Origin: Synechococcus sp. RSCCF101
Lineage (GTDB): Bacteria; Cyanobacteriota; Cyanobacteriia; PCC-6307; Cyanobiaceae
Assembly (NCBI RefSeq): GCF_008807075.1
Contig: NZ_CP035632.1
Coordinates: 186,001 to 250,000 of the forward strand
Length of the DNA: 64,000 nt
Direction of reading: 5' to 3'
Shown here: piece after piece, positions 1-64,000 of the stretch
Position numbering within the stretch: position 1 is the first letter of the stretch
How the letters are laid out: each line of letters opens with the position of its first letter
Translations under genes and position numbers: made by a program
Notes under the pieces: generated by a model
Told to the model about the DNA's origin: nothing
Seen by the model: only the letters and a program-made list of their open reading frames with translations
Database searches by the model: none

Positions 1-1
1 C

Positions 2-343
2 GGTGCGCTGCTGCGGGCCAGCGTGCTCTGCGGCGCCCTGATCGCCGGGGCCGACCAGGCCCTGCTCGATGGCCTGCGGGCCTATGCCCGCGGCATCGGA
101 CTCGCCTTCCAGATCATCGACGACATCCTCGATGTGACCGCCAGCAGCGAGGTGCTGGGCAAGACCGCCGGCAAGGATCTGGTGGCCGACAAGACCACCT
201 ACCCGAAGCTGCTGGGACTGGAGCAGTCGCGCCAGCGCGCCGATCAGCTGATCGATGCCGCCAAGGCCGGCCTGGAGCCGTGGCTGGATCGCGCCCAGCC
301 CCTGCTGGCCCTGGCCGACTACATCACCAGCCGCGACCGATGA
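2..343 (+). CDS. crtE: Geranylgeranyl diphosphate synthase, C-terminal part (5' end outside window)
   Basis: This is the 3' end of a trans-isoprenyl diphosphate synthase, the enzyme that makes the C20 precursor of carotenoids, phytol and quinone side chains. The visible 113 residues hold the second aspartate-rich motif of the family (QIIDDILDVT, about residues 37-46 of the fragment), which binds diphosphate through magnesium, followed by the usual GKTAGKDL and KTTYP segments. The first Asp-rich motif lies beyond the left edge. The stop overlaps the next start (ATGA at 340-343), so the gene is translationally coupled to the DUF212 gene. A crtE-DUF212 order is familiar from cyanobacteria. Family assignment is firm; the precise chain length of the product is inferred. 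Confidence 0.9.
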   Translation, partial: GALLRASVLCGALIAGADQALLDGLRAYARGIGLAFQIIDDILDVTASSEVLGKTAGKDLVADKTTYPKLLGLEQSRQRADQLIDAAKAGLEPWLDRAQPLLALADYITSRDR

Positions 344-873
344 GCGACGCCGCCTCCTCCCTCCACGGCCTGCCCGAGCTGCTGCGCAACGGTGTGCTCA
401 CCTGGGCCCTGCTGGCCTGCGGCACGGCCCAGCTCTCGAAGCTGCTGGTGGAGCTCGTGGCCCATCGCCGCTGGCGACCCGCCGTGCTGCTGGAGACCGG
501 CGGTATGCCCTCCAGCCATTCGGCGCTGATGAGCGGTGCGGCCGCCGGCGTGGGCTGGCAGCTGGGGTTCGATGATCCCCTCTTCGCCCTGGCGGCGACC
601 GCGGCGATCGTCGTGATGTACGACGCCAGTGGCGTGCGCCGGGCCGCGGGACGGATCGCCCAGCGGGTCAATGCCCTGCCGGCCGACGCCTGGGGACCGG
701 CTCCCTCCTCCGACAGCCCCTCAGCCCCGCCGCTGAAGGAGAACCTCGGCCACAGCCGGCTCGAGGTGCTGGTGGGAGGGTTGATCGGTCCTGCCGTGGC
801 CCTGAGCGGCCTGTCGCTGCTGGGCTCGCCCTGGCAGCTGGCCCAGCGGATCGGTTGGGTTCCGATCGGCTGA
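340..873 (+). CDS. Divergent PAP2 family protein (DUF212)
   Basis: This is a 177-residue integral membrane protein of the DUF212 / divergent PAP2 family. The motif GGMPSSHSALM (about residues 53-63) and the segment VVMYDASGVRRAAG (about residues 91-104) match the family, whose PSSH motif resembles the phosphate-binding signature of acid phosphatase/PAP2 enzymes. A phosphatase acting on a lipid or isoprenoid phosphate is a reasonable guess given coupling to crtE, but no activity can be read from the sequence. The ATG at 340 overlaps the crtE stop. A linker rich in Pro and Ser (about residues 120-130) precedes the last conserved block (ENLGHSRLEVLVGG). Confidence 0.85.
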   Translation: MSDAASSLHGLPELLRNGVLTWALLACGTAQLSKLLVELVAHRRWRPAVLLETGGMPSSHSALMSGAAAGVGWQLGFDDPLFALAATAAIVVMYDASGVRRAAGRIAQRVNALPADAWGPAPSSDSPSAPPLKENLGHSRLEVLVGGLIGPAVALSGLSLLGSPWQLAQRIGWVPIG

Positions 874-917
874 ACACCGCTCGGCTGAACGACGCCGGCT
901 CCGCCTCCGCCTTCCGG

Positions 918-2394
918 ATGACACCGGATCAGGCGGAGGCCCACCGACGCTTCAGCGACTGGTTCGGCTCCGGCAGCGAGGCGCCCTTCCTGCTGGAGGG
1001 CTACGCGGGAACCGGCAAGACCGTGCTGTCGATGCTGCTGCTGCAGACGGTGGAAGCCTGCGGCCTCTGCTGGACCGTGGCCGCCCCCACCCACAAGGCC
1101 GTGGGTGTGTTGCGGGAGGCTCTCGACGCGCACCGGCTGCACGCCACCTGGTACCCCTCCACCCTGCACCGGCTGCTGCGGCTGCGCCTGGAGCGTCGCC
1201 AGGGCCTCGAGGGCTGCGTGGAGAGCGAGGAGACCGGTCTGGCGCTGCAGGCGCTCGATCTGGTGCTGATCGACGAGGCCTCCATGCTCGATGCCGATCT
1301 GCTGGCCATCACCCTGACCTGCGCGGCGCGCTCGGGCAGCCGCCTGGTGTTCGTGGGCGATTCGGCCCAGCTGCCGCCCGTGGGAGCCTGCCGCAGTCCG
1401 GTGTTCGATCTCCAGCCGGCCTGTCGTGGCCTGCTGCGGCAGGTGGTGCGCCACCAGGGACCGGTGCTGGGGCTGGCCTCGGCGCTGCGGGAGGAGCGTC
1501 TGCCGCTCCGCCCCCCCGGCCGGGCCTGCTGGTGGCGGATCCCCGCGGCCGGGTGGGGGTTCTCGGCACGGCGACCTGGCGCGAGCGGGCGATGGCCGCC
1601 CTGCGGCAGGCGGCCCGAGTCGATGACGTGGATGCGGCGCGCATCCTCTGCCACCGCAACCGCACCATCGAAGCTCTGATGCCGGCCGTGCGCCGGGCGG
1701 TGCATGGACCCGAGGCCGATCGCTGGCCCGTGCTGCCCGGGGAACGCCTCATCACCCGGCAGGCGGTGATGGCGGCCGCCAGCCATCGGGATGCCGGCAG
1801 CGGCGAGGAGGGTGGCCTGGTGCTCGCCTCCAACCGGGAGCTGCTGGTGCGCTCGGTGCGGCGGGAGCGCTGCGATCTCGCTCTTCTGCTGTCGGAACCC
1901 GATCTGGTGCCGGTCGCCGGTGCCGTGGAGGTGCTGCGGTTGGAGGCCGACGTGGCGGATCTCCGCCTCTCGCTGCGGCTGCTGCCCCCCTGGACAGCGA
2001 CGCCAGGGCGCAGGTCGACCAGCTGCAGAGCGACCTGCGGCGGCAGGCCCGCCGCGAAGCGGACGAGGACCGGGCCCGCGGCCTCTGGCGCGCGGCTTTC
2101 CGCCTGCGCGATGCCTTCGCCTCCCTGGGACCGGCGGCGCTGCTCACGGTGCACCGGGCCCAGGGAAGCAGCTTCCGCGAGGTGTTCGTGGCCTCCGATC
2201 TCTTCCGGGCCGGCGACGGCCCCCTCCGGCGGCAGCTGCTCTACGTGGCGGTGACCCGTGCCCGGGAGCGGGTCTGGATCGAGGGTGTGGAGACGGCCGG
2301 CGCCCGCACCTGGAGCGCCCGGGAGCTGGCCCTCAGTTCAGTTGCAGACCCACCAGCCCCTGCCAGCCCAGGTAGCCCGCCAGCACCAGGCTGA
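918..2394 (+). pseudogene. SF1 ATP-dependent DNA helicase (RecD/UvrD-like), two frameshifts
   Basis: This is a superfamily 1 helicase split over three frames. Frame one carries Walker A (GYAGTGKT), Walker B (LIDEAS) and the Q/GDSAQLPPVG motif. Frame two starts near 1532 and holds the middle of the protein. Frame three ends with the UvrD_C-type motifs (LLTVHRAQGSSFREV and LYVAVTRARERV). The breaks fall at a run of seven C (1511-1517) and a run of six C (1985-1990). Adding one C to each restores an uninterrupted 492-residue protein. I therefore think the gene is intact in the organism and the frameshifts are sequence errors, although true decay cannot be excluded. The start is probably ATG 918; a TTG at 855 is an alternative. 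The last 62 bp overlap the convergent SfLAP gene. Confidence 0.8.
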
Positions 2395-3031
2395 GGCCGC
2401 CCACCAGCCAGTCCCCCCTGCGGAAGAGCCAGTCCCGCCCGCCCTCGAGCACCGGCCTGGAGCGCTCCCCCAGCAGCAGCACCAGCAGCACCGGCAGCAG
2501 CAGCAGGGCGCTGGCGCCGAGGGTGAACAGAGCCGTGTCGAGGGTCTCCTGCAGCGGGCTCAGGCCGGCGGCGAGCAGGGCCGAGGCCGCCTTGGCGAAG
2601 AGGAACAGGTCGTCCGGGCTGATCAGCTCGGCCGCGGCGGAGAGCAGCAGCAGCAGGGGGATGGGCATGGCCACGAAGCGCTCCAGGGAACGGGTCCAGC
2701 CCGGCGCCTCCTCGCTGCTGCCCCGCCGCAGCAGCTCCTTCAGGCCGAGGGCCAGCAGCGCACCGGCCGCCAGCAGGTCGAGGCCGGTGCGGTGGTCCGT
2801 GCCCATCGACATGTCGAGCAGAAGCCTGTGCCCCACCGTGATCAGCAGGGCCACGGCCAGGGCCGTGGTCAGCACCCAGCCCAGCAGGAACCAGCCGGCC
2901 CGACGCAGGGGATGGCTGCCCACCAGCAGCAGCAGCAGCACGCCGATGTGCACCGGGCTGAGGCTGATGCCGGCCCCATAGGCCACGAGTTCGCTCCAGA
3001 GCAGGTCCGGGCTCAGCGGTGCAGCGGTCAT
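2333..3031 (-). CDS. GAP/SfLAP-family membrane protein (LysE-like)
   Basis: This is a 232-residue hydrophobic protein with about six membrane segments. The N-terminal stretch (GISLSPVHIGVLLLLL), followed by a second repeat-like half with SPDDLFLFAKAASALLAAG, matches the GAP family (Sap, sulfolipid-1-addressing protein), which belongs to the LysE transporter superfamily. Members are thought to move small solutes or lipids across the cytoplasmic membrane; the substrate here is unknown. The gene runs away from the acylphosphatase gene with only 10 bp between its start and that gene's stop, so it may be the distal gene of the cbiA-acylphosphatase transcript. Its 3' end overlaps the helicase tail. 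Confidence 0.65.
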   Translation of the reverse strand: MTAAPLSPDLLWSELVAYGAGISLSPVHIGVLLLLLVGSHPLRRAGWFLLGWVLTTALAVALLITVGHRLLLDMSMGTDHRTGLDLLAAGALLALGLKELLRRGSSEEAPGWTRSLERFVAMPIPLLLLLSAAAELISPDDLFLFAKAASALLAAGLSPLQETLDTALFTLGASALLLLPVLLVLLLGERSRPVLEGGRDWLFRRGDWLVGGLSLVLAGYLGWQGLVGLQLN

Positions 3032-3041
3032 GGCGGTGTCC

Positions 3042-3455
3042 TCAGCGGCGGATCTCGAACCAGTCGTCGCCGGTGAGCGGGATCTGGTGACTCGTCACCT
3101 GGGTGACCCGGGCCGAGCTGGGCCCGTGCTCGCACCAGATGCGCAGATCACTGAGGCTGCCGATCCGGCCCTCCGCCTCGATCTGCACCGCTCCGGTGGT
3201 GGTGTTGCGCACCCAGCCGCTCAGCGACAGCTCCCGCGCCCGCCCGCGGCAGGCCTCCCGGTAGCCCACACCCTGGACACTGCCCTCCACCACCAGCCGC
3301 CAGCGCTCGATGATCTCGCCGGTGCGGGGCTCATTGGTTCTCAGCTCGCGGCCGCCCTGAAGCGTCTTGCGGCGCGGCTGAGTCGTGAGGGGATCATCGG
3401 GCAGCCAGCCCAGTGGAGATGGGTCCAGCTGGCGTGGATCGTTGCCGTGCTCCAT
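3042..3455 (-). CDS. Acylphosphatase
   Basis: This encodes acylphosphatase, a small enzyme that hydrolyses acyl phosphates such as carbamoyl phosphate and 1,3-bisphosphoglycerate. The domain is the last ~88 residues and shows GSVQGVGYR, with the catalytic arginine, and SGWVRN, with the catalytic asparagine. With the ATG at 3455 the product is 137 residues, so about 49 residues precede the domain, and this extension overlaps the 3' end of cbiA by 115 bp. No in-frame ATG lies closer, so the real start may be a non-ATG codon near 3330. The gene follows cbiA on the same strand and is probably co-transcribed. Confidence 0.75.
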   Translation of the reverse strand: MEHGNDPRQLDPSPLGWLPDDPLTTQPRRKTLQGGRELRTNEPRTGEIIERWRLVVEGSVQGVGYREACRGRARELSLSGWVRNTTTGAVQIEAEGRIGSLSDLRIWCEHGPSSARVTQVTSHQIPLTGDDWFEIRR

Positions 3456-4735
3456 CCCTCGAGTCGTGGGGGAATGCCCCATCCTTCGCTGTGCCACAAC
3501 CCTAGATCCGGCGGCGGGTCCCCATCCCCTCCGGCCCCCCCCGCCTCCTGCAGTTGCCAGCGATGCAGCTCGTGGCCCCGCAGCACCTCGCCCCGGCGTG
3601 CCAGCAGCCCGTCGCGGCACGGGTGCAGGTGGCGGTACCCGACCGAGAGAGCCCCGCGGCGGGCCCGGAACGGCAGCAGGCCGGCCATGGCGTGGGAGGT
3701 TCCGCCGGGATCCTCCAGCTCCCGTCCCAGCAGCAGCAGACCGCCGCATTCGGCGTAGATCGGCAGACCGGCCAGCGCCGCGCGCCTCAGCGAACCCAGC
3801 GCGTTCCGGCACCCGGCCAGCCGGCCCGCGTGCAGTTCCGGATAGCCGCCCGGCAGCACCACCGCGTCGCTGAGCTCCGGCAACGGTTCATCCTCGCTGG
3901 GCCTCCAGGGCACCAGCACCGCCCCCTGCCGCTGCAGCAGCTCGCTGGCCTCCGGGTAGCGGAAGTGAAAAGCGGCGTCGGCGGCCACCGCCACCGATAC
4001 CGGCCTGTCAACGGCCCCGGGAGGGTCCAGGTTCCGGAATGGATCGGGGCCCGGGGGGGGCGGGCTCAGCAGCGGCAGCAGAGCCGGCCAGTCGATGGCC
4101 TCCTCCATCAGGCCGGCCCAGTGCTCCAGCCGCTCCGCCAGGTCCGGCAGCTCCTGCACTGCGTTGAGCCCCAGGTGGCGAGAGGGAAGCTGCAGGCTGG
4201 TCTCACGCGGCACCACGCCCAGCACCGGCATCGCGATGGCCTCCATCGCCTGTCGGAGCACAGCGGCGTGACGCGGGCTGCCCACCCGGTTGAGGATCAC
4301 CCCGGCGATCGGCAGATCCGCGCCGCCGTGATCGCGGAAGCCCCGCACCAGAGCGGCGGCGGACCCCGCCTGGCCGCTGGCCTCCACCACCAGCACCACC
4401 GGCAGCCGCAGCAGCCGGGCCACCTGGGCCGAGCTGCCCTCCTCACCGGCGCCGATGCCATCGAAGAGCCCCATCGCGCCCTCCACCAGCGCATGCTGTG
4501 CGCGGCCGCCCCAGTGGCGGAACGCCTCCAGCAGCCAGACGTCCGGGCAGAGCACCGGATCGAGGTTGCGGCAGGGCCGGCCGCTCACCCGTCCCAGCCA
4601 GCCGGCATCGAGGTAGTCCGGCCCGGTCTTGAAGGTCTGCACGCTCCCGCCGCGGCGGCGCAGCCAGGCGCTGATCGCCAGGGTCAGCAGGGTCTTGCCG
4701 CTGCCGCTGGAGGGGGCGGCGATCAGGCAGGCCAT
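3341..4735 (-). CDS. cbiA: Cobyrinate a,c-diamide synthase
   Basis: This enzyme uses ATP and glutamine to amidate the a and c side chains of cobyrinate, a step of corrin biosynthesis. The 464-residue length is normal. The N-terminal dethiobiotin-synthetase-like domain has the P-loop APSSGSGKT (residues 7-15) and TFKTGPDYLD. The C-terminal glutamine amidotransferase domain has the nucleophile cysteine in YAECGG and the late HASWTHLHW motif. The gene lies 52 bp downstream of opcA on the same strand. The overlap with the following acylphosphatase gene suggests a shared transcript. Cyanobacteria of this group use the corrin as pseudocobalamin; that is general knowledge, not shown here. Confidence 0.92.
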   Translation of the reverse strand: MACLIAAPSSGSGKTLLTLAISAWLRRRGGSVQTFKTGPDYLDAGWLGRVSGRPCRNLDPVLCPDVWLLEAFRHWGGRAQHALVEGAMGLFDGIGAGEEGSSAQVARLLRLPVVLVVEASGQAGSAAALVRGFRDHGGADLPIAGVILNRVGSPRHAAVLRQAMEAIAMPVLGVVPRETSLQLPSRHLGLNAVQELPDLAERLEHWAGLMEEAIDWPALLPLLSPPPPGPDPFRNLDPPGAVDRPVSVAVAADAAFHFRYPEASELLQRQGAVLVPWRPSEDEPLPELSDAVVLPGGYPELHAGRLAGCRNALGSLRRAALAGLPIYAECGGLLLLGRELEDPGGTSHAMAGLLPFRARRGALSVGYRHLHPCRDGLLARRGEVLRGHELHRWQLQEAGGAGGDGDPPPDLGLWHSEGWGIPPRLEGWSTATIHASWTHLHWAGCPMIPSRLSRAARRFRAAAS

Positions 4736-4787
4736 TCAGCCCCCGCTGACCACCGGGCCGGCCGCAGCCACGGCTTCCGGGCTGGCC

Positions 4788-6077
4788 TCAAGCCCGCGGC
4801 AGCAACCGGGCCGCCAGTGGTGCCGCCGACGCCAGCAGGGGATTGGTGGTGTCGTGGCCGCCGGAGAGCAGACGGGCCACCTCGGCCTCGTCCCGCATCG
4901 GGCGGCTCGGCACCACATCCTCCACCAGCTCCATGCTGGCCACACCACCGGCCTCCAGGCGCATGCAGCCGCCGGACTCCGAGCAGAGAATCACGCAGAG
5001 CGGGGGGTGCTGCTCCGGTTCGCAGATCAGCCGCACCCCCACGATCTGGCCCGGGTGGGGATGGGGCAGACCCATGGGCACGTGCAGGAGCCGGAACCGC
5101 ACCCGGGCCCCGTCGGACCGTTCGAAGTCGGTCTCGATGCCTCCCTCCTCGAGCGAGCGGCTTGAGAGCATGCGCCAGCCCAGCCGATCGGCGATCCAGG
5201 CGGTGAGCAACAGGCCCTGGCCGGGATGATCGCCCTCCACATCGATGTCGAGCTGCACCACATGGTTCAGGGCATCCCGGCGGCTCGGCGGATCGAAGAC
5301 CATCGCCAGCGACTCGCGCCAGCCCCGCAGGCGCAGCCAGTTGAGGTCGTTCACCGCCTGGCCGGCCCCGATCCGTTCACCCAGCAGATCCAGGCAGCGG
5401 CGCGGGCTGCCCATGGCGCTGTCCATCACCAGCCGGCGGGGGCCGTGCACCAGGCTCTGCAGCAGCTCCGGGGCTTCGTCGACCGAGCCGTTCCACCAGA
5501 CCCAGCAGGGCAGATCGGAGGGCAGCAGCGGATCCAGCAGCCGCAGGCCCTGGCTGAGGGAGCCCGCATCGCCCCGCATCACCACCACGTCGCCGCAGGC
5601 GGCTGCCGCGGCCCCCTCCTCCGGCAGAGGGCAGTAGGCGGCCACGAGGGTCTCGAGGGCGTGGGGTGCATCGAGGGTGGGGGCCAGGGTGATCAACCGG
5701 CGGGGCATGTGTTCGCTGATGGCCCCGTCCACGTGCTGCCCGCGCAGGTCGGCGGCATCCCGATCGCCAGGCCGCTGCCCGAGGGCCCAGGCCAGATCCG
5801 GGGAGAGGGGCGAGGTGCCGGCCGGCAGGTCGCAGGCTCCCACCGCCTCCCGGGCGGCATCGATCAGACCGTCGCGCACCACACCGGTCACCGGACCCTC
5901 CAGCAGCCCGGTGCGCACCAGCTGCTGCTCCACCCAGGCCGGCTGCCAGACCACCAGGCTGAAGGTGGCGCCGCCGTGGCTGCCGAGCATGCCCTCGCCC
6001 CAGAGCTTCTCGAGGTACCCGGAGACCTCGGCCGGCGGCAGTTCCAGCGGGGCCTGCAGGGTCAGTTGCGGGGTCAT
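4788..6077 (-). CDS. opcA: Glucose-6-phosphate dehydrogenase assembly protein OpcA
   Basis: OpcA is the cyanobacterial activator of glucose-6-phosphate dehydrogenase. It promotes the active oligomer and links the oxidative pentose phosphate pathway to redox state. The 429-residue length, the start (MTPQLTLQAPLELPP), the segment ISEHMPRRLITLAP and the cysteine-containing C-terminal part fit the family. It follows zwf on the same strand after a 52-bp gap, which is the classic zwf-opcA order in cyanobacteria and the strongest support for the call. No catalytic motif is expected. Confidence 0.9.
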   Translation of the reverse strand: MTPQLTLQAPLELPPAEVSGYLEKLWGEGMLGSHGGATFSLVVWQPAWVEQQLVRTGLLEGPVTGVVRDGLIDAAREAVGACDLPAGTSPLSPDLAWALGQRPGDRDAADLRGQHVDGAISEHMPRRLITLAPTLDAPHALETLVAAYCPLPEEGAAAAACGDVVVMRGDAGSLSQGLRLLDPLLPSDLPCWVWWNGSVDEAPELLQSLVHGPRRLVMDSAMGSPRRCLDLLGERIGAGQAVNDLNWLRLRGWRESLAMVFDPPSRRDALNHVVQLDIDVEGDHPGQGLLLTAWIADRLGWRMLSSRSLEEGGIETDFERSDGARVRFRLLHVPMGLPHPHPGQIVGVRLICEPEQHPPLCVILCSESGGCMRLEAGGVASMELVEDVVPSRPMRDEAEVARLLSGGHDTTNPLLASAAPLAARLLPRA

Positions 6078-6129
6078 CGGAGCGGGGCGGTGAGGACGTG
6101 GCGGGGTGTGGGCTGAATGACGGCTGCCG

Positions 6130-7653
6130 TCAGGGGCGGCGCCAGAGCAGGTCGTCCCGGGCGAGCAGGGAATCAGAGGCGGCCGGCCCCCAGGTGCTGG
6201 CCTCGTAGGGATGCACCGGCAGCTGCCAGGGGCTGTCCTCGATCAGTTCCAGCAGCGGTGTGTAGAGGCGCCAGGCCGCCTCCACCTCGTCGCCGCGGAT
6301 GAACAGGGTGGGATCGCCGAGCATCGCGTCGGCCAGCAGCCGCACGTAGCCCTCGTCGGAGGGCTCGCCGAAGGATTTGTCGTAGGAGAACTCCATGTCC
6401 ACCGGACGGCTGCGCATGCCGGAGCCCGGAGCCTTCACCTCGAAGCGGAACTCCGCTCCCTCATCGGGCTGAATGCGCAGGATCAGCTGATTGGCGGTCG
6501 GGCTGGCGCCGGCGCTGTCGAACAGGTGCACCGGTGCCTCGCGGAAGGTGAGCACCACCTCGCTCAGACGCTTGGGCAGGCGCTTGCCGGTGCGCAGATA
6601 GAAGGGCACCCCCTGCCAGCGCCAGTTGTCCACGAACAGCTTCATCGCCACGTAGGTCTCGGTGGTGCTGTTCGGGTCCACCCCTGGCTCCTGCCGGTAG
6701 CCCGCCAGGGGCCTGGCGCTGGTGCCTCCGGCTCCGTACTGGCCGCGCACGCAGCAGCGCCAGGGCTCCTGCTCATCGGCCAGGCGCGCCACCTGCAGCA
6801 CCTTGGCCTTCTCGTTGCGGATCGATTCCGGATCGAACCGGCCCGGCGATTCCATCGTGGTGAGGGCCAGCATCTGGGTGAGGTGGTTCTGCACCATGTC
6901 CCTCAGGGCGCCGGAGGTTTCGTAGTACCCCGCCCGCTCCTCCACGCCCACTGTCTCGGCGGCGGTGATCTGGACGTTGGCGATGTAATTGCGGTTCCAG
7001 ATCGGTTCGAAGATTGTGTTGGCGAACCGAAGCACAAGAATGCTCTGGACGGTTTCCTTGCCCAGGTAGTGATCGATCCGGTAGATCTGATTTTCCTGAG
7101 CGCAGGACTGCACGATTCGGTTGAGCGCCTGCGCGCTGCCGTAATCGCGGCCGAAGGGCTTCTCGATCACCACGCGGGTGCGCTTCGGGTCGCTCAGCAG
7201 CCCGGCCCCCGCCAGGGCACGGCAGCCGCTGCCGTAGTAGGTGGGCGAGACCGAGAGATAGAAGGTGCGGTTGCCGCGGGTGGCCCGCTGGCGATCGATC
7301 ACATCGAGGCGACCGCTGAGGCGCACCAGGTGCTCGGGCTGCTGCAGGTCCACCGGCTCGTAGAACAGGCCGGCGGAGAACTGATCCCAGGCCGCCCGGT
7401 TCTCGCTCACGGTGTCGCCCAGGGCTTCCGCCATCCGTTCGCGGAACTCCTCATCGCTCCAGGAGCGCCTCGCGCAACCCAGCACCGCGAACTCGGTGGG
7501 CAGGCGGCGCTGCCGGTAGAGCTCGAACAGGGCCGGGATCAGCTTTCGGTGCGTCAGATCGCCGCTGGCACCGAAGATCACGAGGCACTGGGGTGTGATC
7601 ACCCGCTCCTGGCGCAATCCGACGCGCAGCGGGTTCGTGAGCGTGGCGGTCAT
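6130..7653 (-). CDS. zwf: Glucose-6-phosphate 1-dehydrogenase
   Basis: This enzyme oxidises glucose-6-phosphate to 6-phosphogluconolactone with NADP, the entry step of the oxidative pentose phosphate pathway. The 507-residue protein has the Rossmann motif FGASGDLTHRKL (about residues 28-39), the conserved VIEKPFGRD, and the active-site segment RIDHYLGKETVQS with the catalytic histidine. The length is standard. It heads the zwf-opcA unit. The 172-bp gap to petH on the same strand contains a clear terminator that belongs to petH, so zwf must have its own promoter, which I could not locate with confidence. Confidence 0.96.
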   Translation of the reverse strand: MTATLTNPLRVGLRQERVITPQCLVIFGASGDLTHRKLIPALFELYRQRRLPTEFAVLGCARRSWSDEEFRERMAEALGDTVSENRAAWDQFSAGLFYEPVDLQQPEHLVRLSGRLDVIDRQRATRGNRTFYLSVSPTYYGSGCRALAGAGLLSDPKRTRVVIEKPFGRDYGSAQALNRIVQSCAQENQIYRIDHYLGKETVQSILVLRFANTIFEPIWNRNYIANVQITAAETVGVEERAGYYETSGALRDMVQNHLTQMLALTTMESPGRFDPESIRNEKAKVLQVARLADEQEPWRCCVRGQYGAGGTSARPLAGYRQEPGVDPNSTTETYVAMKLFVDNWRWQGVPFYLRTGKRLPKRLSEVVLTFREAPVHLFDSAGASPTANQLILRIQPDEGAEFRFEVKAPGSGMRSRPVDMEFSYDKSFGEPSDEGYVRLLADAMLGDPTLFIRGDEVEAAWRLYTPLLELIEDSPWQLPVHPYEASTWGPAASDSLLARDDLLWRRP

Positions 7654-7757
7654 GGCGGCCCCGGCTGACGGGGTGGGCTCCCATCAGGTTTAGGCACGGA
7701 TCGGCCGAGGCTCCAGCGCCGGAGTGGGCACTGTTGCGCTTATGGCCGTTTGACCAC

Positions 7758-7781
7758 AGAAAAGCCCCCCTTGCGGGGGGC
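7758..7781 (-). terminator. Rho-independent terminator downstream of petH
   Basis: Read on the minus strand, a perfect 7-bp GC stem (GCCCCCC / GGGGGGC) with a four-base loop is followed by TTTTCT. It sits 45 bp after the petH stop and in the correct orientation to end petH transcription before zwf. It is the cleanest intrinsic terminator I found in the window. Confidence 0.8.
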
Positions 7782-7825
7782 GTGACGGGGTGCGGAGACG
7801 CTCGCCGGGGTCCCTCAGTAGGCCC

Positions 7826-9729
<1,904 letters not shown>

Positions 9730-9741
9730 TCCGCTGCTGGA

Positions 9742-9814
9742 TACCCCCAAGGGGATTCGAACCCCTGTCGCCTCCGTGAAAGGGAGGTGTCCTAGGCCTC
9801 TAGACGATGGGGGC
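9742..9814 (-). tRNA. tRNA-Glu (UUC)
   Basis: Read on the minus strand, the 73-base gene begins GCCCCCAUCG and ends UUGGGGGUA. The acceptor stem pairs GCCCCCA with UGGGGGU and leaves A as discriminator. The anticodon stem CCUCC/GGAGG closes the loop CUUUCAC with anticodon UUC, and the T arm is CAGGGGUUCGAAUCCCCUU. The CCA tail is not encoded. In cyanobacteria this tRNA also supplies glutamyl-tRNA for tetrapyrrole synthesis. It lies between the SRPBCC gene and sasA. Confidence 0.97.
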
Positions 9815-9860
9815 GAGGCCACGATCCGGTCCTGTTCCAGAGCCCGGTCGTGCAAAGAAA

Positions 9861-11132
9861 CTACGGATCGAAGGGACCGTCCGTCAAGGAATCCTCCGCT
9901 GGTCCCGGTGGTCCCACCCGCGACTCTGAGGCCGGCGAAGCGGCGGAGCCCGTGGCGACCTGCCGGTTCCAGACCGGCACGGTGAAATGGAAGCAGGCCC
10001 CTTCCCCCGGTTCAGAGACCACCCAGATGCGTCCGCCGTGCACGGCGGCGATGCGGCGGCACACCGAGAGCCCCAGCCCGAAGCCTGAGGTGGTGCCGGA
10101 GGTCTGGGGCAGGCGCACCCGATCCAGGAAGATGCGCTCCTGCTCATCGCGGGGGATGCCGGGTCCCGTGTCGCAGACGCTCACCTGCACCCACTGGTTG
10201 GTGCGGTGCAGCATCGTGAGCGACACCCGGCCCCCGTCCGGGGTGAACTTGAGCGCGTTCTCCAGCAGGTTGAGCAGCACCTGGCGCATGCGGCGCTGGT
10301 CGGCGTAGACCGGCGGCAGATCGGCGGGGATGTCGGTGCTGATCTCAATGTTGCGCCCGAGCCAGAGCTTCTCCAGCTCCAGGATCGCCTCGGCCGCCAC
10401 GTGGCTGAGCAGCAGCCGCTGCGGGTTGAACAACGCCTCCCACTGGGTGGTGCCGATCTCCAGCAGATCCTTGGAGAGCATCTCGATGTCCCGCAGCCGG
10501 CGGGAGAGCACATCCTCGAACCGCTCCCGGTCGATCTGTCCCCGGTGCAGGCTCTGGAGCGCAAGGGTGGCGGCTGTGAGGGGCGTGCGCAGTTCGTGAG
10601 CCACCATGCGCAGCAGTCGCTCCTGCACCCCCAGCCGTTCGCTCAGCGTTTCGTTCTCCTGCCGCAGCACCAGCAGCTGGTCCTCCAGCTGCAGCTCCCG
10701 CTGGCTGCGGCTGCCGTCCATCTCGGGCGGGCGCAGGCTCATGCCCAGTGACGACACCATCTCCTGCTGTTGCCAGCGGGGCAGCCAGCTGTTCAGCTGC
10801 TGCATCAGATTGCTGCCCACGAAGGTCTGGCGGGGCAGCGGCAGCAGCTTCACCAGAGCCGGTGTGGCCACGAGTCGATGCAGCTCCAGAAGCTCCGGCT
10901 GCTGGCGGGGGTCCGCCAGCTTCAGGGTCACCTGGAAGCCGCAGTCGTCCTGTTCGAGCAGTGCCATCATCGAGCGCACGTCCTGGCTGGCGGCATGGGC
11001 CTTGGAGGCCACCAGCAGCAGCCGCAGCTCAGGCCGGGGATCCACTCCCTCGCCGGCCGAGGCGCGGCTCTGATGCGCCCGCCCAGACGCCTCCACGGTT
11101 TGGGCTGTCAGCTGCTGTGAGCTTATGCCCAC
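9861..11132 (-). CDS. sasA: Circadian clock-associated histidine kinase SasA
   Basis: SasA reads the state of the Kai clock and phosphorylates the regulator RpaA. The protein has a KaiB-like thioredoxin-fold sensor at its N-terminus (LRLLLVAS to [23 protein letters not shown]), a short coiled linker, a HisKA domain with the phospho-accepting histidine in [12 protein letters not shown], and a HATPase domain with N (LLENALKF), G1 (DTGPGIP) and G2 (GFGLGLSVC) boxes. The C-terminal ~25 residues after the catalytic domain look unstructured. The longest start is GTG 11132 (423 residues). GTG 11045 (394 residues) is closer to the usual family length. The kai genes are not in this window. Confidence 0.92.
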
Positions 11133-11194
11133 TCTCCGATGTCAATCCGCCGAAATCAGATCCGGCACCGTGCCGCTGTTCCGCCATTGCCACC

Positions 11195-11626
11195 ATGAGC
11201 CAGCATGGCCCCATCCGCACCGCTCCCTTGAGACCTCCACTCGCCCCTCTGCGTCCGCTGCTGGTGGCCTCCCTGCTGCTCAGCCCGCTGGCGCTGCCGG
11301 GCCGTGCCGAGGCCGCACCGGCCACGCGTGAGGACATGACGCTCTACACCCGGATCGCAGCGATCAACGTCTGCATCTCCCGGGCGGCGAAGGTGGATTT
11401 CGACACGGCCGTCAGCATCGCCGGTGAAACGATCGCTCAGGTTCTCAAGGGACAGCACCAGGGCCAGATCGCCCAGGTGGGCACTCAGGAGCTGTCGATC
11501 GATGAACTGCGCAAGGGTTCGATCAACTCCGCGGTGATCGGAGCGGTGGACATCTGCCCGGACGAGGTGCCGGCCGAGGTCAAGACCAAGGTTCAGGAAG
11601 CGATTCAGAACAACGGCGGCGGCTGA
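11195..11626 (+). CDS. Secreted conserved hypothetical protein
   Basis: This is a 143-residue protein with an N-terminal signal peptide (hydrophobic stretch LLVASLLLSPLALP, then an AEA cleavage region near residue 33). The mature part has two cysteines (INVCIS and VDICPD) and no motif I can name. I do not recognise a function. The gene diverges from sasA and stands 71 bp ahead of pepN on the same strand. The ATG at 11195 was chosen because it opens directly into the signal peptide. Confidence 0.7.
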   Translation: MSQHGPIRTAPLRPPLAPLRPLLVASLLLSPLALPGRAEAAPATREDMTLYTRIAAINVCISRAAKVDFDTAVSIAGETIAQVLKGQHQGQIAQVGTQELSIDELRKGSINSAVIGAVDICPDEVPAEVKTKVQEAIQNNGGG

Positions 11627-11697
11627 GCCGTCCCGCCTGAGGTCGCGGGGCAGGAGCCCGGGGCGGCAGGATCGCCCCGTTCTGTTCCGCATGCGCC

Positions 11698-14412
11698 ATG
11701 GGGCCAGCCCGCACGATCCATCTGAGCGATTACCGGCCCTGGCCCTTCACCATCCCCACCACCCGGCTGGATGTCGTCGTCCACGCCGACCACACCCTGG
11801 TCACCGCCGAGCTCGAACTGGAGCCTGCGCCGGGGGCGGACCCTCAAACGGGACACCTTGTGCTGCTCGGCCGCGATCTGCAGCTCGAATCGGTCTGCAT
11901 CGACGGTGAGCCGCTGGCGGCCGAGGCCTTCCACTGCACCGCCGAGGAACTGCGGATCGCCGAGCCGCCGCAGAGGCCCTTCCGTCTGCTGACGCGCTGC
12001 CGCATCCACCCGGCTGAGAACACCTCGCTCGAGGGCCTCTATGCCAGCGGCGGCATGCTCACGACCCAGTGCGAGGCCGAGGGCTTCCGTCGCATCACCT
12101 TTCACCCCGACCGGCCGGACGTCCTCAGCCGCTACCGGGTCAGCATCGAGGCTGACGCTGACACCTACCCGGTCCTTCTCTCCAACGGTGACTGCACAGC
12201 CAGCGAGCGGCTGCCGGGTGGCCGGCATCGCGTGATCTGGGAGGACCCCTTCCCCAAGCCCTCCTACCTGTTCGCCATGGTGGCCGGACGGCTGGTGGAG
12301 GTGAGCGACAGCTTCACCACGGCCAGTGGCCGGCCCGTGCGTCTGCGCCTGCATGTGGAGCCCGGCGATGAGCCCTACACGGCCCATGCCATGGCGTCGC
12401 TGAAGCGGGCCATGCGCTGGGATGAAGAGGTGTACGGACTGGAATATGACCTGAACGAGTACAACATCGTCGCCGTGCGTCACTTCAACATGGGCGCGAT
12501 GGAGAACAAGAGTCTCAACATCTTCAATTCCAAGCTGGTGCTGGCTGATGCCGAAACCGCCACCGATGCCGAACTCGAGCGGATCGAGAGCGTCGTGGCG
12601 CATGAGTACTTCCACAACTGGACCGGCAACCGCATCACCTGCCGTGACTGGTTTCAGCTCTCGCTCAAGGAGGGCCTCACCGTGTTCCGTGATCAGAGTT
12701 TCACCGCTGATCTGCACTCCGCGGCGGTGAAGCGGATCGAGGATGCGGCTCTGATGCGGAGCGTGCAGTTCCGCGAAGACGCCGGACCCACCGCTCATCC
12801 GGTCAAGCCTGCGGAGTATCAGGCCATCGATAACTTCTACACCACAACCATCTACGAAAAGGGCGCTGAGCTGATTCGCATGCTCCATGGCGTGCTCGGG
12901 CCCGAGGCCTTCATGGCCGGGATGCAGCGCTACGTGGAACGGCACGACGGCCAGGCCGCCACCACCGAGCAGTTCGTGGCGGCGATCGCCGATGGCGCCG
13001 GCGGCGATGGGGAGTCCCCGGCTCCGGTCCTGGATCAGCCGGCGTTCCGGCGCTGGTACGAGCTGGCCGGAACCCCCCGGGTGGCGATCGAGCGTCACTG
13101 GCGGCCCGGGACGGGCGAACTGGTGCTGCAACTGAGCCAGCACACCCCCGCCACCCCCGGTCAGCCCGAGCCCAAGCCGCCCCTGCCCATCCCCCTGCGG
13201 CTGGCCCTGATCGGTCCGGACGGCACGCGGCTGCCCTTCCGCATGGGGGAGGAGGCCCGGTCACGGGCCGAGGAGCGTCTGCTGCTGCTCGATCTGCCCA
13301 GGGCTGAGGTGGTCCTGAGCGTGGACTCCGCAGCGGCATCCGCAACCGCAGAGACAACCGCAGACGCAACCAACGGCGCTGCTGCTCCGGCCCTCTCCCT
13401 GCTGCGCGGCTTCTCGGCGCCCGTGCTGGTGGAGATGGAACGGCCCACCTCCGAGCTGCTGCATCTGTTCGCCCATGACGACGACGCCTTCGCCCGCTGG
13501 GATGCCGGCCAGATCCTGCAGCGGCAGGCGCTGATCGCCCGGGCCGGCGGCCAGCCGGATGTCGCCCTGGAGCAGGGCCTGCTGGAGGCGTTCGGGCGCA
13601 TCCTCGGGGACGGCCGTCTTCAGCCGGCCGAGCGCTGCTGCCTGCTGCTGACCCCCGGCCTCGCCGATCTCGAAGCGGTGCTGCCGGAGCCCGATCCCCT
13701 CGCCCTCCACGCGGCCCGCGAAGCCTTCCTCAGCCATGTGGGGGACGCGCTGCAGGAGCCGGTGGCCGGTGTGCTCACCCTCTGCGAAGCCGGCTGGGCC
13801 GAGCCCTGGCCGGCCGGAGCCGGTGAGCGGGACCTCACCGCCCTGCTCTGGCGCTGGCGCACGGCCGCGGGGGATGCCGGCGTGATGGAGGCGGCGGCGG
13901 CGGCGGTGCATGGCCGCTCCATGAGCCTGGCCCGTGCCGGTCTGCAGGCCCTGCAGGCGCACCGCGGCGCCTGGCGGGAGCGCGCCCTGCAGGCCTTCCA
14001 CGACCGCTGGCGGGACCGGCCGGTGATCCTCGACAGCTGGTTCGCACTGGAGGCCTCGGCGCCGTTCGCCGATGGCATCGCCCGGGTGGAACGGCTGATG
14101 GCGCATCCCGCCTTCGATCCGCTGGCGCCCAACACCATCCGCTCGGTCTTCGGCGGCTTCTCCCGCAACGTGCCGGCCTTCCATGCCACCGATGGGTCGG
14201 GCTATCGCTTCCTCGCCGAGCGCCTGCTGGAGGTGGACGCCCGCAATGCGATCACCGCCTCCCGCATGGCCAAGCTGTTCAGCCGCTGGGGCAGCTACGG
14301 CCCGGAGCGTCGTGCGCGCATGCGCGACGCCCTCGAGCAGCTCAGCGGTGCCGAGCTCTCCCCCAACACCCGCGAGGTGGTGGCCCAGTGCCTGGGAGCC
14401 GGGGGGGACTGA
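11698..14412 (+). CDS. pepN: Aminopeptidase N
   Basis: This is a zinc metallo-aminopeptidase of the M1 family that trims N-terminal residues from peptides in the cytoplasm. The 904-residue length fits the bacterial PepN type. The exopeptidase motif GAMEN is at residues 266-270, the zinc site HEYFH at 302-306 and the third ligand E325 in LKEGLT, giving the expected HExxH-x18-E spacing. An Ala/Thr-rich insert (about residues 540-562) separates two domains and is unlikely to be structured. The gene converges on glgX with 15 bp between the stops. Confidence 0.95.
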   Translation: MGPARTIHLSDYRPWPFTIPTTRLDVVVHADHTLVTAELELEPAPGADPQTGHLVLLGRDLQLESVCIDGEPLAAEAFHCTAEELRIAEPPQRPFRLLTRCRIHPAENTSLEGLYASGGMLTTQCEAEGFRRITFHPDRPDVLSRYRVSIEADADTYPVLLSNGDCTASERLPGGRHRVIWEDPFPKPSYLFAMVAGRLVEVSDSFTTASGRPVRLRLHVEPGDEPYTAHAMASLKRAMRWDEEVYGLEYDLNEYNIVAVRHFNMGAMENKSLNIFNSKLVLADAETATDAELERIESVVAHEYFHNWTGNRITCRDWFQLSLKEGLTVFRDQSFTADLHSAAVKRIEDAALMRSVQFREDAGPTAHPVKPAEYQAIDNFYTTTIYEKGAELIRMLHGVLGPEAFMAGMQRYVERHDGQAATTEQFVAAIADGAGGDGESPAPVLDQPAFRRWYELAGTPRVAIERHWRPGTGELVLQLSQHTPATPGQPEPKPPLPIPLRLALIGPDGTRLPFRMGEEARSRAEERLLLLDLPRAEVVLSVDSAAASATAETTADATNGAAAPALSLLRGFSAPVLVEMERPTSELLHLFAHDDDAFARWDAGQILQRQALIARAGGQPDVALEQGLLEAFGRILGDGRLQPAERCCLLLTPGLADLEAVLPEPDPLALHAAREAFLSHVGDALQEPVAGVLTLCEAGWAEPWPAGAGERDLTALLWRWRTAAGDAGVMEAAAAAVHGRSMSLARAGLQALQAHRGAWRERALQAFHDRWRDRPVILDSWFALEASAPFADGIARVERLMAHPAFDPLAPNTIRSVFGGFSRNVPAFHATDGSGYRFLAERLLEVDARNAITASRMAKLFSRWGSYGPERRARMRDALEQLSGAELSPNTREVVAQCLGAGGD

Positions 14413-14427
14413 TCGGCCGCCGCTGCC

Positions 14428-16491
14428 TCAGCCCCCGCCGCTGTCGGTGAGCAGCACCAGGCTGCGGGGCTGAAGCGGCACCGAGGTGGCGCCGCCGATC
14501 GCTTCGGGGGTGGCCGGCAGATCCTCGCCGGCCGGTCGGGCCGTATCGATCCGCAGCAGCCAGGGGTTCTGGCAGATGGGCAGGGTGAACTCCATCGGCT
14601 CGTGGTAAGCGTTCATGCCGCACCAGAGCCGGGCCCCGCCGTGGCGCTCCTCCACGCTCCAGGCGATCGAGTGGGACCACTCGGCCCAGTCGGGCTGCTG
14701 GACGCTCACGCCGTGCCAGCTGCGCCAGCGGCGCACCAGGCTGCTCTCCGGCGCTGCGGCCGCGTTGCTCATCGGTGTGGCCGGGTCGATCACATCCGCC
14801 AGTTCCCGGCGGAGCCGCAGCAGTCGCCGCAGGAACTCCCGCATCCGCCAGGCCTCCTCGTCGCTGGGCCAGTGCATCCAGCCGAGGGGGTTGTTCTGGC
14901 ACCAGGTGTTGTTGTTGCCGCCCTGACTGCGGTTCACCTCATCTCCCATCAGCAGCATCGGGGTCCCCGGGCTGAGCATCAGGCTGGCCAGCAGGTTGCG
15001 TTGCTGACGGGCGCGCAGGGCCTGCACGGCCGGGTCGCTGCAGGGGCCTTCCACGCCGTGGTTCCAGCTGTTGTTGTGGTTGTCGCCGTCCCGGTTGCTC
15101 TCGCCGTTGGCCAGGTTGTGCTTGCGGTTGTAACTGAGCAGATCCAGCAGGGTGAAGCCGTCGTGGGCGGTGAGGAAGTTCACCAGCCGGCCGCTGCCCG
15201 CCCCCCGCCCGTCGAACAGGTCCGGACTGCCGCTGAGGCGCTGGCTGATCGGCCAGGTGGTGCCGCTGTCCCCCTTCCAGAAGCGGCGCACGTCATCGCG
15301 GAAGCGACCGTTCCAGGTGGCCACGCGGCGGGCGGGAAAGTCATTGAGCCGGTAGAGACCGCCGCAGTCCCAGGGTTCGCTGATCAGCTTCAGATCGCTG
15401 AGTTCGGGGTCGGCCTCCATCTCCTCGAACACGGGCGGGTGATCGAGGGGGGTCAGTCCTTCGCCGCGGCTCAGGGCCACACCGAGGTCGAATCGGAAGC
15501 CGTCGATGCCGAGCTCCAGGGCCCAGCAGCGCAGCGACTCCAGGATCAACCGCCGCACGAGGGGCCGGTGGGCGGCGATCGTGTTGCCGCACCCGCTCAC
15601 GTCGAGGTAGTCGCCCCGCGCGTTCTGGTGGTAGTAGAGCCGGTCGCCGAACCCACGCCAGCTGAGGGTGGGCCCGTCCTGGTTGCCTTCGCTGGTGTGG
15701 TTGTACACCACATCGAGAATCACCTCGATGCCGTGGCGGTGGCAGGCGGCCACCAGCTCCCGCAGCTGGGCGCGGCCCGCCAGCGGATCCCTGCCCACCT
15801 GGTAGGCGGGGTGGAGCGCCATCCAGCTGATCGGGCTGTAGCCCCAGTAGTTCTGCCGCCCCGTCGGCGCATCGGCGGGATCGAAGGCCATCAGCGGCAG
15901 CAGCTCCACCGCGGTGACCCCCAGGTCCTTGAGGTAGGGCAGCTTGTCCCGCAGTCCCAGCAGGGTGCCCTGCCGCTCCGGCGCCACACCGCAGCCGTCA
16001 CCGCGGCTGAAGCCGCCCACATGCAGTTCGTAGATCACCGAATCGCGCCAGCGGTGGCGCGGCCGCGGTGCGGACTGGAAGTCGAACCGCTCCCGCTCGG
16101 TCACCACCCCCTTGAGGCAGGCGGCGCTGTTGGTGCGGCGCCCCACCGCCAGATCGCGGCGATAGACCGGCCAGCCGCTGATGGCCCGGGCACAGGGGTC
16201 CAGCAGCACCTTGGAAGGGTTGAAGCCATGCCCCCCGGGCTCCAGGGGGCCGAAGACCCGATAGCCGTAGCAGGTGCCGATGCCGGTCTCCTCCACCTCC
16301 ACATGCCAGTGATCACCGGAGCGGTTCTCCTCCCCCAGGGCGATCACCCGCGCCGGTTCGCTGGCCTGGCCATCGGCGTACAGCAGCAGCTCGACCCGGG
16401 TGGCAGCGGGAGCCACGACCGAGAAGTTCACACCGCGCGCGGTGACGCAGGACCCGAGGGGCCACGGCCTCCCCCGGTGGATCAGGGTCAC
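14428..16491 (-). CDS. glgX: Glycogen debranching enzyme (isoamylase type)
   Basis: This is a GH13 debranching enzyme that hydrolyses alpha-1,6 branches of glycogen. An N-terminal CBM48-like domain (GRPWPLGSCVTARGVNFSVV) precedes the barrel, which shows VILDVVYNHT, the nucleophile region GFRFDLGVAL, the acid region LISEPWDCG and the late NFLTAHDGFTLLD. GTG 16491 gives 687 residues, normal for GlgX, and begins just before the conserved domain. An ATG at 16551 is possible but would overlap the divergent neighbour's start. The frame stays open to 16752 without a credible domain upstream. Confidence 0.9.
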   Translation of the reverse strand: MTLIHRGRPWPLGSCVTARGVNFSVVAPAATRVELLLYADGQASEPARVIALGEENRSGDHWHVEVEETGIGTCYGYRVFGPLEPGGHGFNPSKVLLDPCARAISGWPVYRRDLAVGRRTNSAACLKGVVTERERFDFQSAPRPRHRWRDSVIYELHVGGFSRGDGCGVAPERQGTLLGLRDKLPYLKDLGVTAVELLPLMAFDPADAPTGRQNYWGYSPISWMALHPAYQVGRDPLAGRAQLRELVAACHRHGIEVILDVVYNHTSEGNQDGPTLSWRGFGDRLYYHQNARGDYLDVSGCGNTIAAHRPLVRRLILESLRCWALELGIDGFRFDLGVALSRGEGLTPLDHPPVFEEMEADPELSDLKLISEPWDCGGLYRLNDFPARRVATWNGRFRDDVRRFWKGDSGTTWPISQRLSGSPDLFDGRGAGSGRLVNFLTAHDGFTLLDLLSYNRKHNLANGESNRDGDNHNNSWNHGVEGPCSDPAVQALRARQQRNLLASLMLSPGTPMLLMGDEVNRSQGGNNNTWCQNNPLGWMHWPSDEEAWRMREFLRRLLRLRRELADVIDPATPMSNAAAAPESSLVRRWRSWHGVSVQQPDWAEWSHSIAWSVEERHGGARLWCGMNAYHEPMEFTLPICQNPWLLRIDTARPAGEDLPATPEAIGGATSVPLQPRSLVLLTDSGGG

Positions 16492-16549
16492 GTCCGCAGA
16501 GCTCAGCTGGTTCAGGCTAGTCGCGCAGATCCGGCGCGAGAGGCGAGCC

Positions 16550-17215
16550 ATGACCCGGGAAACGGCCGCTCGGCCCAGGCGCCTGCGCCCCGACCTCTGG
16601 ATCTTCCCCCCCAATCGCCTGGCCGCTGGCGCCACGGCCTGGCTGTTGCTGCATGCGGACGGGCCCGTGCTGATCGATCCGCCCGCCGCCGGTGAGCACG
16701 CCCTGGCTCTGCTCGATTCGCTCGCTGCCGCCAACGGCCGGATCCTGCTCACCTCCCGGCTCGGCCATGCAGGCCTCGCTCCGATTCAGGCCGTTCTCGA
16801 CTGGCCTGTTCTGGTTCAGGAGCAGGAGGCCTATCTGCTGCCCGGCAACCCGGCGCTGCAGCCGTTCGCCGAGGAGCTGGCCCTGGCGGCGGACCTCCGG
16901 CTGCACTGGGCCCAGGGCCCCACGCCCGGCAGCTGCGTGCTGCATGCGGGCGGACCCCACCGGATCCTGTTCTGCGGTCGTCTGCTCCTGCCGGCCCCCG
17001 GTGGGGAGCTGCGCCCCGTCGCCGGGGCCACCACCTTTCATTGGCCGCGCCAGCTGCGCAGCCTGCGGCACCTGTCCAGCCGGCTGGCGGACGCCTGGCC
17101 GCTCTCGATCGCCTCGGGAGGGGCGTCGGTCGCGGCTGGAGCCGATCCGCTTGTGCCCTGCGCCGGCCCTCTCCCCGGCACCGGTCCCGAGTGGGAAGCC
17201 GGATGCAGCCTGTGA
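16550..17215 (+). CDS. MBL-fold-like hydrolase
   Basis: This 221-residue protein has the strand pattern of a metallo-beta-lactamase fold at its N-terminus (WLLLHADGPVLIDPP, then ILLTSRLGHAGLAPIQ). The canonical HxHxDH zinc motif is not present: the equivalent region reads TSRLGHAGL. It is therefore either a degenerate family member or has lost metal catalysis. Related genes in cyanobacteria are annotated as MBL-fold metallo-hydrolases of unknown role. It diverges from glgX with 58 bp between the chosen starts. Function unknown. Confidence 0.6.
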   Translation: MTRETAARPRRLRPDLWIFPPNRLAAGATAWLLLHADGPVLIDPPAAGEHALALLDSLAAANGRILLTSRLGHAGLAPIQAVLDWPVLVQEQEAYLLPGNPALQPFAEELALAADLRLHWAQGPTPGSCVLHAGGPHRILFCGRLLLPAPGGELRPVAGATTFHWPRQLRSLRHLSSRLADAWPLSIASGGASVAAGADPLVPCAGPLPGTGPEWEAGCSL

Positions 17216-17221
17216 TTGTGG

Positions 17222-17250
17222 TTGCCGAACCGGCCCGCTCTCCATACGAT
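17222..17250 (+). promoter_or_regulatory. Candidate sigma-70 promoter for the HU gene
   Basis: TTGCCG (17222-17227) and TACGAT (17245-17250) are separated by exactly 17 bp, matching the -35 and -10 pattern of the housekeeping sigma factor at four positions each. Initiation near 17257 would leave a leader of about 125 bases before the HU ATG. A long leader is plausible for a regulated, highly expressed gene, but no defined structure is evident in it. Confidence 0.5.
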
Positions 17251-17381
17251 TGGCGCGCTTATCAGTGATGAGGCGGCTTCTGCCGCCCGTTTGAACGAGC
17301 AGCGCTTCCGGTCACTCGGTGCGCCAACGCTCGCCTGCCCGTCACGCGAGTTTTCACCCCCCGCTTCCGCTGCATTCCCCG

Positions 17382-17666
17382 ATGAATAAAGCTGATCTGG
17401 TCGCACTGGTCTCCGCACGCACCGATCTGACCAAGGCCGATGTGTCCACCGTTGTGGATGCCGCGATCGACACCATCATCGATTCCGTGGTGGAGGGGAA
17501 GAAGGTGTCCATCCTCGGTTTCGGTTCCTTTGAGCGCCGCGATCGCTCGGCTCGTCAGGGTCTGAATCCCAAGACCGGCGAGAAGATCAAGATTCCGGCC
17601 AAGAAAGTGCCCGCCTTCACCGCCGGCAAGATGTTCAAGGAGCGGGTCCAGCAGGAAGGCGAGTGA
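17382..17666 (+). CDS. hup: DNA-binding protein HU
   Basis: HU is a small nucleoid protein that bends and compacts DNA. The 94 residues match the HU family throughout: MNKADLVALVSAR at the start, the dimer core VSILGFGSFERRDR, and the beta-arm KTGEKIKIPAKKVPAFTAGK with the intercalating proline. The ATG at 17382 follows a long leader with a good promoter candidate. The gene is followed 73 bp downstream by gluQ on the same strand. Confidence 0.96.
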   Translation: MNKADLVALVSARTDLTKADVSTVVDAAIDTIIDSVVEGKKVSILGFGSFERRDRSARQGLNPKTGEKIKIPAKKVPAFTAGKMFKERVQQEGE

Positions 17667-17739
17667 GTCCATCCGGCCCCGGCGCCGCGGCCACGCTCCC
17701 CGTCACGGCTCATGACCCGGCACCGTCCGGGTCGGGCTC

Positions 17740-18744
17740 ATGCTTCCCGATCACCTGCTGACGGCCATCGAGGCCGCTCAGCGTCAGAGAGGGCAATTCT
17801 CCGCCGCGCGCTTTGCCCCCACCCCCTCCGGCTGCCTGCACCTGGGCAACCTGCGCACGGCCCTTCTCTCGTGGCTCCAGGCCCGCCTTCAGGGCAGTGC
17901 CTGGCTGCTGCGCATCGATGACCTCGATACGCCCCGCAACCGCGCCGGGGCCATTCCCTCCATCCTCAGCGACCTGCACTGGCTCGGTCTGCACTGGGAT
18001 GGGGAGGTGATTCAGCAGAGCAGACGCCGCGGTCTCTACGGCAGCGTGCTCAGTGCCCTTCGCCGCGACGGCAGCCTCTACCCCTGCCGCTGCAGCCGCC
18101 GATTGCTCCGCCAGGCAGCGGGAGGCCGATCCGGTGCTCCAGGGCCCTACCCGGGCCACTGCCGCGGCCTGGCGCCCGACTGGGGCTGGCGGCAGGAGCG
18201 ACTGCCGAGCTGGCGGCTGCGACTCCCGCCCGGACGGCTGGTCTGGGAGGAGCGACTGGGCCGGCAGGGCGGTCTGGATGCCAGCGCCGATGTGGGGGAT
18301 GTGGTGGTCCGCCGCGCCGACGGTGTGGTGGCCTATCACCTGGCCACGGCCGTGGATGAACTGCTGCTGGGCATCAGCGAGGTGTGGCGCGGTGAGGATC
18401 TCTGGAGCGCCACCGCTCCCCAGGTCGCCGTGATGGCGGCCCTGGGAGCCACACCACCCCGTTATGGCCATCTGCCGCTCTGGCGCGATCCAGACGGCCG
18501 GCGTCTCGCCAAACGTGAGGGTTCGGCGGGTCTGAAGCTTCTGCGCGAGGCAGGCATGGAAGCGCCGGATGTGATCGGCCGACTGGCGGCGAGTGTCGGG
18601 CTGGTGCCCGGCGGCAGCCGCCTGAGCGCGGCGGAACTCGCCCGGGAGTGGCGGGGACGGGATCTGGAGCACCAGCTCCGGAGCCAGGCCTCCGCCGCGG
18701 TTCAGCAGGCGCAGCAGGTACCTACAGGAAAGCTTCCGCTTTGA
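17740..18744 (+). CDS. gluQ: Glutamyl-Q tRNA(Asp) synthetase
   Basis: This is a truncated glutamyl-tRNA synthetase paralogue that attaches glutamate to queuosine in the anticodon of tRNA-Asp. It has the class I signature region FAPTPSGCLHLGNLRTAL (HLGN as the HIGH box), a cysteine pair YPCRCS consistent with the family's zinc site, GEDLWSATAPQVAVMAALG, and LAKREGSAGL as the KMSKS-like loop. At 334 residues it lacks the anticodon-binding domain of full GltX, as expected for the family. The C-terminal ~45 residues are less conserved. Confidence 0.88.
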   Translation: MLPDHLLTAIEAAQRQRGQFSAARFAPTPSGCLHLGNLRTALLSWLQARLQGSAWLLRIDDLDTPRNRAGAIPSILSDLHWLGLHWDGEVIQQSRRRGLYGSVLSALRRDGSLYPCRCSRRLLRQAAGGRSGAPGPYPGHCRGLAPDWGWRQERLPSWRLRLPPGRLVWEERLGRQGGLDASADVGDVVVRRADGVVAYHLATAVDELLLGISEVWRGEDLWSATAPQVAVMAALGATPPRYGHLPLWRDPDGRRLAKREGSAGLKLLREAGMEAPDVIGRLAASVGLVPGGSRLSAAELAREWRGRDLEHQLRSQASAAVQQAQQVPTGKLPL

Positions 18745-18801
18745 ACCGGTTTTCGGACGCGCTGTTGTCCAAGAGTGTCAGGAGATTCCAACCGGATCGC
18801 C

Positions 18802-18993
18802 ATGGCGCACTGTCACCACTGCGGCGGAAGCGGGGTGCTGCGTCTGGACCATCAGCGGTTCCGCACCTGCCTCCAATGTCTCGGCAGCGGACGGATCGCC
18901 GCGAGACCGGGCCCGCTTGCGTCATCGACCCTGCTGACCTACACCGCGACCGAGCCGATCACCGACGTTGTTGTCGCTTCTGCCGCACGATGA
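18802..18993 (+). CDS. Small zinc-ribbon protein with DnaJ-type Cys motifs
   Basis: This 63-residue protein has two CxxC pairs, HCHHCGGSGV and TCLQCLGSGRI, each followed by GxG as in the zinc-finger repeats of DnaJ. They probably form one zinc centre. There is no J domain. The C-terminal half has no motif. Similar mini DnaJ-zinc-finger proteins occur in picocyanobacteria; the function is unknown. ATG 18802 starts just before the first cysteine; ATG 18775 would add nine residues. The 3' end overlaps the convergent 38-residue membrane peptide gene by 35 bp. Confidence 0.6.
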   Translation: MAHCHHCGGSGVLRLDHQRFRTCLQCLGSGRIAARPGPLASSTLLTYTATEPITDVVVASAAR

Positions 18994-19075
18994 AGAACAC
19001 CGCCGTGGCGACCACGGCCCCGAGGGGCAGGGCGGTGAGCAGCAGGACCAGAACGGAGGTCCAGTCGGTGTACAT
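18959..19075 (-). CDS. 38-residue single-pass membrane peptide
   Basis: On the minus strand an ATG at 19075 opens a 38-codon frame with an acidic/aromatic N-terminus (MYTDWTS), one continuous hydrophobic helix of about 22 residues (VLVLLLTALPLGAVVATAVFFIV) and a strongly basic tail (RQKRQQRR). This is the layout of a small single-span protein, with the basic tail expected on the cytoplasmic side. Photosynthetic membranes contain many such peptides, but I cannot assign it to a known photosystem or NDH subunit. It would be missed by a 60-codon cutoff. Confidence 0.6.
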   Translation of the reverse strand: MYTDWTSVLVLLLTALPLGAVVATAVFFIVRQKRQQRR

Positions 19076-19090
19076 CCTTCTGCGGCGGCG

Positions 19091-19402
19091 GTGGGCTCCA
19101 TTGTTTCAGCCCTGCTGATCCTGTCCCTCCTGCCGATCCAGCCGGCGCGAACCGCCCTGCTCAGCCGGGTCGGTGCAGCGGTGAACCGCTGCCTGCAGAC
19201 CTCCGATCCCTCCATCTGCCGCCGGGCTCTGATCGAACTGGAGGCCCTGCAGCGGGCGGCGGAACGCGCCAGTCGGTACCCATGCCAGACCCAGGCTCTG
19301 GGGCTGGGGGCCGACATGCTGATGCAGGCGGAGCAGGTGGATCGTCGTGCGTCCACCTCGGAACTGCTGCGGAGCCTGCAGCGGGAGTGCGGCGGACTCT
19401 GA
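19091..19402 (+). CDS. Secreted hypothetical protein
   Basis: With GTG 19091 the product is 103 residues: a hydrophobic N-terminus (IVSALLILSLLPIQPARTALL), then an Arg/Leu-rich helical part with four cysteines (NRCLQ, SICRR, YPCQT, RECGG). An even set of four suggests disulfides in an exported protein. No family is recognised. The frame is open further upstream, but that part overlaps the small membrane peptide gene on the other strand and has no start that fits better. Confidence 0.55.
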   Translation: MGSIVSALLILSLLPIQPARTALLSRVGAAVNRCLQTSDPSICRRALIELEALQRAAERASRYPCQTQALGLGADMLMQAEQVDRRASTSELLRSLQRECGGL

Positions 19403-19437
19403 GGGGCGGCCGCATGGCTCCGGCCCTCAGCCCGGCT

Positions 19438-19767
19438 TCAGTTGCAGCTGCTCACATCGACGCCGCCGGACACCGTCTGGGTGCAGACGCGGGCGATGCC
19501 GGAGCGGACCGTTTCGCGGGTGCCGCCGGGACCGGCTTCCCGGCGCACCACCGAGCCGTCGCCGTAGAGGGTTTCGGCGGTGATCGTGCCGTCCGGGGAA
19601 CTCGAGTGCAGGCTCAGCGGCGCCGGGGGCCAGCCTTCCGCCCGGGCCGATGCCGTCAGCGGCGCCGCGCTGAGCAGCAGACCCAGCACCGCCACGGCGG
19701 CGGAGCTGGAGCGATGTGCCGTCCGGAGGCCTGCCATGGGGCTGGGGTGCTGTGGGGCTGGCGTCAT
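19438..19767 (-). CDS. Secreted hypothetical protein
   Basis: This is a 109-residue protein with a probable signal peptide (SSAAVAVLGLLLSAAPLTASARA, cleavage near residue 43). The mature part contains a short beta-rich segment (ITAETLYGDGSVVRREAG) and ends with two cysteines (RVCTQ and SSCN) that could pair. I do not recognise the family. It lies 43 bp downstream of a second exported minus-strand protein and may share its transcript. Confidence 0.55.
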   Translation of the reverse strand: MTPAPQHPSPMAGLRTAHRSSSAAVAVLGLLLSAAPLTASARAEGWPPAPLSLHSSSPDGTITAETLYGDGSVVRREAGPGGTRETVRSGIARVCTQTVSGGVDVSSCN

Positions 19768-19810
19768 GCTGCCGCTTCAGCCGCGGGCTGTCATGCCGCC
19801 GGGCCCCGAT

Positions 19811-20221
19811 TCAGTGGGGGCTGGCGCCACCGTCGTCCCAGTGGCTCACCGTGCCCGGTTCGCCGCTGCGGCCGTCTCCCCCGGCGGTGATCACCATCAG
19901 CTCCTCGCCATCGGTCCCACGCCACTGGAAGCGGCAGAACGCGGCTCCCGTGCCCGAGCAGGCCCAGGCCTCCAGAAAGCGCTCGCAGCGGCGATCCCCC
20001 TCCACACAGCCGTGCTCCCCGCCGGGCCGCGGCACGGGGCGCCAGCCCGATGCCTGCAGCGACCGCCGCAGCACGTCGTAGGGGGCTCCGGGCCGCAGAC
20101 CCTCCGGCGCCGGCTGAGCCGGCGCCCCGCCGGCGGCCAGCGTGAGGGACAGGGCGACGGCGGCGGCCGCCGCGACGGGCCAGCGGAGGACGCGCACGGG
20201 GGACTGCCGCATGGATGGCAC
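19811..20221 (-). CDS. Secreted hypothetical protein, cysteine-containing
   Basis: This is a 136-residue protein. A basic N-terminus and hydrophobic core (RWPVAAAAAVALSLTLAAGGAPAQP) form a clear signal peptide with cleavage near APA-Q. The mature part includes GAPYDVLRRSLQASGWRPV, a helix-strand pattern often seen in small periplasmic cyanobacterial proteins, and four cysteines (HGCVE, RRCER, WACSG, FCRF). No enzymatic motif is visible. It is divergent from the lipid-kinase fusion gene. Confidence 0.6.
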   Translation of the reverse strand: MPSMRQSPVRVLRWPVAAAAAVALSLTLAAGGAPAQPAPEGLRPGAPYDVLRRSLQASGWRPVPRPGGEHGCVEGDRRCERFLEAWACSGTGAAFCRFQWRGTDGEELMVITAGGDGRSGEPGTVSHWDDGGASPH

Positions 20222-20345
20222 TGCCGCTGTTCACAGCGTGACCACGCCGCGCCGGAGCGACCGTGCCCTGGCCCCAGGTCGGCAGGATCGTTACGCCGGC
20301 CGGCTCCCGGCCCCGCCGGCAGACTGGCTTCAGCCGCCTGGAGTC

Positions 20346-21662
20346 ATGCCCAGCGCTCTGGTTCTGCACGCCGCCCCCGCGCTGGCGGAGTCGCTGACGC
20401 GCTGGCTGGAGAGCCACCGCGCCCTGCTCGAGGGCTTCGAGCTGATCGCACCGCAGGAGGTGCTCGGCGCCATCCGCCGCCGGCCCGCGCTGCAGGACCT
20501 GGAGGTGAGTGCCTCACCGCCGTTGCGGGACGGGGGCGATCTGGTGCTGGCCTCCCGCATCCTCAGTGGCGCCATCAGCGGCGTGCTGTCGTTCCAGCGT
20601 CCCGATCCGGGCGAACTGGCCCATCACGAGGCGGTCAGCCTGGTGCGGGCCGCTCTGCTGCGTCAGATCCCCCTGGCGCTGAACGAAGCCTCCGCCACCG
20701 CGATCGTGCGCGGCCTGGCCCGGAGCCGCATCGGCTATCTGATCTTCAATCCGGTGGCCGGTCAGGGCAATCCCGAGCAGGAGCTGGCCCAGATCCGCGG
20801 CTTCCTCGAGCCCCAGCTGATGGTGCGGGTGGTGATGACCCGCCCGGATGTGGACCCGGCCGATCAGGCCCGCGATCTGGTGCGGGAGATTCAGGCGATC
20901 GAGGCCGATCAGGCCCACGAGAGCGAATCGATGCTGATCGCCTCGGGCGGCGATGGCACGGTGGGCGCCGTCGCCGGCGCCCTGCTCGACACCGGCATTC
21001 CCCTCGGCATCGTTCCCCGCGGCACCGCCAATGCCTTTTCGGTGGCTCTGGGCATTCCCACGGCCCTGCGGGCCGCCTGCACCAACCTGCTGATCGGCAA
21101 CACCCGCCGCGTGGATGCCGCGCTCTGCAACGGCAACCCGATGATCCTGCTGGCCGGGCTGGGCTTCGAGGCCGGCATGGTGAGCAAGGCCAGCCGCGAG
21201 ATGAAGAACGTTCTCGGCCCGCTGGCGTACATCCTTGCGGGCGCCCAGCAGTTCGGCGCTCAGCGGTCGTTCCGGGCCAGCCTTGAGCTGAACGGCGAGA
21301 CGCAAGAGTTGGAAGCCATGGCGATCACGGTGGCCAACGTCGCTCCCGCCACCTCGGTGATGGCCCAGGGTTTCGGCACCGTCGTTCCCGACGACGGCCT
21401 GCTCGATGTGATCGTGGCCACCCCCAGCGGGACACTGGAGGGGCTGCAGGTGCTCTCCTCTCTGGCGGGCTCGGCGCTCGGCCGGGTGCCCGCCACCCAC
21501 GAGAACCTGCTCTCCCTGCGCACCGATGCCCTCCGCATCCGGATTGATCCGGCCCAGGAGCTGGTGGTGGATGGGGAGATGCTCGAGGCTTCCAGCGTGG
21601 AGTTCCGCTCCCTCCCGGGAGCGCTCACCGTGGTGGCGCCGCTGCAGCAGGCCCTCCCCTGA
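20346..21662 (+). CDS. Methylglyoxal-synthase-like / diacylglycerol-kinase-type lipid kinase fusion
   Basis: This is a 438-residue protein of two domains. Residues ~1-120 resemble methylglyoxal synthase (GGDLVLASRIL, then HHEAVSLVRAALLRQIPLALNEASATAIV). Residues ~128-435 are a YegS/DagK-type lipid kinase with FNPVAGQGN, the glycine-rich SGGDGTVGAVAGAL, and PRGTANAFS. The kinase part should phosphorylate a diacylglycerol or related lipid. The MGS part keeps the overall pattern but several catalytic positions are hard to align, so its activity is uncertain. The same fusion is known from other cyanobacteria. The stop overlaps the next start (TGATG), coupling it to a metallophosphoesterase. Confidence 0.82.
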   Translation: MPSALVLHAAPALAESLTRWLESHRALLEGFELIAPQEVLGAIRRRPALQDLEVSASPPLRDGGDLVLASRILSGAISGVLSFQRPDPGELAHHEAVSLVRAALLRQIPLALNEASATAIVRGLARSRIGYLIFNPVAGQGNPEQELAQIRGFLEPQLMVRVVMTRPDVDPADQARDLVREIQAIEADQAHESESMLIASGGDGTVGAVAGALLDTGIPLGIVPRGTANAFSVALGIPTALRAACTNLLIGNTRRVDAALCNGNPMILLAGLGFEAGMVSKASREMKNVLGPLAYILAGAQQFGAQRSFRASLELNGETQELEAMAITVANVAPATSVMAQGFGTVVPDDGLLDVIVATPSGTLEGLQVLSSLAGSALGRVPATHENLLSLRTDALRIRIDPAQELVVDGEMLEASSVEFRSLPGALTVVAPLQQALP

Positions 21663-23050
21663 TGGGGATCAACCTGGCCAGCGACCCACCGATCGCCGCC
21701 AAGATCGCCCGCATGGCGGGGTGGGTCCGCTGGCGGGACCCGCTGATGCAGCGCCTCGGAGTCGATCAGACCCGGCTGATGCTGCCGAAGCTGCCGCAGG
21801 CCGATGGCGCCTGGCCGGCATGGCACTTCCTGGTGGTGGGCGACAGCGGCACCGGCCGGCATCGGCGCCACAGCCCTCCCCGTCGCATCGCCGAGCGATT
21901 GCTCCCCCATCGCCAGGGGGCGGCCTTCCTCCTCCACACCGGCGATGTGGTCTATCTGGTGGGGGCGGCGGAGCAGTATCGGGCCAATTTCCAGCGGCCC
22001 TACCGGGACTGGCTGGTGGATGGAGACCGCTGGCAGACACTGCCGCACGACCGCATGGTCTTCAACCAGCCGCTCCTGCCGGTCCCCGGCAACCACGACT
22101 ACTACGACCTCTCCGCTCCCGTGGCGCTGCTTTCCGGCCTGTCGGCACCGCTGCGGCGGCAGCTGGGCTGGTGGGCTGAGCCCGATTGCGGCTGGCACGG
22201 CTCCGGCGCGGGGGGCGTGTACGCCGCGGCCTTTCTCGATGGGCTCGCCGGCCTGAGTGAGGCCGAGCTCAGTGAGCACCTCGATCGCCATTACGTGGCG
22301 CGCTGGGACGGCACGCGTTGCCTTCGCTACGAGCCCGGTGCCTTCACGCGTCTGCCGAACCGCTACTACCGCTTCCGCCAGGCGGGGGTGGATGTGTTCG
22401 CCCTCGACACCAACACCTTCACTGCCCCCCACGGCAGCCGTGAGCCGGTCGATCAGGAGCAGCTCGACTGGCTGGAGCGGGGTCTGATCGCCTCCTGGCG
22501 CGATCCCGGCTGCCGGGGGCGCCTGCTGGTCTGCCACCACCCCGCCTACTCGAGCGAGGCCACCAAGGCCCCTGACCCCGCCACCCTGGCGGTGCGCCAT
22601 CAGCTGCGGCGCGTCTTCGATGCGGTGGCCTCGGCCCTGGCCGGCCTTGCCGGGGGGCGCACCCCGGTGGATCTGGTGCTCACCGGACACGCCCACTGCC
22701 TCGAGCTGATCCGCTGCGGCGACACCGGTCATGCCGATGCCGGCATCCCCTGGCTCATCTGCGGCGGCAGCGGCTACAGCCTCAGGCCGCAGGGGGCCGG
22801 CGGCGGTCAGGTGCGAGAGCGGGATGGGGCCGGGCGCGAGCGGGTCGTGGCCGCCAGCGAGCTGTTCATCGGACGCGGCGCGATCGGTCCGGATCCGGCA
22901 ACGCGCCCCTACAGCGCCCTGCGGATCGACGTGGGACCCGGCGCCCCCCTGAGCCTCACCGTCACGCCACTGGTCAGTGAACGGATCGGATCCGGTTGGC
23001 GGGACCACACCCTGGCGTCACTGCCGCTCACAACCTCCGGTTCACTCTGA
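21662..23050 (+). CDS. Calcineurin-like metallophosphoesterase
   Basis: This is a 462-residue two-metal phosphoesterase. The ordered motifs are FLVVGDSGTG (DxG position, first Asp), LHTGDVVY (GD), VPGNHDYYD (GNHD), VCHHPAYSSE (H) and LTGHAHCLE (GHxH), all with metal ligands intact. No signal peptide is seen, so it is probably cytoplasmic. An insert of about 100 residues between GNHD and the HH motif is longer than in the minimal fold. Translational coupling to a lipid kinase suggests, but does not prove, a role with phospholipid or phospho-metabolite turnover. Confidence 0.85.
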   Translation: MGINLASDPPIAAKIARMAGWVRWRDPLMQRLGVDQTRLMLPKLPQADGAWPAWHFLVVGDSGTGRHRRHSPPRRIAERLLPHRQGAAFLLHTGDVVYLVGAAEQYRANFQRPYRDWLVDGDRWQTLPHDRMVFNQPLLPVPGNHDYYDLSAPVALLSGLSAPLRRQLGWWAEPDCGWHGSGAGGVYAAAFLDGLAGLSEAELSEHLDRHYVARWDGTRCLRYEPGAFTRLPNRYYRFRQAGVDVFALDTNTFTAPHGSREPVDQEQLDWLERGLIASWRDPGCRGRLLVCHHPAYSSEATKAPDPATLAVRHQLRRVFDAVASALAGLAGGRTPVDLVLTGHAHCLELIRCGDTGHADAGIPWLICGGSGYSLRPQGAGGGQVRERDGAGRERVVAASELFIGRGAIGPDPATRPYSALRIDVGPGAPLSLTVTPLVSERIGSGWRDHTLASLPLTTSGSL

Positions 23051-23251
23051 TCGCGCGGGATCAGGAGCAGAGGGTGGAGACGTGGTGGACGGGGGCTGGC
23101 TGTCGGTCCGGCCGGCATCGGCGTCGAGGGTTCTCAATCGAGCCAGGATGCAGTGGAGTGTGTCGGCGGGCAGTTCGCCATCACGGCCCCAGCGCATTGA
23201 GGTGAGGCCGACACAGCTGCTGTCGGCGACCGTTCGTCGTTCGCGTTTCAT
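23042..23251 (-). CDS. Small hypothetical protein
   Basis: This is a 69-codon frame with a good GAGGGGG ribosome-binding sequence six bases before the ATG at 23251. The first ~45 residues are charged and helical (MKRERRTVADSSCVG, then DTLHCILARLRTL). The tail is Ser/Pro-rich and low-complexity. No family is recognised. It converges on the metallophosphoesterase gene with a 9-bp overlap. The ribosome-binding site is the main reason for listing it. Confidence 0.4.
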   Translation of the reverse strand: MKRERRTVADSSCVGLTSMRWGRDGELPADTLHCILARLRTLDADAGRTDSQPPSTTSPPSAPDPARSE

Positions 23252-23327
23252 GATCGCCCCCTCGCTGGTGATCCAATGGAAACGATTGTTGCCTCTGCCG
23301 GCGCTCTGACGCTGCCCCCGCAGGGGA

Positions 23328-23558
23328 TCAATCGAGCGGTGTGATGCTCTGGCAGCGGCGCAGCGACAGGAGGAGATGATCTGGAGCCTTGTACTGAGCC
23401 GGCAGCGAGCGATGCAGCAGAGCCATCCGGTGCCAGCACAGTGAGCGCTCGATCTCCTGGGTTGATCGACCCTCGCTCACCATCGTTCGCATGGCTTTGC
23501 AGTACATGAAGTACTTGGCTTCCAGTTCACCGATGGTGAGCGTGGCTTCCATGGTCAT
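23328..23558 (-). CDS. Small conserved-looking hypothetical protein
   Basis: This is a 76-residue protein starting MTMEATLTIGELEAKYFMYCK. The composition is balanced and helical, with paired aromatic and charged residues (SLCWHRMALLHRSLPAQYKAPDHLLLSL), more like a folded small protein than a chance frame. GGAG stands about seven bases before the ATG at 23558, which supports this start over the upstream one at 23597. No function is recognised. A GC hairpin at 23619-23634 lies in its presumed leader. Confidence 0.55.
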   Translation of the reverse strand: MTMEATLTIGELEAKYFMYCKAMRTMVSEGRSTQEIERSLCWHRMALLHRSLPAQYKAPDHLLLSLRRCQSITPLD

Positions 23559-23618
23559 CAACACTCCCTGCCTTTGCGGAGCTGCCTGGATCGTCAATGG
23601 AGTTGCCCTGCAGGGTCT

Positions 23619-23634
23619 ACCCCCATGCGGGGGT
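23619..23634. other. Short GC hairpin in the 23.6 kb intergenic region
   Basis: ACCCCC-ATGC-GGGGGT is a perfect 6-bp stem with a four-base loop, identical in pattern on both strands. It has no T tract on either side, so it is not a standard terminator. It lies about 60 bp upstream of the small minus-strand gene and about 190 bp before the CheB-CheR fusion. A role in leader structure is possible but unproven. I see no gene in the rest of 23559-23825. Confidence 0.35.
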
Positions 23635-23760
23635 GGCGGGAGGTGGCCATAACCGGGCCTTGCATTGAAGAGTTGCTTCAGAATGATGGTTCGCTGATTC
23701 GATGCCAGCGCAAGCTGCTATGCCTCTGCTCGATGCCGTGATGCGGCAACGGGCATTGAG

Positions 23761-23766
23761 TACAAT
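23761..23766 (+). promoter_or_regulatory. Candidate -10 element for the CheB-CheR fusion
   Basis: TACAAT differs from the TATAAT consensus at one position and lies 59 bp before the ATG at 23826. The sequence 16-18 bp upstream does not match a -35 hexamer well, so an activator or alternative sigma factor might be needed. Initiation near 23773 would put the whole 12-bp tandem repeat in the untranslated leader. Confidence 0.4.
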
Positions 23767-23784
23767 CATGATCGGCTGGAAGAG

Positions 23785-23824
23785 AAGAAGAACCCCAAGA
23801 AGAACCCCAAGAAGAACCCCAAGA
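23785..23824 (+). repeat. 12-bp tandem repeat, about 3.3 copies, ending one base before a start codon
   Basis: AAGAAGAACCCC occurs three times without change (23785-23796, 23797-23808, 23809-23820), followed by AAGA of a fourth copy and then C-ATG of the CheB-CheR fusion gene. The frame of the gene is open through the repeat (reading E-E-P-Q units) back to a TGA at 23769, but it has no start codon there, so the repeat appears untranslated. It occupies the place where a ribosome-binding site should be. Confidence 0.85.
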
Positions 23825-23825
23825 C

Positions 23826-26800
23826 ATGCCGGAGGCCCGAGATCCTGGGAATGATTCCCAACGCCGGCAACGTGGTGATGCTGCTGCTCCCGGTCAGGGC
23901 AGCGCCTCGCCACCATCGACGGATGCTCAGCCAGTCGGGGCCGAAGGGCGCCGGACTCCGGAGCAGGGGTGGGACGCGTCTGAGCCCGGCGAGGCCGGCA
24001 GCGGTGATTCCGTCAGCCACCTGGTCTGCATCGGCGCTTCAGCGGGTGGCCTGGAGGCCATCGAGGAGCTTCTGGCGGGCCTGCCAGCGCTCTCCGGCCT
24101 GGCCGTGATCCTGGCGATGCATGTCGCCCCGGACAAGCCGACCAACCTGCCGGACTATCTGAGCCGGAAGACCGCGTTGGAGGTCGTGCTGGCGGCCGAT
24201 GGAATGGCCCTCAGGCCAGGCGCTCTGGTGGTTGCGCAGCCCGGCCGGGATCTCACCCTCAACGGCAGCACGATTGCGTTTGTGCAGCCGCAGGAGGGCG
24301 CTTTCTCCGTTCCAAGCATTGACAGGTTCTTCCACTCGGCGGCCAGCAGCTGGGCAGAGCGCTGCATCGGCATCGTTCTCTCCGGCTCTGGCTCGGATGG
24401 CGCCATGGGCCTGCGGGCGATCCGCAGCGGTGGTGGCCTGACCATTGTTCAGAACCCGGCAACGGCTCGCTTTTCGTCCATGCCCCAATCAGCGTTCGCC
24501 TACGGGGGTGCGGAATGGGCTCTCGATGCCGGGACCATCGGGTCTGCGTTGGAGCGCTATCTCCGGCCTGACGTGCCTGACCTTCCTGAGCAATCAGATC
24601 CTGCTCAGATGAGCCGGGAGGAGCAGCAGCAGGGCGAGCGATACCAGGAGCAGCAGCAGCAGGACGACCTTCTGCTTGATGTGACCAAACTGATCCTGAA
24701 GCGGCGCGGCATTGATTTCTCTCAGTACAAGCGCTCCACATTGCGTCGCCAGATCCGGCGAAGGATGGTTGTGGCTGGCGTGGAATCTCTGAAGAGCTAT
24801 CTCGATCTGCTCAGGGATTCCCCGGATGAGGCGAATGAGCTGACACGAAACATGCTGGTCAGTGTGACGGCCTTTTTCCGTGATCCTGATGTGTTTGCCT
24901 GCCTCGCTCAGGCAATGCGCGATCTGCCAATTGTGGCTGATGACGACCGGCAGATGCGGATCTGGGTGCCGGGTTGTGCGACGGGGGAAGAGCTGTATTC
25001 GGTTGCCATGCTTGCGAGCGAGATCCTTGGCAATCCACCGGATCTCGGCCGCAGGCTCAAGCTGTTCGGTACGGATCTGGATGAGGAGAGTCTCACGATT
25101 GCCCGACGCGCGGTCTACACGCCCGATGCAGTGCAGGCCATACCGAGTGCACTTCGCTCGCGCTATCTCGTCTCTCAGGGCTACATGTACCGCATTCGAG
25201 AGGACATTCGAGACTGTGCCGTGTTTGCAAGGCACGATCTCTCTCAGGACCCTCCCTTTCCGGAGATTGATGTGATTTCCTGTCGCAATACGCTGATCTA
25301 TTTCTCAAACCAGATGCAAGACAAAATCTTCGATACGTTCCGGTTCAGCCTGGTTGATCGTGGTCTGCTGATCCTGGGGCCATCGGAAATCCTTCGAACC
25401 CAGTCTCAGGGACTCGCCATCCTCAATGGTGAGCACCACATCTATTCCCGCTACGGCGGCTCAACGGTCCGTACACTGCGTGCCCCTGCTGTGGCGACCA
25501 AACCCACCAACCAGTCGCCAAGTCGGAGCAGGGACCAGCGCGCGCAATTCTCGACATCGTCCCAGTCCTACGGCAGCAGCTTCTGGTACGCCATCGTTGC
25601 CGCGGCGGTGGAGCCATCCCTGGTGCTCGATGACCGGGATCGCGTGCTGGAGGTGATCGGTGATGTGTCCGCCTTCTGCCAGATCCCTCCGGGCCAGTTG
25701 ACCCATTCCCTGCTCAGGCTCATCAGGCCGGAATGGCGATCTGCTGTACGGGGACTTCTCGTTGCTCTGGAGGGGGGCGCCAGCTGTGTCTCCTCTCTGC
25801 CCCTGTCATCCGGAGCCGGCCGTGACCCGGTGGCATTGGTTCTCACGGCGCTTCCGCTGGATGGCAGGCCGTTCAAGCTGTTGAGCTTCCGGCCGATCTC
25901 CGCACCGATCACATTCCCCCAGAGTCAGAAGACATCGCTCGACGTGCCTCAGCTGCAACTGGCCGAGGAAGTCCACCGCCTTGAAGAGGAGTTGTTGGAG
26001 ACGAAGGAATCGCAGCGGGTCTACATGGTGGAGCTCCAGTCTGCCAATGAGGAGCTCGAGGCCTCATCCGAGGAATTGCAGGCCTCATCGGAAGAACTGC
26101 AGTCGTCCAACGAAGAGCTGGAAGCCTCGAATGAGGAGCTGCAGGCTTCGAATCAGGAGTTTGCCTGCCTGAATGAAGAACTCCGCGAGCGCAGCGCTCA
26201 GCTTGAACTGGCCAACTGCGACCTGCGCAACATTCAGCAAGCGCTCTCTCAGGGGCTGATCATTCTCGATGAGATGCTTCGGATTCAGCGGTTCTCCTCT
26301 CTGGCGGTGCGCGTCTTCGCGCTTGTCGAGTCCGATGTCGGCTCAACCTTGATGTCTGTGCCCACAACGGTTCCCATCCATGACCTGGAGCGTGTGCTGT
26401 TGGGTGTTGTTCAGGATCAACAGGTTGTCACCCTGGAGTGTGAGAACAGCAAGTCGGCGTATCTGTTGCGCTTTGTTCCGTACAGCACCATCCCGGCGAA
26501 CCGGAGCGGTGTGATCGTGACCATCACTGACATCTCAACCATTGTGCGCCTGCGCCGAACAGCGGAATCAACACTGGCGGATCTCAACCGAGTTGCGGAT
26601 ACATTGCAGGAAGGCATCTTCAAACGCGAGCTGGAGGGCGAGGGGCGCTTTGTGTTCGTCAGTCAACGCTTTGCGGACATTACTGGCCTTGATGGCGATC
26701 GCCTGGTTGTGGATCCCGGCCTGTTTGACGGGTGCATTCATCCTGACGACAGGGAGCGGGTCAAGGCCCAGAGGCAAAATCGGCCGTCAGGGCCGGTCTT

Positions 26801-28613
26801 GCTGAACTATCGCTTTCTGGTGACTGGCAGCCGTGAGGTCTGGATGAGAGAAACTGCAACGAGCATTGCTGAGGATGGTGCTTCCTACCTCGTGGGCACC
26901 CTCTCCGATATCACGGCTGAGGCGAAGAAGCAGTTGCACGCGGCTGAACTGTCCTCCGTCTTCGAGATGGTGTTCAACACCCGTGAGTTCGGTGTGATGG
27001 CCCTTGATCAGGATCTGACCATCACATTGGCCAATCCGGAGCTTGGCAACCTCAGCGGCTTTGCATTGGAGCACCTCACGGCGCGGCCCTTGTCCCTGCT
27101 GCTGTCACCTCAGGACTCAGGGCCCCTTCTCGCTGAGCTGCGCCACATGCTTACGCATCCTGCCGAAGGCGCTGGTTCACGCTGCATGCCGCTCACATGT
27201 GCCGATGGCTCCGAGATCTGGGTCGTTCTGGAGCTGCAGTGTCTGTCAACGCCGCTTCCAGCTTCCTCCATCATCATCACCGTCAAGGATGTCACCCTGC
27301 TGCGCTCCACCATCCAGGACCTCCAGCATCAGGCGTTGGAGGATCCACTCACCGGAGCCTGCAACAGCAAGGCCTTTCACCGCCAACTCCACCACGACAT
27401 CCGGCGAGCCGAGCGCAGTCAGACCCCCCTGGCTGTGATCACGCTCGACATCGACTCATTCAAGGCCGTGAACGACCAGCATGGCCACCCTGCCGGCGAT
27501 GCCGTGCTGGCTGAGACCGCTTCTCGCCTCAGCCGTGTCACCAGAGCGGGCTTCTCTGCCGTGGCCAGGATCGGCGGCGATGAGTTCGCTCTGTCTTTGA
27601 CCGGCTTCTCATCGATGGCGGATCTGGATCGCGCCCTGATGCGCCTGATGGCTGAACTCTCCCATCCGTTTCAGCTTGACGATGCCCGGCTCAATCTGAA
27701 TTTCAGCATCGGCGTGGCTCTGTTCCCCGAGCATGCCGAGGCGAAGGACGCGCTGATCGCCGCTGCCGATGAAGCGCTCTACGACGCCAAGGCCACGCCC
27801 GGCACCCAGTACCGGCTCTTCCGAACCGACCTGTCCGATCAGCAGTCCCGGCGGCAGTCGTTGTCCGAGCGTCTCGCTCAGGCTGTGGCTGCCGACCGCT
27901 TCGATCTGAGTTATCAGCCCATCGTTGATGCCGCGACGGGAGTGACGTGGGGGCTGGAAGCCCTGTTGCGCTGGCGACTGGACGACGCCCTTGTCCCCGC
28001 CTGCGACTTCATCGATGTGCTCGAGTCCCACGGTCTGCTCCGACGCCTGCAGCCGCTGCTGCTGCGTCTGCTCACCCGCGATCTGGACATCATCCGCTCC
28101 GCCTTTGATGACACCGTGCAACTCTGCGTGAATCTCCTGCCCAGCCAGCTCACTGCGGAGACGGCCAATGCCGTGCTGGTGAACTGGCCGCGGCGGAATT
28201 CCCTCAGAGGCCTCGCTGCGGAGATCACCCCCGCCGCCTTTCAGTCGCCCACGGCGCAACGTTGCCTTCTCCTGCTGGCGGAGCATGGCGTGCAGCTCTC
28301 CATCGACGATTTCACAACCGTGCACGGCAACCTGATCGCTCTGCGGGATCAGGGGCCGGCCGTGCTGAAGATCGATGGGTCCCGCTTCGACCTCAGCGGC
28401 ACCACCACCGCCGACCTGGCCATGGTGAACGCCCTGGCGGCCTACGCCCATGCCTGCGGCTCCCTCCTGGCTGTCAAGAACATCGATGACGCCAACGGCG
28501 CCGCTCAGCTTCGCCAGTCCGAGGTGGATCTGATCCAGGGCCGTGCCATCTGTGATCCCCTGCCGCTGGGCGAGTGCATCAGATGGTGCCAGGACCGCTC
28601 CAGCGCAGGCTGA
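23826..28613 (+). CDS. CheB-CheR-PAS-GGDEF-EAL multidomain signalling protein
   Basis: This is a 1595-residue soluble fusion. CheB methylesterase (about 62-245) keeps the Ser in GASAGG (~68-73), the His in AMHVAP and the Asp in GSGSDGA. CheR methyltransferase (about 285-535) has VPGCATGEELYSVAML for SAM and CRNTLIYF. A heptad-rich coiled coil of repeated SSEELQ/SNEELEAS units (about 710-805) follows, then about three PAS-like segments (805-1160). GGDEF (1169-1332) has an intact RIGGDEF. EAL (1350-1588) has GLEALLRW but reads EITP for EITE and IDDFTT for DDFG, so hydrolysis is doubtful. CheB-CheR-PAS cores are known in hybrid kinases; the cyclase end replaces the kinase. There is no receiver domain, transmembrane segment or che neighbour. 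Codon use in the first two thirds is less GC-rich than in its neighbours. Confidence 0.92.
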   Translation: MPEARDPGNDSQRRQRGDAAAPGQGSASPPSTDAQPVGAEGRRTPEQGWDASEPGEAGSGDSVSHLVCIGASAGGLEAIEELLAGLPALSGLAVILAMHVAPDKPTNLPDYLSRKTALEVVLAADGMALRPGALVVAQPGRDLTLNGSTIAFVQPQEGAFSVPSIDRFFHSAASSWAERCIGIVLSGSGSDGAMGLRAIRSGGGLTIVQNPATARFSSMPQSAFAYGGAEWALDAGTIGSALERYLRPDVPDLPEQSDPAQMSREEQQQGERYQEQQQQDDLLLDVTKLILKRRGIDFSQYKRSTLRRQIRRRMVVAGVESLKSYLDLLRDSPDEANELTRNMLVSVTAFFRDPDVFACLAQAMRDLPIVADDDRQMRIWVPGCATGEELYSVAMLASEILGNPPDLGRRLKLFGTDLDEESLTIARRAVYTPDAVQAIPSALRSRYLVSQGYMYRIREDIRDCAVFARHDLSQDPPFPEIDVISCRNTLIYFSNQMQDKIFDTFRFSLVDRGLLILGPSEILRTQSQGLAILNGEHHIYSRYGGSTVRTLRAPAVATKPTNQSPSRSRDQRAQFSTSSQSYGSSFWYAIVAAAVEPSLVLDDRDRVLEVIGDVSAFCQIPPGQLTHSLLRLIRPEWRSAVRGLLVALEGGASCVSSLPLSSGAGRDPVALVLTALPLDGRPFKLLSFRPISAPITFPQSQKTSLDVPQLQLAEEVHRLEEELLETKESQRVYMVELQSANEELEASSEELQASSEELQSSNEELEASNEELQASNQEFACLNEELRERSAQLELANCDLRNIQQALSQGLIILDEMLRIQRFSSLAVRVFALVESDVGSTLMSVPTTVPIHDLERVLLGVVQDQQVVTLECENSKSAYLLRFVPYSTIPANRSGVIVTITDISTIVRLRRTAESTLADLNRVADTLQEGIFKRELEGEGRFVFVSQRFADITGLDGDRLVVDPGLFDGCIHPDDRERVKAQRQNRPSGPVLLNYRFLVTGSREVWMRETATSIAEDGASYLVGTLSDITAEAKKQLHAAELSSVFEMVFNTREFGVMALDQDLTITLANPELGNLSGFALEHLTARPLSLLLSPQDSGPLLAELRHMLTHPAEGAGSRCMPLTCADGSEIWVVLELQCLSTPLPASSIIITVKDVTLLRSTIQDLQHQALEDPLTGACNSKAFHRQLHHDIRRAERSQTPLAVITLDIDSFKAVNDQHGHPAGDAVLAETASRLSRVTRAGFSAVARIGGDEFALSLTGFSSMADLDRALMRLMAELSHPFQLDDARLNLNFSIGVALFPEHAEAKDALIAAADEALYDAKATPGTQYRLFRTDLSDQQSRRQSLSERLAQAVAADRFDLSYQPIVDAATGVTWGLEALLRWRLDDALVPACDFIDVLESHGLLRRLQPLLLRLLTRDLDIIRSAFDDTVQLCVNLLPSQLTAETANAVLVNWPRRNSLRGLAAEITPAAFQSPTAQRCLLLLAEHGVQLSIDDFTTVHGNLIALRDQGPAVLKIDGSRFDLSGTTTADLAMVNALAAYAHACGSLLAVKNIDDANGAAQLRQSEVDLIQGRAICDPLPLGECIRWCQDRSSAG

Positions 28614-28619
28614 TCGTGA

Positions 28620-29750
28620 TCAGGCGGCCCCCGTGCTGGAGCGCTCCGATCCTCCCCTCTCCTCATTGACCTCTGCGCCGGTCTCCTGGCTCTCCGAGGC
28701 CGCTTCGATCTGATCGGCCATCCAGTCCTCGGCGATCACGTTCACCGTGCTGGCCACGGGAATCGCCAGCAGGATGCCCGGCAGACCGGCCACCTTGGCC
28801 CCGAGGAAGAGGGTGAAGAGCAGCCAGAGGGGATTGAGGCCCACCATGCTGCCCATCACGCGCGGCACGATCACGTTGTCGAGGATCTGGCCCAGAACGA
28901 AGGCGATCACGAACACGGTGATCCCCACTGAGAGGTTGTTCACCATCAGGAAGCCGCTCACCGACACCTGGGCGATGGCACCCATGAAGGGGAGCATGCT
29001 CGCCATGCCGATCAGAAAGCCGAACAGGGCGCCGTAGGGAACGCCGACCAGCGTGAACACCAGCGCCAGCACCACGCTGAAGCCGAAGGCCAGGATCACC
29101 TGCCCCCGCAGGAAGGTGCGAATCCGCACAGGCAGTTCCCGGCCGATGCGCTGGCGCCACCAGGGTGGCAGCCAGCGCATCAGGCCGTCCCAGGCCGACG
29201 GCCCCCCCACCAGCAGGAACACCGTGAGGATCAGGGTGAGGAACAGAAACAGACCGGCGCTGACGCTGGCGCTGAACAGATCGGGCAGGACTCCCACCAC
29301 CGAACCGGCCAGGTTGGCCACCTGGGCCTGCAGCGACTCCATCAGGGAGGCGCCGGCACCGCTGCCGCCATGCAGCGCCGCCAGCGACTGGACCCAGGCC
29401 GCGAGGCCCTGGGCGGAATCCACCCAGGTGGGCAGGGCTGCCATCAGGCTGCGGACCTGACCGGCCAGCAGCGGGCTGAGCACCACGGCGCCCCCGGTCA
29501 GCAGCAGCACGGCCGCCACCACCACCACCAGCAGGCTGAGGCCCCGCCCGAGGCCGATCCGCTGCAGCCGCCGCACCGGCAGGTCCACCAGGATCGCCAC
29601 CACCACCGCCAGGATGAAGATGGTGAGGAAGGGCTGGAGATAAGCCATCAGGCGCAGCAGCAGCCAGGCGTTGAGGAACCAGAGCGGCAGCAGCAGGGCA
29701 TTGCGCAGCCAGCGGGGCTGGGTCACCAGGGGGCGGAGCGGCAGGGTCAT
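28620..29750 (-). CDS. AI-2E family transporter
   Basis: This is a 376-residue integral membrane protein with about seven to eight helices and the late conserved block PFMGAIAQVSV followed by LGQILDNVIVPRVMG and GLNPLWLLFTLFLGAKVAGLPGILLAIPVA, which are hallmarks of the AI-2E/PerM transporter family. Family members are proposed exporters of small signals or ion antiporters; the substrate here is not evident. The C-terminal ~35 residues are charged and probably cytoplasmic. It converges on the CheB-CheR fusion with six bases between the stops and diverges from the alcohol dehydrogenase. Confidence 0.88.
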   Translation of the reverse strand: MTLPLRPLVTQPRWLRNALLLPLWFLNAWLLLRLMAYLQPFLTIFILAVVVAILVDLPVRRLQRIGLGRGLSLLVVVVAAVLLLTGGAVVLSPLLAGQVRSLMAALPTWVDSAQGLAAWVQSLAALHGGSGAGASLMESLQAQVANLAGSVVGVLPDLFSASVSAGLFLFLTLILTVFLLVGGPSAWDGLMRWLPPWWRQRIGRELPVRIRTFLRGQVILAFGFSVVLALVFTLVGVPYGALFGFLIGMASMLPFMGAIAQVSVSGFLMVNNLSVGITVFVIAFVLGQILDNVIVPRVMGSMVGLNPLWLLFTLFLGAKVAGLPGILLAIPVASTVNVIAEDWMADQIEAASESQETGAEVNEERGGSERSSTGAA

Positions 29751-29829
29751 GACAGAGGCGTGGATGGCTGACTCAGAACGGTTCGGCTCCGATCGCTAGA
29801 ACGGAGCTGAGGCTCACGGCGGTCGGTTC

Positions 29830-30831
29830 ATGGAAGTCAGTGTCTGGCAGAGCGGAGCCCCCGGCGAGCCCCTCTCCCGCGCCACCGCCCACCTGCCGGA
29901 ACCGGCGGAGGATGAGCTGGTGCTGGAGGTGCTGCACTGCGGCCTTTGCCACAGCGACGTCTCCATGCTGGACAACGCCTGGGGCCTCAGCAGCTTCCCC
30001 CTCGTTCCCGGCCACGAAGTGGTCGGCCGGGTCTGCGCGGTGGGGCCGGGCGTGAACCCCGATCTGATCGGCCAGTTGCGGGGGCTGGGCTGGATCTCGG
30101 GCAGCTGCCGCCACTGCATCCGCTGCCTCGGTGGGGACGCCAACCTCTGCGGCTCACTCGAATCCACCATCGTCGGTCGGCAGGGCGGATTCGCCAGCCA
30201 CGTGATGGCCCATCAGGACTGGGCCGTGCCCATTCCCGACTCGGTGGCTCCGGAGGATGCCGGTCCGCTGTTCTGCGGTGGCGTCACCGTCTTCGCCCCT
30301 CTGATCGATGAGGCCGTCTCGCCCACGGCGCGGGTCGCGGTGATCGGCATCGGTGGTCTGGGCCATCTGGCGCTCCAGTTCGCCCGCGCCTGGGGTTGCG
30401 AGGTCACCGCCCTGACCACCACGCCGGCCAAGCGGCAGGAGGCGATCGGCTTCGGTGCCCATGAGGTGGTCGCCCTGGCGGATCTGGGCGGCTGCGCCGG
30501 ACGCTTTGATCTGATCATCAACACCAGCAACCACAGCCTCGACTGGGCGGCGGTGATCGGCGCCCTGGCCCCCCGCGGCCGCCTGCATCAGCTCGGCGCC
30601 GTGCTGGAGCCCATTCCCGTGGCGGCCTTCGATCTGATCGCCACCCGCCGCTCGATCACGGGCAGCCCCACCTCCTCGCCGGCCAGCCTGGTGAAGATGA
30701 TGGAGTTCTGCGGGCGCCACGGCATCCGCCCCGCGGTGGAGCACCTGCCGATGGCCGAGCTCAACACGGCGATCGAACGGCTGCGCCGGGGCGATGTGCG
30801 CTACCGCTTCGTGCTCGACGGTCCGGCCTGA
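29830..30831 (+). CDS. Zinc-dependent alcohol dehydrogenase (cinnamyl-alcohol/YahK type)
   Basis: This is a 333-residue medium-chain dehydrogenase. The catalytic zinc ligands appear as C40 (GLCHSD), H62-E63 (PGHE) and a cysteine in GPLFCGGVTVF. The structural zinc site is C93, C96, C99 and C107. The cofactor fold shows VIGIGGLGHLALQFARAWG. The subgroup (CAD-like, NADP-preferring) is inferred from PLFCGGVTVF and the overall pattern, and corresponds to cyanobacterial AdhA-type enzymes reducing aldehydes. The next gene starts six bases after the stop, so the sensor kinase is probably co-transcribed. Confidence 0.9.
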   Translation: MEVSVWQSGAPGEPLSRATAHLPEPAEDELVLEVLHCGLCHSDVSMLDNAWGLSSFPLVPGHEVVGRVCAVGPGVNPDLIGQLRGLGWISGSCRHCIRCLGGDANLCGSLESTIVGRQGGFASHVMAHQDWAVPIPDSVAPEDAGPLFCGGVTVFAPLIDEAVSPTARVAVIGIGGLGHLALQFARAWGCEVTALTTTPAKRQEAIGFGAHEVVALADLGGCAGRFDLIINTSNHSLDWAAVIGALAPRGRLHQLGAVLEPIPVAAFDLIATRRSITGSPTSSPASLVKMMEFCGRHGIRPAVEHLPMAELNTAIERLRRGDVRYRFVLDGPA

Positions 30832-30837
30832 GGGGGC

Positions 30838-32505
30838 ATGGGCCAGTCCAGCGACGAGGTCATCGCCAGCCTGCGCCACAGCCTCGGCACGCTCGAGGCG
30901 GCGCTGAGCGTAGTGGATGAGGCCCTGGTGATCACCAGCCGGGCCAATGCGATCGAGTGGTGCAACACGGCCTTCGAGGAGCTGGCCGGCCGGCGGCGCA
31001 TGTTCCTGCTCGGTAGCGATCTCTGCACCATCCTCGAAGACATTCACAGCCCGGAGAATGCGGAAGCCTGCGGGCTGTTCCTCGCCGATTTCCGCACCCT
31101 CAACACCGGCGCACGGGTGTTTCAGCTCAATCCCGGTCTGCCCTGGGAAACGGTGTCCCTCACCTGGGCGCCGGTGTGGATCCCGGGCCGGGAGAGCCTG
31201 ATCACGGCCATCCGCAACATCAGCGACCTGGCCCGCAGCGAGCGGCAGCTGCGGCAGGCCAACGACACCCTCGAGGAGCAGGTGCGGCGCCGCACCGCCG
31301 AGCTGCGTTCCGCCCGCGACGAAGCGGTGGCCGCCAACCGGGCCAAGACCATCTTCCTGGCCAACATGAGTCATGAGATCCGCACGCCGATGAATGCCGT
31401 GATCGGCATGAGCGAGCTCCTCATGGACACCTCGCTCGACGAGCGTCAGCAGGAACTGGTCGACACCCTGCACACCAGCGGTGAGCACCTGCTGGCCCTG
31501 ATCTCCGACATCCTCGACATCAGCCGCATCCAGGCCGATCGCATGGAACTGTGCGAGCGGCGCTTCGACCTGCGCTCGCTGCTCGACGACTGCCTCGCCC
31601 TGATCCAGCCGCTGGCGGAGAGCAAGGGCCTGCAGCTCCGCCGCACGGGTCCCGAGCTCTGGCCTCCGCCGCTGCTGGGGGACCGGATGCGTCTGCGCCA
31701 GATCCTGGTGAATCTGCTCAGCAATGCGGTGAAGTACACCGAAACCGGCTGGCTGAAGCTGGAGGTGGAGGCCCCGCCTGCAACAGGCGAGCGTCAGGAT
31801 CTGCGGCTGGTGGTGAGCGACAGCGGCATCGGCATCCGCCGGGAGTTCCTCGCCGTGATCTTCGAGGACTTCTCCCGCGATGTGAAGGCCGAGGTCAAGG
31901 GCGGCAGCACGGGCCTGGGCCTGGCCATCAGCCGCCGGCTCACCGAGCTGATGGGCGGCCGCATCGAGGCGGCGTCCACCCCCGGTCAGGGCAGCGTCTT
32001 CACGGTCTCCCTGGCCCTGCCGCTCGCCGGGCCGGCGGCTGACGCCCCGGCTGCGGCGGAACCCGGCGAGGGCGGGAACGCTCCTCTGGAGGACGACTTC
32101 TCCGACCTGCGGCTGCTGGTGGCGGAGGACAACCCGGTCAACCAGCGGGTGATCCAGCTCATGCTCCGGAAACTCGGGATCGAGGCGGCCCTCGTGAGCG
32201 ATGGCGCCGAAGTGCTCACCTGGCTGGAGAGCCACAGAGCCGATGTGGTGCTGATGGACATCGAGATGCCGGAGATGGATGGCCTGGAGGCCACGCGCCG
32301 GTTGCGGCGGCGGCCGGGGCCCCAGCCCTACGTGATCGCCCTGACGGCCTATTCCTTCAACTCCCAGCGGCAGGGCTGCCTCGCCGCCGGCATGAACGAC
32401 TTCCTCTCCAAGCCGATCAAGGCCGCTCAGCTGCGCGACGCCTTCCGCCGCTACCGCGACGCCGAGGCGGTCCCGGCCCGTCCCTCCGCACCCCCGAACG
32501 ATTGA
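30838..32505 (+). CDS. Hybrid sensor histidine kinase (PAS-HisKA-HATPase-REC)
   Basis: This is a 555-residue cytoplasmic kinase. An N-terminal PAS domain (about 15-130) and a short coiled coil lead to HisKA with the phospho-accepting H179 in [15 protein letters not shown], a HATPase with N box [10 protein letters not shown]1 DSGIGI and G2 [10 protein letters not shown], and a C-terminal receiver with D474 in [11 protein letters not shown] and the lysine in SKPIKA. No membrane segments are seen. The stop overlaps the ATG of the Hpt gene (TGATG). Kinase, internal receiver and coupled Hpt form a complete phosphorelay. Confidence 0.93.
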
Positions 32506-32918
32506 TGGCCTTTGACCCCTCAGGCCCGGATGCCGCTCCGGGTTCAGCGTCAACCGTGCTCGATCCAGCCATCTGGCAGGAGCTCAGGAGTCTCTTCGAA
32601 GGGGATGAGGCCGGCCTGGCGGATCTGGTGCGCACCTTCGCCGACGACTCGCAGCGAACCCTGGATCGGCTGGCGGATCCAGGTCTGCCCGCCGAACGCT
32701 GGCGGGCCGGTCTGCATCGGCTGCGCTCAGCCAGCGCCGGCATCGGTGCGGCGGCCCTGTCGGCGCTCTGCGCCGACCTGGAGGCCGGCGAGCCCCCCGG
32801 CCCCGACTGTCCTGGCCCGCTGCTGGAGCGCCTCCGTCGCGAGCGTGAGGCGGCCCTGCGCGCCCTGGGCGGAGCGACAGGGGATCCGTCCGAGACGCAG
32901 GAGACCGACCCCGGCTGA
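32505..32918 (+). CDS. Hpt phosphotransfer protein
   Basis: This is a 137-residue helical protein with the Hpt-type segment LHRLRSASAGIGAAAL, in which H71 is the expected phospho-histidine. The usual H-x-L-K-G lysine is arginine here (HRLRS). The ends are disordered. Its position, translationally coupled to the hybrid kinase upstream and to the REC-PP2C gene downstream (overlap at 32918), indicates that it passes phosphate from the kinase receiver to the next receiver. The divergent motif lowers confidence in the domain call, not in the gene. Confidence 0.78.
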   Translation: MAFDPSGPDAAPGSASTVLDPAIWQELRSLFEGDEAGLADLVRTFADDSQRTLDRLADPGLPAERWRAGLHRLRSASAGIGAAALSALCADLEAGEPPGPDCPGPLLERLRREREAALRALGGATGDPSETQETDPG

Positions 32919-34096
32919 TGGAGCCCGCGGCCTGCCGGATCGATGCCCCCCCGGTGCTCGTGGTTGATGACGACCCGGTGCACCGGCGCATCACCGCGGC
33001 CCGCCTCAGCCGCAACGGTCAGCGGGTGCTCGATGCCGGATCCGGTCCTGAGGCGCTCGAACTGGCCCGCACCGGCGGCCCGCCTGCCGTGGTGCTCTGC
33101 GACTGGGAGATGGAGGGGATGGATGGCCTCCAGGTCTGCTCGGCCTTCAAGGCCGATCCCGCCCTGAGCGGCTGCCACTTCATCCTGCTCACCGCCCGCT
33201 CGGGCGAGCCCGATCGCATCCGCGGGCTCGACTGCGGTGCGGACGATTTCCTCAGCAAGCCGATCAGCCAGGAGGAGCTGATGGCGCGCGTGCGCTGCGG
33301 CCTGCGGCTGCATGACGCCGCCGAGCGGCTGCGGCTGCTCTCGGCGGATCTGCAGGCCCAGCACAGCCTGATGGAGACCGAGATCCAGGCGGCGGCCCGC
33401 TATGTGCAGCAGCTGCTCCCGGTCCGGCTGGAGGGGGATGTGCAGGTGGTGGGCCGCTTCCAGCCCTGCTTCCACCTCGGCGGTGATGCCTACGACTCCT
33501 TCTGGGTCGACCGCCACCATCTCGTCCTCTACATCCTTGACGTCTCCGGCCATGGGCTGGCGGCGGCCCTGCCCTCGGTGTCGGTGGTGAATCTGCTGCG
33601 CTCCGGCAGCCTGCGCGTGCCCCTCACCCGTCCGGCGGCGGTGCTCTGCGAGCTGAACCGCCGCTTTGAGATGGAGGAGCAGGGCGGCCGCTACTTCACC
33701 ATCTGGTACGGGGTCTTCGATCGCCGCAGCCGGCTGCTGCGCTACTCCAGCGCGGGTCATCCTCCCGGCCTGCTGCTGCGGGGCGCTCCCCATGTGCAGC
33801 CCCTCAGCACCCGCAACCTGCCCGTGGGCCTGCTGGAGAACGCCGAGTACGACGAGGGCCGCTGCCGGATCGAACGGGACTCGCGCCTGCTGCTCTACAG
33901 CGACGGCCTCTACGAGTGCGACGCTGAGGACCGGACACCTCTGGGGCTGATCGGACTGGAGGACCTGGCGGCGAGGCTGCCGGAGACCGATCCCGGCCTC
34001 GCCCTCGACCACCTGTTCGCTGAGGTGAGCCGGCGCCTTGGGGCCGCTCCGTTCAGCGACGACGCCTCGGCCCTGCTGGCCCGGTTCGCGGGCTGA
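32918..34096 (+). CDS. Response regulator with PP2C-type (RsbU/SpoIIE-like) phosphatase domain
   Basis: This is a 392-residue protein. The receiver domain (about 12-130) has the DDD acidic pocket, phospho-acceptor D62 in LCDWEMEGMDG and the lysine in LSKPIS. A helical linker follows. The PP2C/SpoIIE domain (about 175-390) has GGDAYDSF, ILDVSGHGLAAAL, SSAGHPPGLLL and LLLYSDGLYE, with metal-binding aspartates present, and FSDDASALL at the end. Such proteins dephosphorylate STAS-domain antagonists when the receiver is phosphorylated. A STAS protein is encoded convergently 19 bp away, which is its likely substrate. Confidence 0.93.
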   Translation: MEPAACRIDAPPVLVVDDDPVHRRITAARLSRNGQRVLDAGSGPEALELARTGGPPAVVLCDWEMEGMDGLQVCSAFKADPALSGCHFILLTARSGEPDRIRGLDCGADDFLSKPISQEELMARVRCGLRLHDAAERLRLLSADLQAQHSLMETEIQAAARYVQQLLPVRLEGDVQVVGRFQPCFHLGGDAYDSFWVDRHHLVLYILDVSGHGLAAALPSVSVVNLLRSGSLRVPLTRPAAVLCELNRRFEMEEQGGRYFTIWYGVFDRRSRLLRYSSAGHPPGLLLRGAPHVQPLSTRNLPVGLLENAEYDEGRCRIERDSRLLLYSDGLYECDAEDRTPLGLIGLEDLAARLPETDPGLALDHLFAEVSRRLGAAPFSDDASALLARFAG

Positions 34097-34115
34097 GCGG
34101 CTGAGGTCTGCCGCC

Positions 34116-34415
34116 TCAGTCCTCCGGGCGGGTTTCGAACAGGGCCTCGGTGCCGGTCAGCTCCAGCAGCGTGCGGATCTGACTGTTGATGTGGCGCAGC
34201 TCCAGGGCCACCCGATGGGCCCTGGCCAGCTTCAGGGCGGCCATCAGACAACCGAAGCCGCTGCTGTCCATGAACTCCACTCCGCTGCAGTCGATCACCA
34301 CATCGCGTGGCTCGCCGCTGAGCAGATCCTCCACCCGCATGCGGATGTCGGCGCCCGAATCACCGTTCAGGTGGCGCGGCGGACGGATCGTGTACGGATC
34401 AGGGTCTGCTGACAT
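34116..34415 (-). CDS. STAS-domain anti-sigma factor antagonist
   Basis: This is a 99-residue single STAS domain. The signature VVIDCSGVEFMDSSGFGCLMAALKLAR carries the regulated serine (S51) after the conserved aspartate, as in SpoIIAA/RsbV. It is probably phosphorylated by an RsbW-like kinase, which is not encoded in the window, and dephosphorylated by the neighbouring PP2C protein. The frame stays open far upstream inside ppsA, but ATG 34415 gives exactly one domain. Divergent from ppsA with 45 bp between. Confidence 0.9.
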   Translation of the reverse strand: MSADPDPYTIRPPRHLNGDSGADIRMRVEDLLSGEPRDVVIDCSGVEFMDSSGFGCLMAALKLARAHRVALELRHINSQIRTLLELTGTEALFETRPED

Positions 34416-34460
34416 GGCCACAGTCGCGTGACTAGCACTTCGGTAGGGATCGAGGTTCGC

Positions 34461-36911
34461 ATGGTCAGCACATCCACACTCCGCTCCCCCGGGTCGCTCG
34501 CCAGCCCCCGCTGGGTGGTGCCGTTCGAGGCGGTGACCCTGGCCGACATCGCCCAGGTGGGCGGGAAGAACGCCTCGCTGGGTGAGCTGCTCCAGGCTCT
34601 GCGTGCTGAGGGTGTGCGGGTGCCGGGCGGATTCGCGGTCACCGCCGCCGCCTACCGACGCGTGCTGGAGGCGGCCGGGCTCGGGCCGCGGCTCGAGAGC
34701 CTGCTGCAGGGACTCGACGGCAGCGATCTGGCGGCCCTGCAGCAGGCCGGCGCCGAAGCGCGACGGCTGGTGGCCGGAGCCCCCCTGCCGGCCCCGATCG
34801 AGGAGGCGATCCTCACGGCCTACCGGGCGATGGGCTCGCCGGCGGTGGCGGTCCGCTCCAGCGCCACCGCCGAGGATCTGCCGGAGGCCAGCTTCGCCGG
34901 TCAGCAGGACACCTACCTCAACGTTCAGGGCGACGACGCCCTGCTCGAAGCCTGCCGGCAGTGCTTCGCCTCTCTGTTCACCGATCGGGCGATCACCTAC
35001 CGCCAGCTGCACGGCTTCGCCCACATGGAGGTGGCCCTCTCCATCGGTGTGCAGCGCATGGTGCGCTCGGACCTGGGCTCGGCCGGAGTGATGTTCAGCA
35101 TCGACACCGAGAGCGGCTTCCGCGATGCCGTGCTCCTCACCGCCGCCTGGGGCCTCGGCGAGACGGTGGTGCAGGGGGAGGTGAACCCGGATGAGTACCT
35201 GATTCATAAGCCCACCCTGCTGGAGGGCTACCGGCCGATCCTCAGCCGCCGCCGCGGCAGCAAGGCCCAGCGGCTGGTCTATGCCGATGCCGCCGCCGAC
35301 GGTGCTGCGGGCCGTCCGGTCCGCCTCGAGCCGGTGCCGGAGGAGCTGCGCCGTCGCTTCGCCCTCAGCGATGAGGAGGTGCTCACCCTGGCCCGCTGGG
35401 CCTGCCTGATCGAGCGCCACTACAGCGCGGTGCGCGGCACACCCACGCCGATGGACATCGAATGGGGCCGCGATGGCCGCAGCGGCGAGCTGTTCGTTCT
35501 TCAGGCCCGGCCGGAGACGGTGCAGTCGCAGCAGCGGGGGTCAGTGCTGCGCCGCTGGCATCTCGAACCCCACCATGCCCCGGTGCTGAGCAGGGGCCGG
35601 GCGATCGGCGCGGCGGTGAGCAGCGGGCCGGCGCGGGTGATCCAGGACCCCTCCCAGATCGATCGCTTCCGCGACGGCGATGTGCTCGTGACCGTGCGCA
35701 CCGATCCGGACTGGGAACCGATCCTGCGCAAGGCCACCGGTGTGATCACCGACCAGGGCGGTCGCACCTGTCACGCGGCGATCATCGCCCGTGAGATGGG
35801 GCTGCCGGCGATCGTGGGCTGCGGCGACGCCACCCGCACGATCGACGATGGCCGGGTCGTCACCGCCTCCTGCTGCGAGGGGGAGGTGGGGCGCGTCTAC
35901 GACGGAGCGTTGGCGACGCGGGTGGAGGAGGTGGAACTGGCGGAGATCCCCGCCACCCGCACCCGCATTCTGATGAACGTGGGCAATCCGGATGAAGCCC
36001 TCAACCTCGCCGCCATTCCCTGCGACGGGGTCGGTCTGGCCCGGCTGGAATTCATCATCGCCAACCACATCAAGGTGCATCCGATGGCGCTGCTCCATCC
36101 GGAGCGCATCGGGGATCCCGGCCAGCGCAGGGCTGTGGAGGCCCTGGCGGAGGGCTATGCCCACCCCGGCGACTTCTATGTCGACCGCCTGGCCCAGGGC
36201 ATGGCACGCATCGCCGCCGCCTTCCATCCCCGTCCGGTGGTGCTGCGCTTCTCCGACTTCAAGACCAACGAATACGCCCGACTCCTCGGCGGTGCCGACT
36301 TCGAACCGCGGGAGGACAACCCGATGATCGGCTGGCGCGGGGCCTCCCGCTACAGCGCACCGGGATTCCGGGAGGCCTTCGCGCTGGAGTGCCGGGCCCT
36401 GCGGCGGGTGCGGATGGAGATGGGCCTGAAGGGGGCGACCCCGATGATCCCGTTCTGCCGCACGCCCGAGGAGGCCGATCGGGTGCTGGCGGTGATGGCC
36501 GAGGAGGGGCTGGTCCGCGGTGAGGACGGGCTGGAGGTGTACGTGATGTGCGAGCTGCCCAGCAATGTGATCGGTCTGGAGGCCTTCGCCGAACGCTTCG
36601 ATGGCTTCTCGATCGGCACCAACGACCTCACCCAGCTCACCCTCGGCCTCGATCGCGATTCGGCCCTGGTGGCCGATCTCTTCGACGAGCGCCACCCGAC
36701 GGTGAAGGCCATGATCAGCCTGGCCATCCGCACGGCGCGGCGCTGCGGCCGCAGGATCGGGCTCTGCGGCCAGGCCCCCAGCGACCATCCCGACTTCGCC
36801 CGCTTCCTGGTGGAGGAGGGCATCGATTCGATCAGCCTCAATCCGGATGCGGTGCTCAGCACCCGCCTGAAGGTGGCGGAGATCGAGCGGGAGCTGGATC
36901 CGTTTCCGTGA
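34461..36911 (+). CDS. ppsA: Phosphoenolpyruvate synthase
   Basis: This enzyme converts pyruvate, ATP and water to PEP, AMP and phosphate, a gluconeogenic entry step. The 816-residue protein has the N-terminal nucleotide-binding domain (VGGKNASLGEL, VAVRSSATAEDLPEASFAG), the swivelling phospho-histidine domain with H438 in GGRTCHAAIIAREMG, and the PEP-binding barrel with MCELPSN, IGTNDLTQLTLG and CGQAPSDHPDF, whose cysteine is catalytic. ATG 34461 is preferred; GTG 34428 would add 11 residues. The stop overlaps the next GTG start (GTGA). Confidence 0.95.
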   Translation: MVSTSTLRSPGSLASPRWVVPFEAVTLADIAQVGGKNASLGELLQALRAEGVRVPGGFAVTAAAYRRVLEAAGLGPRLESLLQGLDGSDLAALQQAGAEARRLVAGAPLPAPIEEAILTAYRAMGSPAVAVRSSATAEDLPEASFAGQQDTYLNVQGDDALLEACRQCFASLFTDRAITYRQLHGFAHMEVALSIGVQRMVRSDLGSAGVMFSIDTESGFRDAVLLTAAWGLGETVVQGEVNPDEYLIHKPTLLEGYRPILSRRRGSKAQRLVYADAAADGAAGRPVRLEPVPEELRRRFALSDEEVLTLARWACLIERHYSAVRGTPTPMDIEWGRDGRSGELFVLQARPETVQSQQRGSVLRRWHLEPHHAPVLSRGRAIGAAVSSGPARVIQDPSQIDRFRDGDVLVTVRTDPDWEPILRKATGVITDQGGRTCHAAIIAREMGLPAIVGCGDATRTIDDGRVVTASCCEGEVGRVYDGALATRVEEVELAEIPATRTRILMNVGNPDEALNLAAIPCDGVGLARLEFIIANHIKVHPMALLHPERIGDPGQRRAVEALAEGYAHPGDFYVDRLAQGMARIAAAFHPRPVVLRFSDFKTNEYARLLGGADFEPREDNPMIGWRGASRYSAPGFREAFALECRALRRVRMEMGLKGATPMIPFCRTPEEADRVLAVMAEEGLVRGEDGLEVYVMCELPSNVIGLEAFAERFDGFSIGTNDLTQLTLGLDRDSALVADLFDERHPTVKAMISLAIRTARRCGRRIGLCGQAPSDHPDFARFLVEEGIDSISLNPDAVLSTRLKVAEIERELDPFP

Positions 36912-38515
36912 GCGAGCTGATCCGCGCCCTGATGCGGCCCGAGGCCTACGACCCGCCGGAAGCGGAGGTCACCCTGCTCGAGACCCACATCTCCTGGGTG
37001 CTGCTGGCCGGGGCCCACGCCTACAAGATCAAGAAGCCGGTGAATTTCGGCTTCATCGATTTCAGCTCGCCCGCCCGGCGCGCCGAGGCCTGCGCCACCG
37101 AGCTGCGGCTGAATCGGCGCTTCAATCCGGATCTCTACCTCGCCTGCCAGCCGATTCATGGCCCGCTGCCGCAGGCGGCCTTCCATGGCGACGGGCCCGT
37201 GATCGAGCAGGCGGTGAAGATGCGCCGCTTCCGCCAGCAGGATCTGCTGCCGGCGGTGCTGCAGCGGGGCGGGGTCGGCGCAGCGGCGATCGAGCGACTG
37301 GCGGATGAGCTCGCGCGCGTTCATGCCGCAGCGCCTGTGGCCCCGGCCGGGGGGCCGTACGGCACGCCGGAGGCGGTGCAGCGGCCGGTGCTGGAGACCT
37401 TCGAGGCCCTGGCGCGCTGTGGGGTGCCCAATGCACGGCTCGCGCCCCTGCGGGCCTGGTGCGCGGACCGTCATGCCGCTCTCACCCCCCGCTTCCGCGC
37501 CCGCCTGGAGGGGGGAGCCGTGCGCGAGTGCCACGGCGATCTCCACCTCGGCAACATGGTGATGCGGCAGGGGCGGATCGAGCTCTTCGACGGCCTGGAG
37601 TTCAGCGCCGCCCTGCGCTGGATCGATGTGATCTCCGAGATCGCATTTCTGGCGATGGACCTGCGCCAGCGGCGCGCTCCCGCTCTGGCCATGCGGCTGC
37701 TGAACCGCTGGCTGGAGCAGAGCGGCCAGCACGAGGCGCTCGATCTCTGGCCCTGGTACCTCACCTACCGGGCTCTGGTGCGGGCGAAGGTGGCGGCCCT
37801 GAGTGGTCCGGCCGGGCAGGCGTCCGCCGATGCCGGCGTGCTCGGCTACCTCGATCTGGCCGCCACCCCGATGGCCGCACCGCCCCGGGCCCTGGTGCTC
37901 ATGCATGGACTCTCCGGCAGCGGCAAGAGCCATCTGGCCCGTGAGCTGGCGCCGGCACTGGGACTGATCCGCCTGAGTTCGGACATCGAGCGCAAGCGGT
38001 TGTTCGGGCTCTGGGGCGTCGGCTGGAGTGCCGGCGGGAGTCCGGGGGCCGTGCCGGTTTCGACCCCGGAGCTGTACCAGCCCGATGTGAGCCGCCGCCT
38101 GTTCGAGGAGGTGCTGCCCCGGCTCGCCGCTGCGGCCCTGGCCGGGGGCTGCCCCGTGCTGATCGATGCCACCTTTCTGCGGCGGTCCCATCGCAGCCGT
38201 ATGCAGGCCTTCGCCGAACGGCACGGCGTGCCCTTCGCGATCGTGGCCTGCCAGGCCAGCGAGCAGCAGCTGCAGCGGCGTTTGCAGCAGCGCGACCGGG
38301 AGCGGCAGCAGGGGCTGCCGGTGGCTTCGGATGCCGACGCCTCCCTCCTCCCCGCTCAGCGGCGGGAGCTCGAGCCGCTGAGTGAGGCGGAGCGCCGCCG
38401 GGCCCTGCTCCACCGCCAGGGTGAGTCGATCGAACCTCTGATGCAGGCGTTGAGCCGGCGCCTGGGTCTGGCGCGGCTGCCCGAGGGGCCTGCTGCCGCT
38501 GGCGCGGCGCACTGA
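36908..38515 (+). CDS. Bifunctional APH-like phosphotransferase / P-loop kinase
   Basis: This is a 535-residue fusion. The N-terminal half resembles aminoglycoside phosphotransferases, with the catalytic loop CHGDLHLGNM (H209 region) and metal-binding LFDGLEF (the usual DxD/E). The C-terminal half is a Zeta-toxin/AAA_33-like P-loop kinase with HGLSGSGKSHLARELA and RLSSDIERKRLFG, plus VLIDATFLRRSHR. This two-domain architecture is widespread in bacteria but its substrate is not established. Antibiotic resistance should not be inferred from the APH fold. GTG 36908 overlaps the ppsA stop, indicating translational coupling. Confidence 0.82.
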   Translation: MSELIRALMRPEAYDPPEAEVTLLETHISWVLLAGAHAYKIKKPVNFGFIDFSSPARRAEACATELRLNRRFNPDLYLACQPIHGPLPQAAFHGDGPVIEQAVKMRRFRQQDLLPAVLQRGGVGAAAIERLADELARVHAAAPVAPAGGPYGTPEAVQRPVLETFEALARCGVPNARLAPLRAWCADRHAALTPRFRARLEGGAVRECHGDLHLGNMVMRQGRIELFDGLEFSAALRWIDVISEIAFLAMDLRQRRAPALAMRLLNRWLEQSGQHEALDLWPWYLTYRALVRAKVAALSGPAGQASADAGVLGYLDLAATPMAAPPRALVLMHGLSGSGKSHLARELAPALGLIRLSSDIERKRLFGLWGVGWSAGGSPGAVPVSTPELYQPDVSRRLFEEVLPRLAAAALAGGCPVLIDATFLRRSHRSRMQAFAERHGVPFAIVACQASEQQLQRRLQQRDRERQQGLPVASDADASLLPAQRRELEPLSEAERRRALLHRQGESIEPLMQALSRRLGLARLPEGPAAAGAAH

Positions 38516-38523
38516 TCCGCGGG

Positions 38524-39240
38524 TCAAGCCTGGGGCTCAAGGAACCCCTCGAGTGCGTCGAGCTGGCCCGCCAGATCGGCCAGGAGCGGATCCCGGTGCG
38601 GGTCCACGGACCCCGGAGCGGCGGCCGGCGGGTCCCGCTGCAGGCGCACCTGCACATCCTGCAGCTCCCCCGCGATGCCCTCCAGCAGGGTCACCAGCGT
38701 GATCTGCTGCAGCCGCTGCGCCTCGGCGCCGCGCTCGGCCAGGGCAATGTTCTCCTCCAGCCGGCGGATCAGCTCCCGGCGACGGCCGCTGAGGGCGGTG
38801 GGCCCGGGGCTCTGGCGCAGGGCCCGCGCCTCCTGCCGCAGCCGCGTCCGCAGGGAGGCGGCCGAGAGCAGCGGAGCCGCCTCCCGGGGCCGGATCTCCT
38901 CCAGCCGCTGCAGGCGGGCGGGCAGCTCGGCGATGCGCTGACAGCAGAGCTGCAGGGCCGAGAGGCGAGCCAGGCTGTCCGGATCGTTGAGGCGGGCGGC
39001 CGCTTCATCGGCGAGGCGCCCGGCGGCTCCGGAGAGCTGGCGGCTGCGGCGGATCAGGTCCGATTCCCCCTGCCGCGTCGGCCGCGACCTGAGCTGGGCC
39101 AGGCCGATGGTCACCAGCAGAGCGGCCGGCAGGGTCAGGCCCCATCCCAGACCCAGGCCCCGCACCCCCAGCACAACCACCAGCGAGCCGGCCAGCACCG
39201 CCAGGGGATGCTGCAGGGGATCGGCAACGCGCAGCCTCAT
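38524..39240 (-). CDS. Membrane-anchored helical protein of unknown function
   Basis: This is a 238-residue protein with two N-terminal hydrophobic segments (HPLAVLAGSLVVVLGV and WGLTLPAALLVTIGLAQL) joined by a short turn, followed by a long Arg/Leu/Ala/Glu-rich helical region likely to form coiled coils in the cytoplasm. No enzymatic motif is visible. It begins 15 bp after the stop of the VWA-domain lipoprotein gene on the same strand, so the two are probably one operon and may work together at the membrane. Confidence 0.65.
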   Translation of the reverse strand: MRLRVADPLQHPLAVLAGSLVVVLGVRGLGLGWGLTLPAALLVTIGLAQLRSRPTRQGESDLIRRSRQLSGAAGRLADEAAARLNDPDSLARLSALQLCCQRIAELPARLQRLEEIRPREAAPLLSAASLRTRLRQEARALRQSPGPTALSGRRRELIRRLEENIALAERGAEAQRLQQITLVTLLEGIAGELQDVQVRLQRDPPAAAPGSVDPHRDPLLADLAGQLDALEGFLEPQA

Positions 39241-39255
39241 GCGAGCGGGTCCGGT

Positions 39256-40998
39256 TCAGAAGGCCAGCTGCAGCTCATCCATCAGCCGGCGGATGGTGGT
39301 GCTCTGGCCCTCCTTGTACTCGCCGCCGTTGCCTTCGGCCAGGCTGCGGAGCACCGCTTCATCGAAGCTGCCCGCCTCGCCGTACCCCACCGCGAACACC
39401 GCGATCCGCTCGTCGCCCTCGAAACCGCTGGCGGCCAGCTGCTGATTCAGAGCCTCGAGCGAGAGGCGCGAACCCTTGTCGAAGCCGTCGGTGAGCACGA
39501 CCACCGCCAGGATCTCCTCCGGCTGGCCGTGCTTGAGCAGCCAGTCGCGGCCGCTGAGCACCGCGTCATAGAGGTGCGTGCCGCCATCGGCCTTCAGTGC
39601 GGCCAGGAAGGCCCGGCCGCGGGCCTGTCCGGCCTCCGAGCCGTCCACGAGCACCGGGGGCTGGATGCGGTTGTCGAAATCGATCACCGCCACCTGCTCC
39701 CGGGGGCCGAGCCGGCGGAAGTAGCGGTCGAGGCTGGAGGCCACCGCCGGCAGCTTCTCCCCCTTCATCGAGCCGGAGCTGTCCACCACCAGCACCACGC
39801 GGGAGGGCTTCTTGGCGCTCTGAACCCAGGCCGAGATCATCGCCTCCACCACCTCGGGGACAGGTGAGCGCAGAGAGTCGTAGCGGGCCTCGGGATCCAC
39901 ACCGTTGGCCCGGGTGATCGCCTCCGGCGCCACCGCGGGATTGGCCGGCCGCAGGCCGTGGCGGGCCACGATCGTCTGCACCGCCGGGCTGAGCCATTCC
40001 TCGATCACAAGCTCCGCCGCCCGGCGCTCCCGCTCCGACACCCAGGGACCGCGGGGCAGGATCGCCCGCATCGTGCTGGTGTACGTGGCCTGGGGGTACA
40101 CCGCCACCATCGCGTCGCGGTCCGGACGGCGTTCCGCGTTGGCTTCCACCACCGAGGATTCGTAGACCGAGCCGATCGAGGCCCAGAAGGGGCCGTTGCG
40201 CACCATGGCCCGGGCCAGCTCCCCGGTGGAGCTGCCGTAGCGCGTGATCCGTGTCTGGATGGCGGCCACGTCGGCGGCATGGGCGGCCACATCCGCGCTG
40301 CTGATCTCCTCGGGGCGTTTGCCCGACACGGCCACGAACTGGGCCACCAGGGTCTGCAGCCCGGAGTTGGAGCGGGTGGGTGCGGTGTGGACGTAGCGCA
40401 CCGGCTGGTCCGCACTGCCGGGATCGAGCTCCCGGTGGCTGCTTGCCCGGGCCAGGGCGGTGAAGGGATCGCTGAGCTCCCGCAGGCCGGGTGCCAGCTC
40501 CGCCGTGGTCATGAACACCATCGGCGAGCTCGCCAGCCGGGGGCTGTCGGTGATGGCGGGGATCCAGTCGGCCGTGGGCTCCAGCTGCTGCATGCGGTGC
40601 CGGAGCTGCTGGTGATAGAGCTCGCCGTCCAGGGAGATCAGCGTCGGGATCGTGCTGTCGTCGGCCGGCCGACTGCCGTTCTGCACCTGCCGTGCCGCCT
40701 CGAGCAGTTCATCCACCACATCGCCGCTGCCCGCCGCCCGGCAGCGGATCGTCACGACCGTTCCGTCCTCGAGTCGGGGGCGACGTGACGCGATCGTCGT
40801 GGCGGCCTCCTCGCACACCTGGGCCAGAGCGCTGCCCACCAGCAGGCTCACCTCTTCGCTGCCGCCCTCGCCCGATCCGCAGGCGGCCAGGCTGAGCGCG
40901 AGGCTCAGAAGGCCCGCGCCCGCCCCGGTCGCCCGGAGACCGCGACCCCGGCGCCGTTGGGTCGACGGCCGGCGGATGCTGGGGCTGAACCACTTCAC
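39256..40998 (-). CDS. Solute-binding lipoprotein with C-terminal von Willebrand A domain
   Basis: This is a 580-residue exported protein. A signal peptide ends in the lipobox LAAC (about residues 37-40). A type-2 periplasmic solute-binding-like fold (about 50-390) includes APTRSNSG, VYESSV and VYPQATYTSTMRA. The VWA domain (about 400-578) has an intact MIDAS start, D406 in VVDSSGSMKG, a threonine in DGGTHLYDA and LTDG. The start appears to be GTG 40998, only 24 bp from the divergent start of its VWA-less paralogue. The ligand is unknown; binding-protein/VWA fusions are known in bacteria without a settled role. Confidence 0.85.
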   Translation of the reverse strand: MKWFSPSIRRPSTQRRRGRGLRATGAGAGLLSLALSLAACGSGEGGSEEVSLLVGSALAQVCEEAATTIASRRPRLEDGTVVTIRCRAAGSGDVVDELLEAARQVQNGSRPADDSTIPTLISLDGELYHQQLRHRMQQLEPTADWIPAITDSPRLASSPMVFMTTAELAPGLRELSDPFTALARASSHRELDPGSADQPVRYVHTAPTRSNSGLQTLVAQFVAVSGKRPEEISSADVAAHAADVAAIQTRITRYGSSTGELARAMVRNGPFWASIGSVYESSVVEANAERRPDRDAMVAVYPQATYTSTMRAILPRGPWVSERERRAAELVIEEWLSPAVQTIVARHGLRPANPAVAPEAITRANGVDPEARYDSLRSPVPEVVEAMISAWVQSAKKPSRVVLVVDSSGSMKGEKLPAVASSLDRYFRRLGPREQVAVIDFDNRIQPPVLVDGSEAGQARGRAFLAALKADGGTHLYDAVLSGRDWLLKHGQPEEILAVVVLTDGFDKGSRLSLEALNQQLAASGFEGDERIAVFAVGYGEAGSFDEAVLRSLAEGNGGEYKEGQSTTIRRLMDELQLAF

Positions 40999-41022
40999 AA
41001 TGGCCGTCCTGGCACGTGTCCG

Positions 41023-42059
41023 ATGGGCCTGTCAACCGGGCGGAGACGGCTGCTCTCGCTGCTGATCGGCGGGGTGGGGCTGGGGCTCGCCGCCGCCCCC
41101 GCGCTCTGGCCCCGCCGCGTGCTGGCGGTGGCGGTGGGCTCGGAGCTGGAGCCGGCCATGGCCGAGCTGGAGCGCCTGTTCGAGCGCCGCAATCCCGCCG
41201 TGGACCTGCGCTGGGAGGTGCAGGGTTCCCAGGACATGGTGGAGCGGGCCCTCGAGCCCTCAGCCGATCGCGCCCGGGTGCTGATCCCCGCCAACCGCGA
41301 GCACCTGCTCTCGCTCGATCAGCGCCTGCGCCGCCAGGGGGCTGAATCCCTGCTGGAGCCGCCCCGCCCGATCGCCCGCACGCTGCTGGTGGCCGTGGCC
41401 TGGCCCGAGCGGGCCGAACGCCTGTTCGCCGGCGCCGGCGAAGGGGGCTTCCGCTGGCCGCCCCTGGAGCGGGCTCTGCGGCAGGGGCGCTGGGACGCTC
41501 TGGGGGGCCGGGTGACTGGGGCCGGTTCGTGCTGCAGGCCACCGACCCGCTCCGCTCCAACAGCGGCCAGCTCGCCCTGGCCCTGTGGGCGCGGGCCCAC
41601 AGCGGGGCTGCGGAAGGGGAGGCGGTGTCGCTCTGGAAGCGCTCCCTCTATCAGCCGCCCCGCTCCACCGACATCCTCCTGCGGGAGTTCATCGCCGCCG
41701 GCCCGAACGACGGCGACCTGGCCTTCGTCTACGAGAGCAATGCCCTGATCCGGGAGCCCGAGGCCACCCGTCAGCAGGGGCAGACCTACCGGATCCTCTA
41801 TCCGGACCCCACGTACGAAACGGTGCTGGCGGCCGGTGTGCTCTCCGGCGAGGCCCGCGGCCGCCGGCAGGACGCGGAGCGCCTGATCGCGCTGCTGCTG
41901 GCGTCCGAGGGCCAGGAGCTGCTGCAGCGCTCGGGCTTTCGCTCGGCGGCCGGTCGGCCCCCGGCAGCGGTGGGTGCTGCGGGAGAGGCCGCCGAGCTGC
42001 TGCCGCCCCCGTCCCGCCCGCAGCTGGATGCCCTGTTGCGCCTTTACCGCAGCAGCTGA
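41023..42059 (+). pseudogene. Solute-binding protein paralogue without VWA domain (one frameshift)
   Basis: An N-terminal Arg-rich signal or anchor (RRRLLSLLIGGVGLGLAAAPALW) leads into a solute-binding-like fold sharing DPLRSNSG, FVYESN and LYPDPTYETVLAA with the divergent VWA lipoprotein, so the two are paralogues. The frame breaks at a run of six G (41502-41507). Adding one G gives ALGGPGDWGRFVLQATDP and an unbroken 345-residue protein. I regard the gene as probably functional and the break as sequencing error. There is no lipobox. The protein ends after the binding fold. Confidence 0.78.
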
Positions 42060-42236
42060 AGAACGCGTCAGGTCGGCTTCACCAATGCGAAACGTGTCGC
42101 TTTGCCAACGGATGTGGCGCCTGGAGGTCCGGCGGTGGCGCGCCTGAGTCGCGTGCCTAGAAAAGGGTCAGGAGATCCACATCCGCTCGCCCAGAGCCCC
42201 CGGCGGGGCAGCGGGCACTGTTCCTGTCGTCCCGCC

Positions 42237-42473
42237 ATGGCTCCCTTCTTCCGCGATCTCGATCGACCGGGCCGACGGCTCTGCTCCAACCCCTGGCCCG
42301 AGGTGAAGCGCCGCGGTCCGAAGCTCTACAAGATCAGCGATCTGGAGGGGAACGTCGTGATGATCGAGGCCACATCGCCCACCCTGGCGATGATGATGGC
42401 TTCCGAGCGGCTGGGGATCCGGCCGGATCAGCTTCACTTCAGCCTGTTCTCCAGCGGCCCGGAGATGATGTGA
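42237..42473 (+). CDS. Small conserved-looking hypothetical protein
   Basis: This is a 78-residue protein with an even, folded-looking composition. RGPKLYKISDLEGNVVMIEATSPTLAMMM suggests a small beta-alpha unit, and the tail is Met-rich. The function is not recognised. It starts at ATG 42237 and ends 19 bp before the convergent antiporter gene. The 177 bp upstream (42060-42236) carry no gene that I can support. Confidence 0.6.
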   Translation: MAPFFRDLDRPGRRLCSNPWPEVKRRGPKLYKISDLEGNVVMIEATSPTLAMMMASERLGIRPDQLHFSLFSSGPEMM

Positions 42474-42492
42474 GGCGGGTGTTGCCGTCGTC

Positions 42493-43680
42493 TCAGCCGG
42501 GCTCCCCGGCGGCCAATCGACTCAGGACCGCCCGCAGCGCCACCGGCCCGAGCAGCTCGAACACGACCGTGCTCCCGATCACCACCGGCAGCACGGCTTC
42601 AGCCTCAGGGCCGAGCCGATGGCTGGCCACCAGGGCCATGCCGATGGCCACGCCGGCCTGCGGCAGCAGGGCCAGTCCGATCCAGCGCCGTGTCTGAGGA
42701 TCGGCGTGGCCCCAGCGGGCCCCGAGTCGTGCCCCCAGCAGCTTCCCGGCCACCCGCAGCGCCAGATAGGCCAGCCCCACCGCTCCGATCCTGCCCAGCG
42801 ATCCCACATCGAGGGCGGCGCCCGCCAGCACGAAGAACAGCACCATCAGCGGCCACTCGATCCCCTCGATCGCGTGGAACGGCACCTCGTGATGGGTGGC
42901 CCGGTTGGCGATCACCGCTCCCATCGCCATGGCGGCGATCAGGTGCGACACCTGCAGCCAGAGGGCCAGGCCGCCGCAGAGCAGCACGATGCCCAGGGCT
43001 TCCAACAGGATCGGCTGCCCCTCCCGCAGGCGTCCGGTCAGCAGGGCGGCCGGCCAGCCGAGGGCCATGCCCAGCAGCGCACCGCCGCCGAGATCGCGCA
43101 GGGCCGCGAGCACCGCACCCAGCCCATCCCCCTGACCGCTGAGGGCGGTGGCGGCGGCGAGGCCCACGCCGAACAGCATCACCGCCCAGATGTCGTCGAG
43201 AGCGGTGATCGCCAGCAGCCGCTCCCCGAACCGCTGCCGCGGGCCGCTCGGGGGCGCGGCCTCCTGCACCACATCGAGCACCGCCGTCGGCGCGGTGGCG
43301 GCCGCGATGCAGCCCAGCAGGATCGTCGTGGGCGGGGGGATCCGCAGCAGCACCAGCCCGCCGCTCACCACCAGTGCCGGCATCACGGCCGCGGTCAGGG
43401 AGATCCACACCACCTCGCGGGCCTCGCCCGCCAGGCCCGATCCGGTGAGGCGGCTTCCCAGCAGGAACCCCACCATCAGCAGGGTCACATCGGCGATCAG
43501 CTCGAACTGATCCAGCAGGAACCCCGGCAGGAGGTCGAGGGCCTCCGGTCCGATCAGCACCCCGAAGGCCAGCAGCAGCGTCACCCGCGGCAGCGGGGTG
43601 CGCTCGGCCACGGCGGTGGTGAGCAGGCCCAGCAGCAGGATCGCCCCCACGCTGATCAGCAGGGCCGGGATCGCCGTCAT
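42493..43680 (-). CDS. CPA2-type cation:proton antiporter
   Basis: This is a 395-residue protein with about 12 hydrophobic helices. The pattern matches the Na+/H+ exchanger fold of the CPA2 (KefB/NapA) family: VTLLLAFGVLIGPEALDLLP near the N-terminus, AAATAPTAVLDVV in the middle, and the core TALDDIWAVMLFG, where the aspartate pair is the expected ion-binding site of electrogenic antiporters. It lacks the C-terminal RCK/TrkA-N domain, so it is the minimal form. The ion specificity (Na+ or K+) is not determined by what is visible. Confidence 0.86.
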   Translation of the reverse strand: MTAIPALLISVGAILLLGLLTTAVAERTPLPRVTLLLAFGVLIGPEALDLLPGFLLDQFELIADVTLLMVGFLLGSRLTGSGLAGEAREVVWISLTAAVMPALVVSGGLVLLRIPPPTTILLGCIAAATAPTAVLDVVQEAAPPSGPRQRFGERLLAITALDDIWAVMLFGVGLAAATALSGQGDGLGAVLAALRDLGGGALLGMALGWPAALLTGRLREGQPILLEALGIVLLCGGLALWLQVSHLIAAMAMGAVIANRATHHEVPFHAIEGIEWPLMVLFFVLAGAALDVGSLGRIGAVGLAYLALRVAGKLLGARLGARWGHADPQTRRWIGLALLPQAGVAIGMALVASHRLGPEAEAVLPVVIGSTVVFELLGPVALRAVLSRLAAGEPG

Positions 43681-43764
43681 GGCGGGATGCCTCCATTCGC
43701 TTCAGGCTCGATGCCCGCCGTGCGAAACGGCAACAGGATGGGTGCAGCGCATGGCACCGAGGCG

Positions 43765-44121
43765 ATGACGAGGGCAGGCCGCGGGCAAGGCGTCCGGGCG
43801 GCGCTGGTTCTGGTGCTGCTGGCCGGAGCCGGCGCCTGCAGCTGGTCCGGCTGGCACGGCACGGCCGAGGAGGCCGCCCGCTCCTGCCGCCTCTGGGTGG
43901 AGGAGGGCGGCACCTTCCTCTCGCACCGCTACGTGACGGCCGGTCAGTTCCTCAGCGGCGATCACGAGGATCAGCCCAAGGAGCATCCGCGCCGCAGCTG
44001 CATCACCCGCGAGGAGACCCGCGAGGTGCAGGGCTACGAGGTGGAACTGGAGGAGGGCGAGCAGCCCTACCCCCAGCGCGAGCATCCGTCCTCCCGCCTG
44101 GCCCGTCGCTGGCGCTGGTGA
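43765..44121 (+). CDS. Putative lipoprotein
   Basis: This is a 118-residue protein with a basic start, a hydrophobic stretch (AALVLVLLAGAGAC) and a lipobox-like GAGAC with cysteine about residue 26. The mature part is acidic and charged with two further cysteines (ARSCRLW and RRSCITR) and ends in a basic RLARRWRW. No family is recognised. ATG 43765 places the start directly before the signal peptide; ATG 43711 is an alternative. Divergent from the antiporter. Confidence 0.6.
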   Translation: MTRAGRGQGVRAALVLVLLAGAGACSWSGWHGTAEEAARSCRLWVEEGGTFLSHRYVTAGQFLSGDHEDQPKEHPRRSCITREETREVQGYEVELEEGEQPYPQREHPSSRLARRWRW

Positions 44122-44192
44122 GCCCGTGCGAGGAGGGTCCCCTCTGAGGCGGGCCTCCTCCCGACAGAATCGGCCCTGTTTCGCCCCAGGGC

Positions 44193-44888
44193 ATGGCCGC
44201 CTCCGCCCCCTCCTCGCCCGCCGTTCCGATCGCCATCAGCGGAGCGAGCGGCAAGACCGGCTACCGCATCGCCGAGGAGGCCGTGGCGCGCGGCTGGGCG
44301 GTGCGCCTGCTGGTGCGCCCCGGGTCCGAGCTGCCGGAGAGCCTCTCGGCCCAGGACATCCGCCGGCTTGATTTCGGCGACCCTGCGGCCCTCGAGGCGG
44401 CGCTGGAGGGCTGCGGGTCCCTGGTGATCGCCACCGGCGCCCGTCCGTCCCCGGATCTTCTCGGTCCGCTGAAGGTGGATGCCTTCGGCGTGCGGCGCCA
44501 GGTGGAGGCCTGCCGCGCTGCCGGTGTGGGCCGGGTGCTGCTGGTGAGTTCCCTCTGCAGCGGCCGGCTGTTTCACCCGCTCAACCTCTTCGGGCTGATC
44601 CTGATCTGGAAGCGCATCGGCGAGCAGGCGCTCGAGACCAGCGGCCTCGACTGGACCGTGATCCGCCCCGGCGGCCTGCGGGAGCAGGAGGATCGGCTGG
44701 AGCAGGAGGGGCTTGTGCTCTCGGGCCGCGACACCCAGCAGGATCGCTCCATCCCGCGTCGGCTCGTGGCCCGCTGCTGCCTCGATGCCCTCCAGCACCC
44801 GGCCAGCATCGGCCGGGTGCTGGAGATCACAAGCCGCTCCGATGCCCCCGGCCCGGGCTTCGCCGAGGCCCTGGCGGCGCTGGCATGA
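44193..44888 (+). CDS. NAD(P)-binding atypical SDR protein
   Basis: This is a 231-residue Rossmann protein of the atypical short-chain dehydrogenase group (NmrA/HSCARG-like). The nucleotide motif AISGASGKTGYRIAEEAV is at the N-terminus. LVIATGARPS and RVLLVSSLCSG follow, and TSGLDWTVIRPGGL matches the late conserved block of cyanobacterial and plastid SDRs of this type. The catalytic YxxxK is absent, as usual in the group. The stop overlaps the ATG of the next gene (ATGA at 44885), which encodes a CrtISO-like flavoprotein. Confidence 0.85.
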   Translation: MAASAPSSPAVPIAISGASGKTGYRIAEEAVARGWAVRLLVRPGSELPESLSAQDIRRLDFGDPAALEAALEGCGSLVIATGARPSPDLLGPLKVDAFGVRRQVEACRAAGVGRVLLVSSLCSGRLFHPLNLFGLILIWKRIGEQALETSGLDWTVIRPGGLREQEDRLEQEGLVLSGRDTQQDRSIPRRLVARCCLDALQHPASIGRVLEITSRSDAPGPGFAEALAALA

Positions 44889-46417
44889 CCGACGGTCCGG
44901 ATCTGATCGTCGTCGGCAGCGGCCTCGGCGGCCTCTGCTGCGGTGCTCTGGCCGCCCGCCATGGCCTGGAGGTGCTGGTGCTCGAGGCCCACGATCGCCC
45001 CGGCGGCGCGGCCCACGCCTTCCAGCGATGCGGCTTCCATTTCGAATCGGGACCGTCCCTCTGGAGCGGGCTGTCCCGCTGGCCGTCGGCCAATCCACTG
45101 GCCCAGGTGCTGCGTGCGGTGGGGGAGTCCGTGCCGGTGCTGACCTACAGCGACTGGGGCGTGCTGCTGCCGGAGGGCGACCTGCGGGTCGGGGTGGGCA
45201 GTGGGCCGTTTCTGGAGGCGGTGCGGCAGCTGCGGGGGGCAGCCGTGGCCGATGAATGGCAGGCCTTCATGGCCTGGCTGCAACCGTTCTGCCGGGCGGC
45301 GGCGAGCCTGCCCCTGCTCGGCTTCCGCGACGATCCGGCCATGGCCGCGGTGCTGGGCTGGCGCGGTCTGCGGGCCGGCCTCCGCCATGCCCCCCGGCTG
45401 GCGGCCCTGCGGGGCTCCTTCGGGCCGATGGCCCGCGCCCGGCTGCGGGATCCCTTCCTGCTCCACTGGGTGGAGATGCTCTGCTTCCTGATCTCCGGGC
45501 TGCCGCTGGATCAGACCAGCGCGGCGGCGATGGTGACCCTGTTCGGGGAGTGGTTCGAACCGGCGGCCACGCTGGAGCTGCCGGTGGGCGGCAGCCAGGC
45601 GGTGGCCGATGCCCTGGTGCGGGGGATCCGCCGCCATGGCGGCGCGCTGCGTTGCGGCGCCCCGGTGGAGCGGATCCTGGTGCGCGATGGCCGGGCGACC
45701 GGCGTGCAGCTCAGCAGTGGTGACTGCCTCGCGGCCAGGCAGGGGGTGGTGAGCAATGCCAGCCCCTGGGACACGATCCGCCTGCTGGAGGAACCGGGCG
45801 ACTGGGGCCGTCAGCTGTCGCAGACGCCGGCCTGCTCCAGCTTTCTCCACTGGCATGTGGGTCTGCGCGGCGAGGGGCTGGAGTCCCTGCCGGTCCATCA
45901 CGTCTGGGTCGGCGACTGGCAGCGCCCCATCGACGCCGAACGCAACATGCTGGTGCTGTCGATGCCCTCGCTGCTCGATCCGTCGCTGGCACCGGCGGGT
46001 CACCACGTGCTCCACGCCTACACGCCGGCCAATGAGCCCTGGCATCTCTGGCGCGACCTGGAGCCGGGCAGTGCGGCCTACGAGGCGCTCAAGCAGGAGC
46101 GAGGCGGCCTGCTGCGGCAGGTTCTCGGCCGGGTGGTGCCCGATCTGGAGGAGCGTCTGGTGCTGGAGCTGCAGGGCACCCCGCGCACCCACCAGCGCTA
46201 TCTGCGGGTCCATCAGGGCAGCTACGGGCCGGCCCTGGGGGCCGATCGGGGACCGTTCCCCTTCGGTCGCACCCCCATTCGCGGTCTGCGTCTGGCCGGC
46301 GCCGGTGTGTTCCCGGGCATCGGCGTGCCGCCGGTGGCGGTGAGCGGCGCCATCGCGGCTCACCACTTCGTGTCACCGTCCCGCCAGCGGGCCCTGCTGG
46401 AGGACCTGGGCGTCTAG
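44885..46417 (+). CDS. FAD-dependent oxidoreductase, CrtISO/phytoene-desaturase-like
   Basis: This is a 510-residue flavoprotein with the dinucleotide-binding motif DLIVVGSGLGGLCCGALAARHGLEVLVLEA and the second motif RPGGAAHAF. The later block LELPVGGSQAVADALVRGIRRHGG, the C-terminal GADRGPFPFGRTPIRGLRLAGAGVFPGIGVPPVAVSGA and the overall length place it in the carotenoid isomerase / phytoene desaturase superfamily. It could isomerise or oxidise a carotenoid or another isoprenoid; the exact substrate is open. It is translationally coupled to an SDR protein. Confidence 0.85.
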   Translation: MTDGPDLIVVGSGLGGLCCGALAARHGLEVLVLEAHDRPGGAAHAFQRCGFHFESGPSLWSGLSRWPSANPLAQVLRAVGESVPVLTYSDWGVLLPEGDLRVGVGSGPFLEAVRQLRGAAVADEWQAFMAWLQPFCRAAASLPLLGFRDDPAMAAVLGWRGLRAGLRHAPRLAALRGSFGPMARARLRDPFLLHWVEMLCFLISGLPLDQTSAAAMVTLFGEWFEPAATLELPVGGSQAVADALVRGIRRHGGALRCGAPVERILVRDGRATGVQLSSGDCLAARQGVVSNASPWDTIRLLEEPGDWGRQLSQTPACSSFLHWHVGLRGEGLESLPVHHVWVGDWQRPIDAERNMLVLSMPSLLDPSLAPAGHHVLHAYTPANEPWHLWRDLEPGSAAYEALKQERGGLLRQVLGRVVPDLEERLVLELQGTPRTHQRYLRVHQGSYGPALGADRGPFPFGRTPIRGLRLAGAGVFPGIGVPPVAVSGAIAAHHFVSPSRQRALLEDLGV

Positions 46418-46441
46418 GCGAGCACCTGGCCGCAGGGCGAC

Positions 46442-47038
46442 TCAGAGGCCGATCGGAGCGTTCCAGCAGCGGATCGCCGGGTCCCCCCGGTAGTGAGAGA
46501 GGACGCTGAGGGTGGCGGTGTCCAGCAGGAAGCCGGCGCCCTGCCGCACCGGCAGGCCGAGCCAGCGGGCCGCCAGCACCCGCAGCACATGGCCGTGGGC
46601 GAAGAGGGCCACAGGGCCAGTCGCCGTGCCGCCGCGCAACCGCCCCAGCAGGCGATCCACCCTGGCGCCGATCGCTTCGGGGCTCTCACCGCCGGGGCAG
46701 CCATCGCGGAAGAGCAGCCAGCCGGGAGCACGGCTGTGGATCGCATCGGTGGTGAGGCCTTCATAGTCGCCGTAATCCCATTCGCTCAGGTCCCCGTCGA
46801 TTCGGGCTTCATGGCCCAGGCCGGCCAGATCGCAGGTCGTGCGGGCCCGGCTGAGGGGACTGCAAAGCACCGCCGCCAGGTGCAGCGGCGCCAGAACCGG
46901 TGCCAGGGCAGCCGCCACGGCGCGGCCGTTGGCGGTAAGGGGGATGTCAGTGCGACCGGTGTGCTGCCCGGAGAGGCTCCAGGCGGTTTCCCCGTGCCGC
47001 ACCAGCAGCAGCTCGTGCTCGGCGAGGGCGAGGGTCAT
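46442..47038 (-). CDS. Histidine phosphatase family protein (phosphoglycerate mutase-like)
   Basis: This is a 198-residue enzyme. The catalytic RHG motif is in LLLVRHGETAWS near the N-terminus. SPLSRARTTCDLAG and the second histidine in VALFAHGHVLRVLAARWLG complete the active site, and DLSEWDYGDYEG fits the SixA/GpmB group. It is a phosphatase or mutase acting on a small phosphate ester; the true substrate is unknown. It begins 16 bp after the stop of pgi on the same strand, so the two are likely co-transcribed. The start ATG 47038 is directly before the first strand. Confidence 0.88.
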   Translation of the reverse strand: MTLALAEHELLLVRHGETAWSLSGQHTGRTDIPLTANGRAVAAALAPVLAPLHLAAVLCSPLSRARTTCDLAGLGHEARIDGDLSEWDYGDYEGLTTDAIHSRAPGWLLFRDGCPGGESPEAIGARVDRLLGRLRGGTATGPVALFAHGHVLRVLAARWLGLPVRQGAGFLLDTATLSVLSHYRGDPAIRCWNAPIGL

Positions 47039-47054
47039 CGGGCGGGCGGTGCAC

Positions 47055-48713
47055 TCAGGCCGTTGCCGTGACGTCTGGCTCCGGCATCGCCAGCACCAGG
47101 CTGTGGGGGCAGGCCGGTTCGCCGGCCACGCAGCGGAGCCGGCCGTTGGCCAGCAGGTGCCGCACCACCTGATACACCGTTTCAAGCCGGTCGCCGGCGC
47201 CTGCGGCGGTGGCCAGGGCCTCCAGATCCAGGGGGGACGCGCTGGCCCGGAGGCAATCGAGCAGCTGGCGCTGCAGATCGAGGATGGTGGCGGCGGCCTT
47301 CTTGCCCGCCTCCACACCGGGCTGGTGGTAGGCGTTGATGTTCACCAGGGAGGCGTAGAGGCCCACGGCCCGCTCGTAGAGCGCGATCAGGGCCCCCACC
47401 CGCCGGGCATCCACCCGCGGGATGGTGATCGTGATCGATTCCCGCTGGTTCTCATGCAGGGCCTGACGCGTACCGAGCAGAAAACCCGAGAGGTAGTCGC
47501 CGGCGGTCACATCGCGCTCCACCTCGATCGACGGGCCGCTGCGGTCCTCCAGCACCTCGATGAAGGTCACGAAGAAGTTGGGCACCCCGTCCCTGAGTTG
47601 CTGCACGTAGGCGTGCTGGTCGGTGGAGCCCTTGTTGCCGTACACGGCGATGCCCTGATGCACGAGGCGGCCGTCGAGATCCTCGGCCTTGCCGAGGGAC
47701 TCCATCACCAGCTGCTGCAGGTAGCGGCTGAACAGCAGCAGGCTGTCCTTGTAGGGCAGCAGCACCATGTCCTTCTCGCCGCGGCCGTTGCCGATGGCGT
47801 GCCAGCTCATCGCCAGCAGGGCCGCGGGGTTGCGGCGCACATCGGCCACCCGCGTGGCCCCGTCCATCTGGCGGGCGCCATCGAGCATCGCCCGGATGTC
47901 GATGCCCTGCAGCGCGGCAGGCAGGAGTCCCACCGCCGAGAGCTCCGAGGTTCGGCCCCCCACCCAGTCGTACATGGGGAACTCCGCCAGCCAGCTCTCC
48001 TCTCGGGCGAGCTGATCCATGTGGCTGCCCCGCATGGTGGTGGCCACGGCCTGGGGCGGGAAGCTGAGCCCTTCCCTCTCGAAGGCGTGGCGCACCTCGA
48101 GCATGCCGTTGCGGGGCTCCGGAGTTCCGCCCGACTTGCTGGTGTCCACCACCAGCGTGCTCGCCAGGCGGCCCTGCAGCCGGCGGAGCACCCGATCGAT
48201 GCCGGCGGGGTCGGTGTTGTCGATGAAGTGGATCGCCAGCGGCGGCTCATCCGGTGCCAGGGCCTCGGCCACGAACTCGGGACCCAGGGCCGATCCACCG
48301 ATGCCGATGGCCAGCAGATCGGTGAAGCGCTCGGCACGGGGAGGGCGGATGGCGCCGCTGATCACACCGGCGGCGAAGCTCTCGATCTGCTCGAGGTCCG
48401 TCTCGATCGCCTGGCGCAGCTCATCGCTGGGGGCCAGCTGGGGATCGCGCAGCCAGTAGTGCCCCACCATCCGCTGTTCATCCGGATTGGCGATCGCACC
48501 TTGCTCCAGGGCCGCCATGGCCTCGAAGGCGGCGGCGAAGGGCTCGGCCAGCTGCCGCTCCAGCGCCGCATCCACGCGGGTGCGGCTGATGTCGAGGAAA
48601 CAGCCCAGCTCCGGGTGGTGATACAGCCACTCCTGGTAGCGCTCCCAGCTCGAGCCGGAGGATGCCGCCGGGGCGGACGCCTGCGCCGGGGATGAAGCCT
48701 GGAGGGAGGTCAC
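47055..48713 (-). CDS. pgi: Glucose-6-phosphate isomerase
   Basis: This enzyme interconverts glucose-6-phosphate and fructose-6-phosphate, linking glycogen turnover, the Calvin cycle and the oxidative pentose phosphate pathway. The product is 552 residues from GTG 48713. Motifs are [33 protein letters not shown], the catalytic [19 protein letters not shown] (with the active histidine) and the catalytic lysine in [14 protein letters not shown]. The N-terminal ~20 residues are Ala/Ser-rich. The frame is open further upstream without homology. Confidence 0.95.
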
Positions 48714-48839
48714 GACGGGGTGCCGACTCCCCGCTTCATAGCCGCGACTTCCTGCAAATGGGTGAAGGGGTGGCCATGCCCGCGTGAAGGCGGCAGGCCC
48801 GGGAGGCCTAGCGTGGTGAGATCGCTTGGGAGCCAGGCC

Positions 48840-49322
48840 ATGTACAGGCATCTGCTCGTGCCCACCGATGGCTCGAACCTCTCGCGCGAGACGGTTCAGG
48901 AAGCCGTGGCCTTCGCGCGGGCCATCCGGGCCCGGATCACCATCCTTCATGCGCAGCAGCTGCAGCTGGCGGTGAACGAGCTGCTGCTGGAGGGTCAGGC
49001 CGCGGCGCTCACCCCCGCCCTGGATCAGCGGCTGCAGGAGGCCAGCCAGGCCCACGCCGAGACCGTGCTGGCCGAGGCGCGCGAGGTGGCCGAATCCGCC
49101 GGTGTGAGCTGCGACACCATCACCTTCCCCACCGCGGTGGTGTCGGAGGCCATCATCGAAACCGCCGATCGCCAGGGCTGTGATCTGATCTTCATGGCGT
49201 CCCACGGACGCCGGGGCCTGGCCGGCCTGGTGCTGGGCAGCGAAACGCAGCGGGTGCTGTGCCACACCGAGATTCCGGTGCTGGTGCACCGCCATCGCTC
49301 CCTGGCCAAGGGGGACGCGTGA
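48840..49322 (+). CDS. Universal stress protein (UspA family)
   Basis: This is a 160-residue single-domain Usp protein. [15 protein letters not shown] holds the N-terminal aspartate, and the ATP-binding signature G-x2-G-x9-G-S is present in [18 protein letters not shown], so nucleotide binding is expected. A helical insert after the first strand ([20 protein letters not shown]) is common. The stop overlaps the GTG of the next gene (GTGA at 49319), which couples it to a secreted protein upstream of stpA, so a role in stress or osmotic response is plausible by context. Confidence 0.92.
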
Positions 49323-50224
49323 GGGCCGGCCGCCTCGCCGCTGCTGCTCTGCTGCTGGGGCCGCTGCTGGTCTGTGCCGCTCCCCTCCGGAGCCAGGAGG
49401 CAGACCCACCGCCCTCTGCGCCACGCGCCTGCCCGCCGCCGCGACCCGGCCGCTATCTGATCACCGCACGGGGCCGCTTACCGGAGGGCCCGGTGGCCCG
49501 CCTGATGCAGGAGACCTGGACCGCCGAGGGAACCGTTGAGGGCGTGTTGATGGAGCGCCGGGGGCGCACCTACCGGCGTGTCGGCTACAGCGGCACCTGG
49601 AAGGAGCTGATTCCCTGCGCCGCCTCGGTGCAGCGCCGGCTGCCCCCTCCGGGTCCACCGGCCGCCTCGCCGCCCCCATCGCCGGCGGTGGCTGCGGATG
49701 CCGAGGGCGAGGCTGGCGAGAGCACCACCGAACCGCCCGGCGTCAGCCAGCCCTCCGAGCTCGTGATCGGTCCCGACGGCCGCCCCCGTTTCGGCATTGA
49801 TGTGACACCGGGCTCGGTGATCAGCGAGCGCTGGCGGCTTCAGCCCCGGCGGGCCTGCTCGGCCAGCACGCTCGATGGGGTGATGGTGGGACCGGGCAAC
49901 GGATTCGCGTGGACCGGGAGCCGCTGGGCTCCCCTCGCCCTGATCCAGCGCCAGACCTGGCAGGGCGGTGCGGTGGTGGGCGTGGCCGTGACCTCGCTGG
50001 AGGGCAAGGGCTCGGTGAGTGCCTTCCGAGGCCAGGCCAGCGTTGAGGAGAGCTGCCTGGGCACACTGCGCCAGCAGGACGCGGCCGGCCGGACGATCAC
50101 CGGGGTGCTCGTGGCCCACAGTGACGGCTCCGGCTTCGCCGCCCTGCGCACCCAGCCCGATCAGCCCGCTCTGCTGTTGATGGAGCGCGTGGGTCCGGTG
50201 CCGCCCTCCGCCCCGGGACCATGA
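49319..50224 (+). CDS. Secreted hypothetical protein
   Basis: With GTG 49319 this is a 301-residue exported protein. The signal peptide ([18 protein letters not shown]) is followed by a small domain containing [15 protein letters not shown] and [28 protein letters not shown], a Pro/Ala-rich linker (about residues 110-145), and a second beta-rich domain with [12 protein letters not shown] and ESCLGTLRQ. No known motif. Start overlaps the usp stop; the stop overlaps the stpA start by four bases (ATGA at 50221). Coupling suggests a shared job with StpA or stress response, unproven. Confidence 0.65.
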
Positions 50225-51498
50225 CGACCTCCACCGCTCCAGCCGGATCGGCCGCCATCGGCCAGCCCCCACCGCTCCCCGGGGCCCTCGAGGCCCTCGC
50301 CGACGATCTGGCCGGTGAGGAGAACCTGCTGCTGATTCAGGACCTCGATGGGGTCTGCATGCCCCTGGTGCGTGATCCGCTGACGCGGGCCATCGATCCG
50401 GCCTACGTGCGCGCGGCCCGGACCCTGAACGGTCGCTTCCAGGTGCTCACCAATGGCGAGCACCTGGGCGAGAGGGGTGTCAACGGGATCGTGGAGCGGG
50501 CCATGGGGGGGGCGGCTCTGGCCCGCGATGAGGGCCTCTATCTGCCCGGTCTGGCGGCCGGTGGTGTGCAGCTCCAGACCCGACTCGGAGAGGTCTGCCA
50601 TCCCGGCGTGTCCGACGCGGAGCTGGCCTTTCTCGCCGGCGTGCCGGATCAGGCCTCCTCCATGCTGCAGGGCCTGCTGAGCGAAGCGCCCTTCCGGGTG
50701 CCGGAGGAGGACCGTTCTGCGCTGATCCGGGCCACGGTTCTGGTCAACCGGGTGTCGCCCACCCTCAATCTCAACAGCCTGCACAGCCATTTCGGCGGCG
50801 ACTGGACCCTCACCCTGGCCTTGCAGGAGCGGCTGGACGCCTGGATGCACGGCCTGCTGGCTGACGCGCGGGAGCAGGGTCTGGAGGGCAGCTTCTTCCT
50901 GCATCTGGCGCCGAATCTGGGATCGGTCGCCGGTCGCGAACAGCTCAAGCCCGCCGGCCCGGCTGGCGTGGGCACCACGGATTTTCAGCTGATGCTGCGC
51001 GGTGCGATCAAGGAGGCCGGTCTGCTGGTGCTGCTCAACCGCCATGTGGAGCGGCTCACGGGCCATGCCCCGCTCGGGCGGGACTTCAACGTGCGCGGTG
51101 CCCCCCGCGACATCCCCTCGATGCTGGCCCTGGCCCGCAAGCGCTTCGATCCGGCCTGGATGCCGCGCCTGGTGGGGGTGGGCGACACGGTCACCTCCGA
51201 ACCGCCCACTGCCGGCCAGGCCTCCAGCCACCGCCGTGGCGGCAGCGACCGGGGGTTCCTGACGCTGATCCAGGAGCTGGGCCGCACCTTCGGGAAGCCG
51301 AACGAGGTGCTTCTGGTGGACAGCAGCGATGGTGAGGTGGACAGACCGTCGCTGAGGAACAACCCCGACCTTCACGGCATTTCCGATGCGATGGACCCCT
51401 TGCGCTTGACCGGGACCTTCCCGGGGGGGCACCGTGAGTACATCCAGTTCTTCATCGCCCTGGCCCGTAGACGTCAACAGGTTGCTCAGCAGTCCTGA
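50221..51498 (+). CDS. stpA: Glucosylglycerol 3-phosphatase
   Basis: StpA removes phosphate from glucosylglycerol-phosphate in the last step of synthesis of glucosylglycerol, the main compatible solute of moderately halotolerant cyanobacteria. The 425-residue protein starts its core with the HAD motif LIQDLDGVCM (D41 and D43), followed by FQVLTNGEHLGERG, NRVSPTLNLNSLHSHFGGDW and, near the end, GGHREYIQFFIALARR, which match the StpA family rather than sucrose-phosphate phosphatase. GgpS, its partner synthase, is not in the window. The ATG at 50221 overlaps the upstream stop. Confidence 0.85.
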   Translation: MTTSTAPAGSAAIGQPPPLPGALEALADDLAGEENLLLIQDLDGVCMPLVRDPLTRAIDPAYVRAARTLNGRFQVLTNGEHLGERGVNGIVERAMGGAALARDEGLYLPGLAAGGVQLQTRLGEVCHPGVSDAELAFLAGVPDQASSMLQGLLSEAPFRVPEEDRSALIRATVLVNRVSPTLNLNSLHSHFGGDWTLTLALQERLDAWMHGLLADAREQGLEGSFFLHLAPNLGSVAGREQLKPAGPAGVGTTDFQLMLRGAIKEAGLLVLLNRHVERLTGHAPLGRDFNVRGAPRDIPSMLALARKRFDPAWMPRLVGVGDTVTSEPPTAGQASSHRRGGSDRGFLTLIQELGRTFGKPNEVLLVDSSDGEVDRPSLRNNPDLHGISDAMDPLRLTGTFPGGHREYIQFFIALARRRQQVAQQS

Positions 51499-51596
51499 GG
51501 CTGCTCCTGCCGGCACGTCCCGCCGCTCCCGCCTCCGCTTCCGTTCGATGGCGGCCGCGGAGTCCCGTCCTGCTGTCCGTCCACCCCGCTCGCACC

Positions 51597-52115
51597 ATGC
51601 ACGACCTTCACTTCGTTCCGATTCAGATCTTCAGGGAAACCCCTGATGTGACCTTCTTTGATGCCGGCGTCATCGGCAGCAACGGCACCGATGTGGTGGT
51701 GCACGAAGGGCCGGCCATCTCGCCTCCGGACGACGGCGACTTCCCGCAGTTCTATGTGCACCACCATCAGATCGATCACAACCTCGTGATCAGCGGCAGC
51801 CGTTGCTTCGAGCTGCTCAATCCCGCCTGGGATCGGCCCCATCACATGGTCTATCTCGAGCGCAACATGGGCGCCCTGCGCATTCCGATCGGCACGTATC
51901 ACCGCTCGGTCTCCGGCGCGCGGGGCAGCCTGGTGCTCAATCAGTCGGTGCGGGATGGGCAGTTCTCCTATGCCACTGAGTTCATCCCGGTGAGCCTGAG
52001 GGATCGCGCCGATCTGCGGGCGGCGCGTGAGCAGCGTCCCTGGGTCTGGAGCCTGCGCAACGGCCATCTCTGCCACGACCATCCCAGCGAGGCCCCGGTG
52101 GCGGTGGGCCGCTGA
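51597..52115 (+). CDS. Cupin-like hypothetical protein
   Basis: This is a 172-residue soluble protein with a histidine-rich motif (YVHHHQIDHNLVISGSRCFELLNP; H55-H57 and H61) followed by an LRIPIGTYHRSVSG block, the classic order of the two metal-binding cupin motifs. It may bind a divalent metal and a small ligand. Related sequences occur in Synechococcus-type cyanobacteria without a named function. It starts 98 bp after stpA. The following gene's GTG lies 11 bp after its stop. Confidence 0.72.
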   Translation: MHDLHFVPIQIFRETPDVTFFDAGVIGSNGTDVVVHEGPAISPPDDGDFPQFYVHHHQIDHNLVISGSRCFELLNPAWDRPHHMVYLERNMGALRIPIGTYHRSVSGARGSLVLNQSVRDGQFSYATEFIPVSLRDRADLRAAREQRPWVWSLRNGHLCHDHPSEAPVAVGR

Positions 52116-52126
52116 GCCGTACGGAG

Positions 52127-53686
52127 GTGACCGGACCCGAGCCGACGCCGGCGGATGGGACGCCCGTCACGTTTCTGTGCCTGATTCAGGAACCCTTCCT
52201 GGGCGGCACGCGGCTGATCGTCAGCAGGGATCCGGATCGATGGCTGCAGGAGCAGCGCACCCAGCCGCTGCTGGCCCTGGTCCGGCTGCGGGATCTGCTG
52301 GAGTTCACCGATGCCGCCGCGGCCCGTCAGCGCCAGGTGCGGCTGGAGCGCCGCTGGTCCCACCTCTCCCATGAGGAGTACGGGCAGCAGGGTTGGTTCC
52401 GCCTGAGCAGCGATGCGGAGCAGGAGCTGCTCGATCAGTTCCGGCGCGACGGGGATCCGCTGCGTCAGGCCGCCGCCGCTCTGGCCCTGATGGGTCCACC
52501 CGAGGGGCCGGGGCTGGGGGTGCTGGCCACCCGGCTCGATGGACGCTTCCGGCTGGAGCGGCAGGGCCACCCCGCCCTGGAGCAGCCCGGTGCTCACGCC
52601 GAAGGCGTGTCGATCGAGGGTCGGATCCGCCGCCACCTGCTCGCCTTCCCGCTTCTGCTCACCCTTGCCGGCTGCGCGCTGCTGGCCAGCCTGAGCCGGA
52701 GTCTCTGGCCGCTGCTGAGCGGTGGCGGGGTGGCCCTCCTGATCGGCCTGCTCCAGTACAGGCAGCTGGAACCGGCCCTGGCCCGGTTGGGGAGCGCCCT
52801 GCCGATGCCGGCCTCGGCCACCACCAGCCGGCTGGTTCTCAGCGATCTGGCCAGTGGACGCCGCTGGCTGGTGCTCACGCAGCGGGGTCTGGGAGGGCTG
52901 AGCCTCGCCGGCGACCTGCAGCCGTGGCCGCCGCTGCTGCCGGAGGAGACCCGCCGCCTGCAGCGCGACCGGCGGCAGCAGCTGCCCCTGCTTCTGCGCA
53001 GCGTCTGGCTGCTGCCCCTGCTCAGCGGCACCGCCGCCCTCGGAGCGGCCTGGCTGGTGGGTGCCGGGCGCCTGGAGCCGGAGCCGGTGGCCGAGCGGAC
53101 GCCCGGCAGCGCAGCGGAGGTGGCGCCAGATCCCGCAGCCTCCGATACCCCCGGGGAGGGTGCCGACGCCAGCACTGTGGGAGGGCCGGCGCCCCTGTGT
53201 CGCCACAGCACGCCGACGGGACGGGAGACCTACCGCTGTGTGGCTCAGGCACCGCGCTGGCAGCTGGTGCCCCTGCGCACGGGCCCGCCGCCGGAGTGGC
53301 CGGTGAGCGACGCGGATCCCGAGGCAGCCGGAGCCGACCCCGAGGGAGCCGATGCCGAGGCCGGTTTCGATCTCGACCCCGATGCTCCGCCACCACCCGG
53401 CTGGCAGCGCCTCCAGGTGCTGCCGGTGCTCTGGAGCGACGGGCTGAGCACCACCTACGCCCTGAATCCCGACGGCACCGGCCTGTTTCAGGGGCTCGCC
53501 GGGGTGTGGCATCCGGTGCGCTGGCGGCAGAGCCGTCAGGAGGACGGCGGGCGGCGGATCCGCATCGTCACCGCATCGGGCATGGACACGCGCCTGACCA
53601 TTGATGCCGCCACGGCCGCCGAGCTGACGGCTCTGGGCGGCACGGTGACCGGGACCCCTAGTCGCCCTGGCGCATCAGATCCTTGA
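52127..53686 (+). CDS. Membrane protein of unknown function
   Basis: This is a 519-residue protein. A cytoplasmic N-terminal part (about 1-170) precedes two hydrophobic segments (LLAFPLLLTLAGCALLASLS and LLSGGGVALLIGLL), then a middle domain with a further membrane pass (LLRSVWLLPLLSGTAALGAAWLV), a Pro/Ala/Asp-rich low-complexity linker (about 315-400) and a C-terminal beta-rich domain. No family is recognised. It follows the cupin gene closely. The GTG start is the first codon after the previous stop that fits. The 3' end overlaps the convergent gene by 29 bp. Confidence 0.65.
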   Translation: MTGPEPTPADGTPVTFLCLIQEPFLGGTRLIVSRDPDRWLQEQRTQPLLALVRLRDLLEFTDAAAARQRQVRLERRWSHLSHEEYGQQGWFRLSSDAEQELLDQFRRDGDPLRQAAAALALMGPPEGPGLGVLATRLDGRFRLERQGHPALEQPGAHAEGVSIEGRIRRHLLAFPLLLTLAGCALLASLSRSLWPLLSGGGVALLIGLLQYRQLEPALARLGSALPMPASATTSRLVLSDLASGRRWLVLTQRGLGGLSLAGDLQPWPPLLPEETRRLQRDRRQQLPLLLRSVWLLPLLSGTAALGAAWLVGAGRLEPEPVAERTPGSAAEVAPDPAASDTPGEGADASTVGGPAPLCRHSTPTGRETYRCVAQAPRWQLVPLRTGPPPEWPVSDADPEAAGADPEGADAEAGFDLDPDAPPPPGWQRLQVLPVLWSDGLSTTYALNPDGTGLFQGLAGVWHPVRWRQSRQEDGGRRIRIVTASGMDTRLTIDAATAAELTALGGTVTGTPSRPGASDP

Positions 53687-54038
53687 ACAGGGCCTTGGCC
53701 GTCTCCGGGCAGTTGCAGAAGGCGTAGGCCAGCGCTTCCACGGCCACCTCCTCGCCCATCTGCTCGCTCACCCCCGCGGTCATCATGCTGGGAGTCAGCT
53801 CCCGGTCTGCCAGATAGCGGATCATCGAGCGCTCGATCGCCGGCTGCATCGCCTCCCCCTCGCAGAGCCGGCGGCCGGTGTCCTGCCCGATGATGCCGCC
53901 CGCTTCCTGGACATCGAAGGCCTCCGTTGCGCCGGCATCTTCTGCGGCGGCCGCCGGGAGTCCGCCACCGGTCATGAGCCCCAGCGCCAGGCCCAGTCCT
54001 CCGAACAGGACGGCGGCACGCGTCAGTTGAGCTGTCAT
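53658..54038 (-). CDS. Secreted hypothetical protein
   Basis: This is a 126-residue protein with a signal peptide (TRAAVLFGGLGLALGLMTGGGLPAAAA) and a mature helical part with cysteines in RRLCEG and FCNCPET. The C-terminal block (EALAYAFCNCPETAKALFKDLMRQ) looks conserved. ATG 54038 is chosen because it opens just before the signal peptide; ATG 54062 would add eight residues and overlap the permease gene's stop. It follows the NCS2 permease on the same strand. Function unknown. Confidence 0.6.
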   Translation of the reverse strand: MTAQLTRAAVLFGGLGLALGLMTGGGLPAAAAEDAGATEAFDVQEAGGIIGQDTGRRLCEGEAMQPAIERSMIRYLADRELTPSMMTAGVSEQMGEEVAVEALAYAFCNCPETAKALFKDLMRQGD

Positions 54039-54058
54039 CGCTGGGCTGCACGGTCGGC

Positions 54059-55657
54059 TCATGCTCGCGCATCCCCCTTCAGCCGCTGCCAGAGGCTGCT
54101 GAGCCCCAGCACCACGGCCATCAGTCCGTAGCCCACGGCCCAGGGGGCGCCGCTGCCCCAGCCCAGGTCGAGCACCGTGTCGGAGCCGGCGAAGCGCCAG
54201 GCATGGATCAGCCCCACCCAGGAGGCCGCGGCGGCCGTGAGGGCGCAGGCCGTGGCGGCCAGCAGCCGCCCCTCGATCACGAACACCAGCAGGGCCGCCA
54301 GCAGCATCGCCGAGATGATCTGGCCCTGCTCCAGCGCGAAGGCTCCCGCCGCCCACACATCCGCCTGCTGCAGTGTGGTGAGCAGGCCGGGCCCGAAGGG
54401 TGCCCCCGCCGCGCCGGCGCCGCCCGCCCGCAGCCCCGCCTTGAGCAGAAGCGATCCCCAGCCCGCCAGGCCCGGCATCAGCCCCAGCACCACTGCCGGG
54501 GCGTGGGAGGCCGGCACGGCCTGCACGCTCTGGGCCGTGATCACGATGCCGATGTAGAGCACGATCGCCATGCCGGCGTCGATCGGCACCAGCTGGGCCA
54601 CCAGGCCGAAGAGCCCCAGCAGGCAGCCGGCGCCCATCAGCACTCCGTTCATCCATGAGTAGGCGACCCGCGCCCCCATGGCCTTCCAGCCCGGATGGCC
54701 GATGTAGATGGTGGTGGGGAAGCACGATCCCAGCGCCGCCCCCACGATCGTCCCCAGGCCGTTGATCAGCAGCGACGGCCGCTCCGGGTAGCGATCGCCC
54801 GCGGCTTCGGCGCTCTCCAGGTTCTGCAGCGAGCCGAGCAGGTTGAACAGGCCCATCGGGATGGTCACCCCGAGCCAGGGCAGCAGCTGGGAGCGGCCTT
54901 CCCAGAGCCCCTGCCACTGCAGCATCGGCAGCTTCGGGCCCACCATCTCCAGGGCGGCCTGCCAGCGCTGGGGATCCAGGCTGATCAGCCCCTCGGCCCA
55001 GGCCAGGGCCACCCCGAGCAGCACGGCCAGCAGGCCGCCTGGAACCGGCAGCCGCACCGGGCTGTAGTACGTGATCAGCACCACCGCCAGCGTCCCCAGG
55101 CCCACGGCCGGATGGGCGTAGGTGCGCAGCAGGAACCCCAGGGAGATGTAGCCCAGGGCAATGCCCGAGAGGGTGGCCAGCAGAGCCGCCCGGGGCAGCC
55201 AGCGCCGCAGGGTTCCGGCCACCACAGCCCCGCCCGCCTCGATCAGCCCCGACCCCAGGCAGGCCACCATGCCCGCTTCCCAGGCCAGGCGGGCCGCGGC
55301 CTCGCTCGCCATGCCCCCCGCCTCCGCCGCCAGCTTCACCGGCAGCATCACCAGGAAGATGAACGCGAAGAGACTGACGGTGTTGATGCCGTAGGGCAGT
55401 GCCGTGCGATCGCTGCGTCCCTCCCGCCGGGAGAGGCTCCAGGCCTGCCAGGCGTAGGCGCCGTTGCCCACCAGAAGGCTGAGGCCCACCGCCGGCAGCA
55501 CCGTGCCGTGCAGGAGCGGGCCGGAGAACCCCAGCACCCCGGTGCAGAGCGCCAGGATGAGCAGGATCTGAACCAGGTTGTCGAGGGCCAGGCCCAGCAG
55601 ACCATCGATGTCACCGGCGACGAACCAGCGACTGCGAGAGGAGGAGGAGCGCGTCAT
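54059..55657 (-). CDS. NCS2-family (AzgA-like) permease
   Basis: This is a 532-residue transporter with 12-14 helices. The block LLGSLQNLESAEAAGDRYP followed by LLINGLGTIVGAALGSCFPTTIYIGHPGWKAMGAR matches the NCS2 nucleobase / xanthine-uracil permease family, AzgA-like branch, where this region forms part of the substrate site. ALPYGINTVSLFAFIFL near the N-terminus fits the same group. Guanine/hypoxanthine or a related base is the likely substrate, by family only. ATG 55657 is preferred over 55696. Confidence 0.85.
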   Translation of the reverse strand: MTRSSSSRSRWFVAGDIDGLLGLALDNLVQILLILALCTGVLGFSGPLLHGTVLPAVGLSLLVGNGAYAWQAWSLSRREGRSDRTALPYGINTVSLFAFIFLVMLPVKLAAEAGGMASEAAARLAWEAGMVACLGSGLIEAGGAVVAGTLRRWLPRAALLATLSGIALGYISLGFLLRTYAHPAVGLGTLAVVLITYYSPVRLPVPGGLLAVLLGVALAWAEGLISLDPQRWQAALEMVGPKLPMLQWQGLWEGRSQLLPWLGVTIPMGLFNLLGSLQNLESAEAAGDRYPERPSLLINGLGTIVGAALGSCFPTTIYIGHPGWKAMGARVAYSWMNGVLMGAGCLLGLFGLVAQLVPIDAGMAIVLYIGIVITAQSVQAVPASHAPAVVLGLMPGLAGWGSLLLKAGLRAGGAGAAGAPFGPGLLTTLQQADVWAAGAFALEQGQIISAMLLAALLVFVIEGRLLAATACALTAAAASWVGLIHAWRFAGSDTVLDLGWGSGAPWAVGYGLMAVVLGLSSLWQRLKGDARA

Positions 55658-56330
55658 CGACCGCCCGGCCATCGGCAGCAGGGCACCAGCATGCACCTGG
55701 CAGCCGATCGAGCGGCCCGGCCTGCGGCTGCGTCTGAGCCGCGACTGGCTTGCTGCTCAGGGCCTGGTGTCCGCGGCCCTGATGGAGGACCTGGTGGCCG
55801 CGGTGCCCTGGCGCAGCGACACGATCCGCCTCTTCGGCCGCACCCATGTGCAGCCCCGCCTGATGTGCTGGATGGCTGATCCCGGCTGCCGCTACCGCTA
55901 CAGCGGCCGCAGCCAGGCCATCGACCCCTGGCACCCACTGGTCGATCAGCTGCGGGATCGCCTGAGCCGGCTGGCAGGCTGCCGCTTCAATTCGGTGCTG
56001 CTCAACCTCTACCGCCACGGGGATGACGCCATGGGCTGGCACGCCGATGACGAACCCGAACTCGACGACACCGCACCCATCGCATCGCTCAGCCTCGGTT
56101 GCCGCCGCAGCCTGCGCTTCCGGCCACGGTCGCGACCCGATCCCGAGCGCGTGGCCCTGGAGCTGGGTGAGGGGGATCTGCTGCTGATGGACTCGCCCAC
56201 CCAGCGCCACTGGCTGCACGGCCTGCCGCGCCGCCGCCGCGTGGCCGGAGCGCGCCTGAACCTCACCTTCCGGGTGGTGCGCCCCGCGGCCTCCGCCACC
56301 GGGGCCGCCGTCACAGGGGCCGGCCGATGA
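55608..56330 (+). CDS. alkB: AlkB-type alpha-ketoglutarate-dependent dioxygenase
   Basis: This is an iron(II)/2-oxoglutarate oxygenase that repairs alkylated bases. The conserved core includes NSVLLNLYRHGDDAMGWHADDEPEL (iron ligands H and D in HAD), ASLSLGCRRSLRFR, RHWLHGLPRR (third histidine) and RLNLTFR (arginines for oxoglutarate). The frame is certain, the start is not: ATG 55608 gives 240 residues and overlaps the divergent permease start, yet the homologous part begins only around TWQPIERPGLRLRLS (near 55695). No in-frame ATG lies between. It overlaps the rhomboid gene by four bases at its 3' end. Confidence 0.85.
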   Translation: MSPATNQRLREEEERVIDRPAIGSRAPACTWQPIERPGLRLRLSRDWLAAQGLVSAALMEDLVAAVPWRSDTIRLFGRTHVQPRLMCWMADPGCRYRYSGRSQAIDPWHPLVDQLRDRLSRLAGCRFNSVLLNLYRHGDDAMGWHADDEPELDDTAPIASLSLGCRRSLRFRPRSRPDPERVALELGEGDLLLMDSPTQRHWLHGLPRRRRVAGARLNLTFRVVRPAASATGAAVTGAGR

Positions 56331-56887
56331 AACGGATCGGACTCGTGGCGATCGTGCCGGTGTTGATCCTGGCCCTGGCCTGGACTCAGGAGCTGGTGGA
56401 TCAGTTGCTGTTCGGAGGCCGCTGGAACCTGCCGATGCGGCCGGGTGGCTCGATCCTCGGGGTGTTCACCGCTCCCTTCAGCCACAGCGGCTTCACCCAT
56501 CTGGTGAGCAACAGCCTCTGGTTCCTGCCCCTCTCATGGCTCGTGATGGCCAAGCGGCCGCGCGACTATCTGGCCGTGTGGGTGGGGGTTCTCCTGGCCG
56601 CGGTGCCGGTCTGGCTGTTCTGGCCCAGCGCCAGCCACGGTCTCTCCGGCGTGGTGTACGGCCTGCTGGGTTACCTGCTGCTGATCGGCTGGCTGGAGCG
56701 ACGCTTCTCGGCCATGGCCCTCTCCCTGTTCTGCCTGATCAGCTACGGGGGCCTGCTGCCCAGCCTTCTGCCCTTCCTCTCGCCGCCCGGCGTGAGCTGG
56801 ATCGGCCATGCCTCGGGCTTCGCCGGCGGCGTGCTCGCCGCTCTGGCGATCCACCGGGACCCCCAGCAGCGGGAGCTGCCGCGATGA
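56327..56887 (+). CDS. Rhomboid-family intramembrane serine protease
   Basis: This is a 186-residue membrane protein of about six helices. The nucleophile motif GLSG is in SASHGLSGVVYGLLGY, and the catalytic histidine is in WIGHASGFAGG, completing the Ser-His dyad. The HSGFTHLVSNSLWFLPLSW segment matches the loop and helix preceding the active site in other rhomboids. It probably cleaves single-pass membrane proteins. Translational overlaps on both sides (ATGA at 56327 and 56884) put it in a unit with alkB, the DCC protein and the GGDEF gene. Confidence 0.88.
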   Translation: MKRIGLVAIVPVLILALAWTQELVDQLLFGGRWNLPMRPGGSILGVFTAPFSHSGFTHLVSNSLWFLPLSWLVMAKRPRDYLAVWVGVLLAAVPVWLFWPSASHGLSGVVYGLLGYLLLIGWLERRFSAMALSLFCLISYGGLLPSLLPFLSPPGVSWIGHASGFAGGVLAALAIHRDPQQRELPR

Positions 56888-57297
56888 AGCTCGTCTTCGA
56901 TGGGGGCTGCCCGTTCTGCCGGCACTTCGCCGAGCTCAGCGAGCTCAGGGGCGGGGTGCCCCAGCTGGAGATCGTGGATGGGCGGGCCGACCGGGAGCTG
57001 CGCCAATGGCTGGCCGAACGCGGCTGTCCCCTGGCCCGGGGAGCGGTGCTGATCGACGGCGACGAGCTGTTTCACGGAGCCGAGGCCATCAGCCGGCTCT
57101 GTGCGGCCCTCCACCCGAGTGCGCCGCTTCTCGCGCTGCTGCGGCAGGTGTTCGCGGGGCCCGAACGCACGCGCCGCCTCTACCCGCTGCTGCTCCTGGC
57201 GCGGCGGCTGGCGCTGGGCTGGCGCGGCCTGCCCGTGGATCCCGACGACCCGCCCCCACGTGCGCAGCAGGCCCGGACTGGACACAATGGGCTCTGA
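56884..57297 (+). CDS. DCC-family thiol-disulfide oxidoreductase-like protein (DUF393)
   Basis: This is a 137-residue protein beginning MKLVFDGGCPFCRHFAEL, the DxxCxxC signature of the DUF393/DCC family with a thioredoxin-like fold. DGDELFHGAEAISRL follows. A basic/hydrophobic helix (RRLYPLLLLARRLALGWRG) could associate with the membrane. Members are predicted thiol-disulfide enzymes; no partner is proved. Its ATG overlaps the rhomboid stop and its stop overlaps the GGDEF start (TGATG at 57295-57299). Confidence 0.85.
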   Translation: MKLVFDGGCPFCRHFAELSELRGGVPQLEIVDGRADRELRQWLAERGCPLARGAVLIDGDELFHGAEAISRLCAALHPSAPLLALLRQVFAGPERTRRLYPLLLLARRLALGWRGLPVDPDDPPPRAQQARTGHNGL

Positions 57298-59383
57298 TGC
57301 AGCGGGCGCCCGCTGCGCCCTCCCGACGGCCGGCCGAGTCCATTGCCCTGCCCTGGATGACCCTCACCGATTCCGGAACCGGCGTCCGCTCGCTGCTGGT
57401 GCTGCCGGGACAGCCGCTGATTCTGGTGAGTGCCGAGCGGACCCTCAGCCACGCCGACCCCGGCGGTGCGTCGCTGCTCGGCCTGGAGCGCGAGCAGCTG
57501 GCCGGCACCCCCCTGGCGCAGGCCTGGCCGGAGGCCGATCAGCTCCTGGCCGGCCTGGCCGCCGGGGAGCCTGAGGCGCCGGTTGAGACCCGGCTCAGCT
57601 GCCGCGGCCGTGAGCTGCCGCTGCGCCTGTTCCGCACCGACCTCGGCTGGGGCCTCACCGTGCTGCCGGGTGAACGCACCCCCGAGCTGGAGCAGCTGGA
57701 GCTCGAGGTGCAGAGCATGCTCAAGATCCTGGACACCATCAATGACTCGGTGATCATCACCACCGCCGAGCCCTTCGATCCACCGGGGCCGGTGATGGTG
57801 TTCGCCAACAGCACCCTCCTGCGCCAGACCGGCTACCGGATCGAGGAGCTGCTGGGTCGTTCGCCCCGGATCCTCCAGGGGGAGGAGACCGACCACGAGG
57901 CCACCTCGGCCTTCGGTGCCGCCCTGCGGCGGTGGGAGCCGGCCGACATGGAGGTGGTGAACTACGCCAGGGACGGCAGCCGCTACTGGACCGATCTGCG
58001 GGTGGCTCCGATCTGCGATGCCCGCGGCTGGTTCACCAACTGGGTCGGCATCCAGCGCGATGTGTCTGAGAAACGGGTGCTGCGGGAGGCCCTGAGGCAG
58101 CAGGCCAACACCGATCCCCTCACCGGCCTTCCCAACCGCCGCGCGCTGGAGGAGCAGCTGGAGCAAGCCCTGGGTCGCCTGCGCCGCAAGCCCGGCCACG
58201 TGACGGTGATGTTCTGCGACCTCGACCGGTTCAAGGAGGTGAACGACAGCCTCGGTCATGCCGCCGGGGATGCGTTGCTGCTGGAGCTCACCCGGCGACT
58301 GCGGGAGGAGCTGCGCTCCAGCGACACCCTGGGCCGTCTCGCCGGCGATGAATTTCTGGTGATCGCCGAGGGGGCCCCCGAAGCCGAGCCCACGCCCTGT
58401 TCCAGCCTGGCCGGCCGCCTGCTCGAAGCGGCCACCGCACCCTGGAGCCACCAGGGGCAGACCTGGATGCCCTCGATGAGCATCGGCATCGCCACCACCG
58501 CCGACGCCGGCATCGGCGTGGAGGAACTGCTGCGGCGCGCTGATGTGACCATGTACCAGGTCAAGGAGGAGGGGCGTCAGGGCATCCGCTTCTATGACCC
58601 CGCCCTCGATCAGGAGGCCCAGCGCAGCATCGCCCTACGACAGCGCCTGCAGGAGGCCATCCATTCGGGCGGGCTGGTGCTGCACTACCAGCCGATCGTG
58701 GACATCGCCGCGGGCACCATCCGCAGCCTCGAATGCCTGGTACGGCTGCCGGGCGAGAACGGCAGCCTGATCCCCCCTCCCGCTTCCTGCCCCAGGCCCA
58801 GCGCATCGACCTGCTGCACGACCTGGAAGCGGCGATTCTGCGTCGGGCTCTGGCCGAGACCGCTGCCCTGCTCCAAAGGCGCCCCACCCTGCGCCTGACG
58901 ATCAACCTCAGCGCCAGCCACCTGGCCCGGCCCGATGCGGCCGAAGCGCTGCTGGCCACCCTGGCGTCCGCGGCGATCGATCCCTCAAGGCTGATCCTCG
59001 ATCTCTCCGAGGTGTCCCTGCTCCAGGGCATCGCCGATCAGCTGGCCCCGATCCATCTGCTCCGCAGCCGCGGCGTGGGGGTGTATCTCGACGACTTCGG
59101 CCAGGGTCTCTCGAGCCTCAGGCTGCTGCAGGAGATCCCGGTCGATGGCATCAAGCTCGACAACACGGTGGTGGCAGGCCTCAGCGGGGATCCCGACACG
59201 GAGGCCTTTCTCTCGGCTTTCCTCGCCACGCTCGCCCACAAGGGCCTGCAGATCGTGGCGGAGGGCGTGGAGACCCCCCAGCAGCGCAGTCAGCTGCAGG
59301 CGCTGGGCTGCCACCAGGCCCAGGGGCGCCAGTTCGGCATGGCGGTCCCGCTCGAGCGCCTGACCGCCCGCCTGCCGGCCTGA
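57297..59383 (+). pseudogene. PAS-GGDEF-EAL protein with degenerate motifs (one frameshift)
   Basis: An N-terminal unassigned segment (about 1-140) is followed by a PAS domain (FANSTLLRQTGYRIEELLGR, with GRSPRILQGEETD typical of LOV/PAS variants but lacking the LOV cysteine motif), a GGDEF domain with AGDEF in place of GGDEF, and an EAL domain with ECL for EAL. It keeps DDFGQG and a late QGRQFG. The frame breaks in a run of six C (58772-58777). One added C gives SLIPPSRFLPQAQRIDLLHDLE and a 695-residue protein. The AGDEF variant can be active in other proteins; ECL makes hydrolysis uncertain. Coupled to the DCC protein. Confidence 0.82.
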
Positions 59384-59439
59384 GCCCACCGCTCGGCCTC
59401 ATCCCATGCCACCGTGTCGCCGCTGACTGCGCCCGGGCG

Positions 59440-60405
59440 ATGTCTCCCACCTCCACCGTCACCGCAGCCGCGTTCCCGTCCCTGACGCGGCGCGCCACCA
59501 CAACGCTGCAGGTGAACCTGGGCTACCGCTGCAATCAGGCCTGCAGCCACTGCCATGTGGATGCCGGTCCCCATCGCACCGAGATGATGGATCGGGCCAC
59601 CGTGGAGCTGGTGCTGGAGGTGCTGCGGCGTCGCCGCATCGGCCAGCTGGACCTCACCGGCGGCGCTCCCGAACTGCATGAGGGCTTCCGCAGCCTGGTG
59701 CGGGCCGCCAGGGCCATGGGTGTGGCGGTGATCGATCGCTGCAACCTCACCATCCTGAGCGAGCCGGGGCAGGAGAGCCTGGCCGCCTTTCTCGCCGGGG
59801 AAGGGGTCACGGTGGTGGCCTCCCTGCCCTGCTACGAGGCCGGCAATGTGGACCGCCAGCGCGGCCGCGGTGTGTTCGAGCGGAGCATCGACGGGCTTCT
59901 GGCCCTCAACGCCCTCGGTTACGGGGTCGAGGGCAGCGGTCTGGAGCTGCATCTCGTCTACAACCCCCAGGGACCCTCGCTGCCGCCGGATCAGGCGGAT
60001 CTGGAGGTCGCCTACAAGCGGGAGCTGGCCGCCCGCCACGGCGTGGTGTTCAACCGCCTGCTGGCCCTGGCCAACATGCCGATCCAGCGCTTCGCCACCG
60101 CCCTGCGGCTCTCGGGCGAGCTGGAGGCCTACCAGCAGTTGCTCGAGGCCCATCACCGGGAGGGGAACCTGGCCTCGGTGATGTGCCGCGACCTGATCAG
60201 CGTCGACTGGCAGGGCCATCTCTACGACTGTGACTTCAACCAGCAGCTCGGCCTGCCCCTCGGGGCCGGTGCATCCGGCGGCGGGCGGCCCCATCTGAGG
60301 CAGCTGCTGGAGGGGGATCCCGAGGGGGCCTCGATCCGGGTGGAGCGCCACTGCTACGGCTGCACGGCGGGCAGCGGCTCCAGCTGTGGTGGCGCCCTGG
60401 CCTGA
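59440..60405 (+). CDS. arsS: Arsenosugar biosynthesis radical SAM protein
   Basis: This is a 321-residue radical SAM enzyme. The 4Fe-4S motif CNQACSHC (C31, C35, C38) is followed by DLTGGAPELHEGFRSLV (SAM contact region), RCNLTILSEPGQE, LPCYEAGNVDRQRG and a C-terminal cysteine set (VMCRD, YDCDFN, HCYGCTAGSGSSCGG). This pattern is specific to the ArsS family, which builds 5'-deoxyadenosyl-dimethylarsinous acid, a precursor of arsenosugars. No arsM methyltransferase or arsR regulator is in the window. Confidence 0.9.
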   Translation: MSPTSTVTAAAFPSLTRRATTTLQVNLGYRCNQACSHCHVDAGPHRTEMMDRATVELVLEVLRRRRIGQLDLTGGAPELHEGFRSLVRAARAMGVAVIDRCNLTILSEPGQESLAAFLAGEGVTVVASLPCYEAGNVDRQRGRGVFERSIDGLLALNALGYGVEGSGLELHLVYNPQGPSLPPDQADLEVAYKRELAARHGVVFNRLLALANMPIQRFATALRLSGELEAYQQLLEAHHREGNLASVMCRDLISVDWQGHLYDCDFNQQLGLPLGAGASGGGRPHLRQLLEGDPEGASIRVERHCYGCTAGSGSSCGGALA

Positions 60406-60463
60406 TGGTTGACAGGGCCTGCGCCGGCGAACAGGATCCGGCCTGATCCGTGTACGAATCACC

Positions 60464-60958
60464 ATGGCCCGTGGGCTGCATCGCCGGAGAACCATCGGGC
60501 TGTTGGCCCGCACCGGCGGGCTCACCGCCGCGGCCTGTGCCCTGATCGCCGGTCCGGCCACCGCTCTGCACCTCTTCCCGCCCCTGGGCCGGCAGACGCG
60601 GCTGCCCTTCCGGCAGAACCCCGAGGATTTCGCCCGCTACATGGGTGAAGTGGAATCGGAGCGCTGGGGCTTCGATGTGAGCTTCTCCGACCTCAGCGAC
60701 TGTTCGGCCACCAAGGTGTTCGCCACCAAGGTGTATCACTGCTTCGCCGGCACCATGACCCGCACCGCCCCGGCGCCCTACAGCCCCGGCTGCGTGCCCT
60801 CCGAGATGGCGATGCTCTACTTCGAGCAGAACACCGACACCGGTCGCCGCTACCACGTGACCCGGGCCAAGCCCTGCCTGGCGGATCTGCCGGCCGATCC
60901 CGTGCCCGCGCCGATGCCTGCACCGATGGTCAGCGAGCCGATCCGGGGTCTGTGGTGA
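60464..60958 (+). CDS. Secreted hypothetical protein
   Basis: This is a 164-residue protein with a basic N-terminus and hydrophobic stretch (LARTGGLTAAACALIAGPATAL) consistent with a signal peptide. The mature part has four cysteines (SDCSATK, HCFAG, PGCVPS, KPCLAD), with paired spacing that suggests disulfides, and Phe/Tyr-rich segments. No family is recognised. The C-terminus is Pro-rich. It follows arsS by 58 bp and overlaps the tail of the next minus-strand gene by 29 bp. Confidence 0.6.
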   Translation: MARGLHRRRTIGLLARTGGLTAAACALIAGPATALHLFPPLGRQTRLPFRQNPEDFARYMGEVESERWGFDVSFSDLSDCSATKVFATKVYHCFAGTMTRTAPAPYSPGCVPSEMAMLYFEQNTDTGRRYHVTRAKPCLADLPADPVPAPMPAPMVSEPIRGLW

Positions 60959-61478
60959 GATCCGTCTCGGCCTCGGCCGGTCGGCGCAGCGACTCCAGCC
61001 GCGGGCAGTAGCGCTCGGCCACCAGGGCGGCCGTGAGGTCCTGCTCCACCGGCAGCCAGCCCTGCCGGTGGAACCAGCTGCCATCGCCGTGCCGGTTGAA
61101 GGTGCGCTCCTGGCAGTCGAGGTCGTACGTGTAGTCGCGTCCTCCCGCACCGTCCGGACGGGCTGAGCCGTTGGCTGCGGCCGACAGATCCGGCCAGGGC
61201 CAGCGCCCACCGGCACCCTGAAGGGGCGTCCAGCCCAGGAAGCGGAGGTAGCGATCCGTCACACCGCTCAGGCGGATGAGGCGCACGCTCTCAGGCCTGT
61301 AGCCGTGCGCGGGGGCTGCCGGTTCCGGCTCGGCCGCGGCGACGACGGGGTTCAGGGCAAGGAGGGCAAGCAGGGCCGTCAGTCCTCGGCAGCGCCGCCG
61401 GGGGGACCGCTCAGAAGAGCGCACCGCCCTGGCCGCTGGTGTCCTCCTCACCGGAGGGCTCCCCGATCTCCGTGGCAT
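60930..61478 (-). CDS. Secreted hypothetical protein
   Basis: This is a protein of up to 182 residues. An Arg-rich leader leads to a hydrophobic core (GLTALLALLALNPVVAAAEPEP) that looks like a signal peptide; the real start may be an internal GTG or TTG nearer to it. The mature part contains RLSGVTDRYLRFLGWTPLQG and YTYDLDCQERTFNRHGDGSWF with cysteines in LDCQE and YCPRL. No known motif. The longest form overlaps the 3' end of the SepF-like gene by 68 bp on the same strand, another hint that the start is too far upstream. Confidence 0.55.
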   Translation of the reverse strand: MPRRSGSPPVRRTPAARAVRSSERSPRRRCRGLTALLALLALNPVVAAAEPEPAAPAHGYRPESVRLIRLSGVTDRYLRFLGWTPLQGAGGRWPWPDLSAAANGSARPDGAGGRDYTYDLDCQERTFNRHGDGSWFHRQGWLPVEQDLTAALVAERYCPRLESLRRPAEAETDLTTDPGSAR

Positions 61479-61746
61479 CCGGGCGCTGCACGTCCACGAT
61501 CTCGGGGGCGAAGAGAAACACCATGTTGCCCACCCGTTCCTGATGGCCGTCCAGCGCCTGCACTCCGCCGGAGACGAAATCCACGGCCCGCTGAGCCATG
61601 TCGGGCTCGAGCATGGAGAGGTTGAGAATCACGGTCTTGAGCTCGCGCACGGCCTGCACCGCATCGAGCGCATCCTCGAAGCAGCGTGGTGTCATCACCA
61701 CGATCTCCGGACTCCAGTCGCCGAACGGTGTGCGCATGCCGGCCAA
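61411..61746 (-). CDS. SepF-like protein, core domain only
   Basis: This is a 111-residue protein that matches the SepF/DUF552 core: PEIVVMTPRCFEDALDAVQAVRELKTVILNLSMLEPDMAQRAVDFVSGGVQALDGHQERVGNMVFLFAP, with the glycines and GHQERVG typical of the domain. SepF tethers FtsZ to the membrane through an N-terminal amphipathic helix and linker of roughly 80-100 residues. Here the core begins about 10 residues after the start and no such helix is encoded upstream, so this is either a second, untethered paralogue or an incomplete form. The acidic tail (EPSGEEDTSGQGG) is unusual. Confidence 0.82.
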   Translation of the reverse strand: MAGMRTPFGDWSPEIVVMTPRCFEDALDAVQAVRELKTVILNLSMLEPDMAQRAVDFVSGGVQALDGHQERVGNMVFLFAPEIVDVQRPDATEIGEPSGEEDTSGQGGALF

Positions 61747-61779
61747 CCTGCCGCAGCCGGAGCGGCATCGCCAGCGGCA

Positions 61780-62340
61780 TCAGACGGTTGCTGCCGCCGC
61801 TGCGGCATCCGGCAGAAACAGGTCCGGCGCCAGATCCTTCCGCCGCAGCAGAGCGAAGAGCGTGCCGGCATTGCCCCTGCAGATGCGCAGCCGCTCGTCG
61901 AGAACGGTGATGTCGAGCCAGGCCGGCCGGCCGGAGGAGACCTCCCGCTCCAGAGCCAGCCGGCGGCCGAGCAGCTGCGGCCCCTGCCAGCCGCCCCGGG
62001 TGAAGCGCACCTGGACCCGCTGCTGGTTCTGAACCGAAATCGAGGCCAGAAGCCGGATCGAGGCCAGCTCGGCCAGGGGGCCCTTGAGGCGGAGCAGATT
62101 CATGCCCAGCCCGCGCGACGGGCTGAGCACCTGCAGGTTGTCGAGCCATGGGGCCACCCGCAGGTAGGGCAGGGAGCTGCTGCTCCAGCGCAGCTCCCAC
62201 ACCCCTTCCAGCTGCTCGGCCTGGCGGTCGAGGTCGGCCGGTTGCTGCCGCTCCAGCTGGCTGAGCAGGCCCTCCACCTCGGGATCGGCGGACGGCCTGG
62301 TGGACTCGAGGGCGGCGATCAGCCGGCTGCGGCAGCTCAC
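61780..62340 (-). CDS. PAP/fibrillin-family (plastid lipid-associated) protein
   Basis: This is a 186-residue soluble lipocalin-like protein. LEGVWELRWSSSSLPYLRVAPWLDNLQVLSP in the first half and WLDITVLDERLRICRGNAGTLFALLR at the end match the PAP/fibrillin family that binds carotenoids, quinones or lipids and is associated with thylakoids or plastoglobules. The start appears to be GTG 62340. It precedes the SepF-like gene on the same strand by 33 bp and follows the 57-residue membrane protein gene by 11 bp, so the three may share a transcript. Confidence 0.85.
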   Translation of the reverse strand: MSCRSRLIAALESTRPSADPEVEGLLSQLERQQPADLDRQAEQLEGVWELRWSSSSLPYLRVAPWLDNLQVLSPSRGLGMNLLRLKGPLAELASIRLLASISVQNQQRVQVRFTRGGWQGPQLLGRRLALEREVSSGRPAWLDITVLDERLRICRGNAGTLFALLRRKDLAPDLFLPDAAAAAATV

Positions 62341-62351
62341 GGGCGGGGGGT

Positions 62352-62525
62352 TCAGCCCAGGATGTTGGCCACGGCCCCTGCCGCTCCCAGCAGGAGAACG
62401 GTGAGGCTGATGGCGCCGATGGCCATCCAGGCGTGACGGTCGGCATCGGCCGCCGTCTCCCCGAACGCCATGGTCACCTCGTCGGCGTAGAGGTTGTCGT
62501 GGTTCTCCAGATCGTGCGTGTGCAT
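62352..62525 (-). CDS. 57-residue single-pass membrane protein
   Basis: On the minus strand ATG 62525 opens a 57-codon frame. The N-terminal half is acidic with several histidines (MHTHDLENHDNLYADEVT, then ADADRHAW), and one helix (MAIGAISLTVLLLGAAGAVANIL) ends the protein. The composition is non-random and the frame ends 11 bp before the start of the PAP/fibrillin gene on the same strand, so it looks like a real co-transcribed gene. No family is recognised. Confidence 0.65.
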   Translation of the reverse strand: MHTHDLENHDNLYADEVTMAFGETAADADRHAWMAIGAISLTVLLLGAAGAVANILG

Positions 62526-62612
62526 GGTGCCGGTGCGGTCTGCTGTACAGCTAGCGACGGCACGGCATGGGCGCCAACGGGAGGGTTGGACGCGCGCTGT
62601 CGGGGGCGGGGT

Positions 62613-62978
62613 TCAGTGGAAGGACCAGAGGCGCCGGATCTCCGGATCGTTCACCTGCCAGGCGTGGCAGGCCTCCTGCAGCGGCCCAGGCGGACGGATC
62701 GGTGAGAGGGAGCGGGCCTGCAGTTCATCCCGCAGCAGGCTGAGCCAGCGGCGCAGGTCGGCCCGGTGCTCGGGGTCGAGTCCGGGCTGCTCCAGCCGGC
62801 GCTCGAGCCACTCCCACTCGTAGAGGAGCATGCCGTCGCTGCAGGCCTTCAGCTGGGCGGGGTCAGCCCCGGCGGGCTGAGCGCCGGCGGAGTCGGCGGC
62901 CGTATCGGCGGAGCCCCCCGCGGTTCCGCTGCGGACGCGCTCGCCCAGCTGCTGCATGATCTGGCGGAGAAGGCTCAC
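62613..62978 (-). CDS. Hypothetical protein
   Basis: With GTG 62978 this is 121 residues. The start is supported by a GTGA overlap with the upstream gene's stop. An Ala/Gly-rich low-complexity stretch (about residues 16-40) separates a short N-terminal helix from a helical C-terminal part (LLYEWEWLERRLEQPGLDPEHRADLRRWLSLLRDELQARSL) rich in Trp, Arg and Glu. No family is recognised. Confidence 0.6.
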   Translation of the reverse strand: MSLLRQIMQQLGERVRSGTAGGSADTAADSAGAQPAGADPAQLKACSDGMLLYEWEWLERRLEQPGLDPEHRADLRRWLSLLRDELQARSLSPIRPPGPLQEACHAWQVNDPEIRRLWSFH

Positions 62979-63268
62979 CCCAGGCGGCGACGCTGGCCGG
63001 AGGCTAGGCCAGGCCGATGGCGGCGGCGCCCCAGAGGTTCGATCCACTGATCACGGATGAGGGCCTGGTGATCCCGGTTCTGTCTGCCCCCCGGCTGAAG
63101 GCGGCATCCCATCTGCACCGAACCCTGGTCGAGCAGGCGTCCCAGCCGCAGGGCCGTGGCCTCTTCCAGGCGGCTGAACTGCCCCTGATGCTCGACCAGC
63201 CAGGAGGTCTCCGCTTCGGTGATCACCCCGGAGGAGAGCGCCTCCAGGTAGAGCTCGCCGACCGTCAT
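62975..63268 (-). CDS. Small hypothetical protein
   Basis: This is a 97-residue protein starting MTVGELYLEALSSGVITEAETSWLVEHQGQFSR. The N-terminal ~60 residues are a tidy helical unit that looks conserved; the rest is Arg-rich. ATG 63268 is better than the frame's first ATG at 63346, which lies inside the inverted repeat region. It overlaps the next gene by four bases. Function unknown. Confidence 0.65.
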   Translation of the reverse strand: MTVGELYLEALSSGVITEAETSWLVEHQGQFSRLEEATALRLGRLLDQGSVQMGCRLQPGGRQNRDHQALIRDQWIEPLGRRRHRPGLASGQRRRLG

Positions 63269-63281
63269 GGCAATTGTTGAC

Positions 63282-63350
63282 TTCTGTGAAGCACTCTGGC
63301 GCGGCTGATGCCGGGCGTGGGCCGGAGGACCGAACCCACGCTTCACAGAA
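63282..63350. repeat. 11-bp perfect inverted repeat
   Basis: TTCTGTGAAGC at 63282-63292 and its exact reverse complement at 63340-63350 are separated by 47 bp that could also fold. It lies between the 97-residue gene and the aqpZ stop at 63359. With no T tract this is not a standard terminator. It may form a long stem in the aqpZ 3' region or be an operator for the adjacent operon, whose ATG lies 14 bp away. Confidence 0.6.
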
Positions 63351-63358
63351 CCGCTGAC

Positions 63359-64000
63359 TCAGCCCTCGGCGCCGTCGGAAGCGGCGCTTTCATCCAGCAG
63401 GGCGCGGTAGACGAAACCCGCCAGCAGGGCGCCGGCAATCGGAGCCAGCCAGAACAACCAGAGCTGCCCGATCGCTTCGGTGCCCGCCCACAGGGCCACA
63501 CCGGTGCTGCGGGCGGGGTTCACCGAGGTGTTGGTGATCGGGATGCTGATCAGGTGGATCAGAGTCAGCGAGAGCCCGATCGGCACGCCAGCCAGATCGA
63601 CGATCGCGCGGCGGTCGGTGCTGCCCAGGATCACCAGCAGAAAGATGAAGGTGAGCACAACCTCGATCACCAGGGCCGCTGCCAGGTTGTAGCCGCCGGG
63701 GGAGTGGGCGCCGAATCCGTTGGTGGCTAGCGGTGTGGGGCCCACCAGGGCGAATCCCTCACGGCCGGAGGCGATCGCCAGCAGCAATCCGCCCGCGATG
63801 ATCCCGCCCAGCACCTGGGCGGAGATGTAGGGGAGCAGGCCGCTGCCGGGGAAGCGTCCACCGGCCCAGAGGCCGAAGCTCACGGCGGGGTTGATGTGGC
63901 AACCGGAGATATGACCGATGGCGAAGGCCATGGTCAGCAGGGTGAGGCCGAAGGCCAGGGACACGCCGAGGAAGCCGAGCCCGAGGGGGTTCACGGCGGG
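63359..64000 (-). CDS. aqpZ: Aquaporin Z-type channel (5' end outside window)
   Basis: This is a water-channel protein of the MIP family, truncated at the right edge after about 30 missing N-terminal residues. Both NPA boxes are present ([14 protein letters not shown] and [13 protein letters not shown]), with the cysteine before the first NPA region. The six-helix pattern is complete from helix 2 on, and the selectivity-filter arginine follows the second NPA (NPARS). A C-terminal polar tail ([11 protein letters not shown]) ends the protein. AqpZ in cyanobacteria helps water flux during osmotic change. Confidence 0.93.

Follow-up and report, generated by a model that had tools for sequence, protein, structure and literature searches.

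The gene at positions 23826..28613 (+ strand) of the 64,000-nucleotide stretch of Synechococcus sp. RSCCF101 DNA analysed here (the window) encodes a 1,595-residue protein in which the chemotaxis enzymes CheB and CheR are fused to PAS, GGDEF and EAL domains and which carries, within the same chain, a candidate substrate for methylation. It is this candidate substrate that is new; the CheB-CheR-PAS architecture itself is not unique. The best explanation of the observations, to which we give about an even chance of being correct, is that the protein is a self-contained cytoplasmic sensor whose CheR and CheB domains methylate and demethylate an array in its own signalling helix. Under this explanation, the PAS domains would sense an intracellular cue and pass the signal down a long helix to GGDEF, where c-di-GMP would be made; CheR would methylate, and CheB demethylate, the glutamates of five EExx[AS]S heptads (residues 742-776), in cis or across a dimer; and the level of methylation would retune how PAS input is coupled to GGDEF output (its gain or offset), as receptor methylation does in chemoreceptors. 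The EAL domain would have lost c-di-GMP hydrolysis, and may bind c-di-GMP and feed back. From the sequence, we infer that the array is the substrate of CheR and CheB, that methylating it alters the activity of the GGDEF domain, and that the EAL domain has a role in binding or feedback.

The open reading frame begins with ATG, has 1,595 codons for amino acids and contains no internal stops, and every Pfam domain call on its product lies above the curated cut-off. A CheB methylesterase domain without a receiver (REC) domain (residues 67-241, 24024..24548; CheB_methylest, 9.5 × 10−48) is followed by the CheR methyltransferase (CheR_N, residues 287-333, and CheR, residues 347-534, together 24684..25427; CheR, 8.8 × 10−43). 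Ahead of the coil lies a PAS-like domain (residues ~581-690, 25566..25895) that has no Pfam match and is visible only in the AF2 model, from its secondary structure at high pLDDT; Foldseek matches of the whole model include PAS-containing PDB chains. The coil is a single 97-residue helix (residues 710-806, 25953..26243), presumably a parallel coiled coil, and leads into a PAS_10 domain (residues 801-903, 26226..26534), two more PAS domains (PAS_3, residues 943-1025, and PAS, residues 1055-1140; 26652..27245), a GGDEF domain (residues 1171-1325, 27336..27800; 2 × 10−37) and an EAL domain (residues 1348-1578, 27867..28559; 4.5 × 10−36), all on the + strand. The CheB-CheR-PAS-GGDEF-EAL fusion that a preliminary description had read from the letters alone is thus real. 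The same description had found neither a receiver nor a kinase domain in the protein and no che gene near by, with which the Pfam calls and the neighbouring genes in the window agree: the neighbours encode a metallophosphoesterase, an AI-2E-family transporter (on the other strand), a zinc dehydrogenase, a hybrid histidine kinase and a receiver-SpoIIE phosphatase, and no che gene is among them. The last two, a HisKA-HATPase-REC hybrid kinase gene and a REC-SpoIIE phosphatase gene, lie on the same strand ~2-4 kb downstream (30838-34096). Immediately 5' of the ATG, ~3 tandem copies of a 12-base unit (AAGAAGAACCCC) occupy positions 23783-23822; they fall within the open frame, which has no upstream start codon there, and possibly represent a leader or the true N-terminus. 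A promoter scan found no sigma-70-like site.

Alignment with solved CheB structures places the catalytic triad at S72, H99 and D191, and alignment with solved CheR structures recovers R352, the GCATGEE motif, D417, N488 and Y492, SAM-site residues among them; the AF2 model also matches the CheR structures 1bc5 and 5ftw. The earlier statement that both enzymes keep their catalytic residues therefore stands, and no inactivated site was seen in either. Among 132 relatives these residues are almost invariant; the CheR Tyr is changed in two loci (L033, L036), a third (L018) carries N488Y, and in L037 CheR is wholly degenerate. Maintained catalysis, which this conservation argues for, is at odds with the idea that CheB-CheR has become chiefly a scaffold or SAM-binding input that no longer turns over methyl groups, c-di-GMP being controlled via the PAS domains only. 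Such a scaffold is suggested by the missing receiver domain, which leaves CheB with no known switch, by the long branch of the protein in the CheB-CheR tree and by the existence of a clearly degenerate relative (L037). With the key CheB and CheR residues kept in the 1,595-residue protein and in nearly all of the 132 relatives, we regard it as quite unlikely.

The 2.98-Mb genome (98% complete) contains one CheB and one CheR, both in the 23826..28613 gene. A chemoreceptor (MCP signalling domain, PF00015) was not detectable anywhere in the genome, and hence not in the 1,595-residue protein; a CheW domain was likewise absent genome-wide, and with no CheW-domain protein there is no CheA, so that the genome lacks the CheA/CheW and chemoreceptor components that a canonical chemosensory pathway requires. 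That CheB and CheR are kept without their usual substrate (0 chemoreceptors and 0 CheW domains in the genome) supports methylation in cis, as do the rarity of MCP genes near related loci and the intact GGDEF residues described below. Among 27 other Cyanobiaceae with CheB-CheR-PAS proteins, 24 have no chemoreceptor above the cut-off and 3 have an MCP, and a scan for the chemoreceptor-tip motif, with an annotated Shewanella MCP as positive control, gave a match in 1 of 80 CheB-CheR loci, most of them with ~6 kb of flank. A chemoreceptor as the methylation substrate was rejected, since MCPs are undetectable in this genome and their genes are rare near related loci; a chemoreceptor gene does lie near the Shewanella copy of the architecture, and a substrate in trans is thus possible elsewhere. 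Methylation in cis, if true, would explain how intact CheB and CheR come to be present in genomes without a detectable chemoreceptor. The preliminary description had further held that picocyanobacteria are generally poor in both chemotaxis and c-di-GMP systems; for c-di-GMP this fails here, as 28 GGDEF and 4 PilZ matches mark the genome as rich in such signalling.

In the AF2 model, which was built with 44 sequences, residues 710-806 (model residues 435-531) form one continuous helix between two PAS-like domains, with a pLDDT of mostly 85-95 in this block, and a continuous helix so placed, as modelled, lends support to methylation in cis. Within it, the candidate methyl-acceptor array (residues 742-776, 26049..26153) reads EELEASS EELQASS EELQSSN EELEASN EELQASN, each heptad having the form Glx-Glx-x-x-small-small that is the core of the chemoreceptor methylation motif. 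The chemoreceptor consensus, as given in the passage of PMC6829392 that cites Alexander and Zhulin, is [ASTG][ASTG]xx[EQ][EQ]xx[ASTG][ASTG], the second Glu occupying heptad position c, which is where chemoreceptors are methylated (PMC6829392). If Leu is placed at d and Asn at a, the array too has its second Glu at c, which makes residues 743, 750, 757, 764 and 771 the candidate methylated glutamates. There are five matches to the C-terminal half of the consensus, and to 9 of its 10 positions; the strict 10-position consensus is missed, because the first position is Gln or Glu and not a small residue, and this miss speaks against methylation in cis. A run of four such heptads was seen in 0 of 20,000 shuffles of the protein. 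A recent DNA tandem duplication was rejected as the origin of the array, since the repeats differ at synonymous sites.

These observations have to be set against the alternative that CheB and CheR have their substrates in trans, among other PAS/GGDEF proteins or response regulators, and that the Glu-rich helix is merely a structural coiled coil, which we consider unlikely. A purely structural coil should favour core over surface residues. In 107 unique sequences, with the heptad register set by hydrophobic residues only so that the Glu count is unbiased, the two array Glu positions are occupied by E in 72% and 82% of heptads and the Leu core by Leu in 80%; the surface Glu pairs are thus nearly as conserved as the core and more conserved than any other surface position, the other positions being variable. 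The Glu columns of the coil are invariant or nearly so in 44 sequences drawn from many phyla. Searches of the coil against the PDB returned designed or generic coils only (E 0.018 or worse) and were uninformative. A coil of merely structural use should also occur without CheR. Action in trans finds some support in a report (PMC8546571) that CheR methylates the Salmonella response regulator PhoP at E/E and E/D pairs, and in the ~27 other GGDEF matches of the genome, which are possible targets. The only two array-pattern matches in the host genome, however, both lie within the 23826..28613 gene. The five-heptad array, its conserved Glu pairs and the candidate Glu at heptad c support methylation in cis.

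We searched 291 cyanobacterial genomes and 40 genomes of other groups for a DNA pattern encoding EEL[QE]xxNEEL, without requiring CheR. The pattern matched 40 of the 291 cyanobacterial genomes (reversed control, 0), and all 30 cyanobacterial array loci that were read encode CheR proteins. Over both sets of genomes, 89 of 90 array open reading frames have CheR in the same frame (55 of 56 once the 34 loci by which genomes had been selected are left out), and the one that does not encodes a PAS histidine kinase with a looser, irregular array; this is the reverse of what a merely structural coil would predict, although shared ancestry of one module could account for part of the co-occurrence, which is support and not proof. 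Besides the CheB-CheR fusions, the cyanobacteria have a second, CheB-less family of ~620-690 residues with the order CheR-PAS-array-PAS; a CheB-like gene lies just upstream in 6 of the 9 of these loci that were read more widely (Pfam-confirmed in two). This second family, of the form CheR-PAS-(EELQSTN EELETTN)n-PAS, occurs in many larger cyanobacteria (L143-L145, L147-L170, L172, L173-L181).

Split versions were also found. On a Lokiarchaeota contig (L116:2931-6653), a CheB-CheR gene is followed, after 4 bases, by a PAS-array-PAS_10-kinase gene; in a cyanobacterium (L184:1249-5498), CheB-CheR and coil-kinase are in overlapping frames, by a split gene or a frameshift; and in L080 a PAS-array-kinase protein without CheR is encoded directly upstream of a complete CheB-CheR gene, which makes action on a neighbouring array, and hence in trans, plausible in some cases. 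That the array travels with CheR, and that its split versions adjoin CheB or CheB-CheR genes, points towards methylation in cis. A case against it is L186:2421-5285, where CheB-CheR is joined to HATPase and the coil array, PAS_10 and HisKA are missing, in what looks like a deletion. The number of EE pairs is 4 in the CheR-defective L033, L036 and L037 and mostly 5-8 in the others, with counter-cases in L013 and L039 (4 pairs, intact CheR) and L018 (6 pairs, CheR N488Y); the association of a CheR defect with few EE pairs (Fisher p = 1 × 10−4) ignores kinship, L033 and L036 being sisters, and is only a hint that CheR loss and array erosion go together. L037:2408-4978 is a decayed member altogether, without CheB, with the CheR catalytic motifs lost and with an eroded array, and offers a natural control for the array as substrate.

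The GGDEF signature and the metal/GTP residues are intact by alignment, and the RxxD inhibition site is absent. When the EAL domain is aligned with EAL proteins of solved structure and with GGDEF-EAL relatives, a lysine, K1551 (codon 28476-28478), falls at the position of the catalytic Glu (Glu352 of RocR, Glu703 of TBD1265), and loop 6 reads DDFTTVHGN as opposed to DDFGTGYSS. All relatives aligned at this position keep the Glu; among the aligned relatives, the Lys and the degenerate loop 6 are unique to the 1,595-residue protein. In TBD1265, changing the catalytic Glu to Ala (E703A) abolished activity (PMC12943098). The EAL domain of the 1,595-residue protein is thus probably catalytically dead, and may serve as a c-di-GMP-binding or feedback domain; with an EAL domain that lacks the catalytic Glu and a GGDEF domain whose residues are intact, the predicted enzymatic output is c-di-GMP synthesis. 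Of the c-di-GMP output module proposed in the preliminary description, the part that stands is an intact GGDEF site covalently joined to CheB and CheR, and the part that falls is the EAL site (K1551); the description had overlooked both this site and the candidate methyl-acceptor array. The altered EAL base and loop 6, unique among the aligned relatives, together with the long branch in the CheB-CheR tree, could also be taken as signs of a chance fusion or a decaying gene without coherent function. We find this very improbable: the 1,595-codon frame, the CheB, CheR and GGDEF residues and the array are all intact, the same domain order turns up in many lineages, the GGDEF label having at least 6 forced changes, and it is well known that one c-di-GMP domain of a composite protein can be degenerate (FimX, PMC3527489).

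The CheB-CheR-PAS core was found in ~30 of 201 genomes of the same family (Cyanobiaceae). The full architecture occurs in G023, G149 and G188, with 38-39% full-length identity, and G149 and G147 have it minus two of the PAS domains; in G068 the same architecture is cut by the contig end ahead of the EAL domain. CheB-CheR-PAS-GGDEF-EAL proteins are also present in Thiorhodococcus, Nitrosomonas, Gallionella, Sideroxydans, Azonexus, Sphaerotilus, Halothiobacillus, Thiobacillus, Rhodocyclaceae, Methylococcaceae and Chthonomonas, and on a Shewanella plasmid, where the protein is annotated 'EAL domain-containing protein' and a chemoreceptor gene is near by. Many Beta- and Gammaproteobacteria share the architecture, usually under the labels 'chemotaxis protein CheB' or 'EAL domain protein'. 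The combination is accordingly not the rarity that the preliminary description had taken it for, and its remark that CheB-CheR-PAS modules usually end in a histidine kinase was too strong: among 129 sampled relatives with CheB and CheR, a kinase match was found in 46, GGDEF in 23 and no detected output in 60, where 'none' is an upper bound, since single sequences served as domain queries. The sample itself leans towards GGDEF-EAL, which the query carried. In the maximum-likelihood (ML) tree of the CheB-CheR part, the 1,595-residue protein groups within the Cyanobiaceae clade (support 99), its own branch being long (1.25), and the GGDEF label requires 12 changes, at least 6 of the changes being forced by well-supported branches. 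A single origin of the GGDEF-EAL fusion is not favoured by these counts, with long branches leaving single placements unsure. The repeated changes of output label on the tree show CheB-CheR-PAS to be an input core whose outputs are interchangeable and have been swapped repeatedly. More broadly, and with confidence a little short of even, we propose that CheB-CheR-PAS proteins are widespread self-methylating sensors, with a chemoreceptor-like adaptation module but no chemoreceptors. Their acceptor would be the coiled-coil signalling helix, whether part of the same polypeptide or encoded by the adjacent gene, and their interchangeable outputs would be c-di-GMP enzymes, kinases and, possibly, regulators of the AraC type acting in trans. 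Should the array be methylated, adaptation by glutamyl methylation, a known feature of chemoreceptor arrays, would also operate in stand-alone cytoplasmic sensors of Bacteria and some Archaea, where it would set the gain both for c-di-GMP synthesis and for histidine kinases, and adaptation could be studied directly in a one-protein system, with five named Glu in one polypeptide.

To our knowledge, no function has been assigned to any CheB-CheR-PAS fusion, the family being defined by sequence only. The 1,595-residue protein shows the features of this family (CheB_methylest and CheR in one chain, with intact sites, then a Glu-rich coil and PAS_10) and has the CheB-CheR-PAS-coil-PAS_10 core and the array in common with fusions that have a kinase or no output, from which it differs in ending in GGDEF-EAL, with an EAL site that is probably dead. 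Such fusions are annotated 'chemotaxis protein CheB' or 'CheR family methyltransferase'. We found no functional study of CheB-CheR-PAS proteins in the open-access literature (earlier subscription work may exist), and the preliminary suggestion of an uncharacterised system is to that extent fair, for an architecture that is widespread and annotated by domain only. CheBRA of Rhodobacter sphaeroides is named as a putative methyltransferase-methylesterase fusion (PMC6829392); the passages found in an analysis of CheR fusions to TPR domains do not deal with CheB-CheR-PAS fusions (PMC3447774); and a review of sensory inputs to c-di-GMP signalling treats CheR and CheB in chemosensory pathways only (PMC8846402).

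Methyl-accepting chemotaxis proteins resemble the 1,595-residue protein in the CheR/CheB enzymes, in the methylation-motif core within a heptad helix and in the candidate Glu at c. They differ in that the protein has no MCP signalling domain and its genome no CheW/CheA, in that the enzymes and the presumed substrate form one chain here whereas CheR and CheB are separate there, and in that the array, unlike the MCP bundle pattern, has Leu at d and Asn at a and misses the strict consensus by one position. Composite GGDEF-EAL proteins (the MorA, MucR, RbdA/PA0861 and DosP structures) are alike in their PAS-GGDEF-EAL C-terminal half (PDB matches with E down to 9 × 10−45); compared with them, the 1,595-residue protein has the GGDEF site, lacks the EAL phosphodiesterase site and has, ahead of this half, an input module made up of CheB, CheR and the coil. 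MapZ-CheR1 of Pseudomonas aeruginosa (PMC6370697, PDB 5xly) likewise links c-di-GMP physically to a CheR methyltransferase; in that system a PilZ adaptor that acts on MCP methylation puts CheR under the control of c-di-GMP, whereas in the 1,595-residue protein CheR and the cyclase share one chain and the direction would be from methylation to c-di-GMP.

In Cyanobiaceae, nearly all loci with an output-less CheB-CheR-PAS gene and enough flank (~20) have a divergent AraC-family gene beside it (L008-L017, L019-L026, L036, L037, L039-L041, L043 and L047; HTH_18/HTH_AraC by Pfam in L008), and this partner is absent at 7 of 7 GGDEF-bearing loci (L003-L007, L034 and L035). The association, in which related loci are counted separately, suggests that the output-less forms may have a regulator in trans in place of an output in cis. 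One of the paired loci, L041, comes from a public metagenome-assembled genome titled Bifidobacterium breve; its CheB-CheR-PAS gene falls within the Cyanobiaceae clade, and the bin is mislabelled or contaminated.
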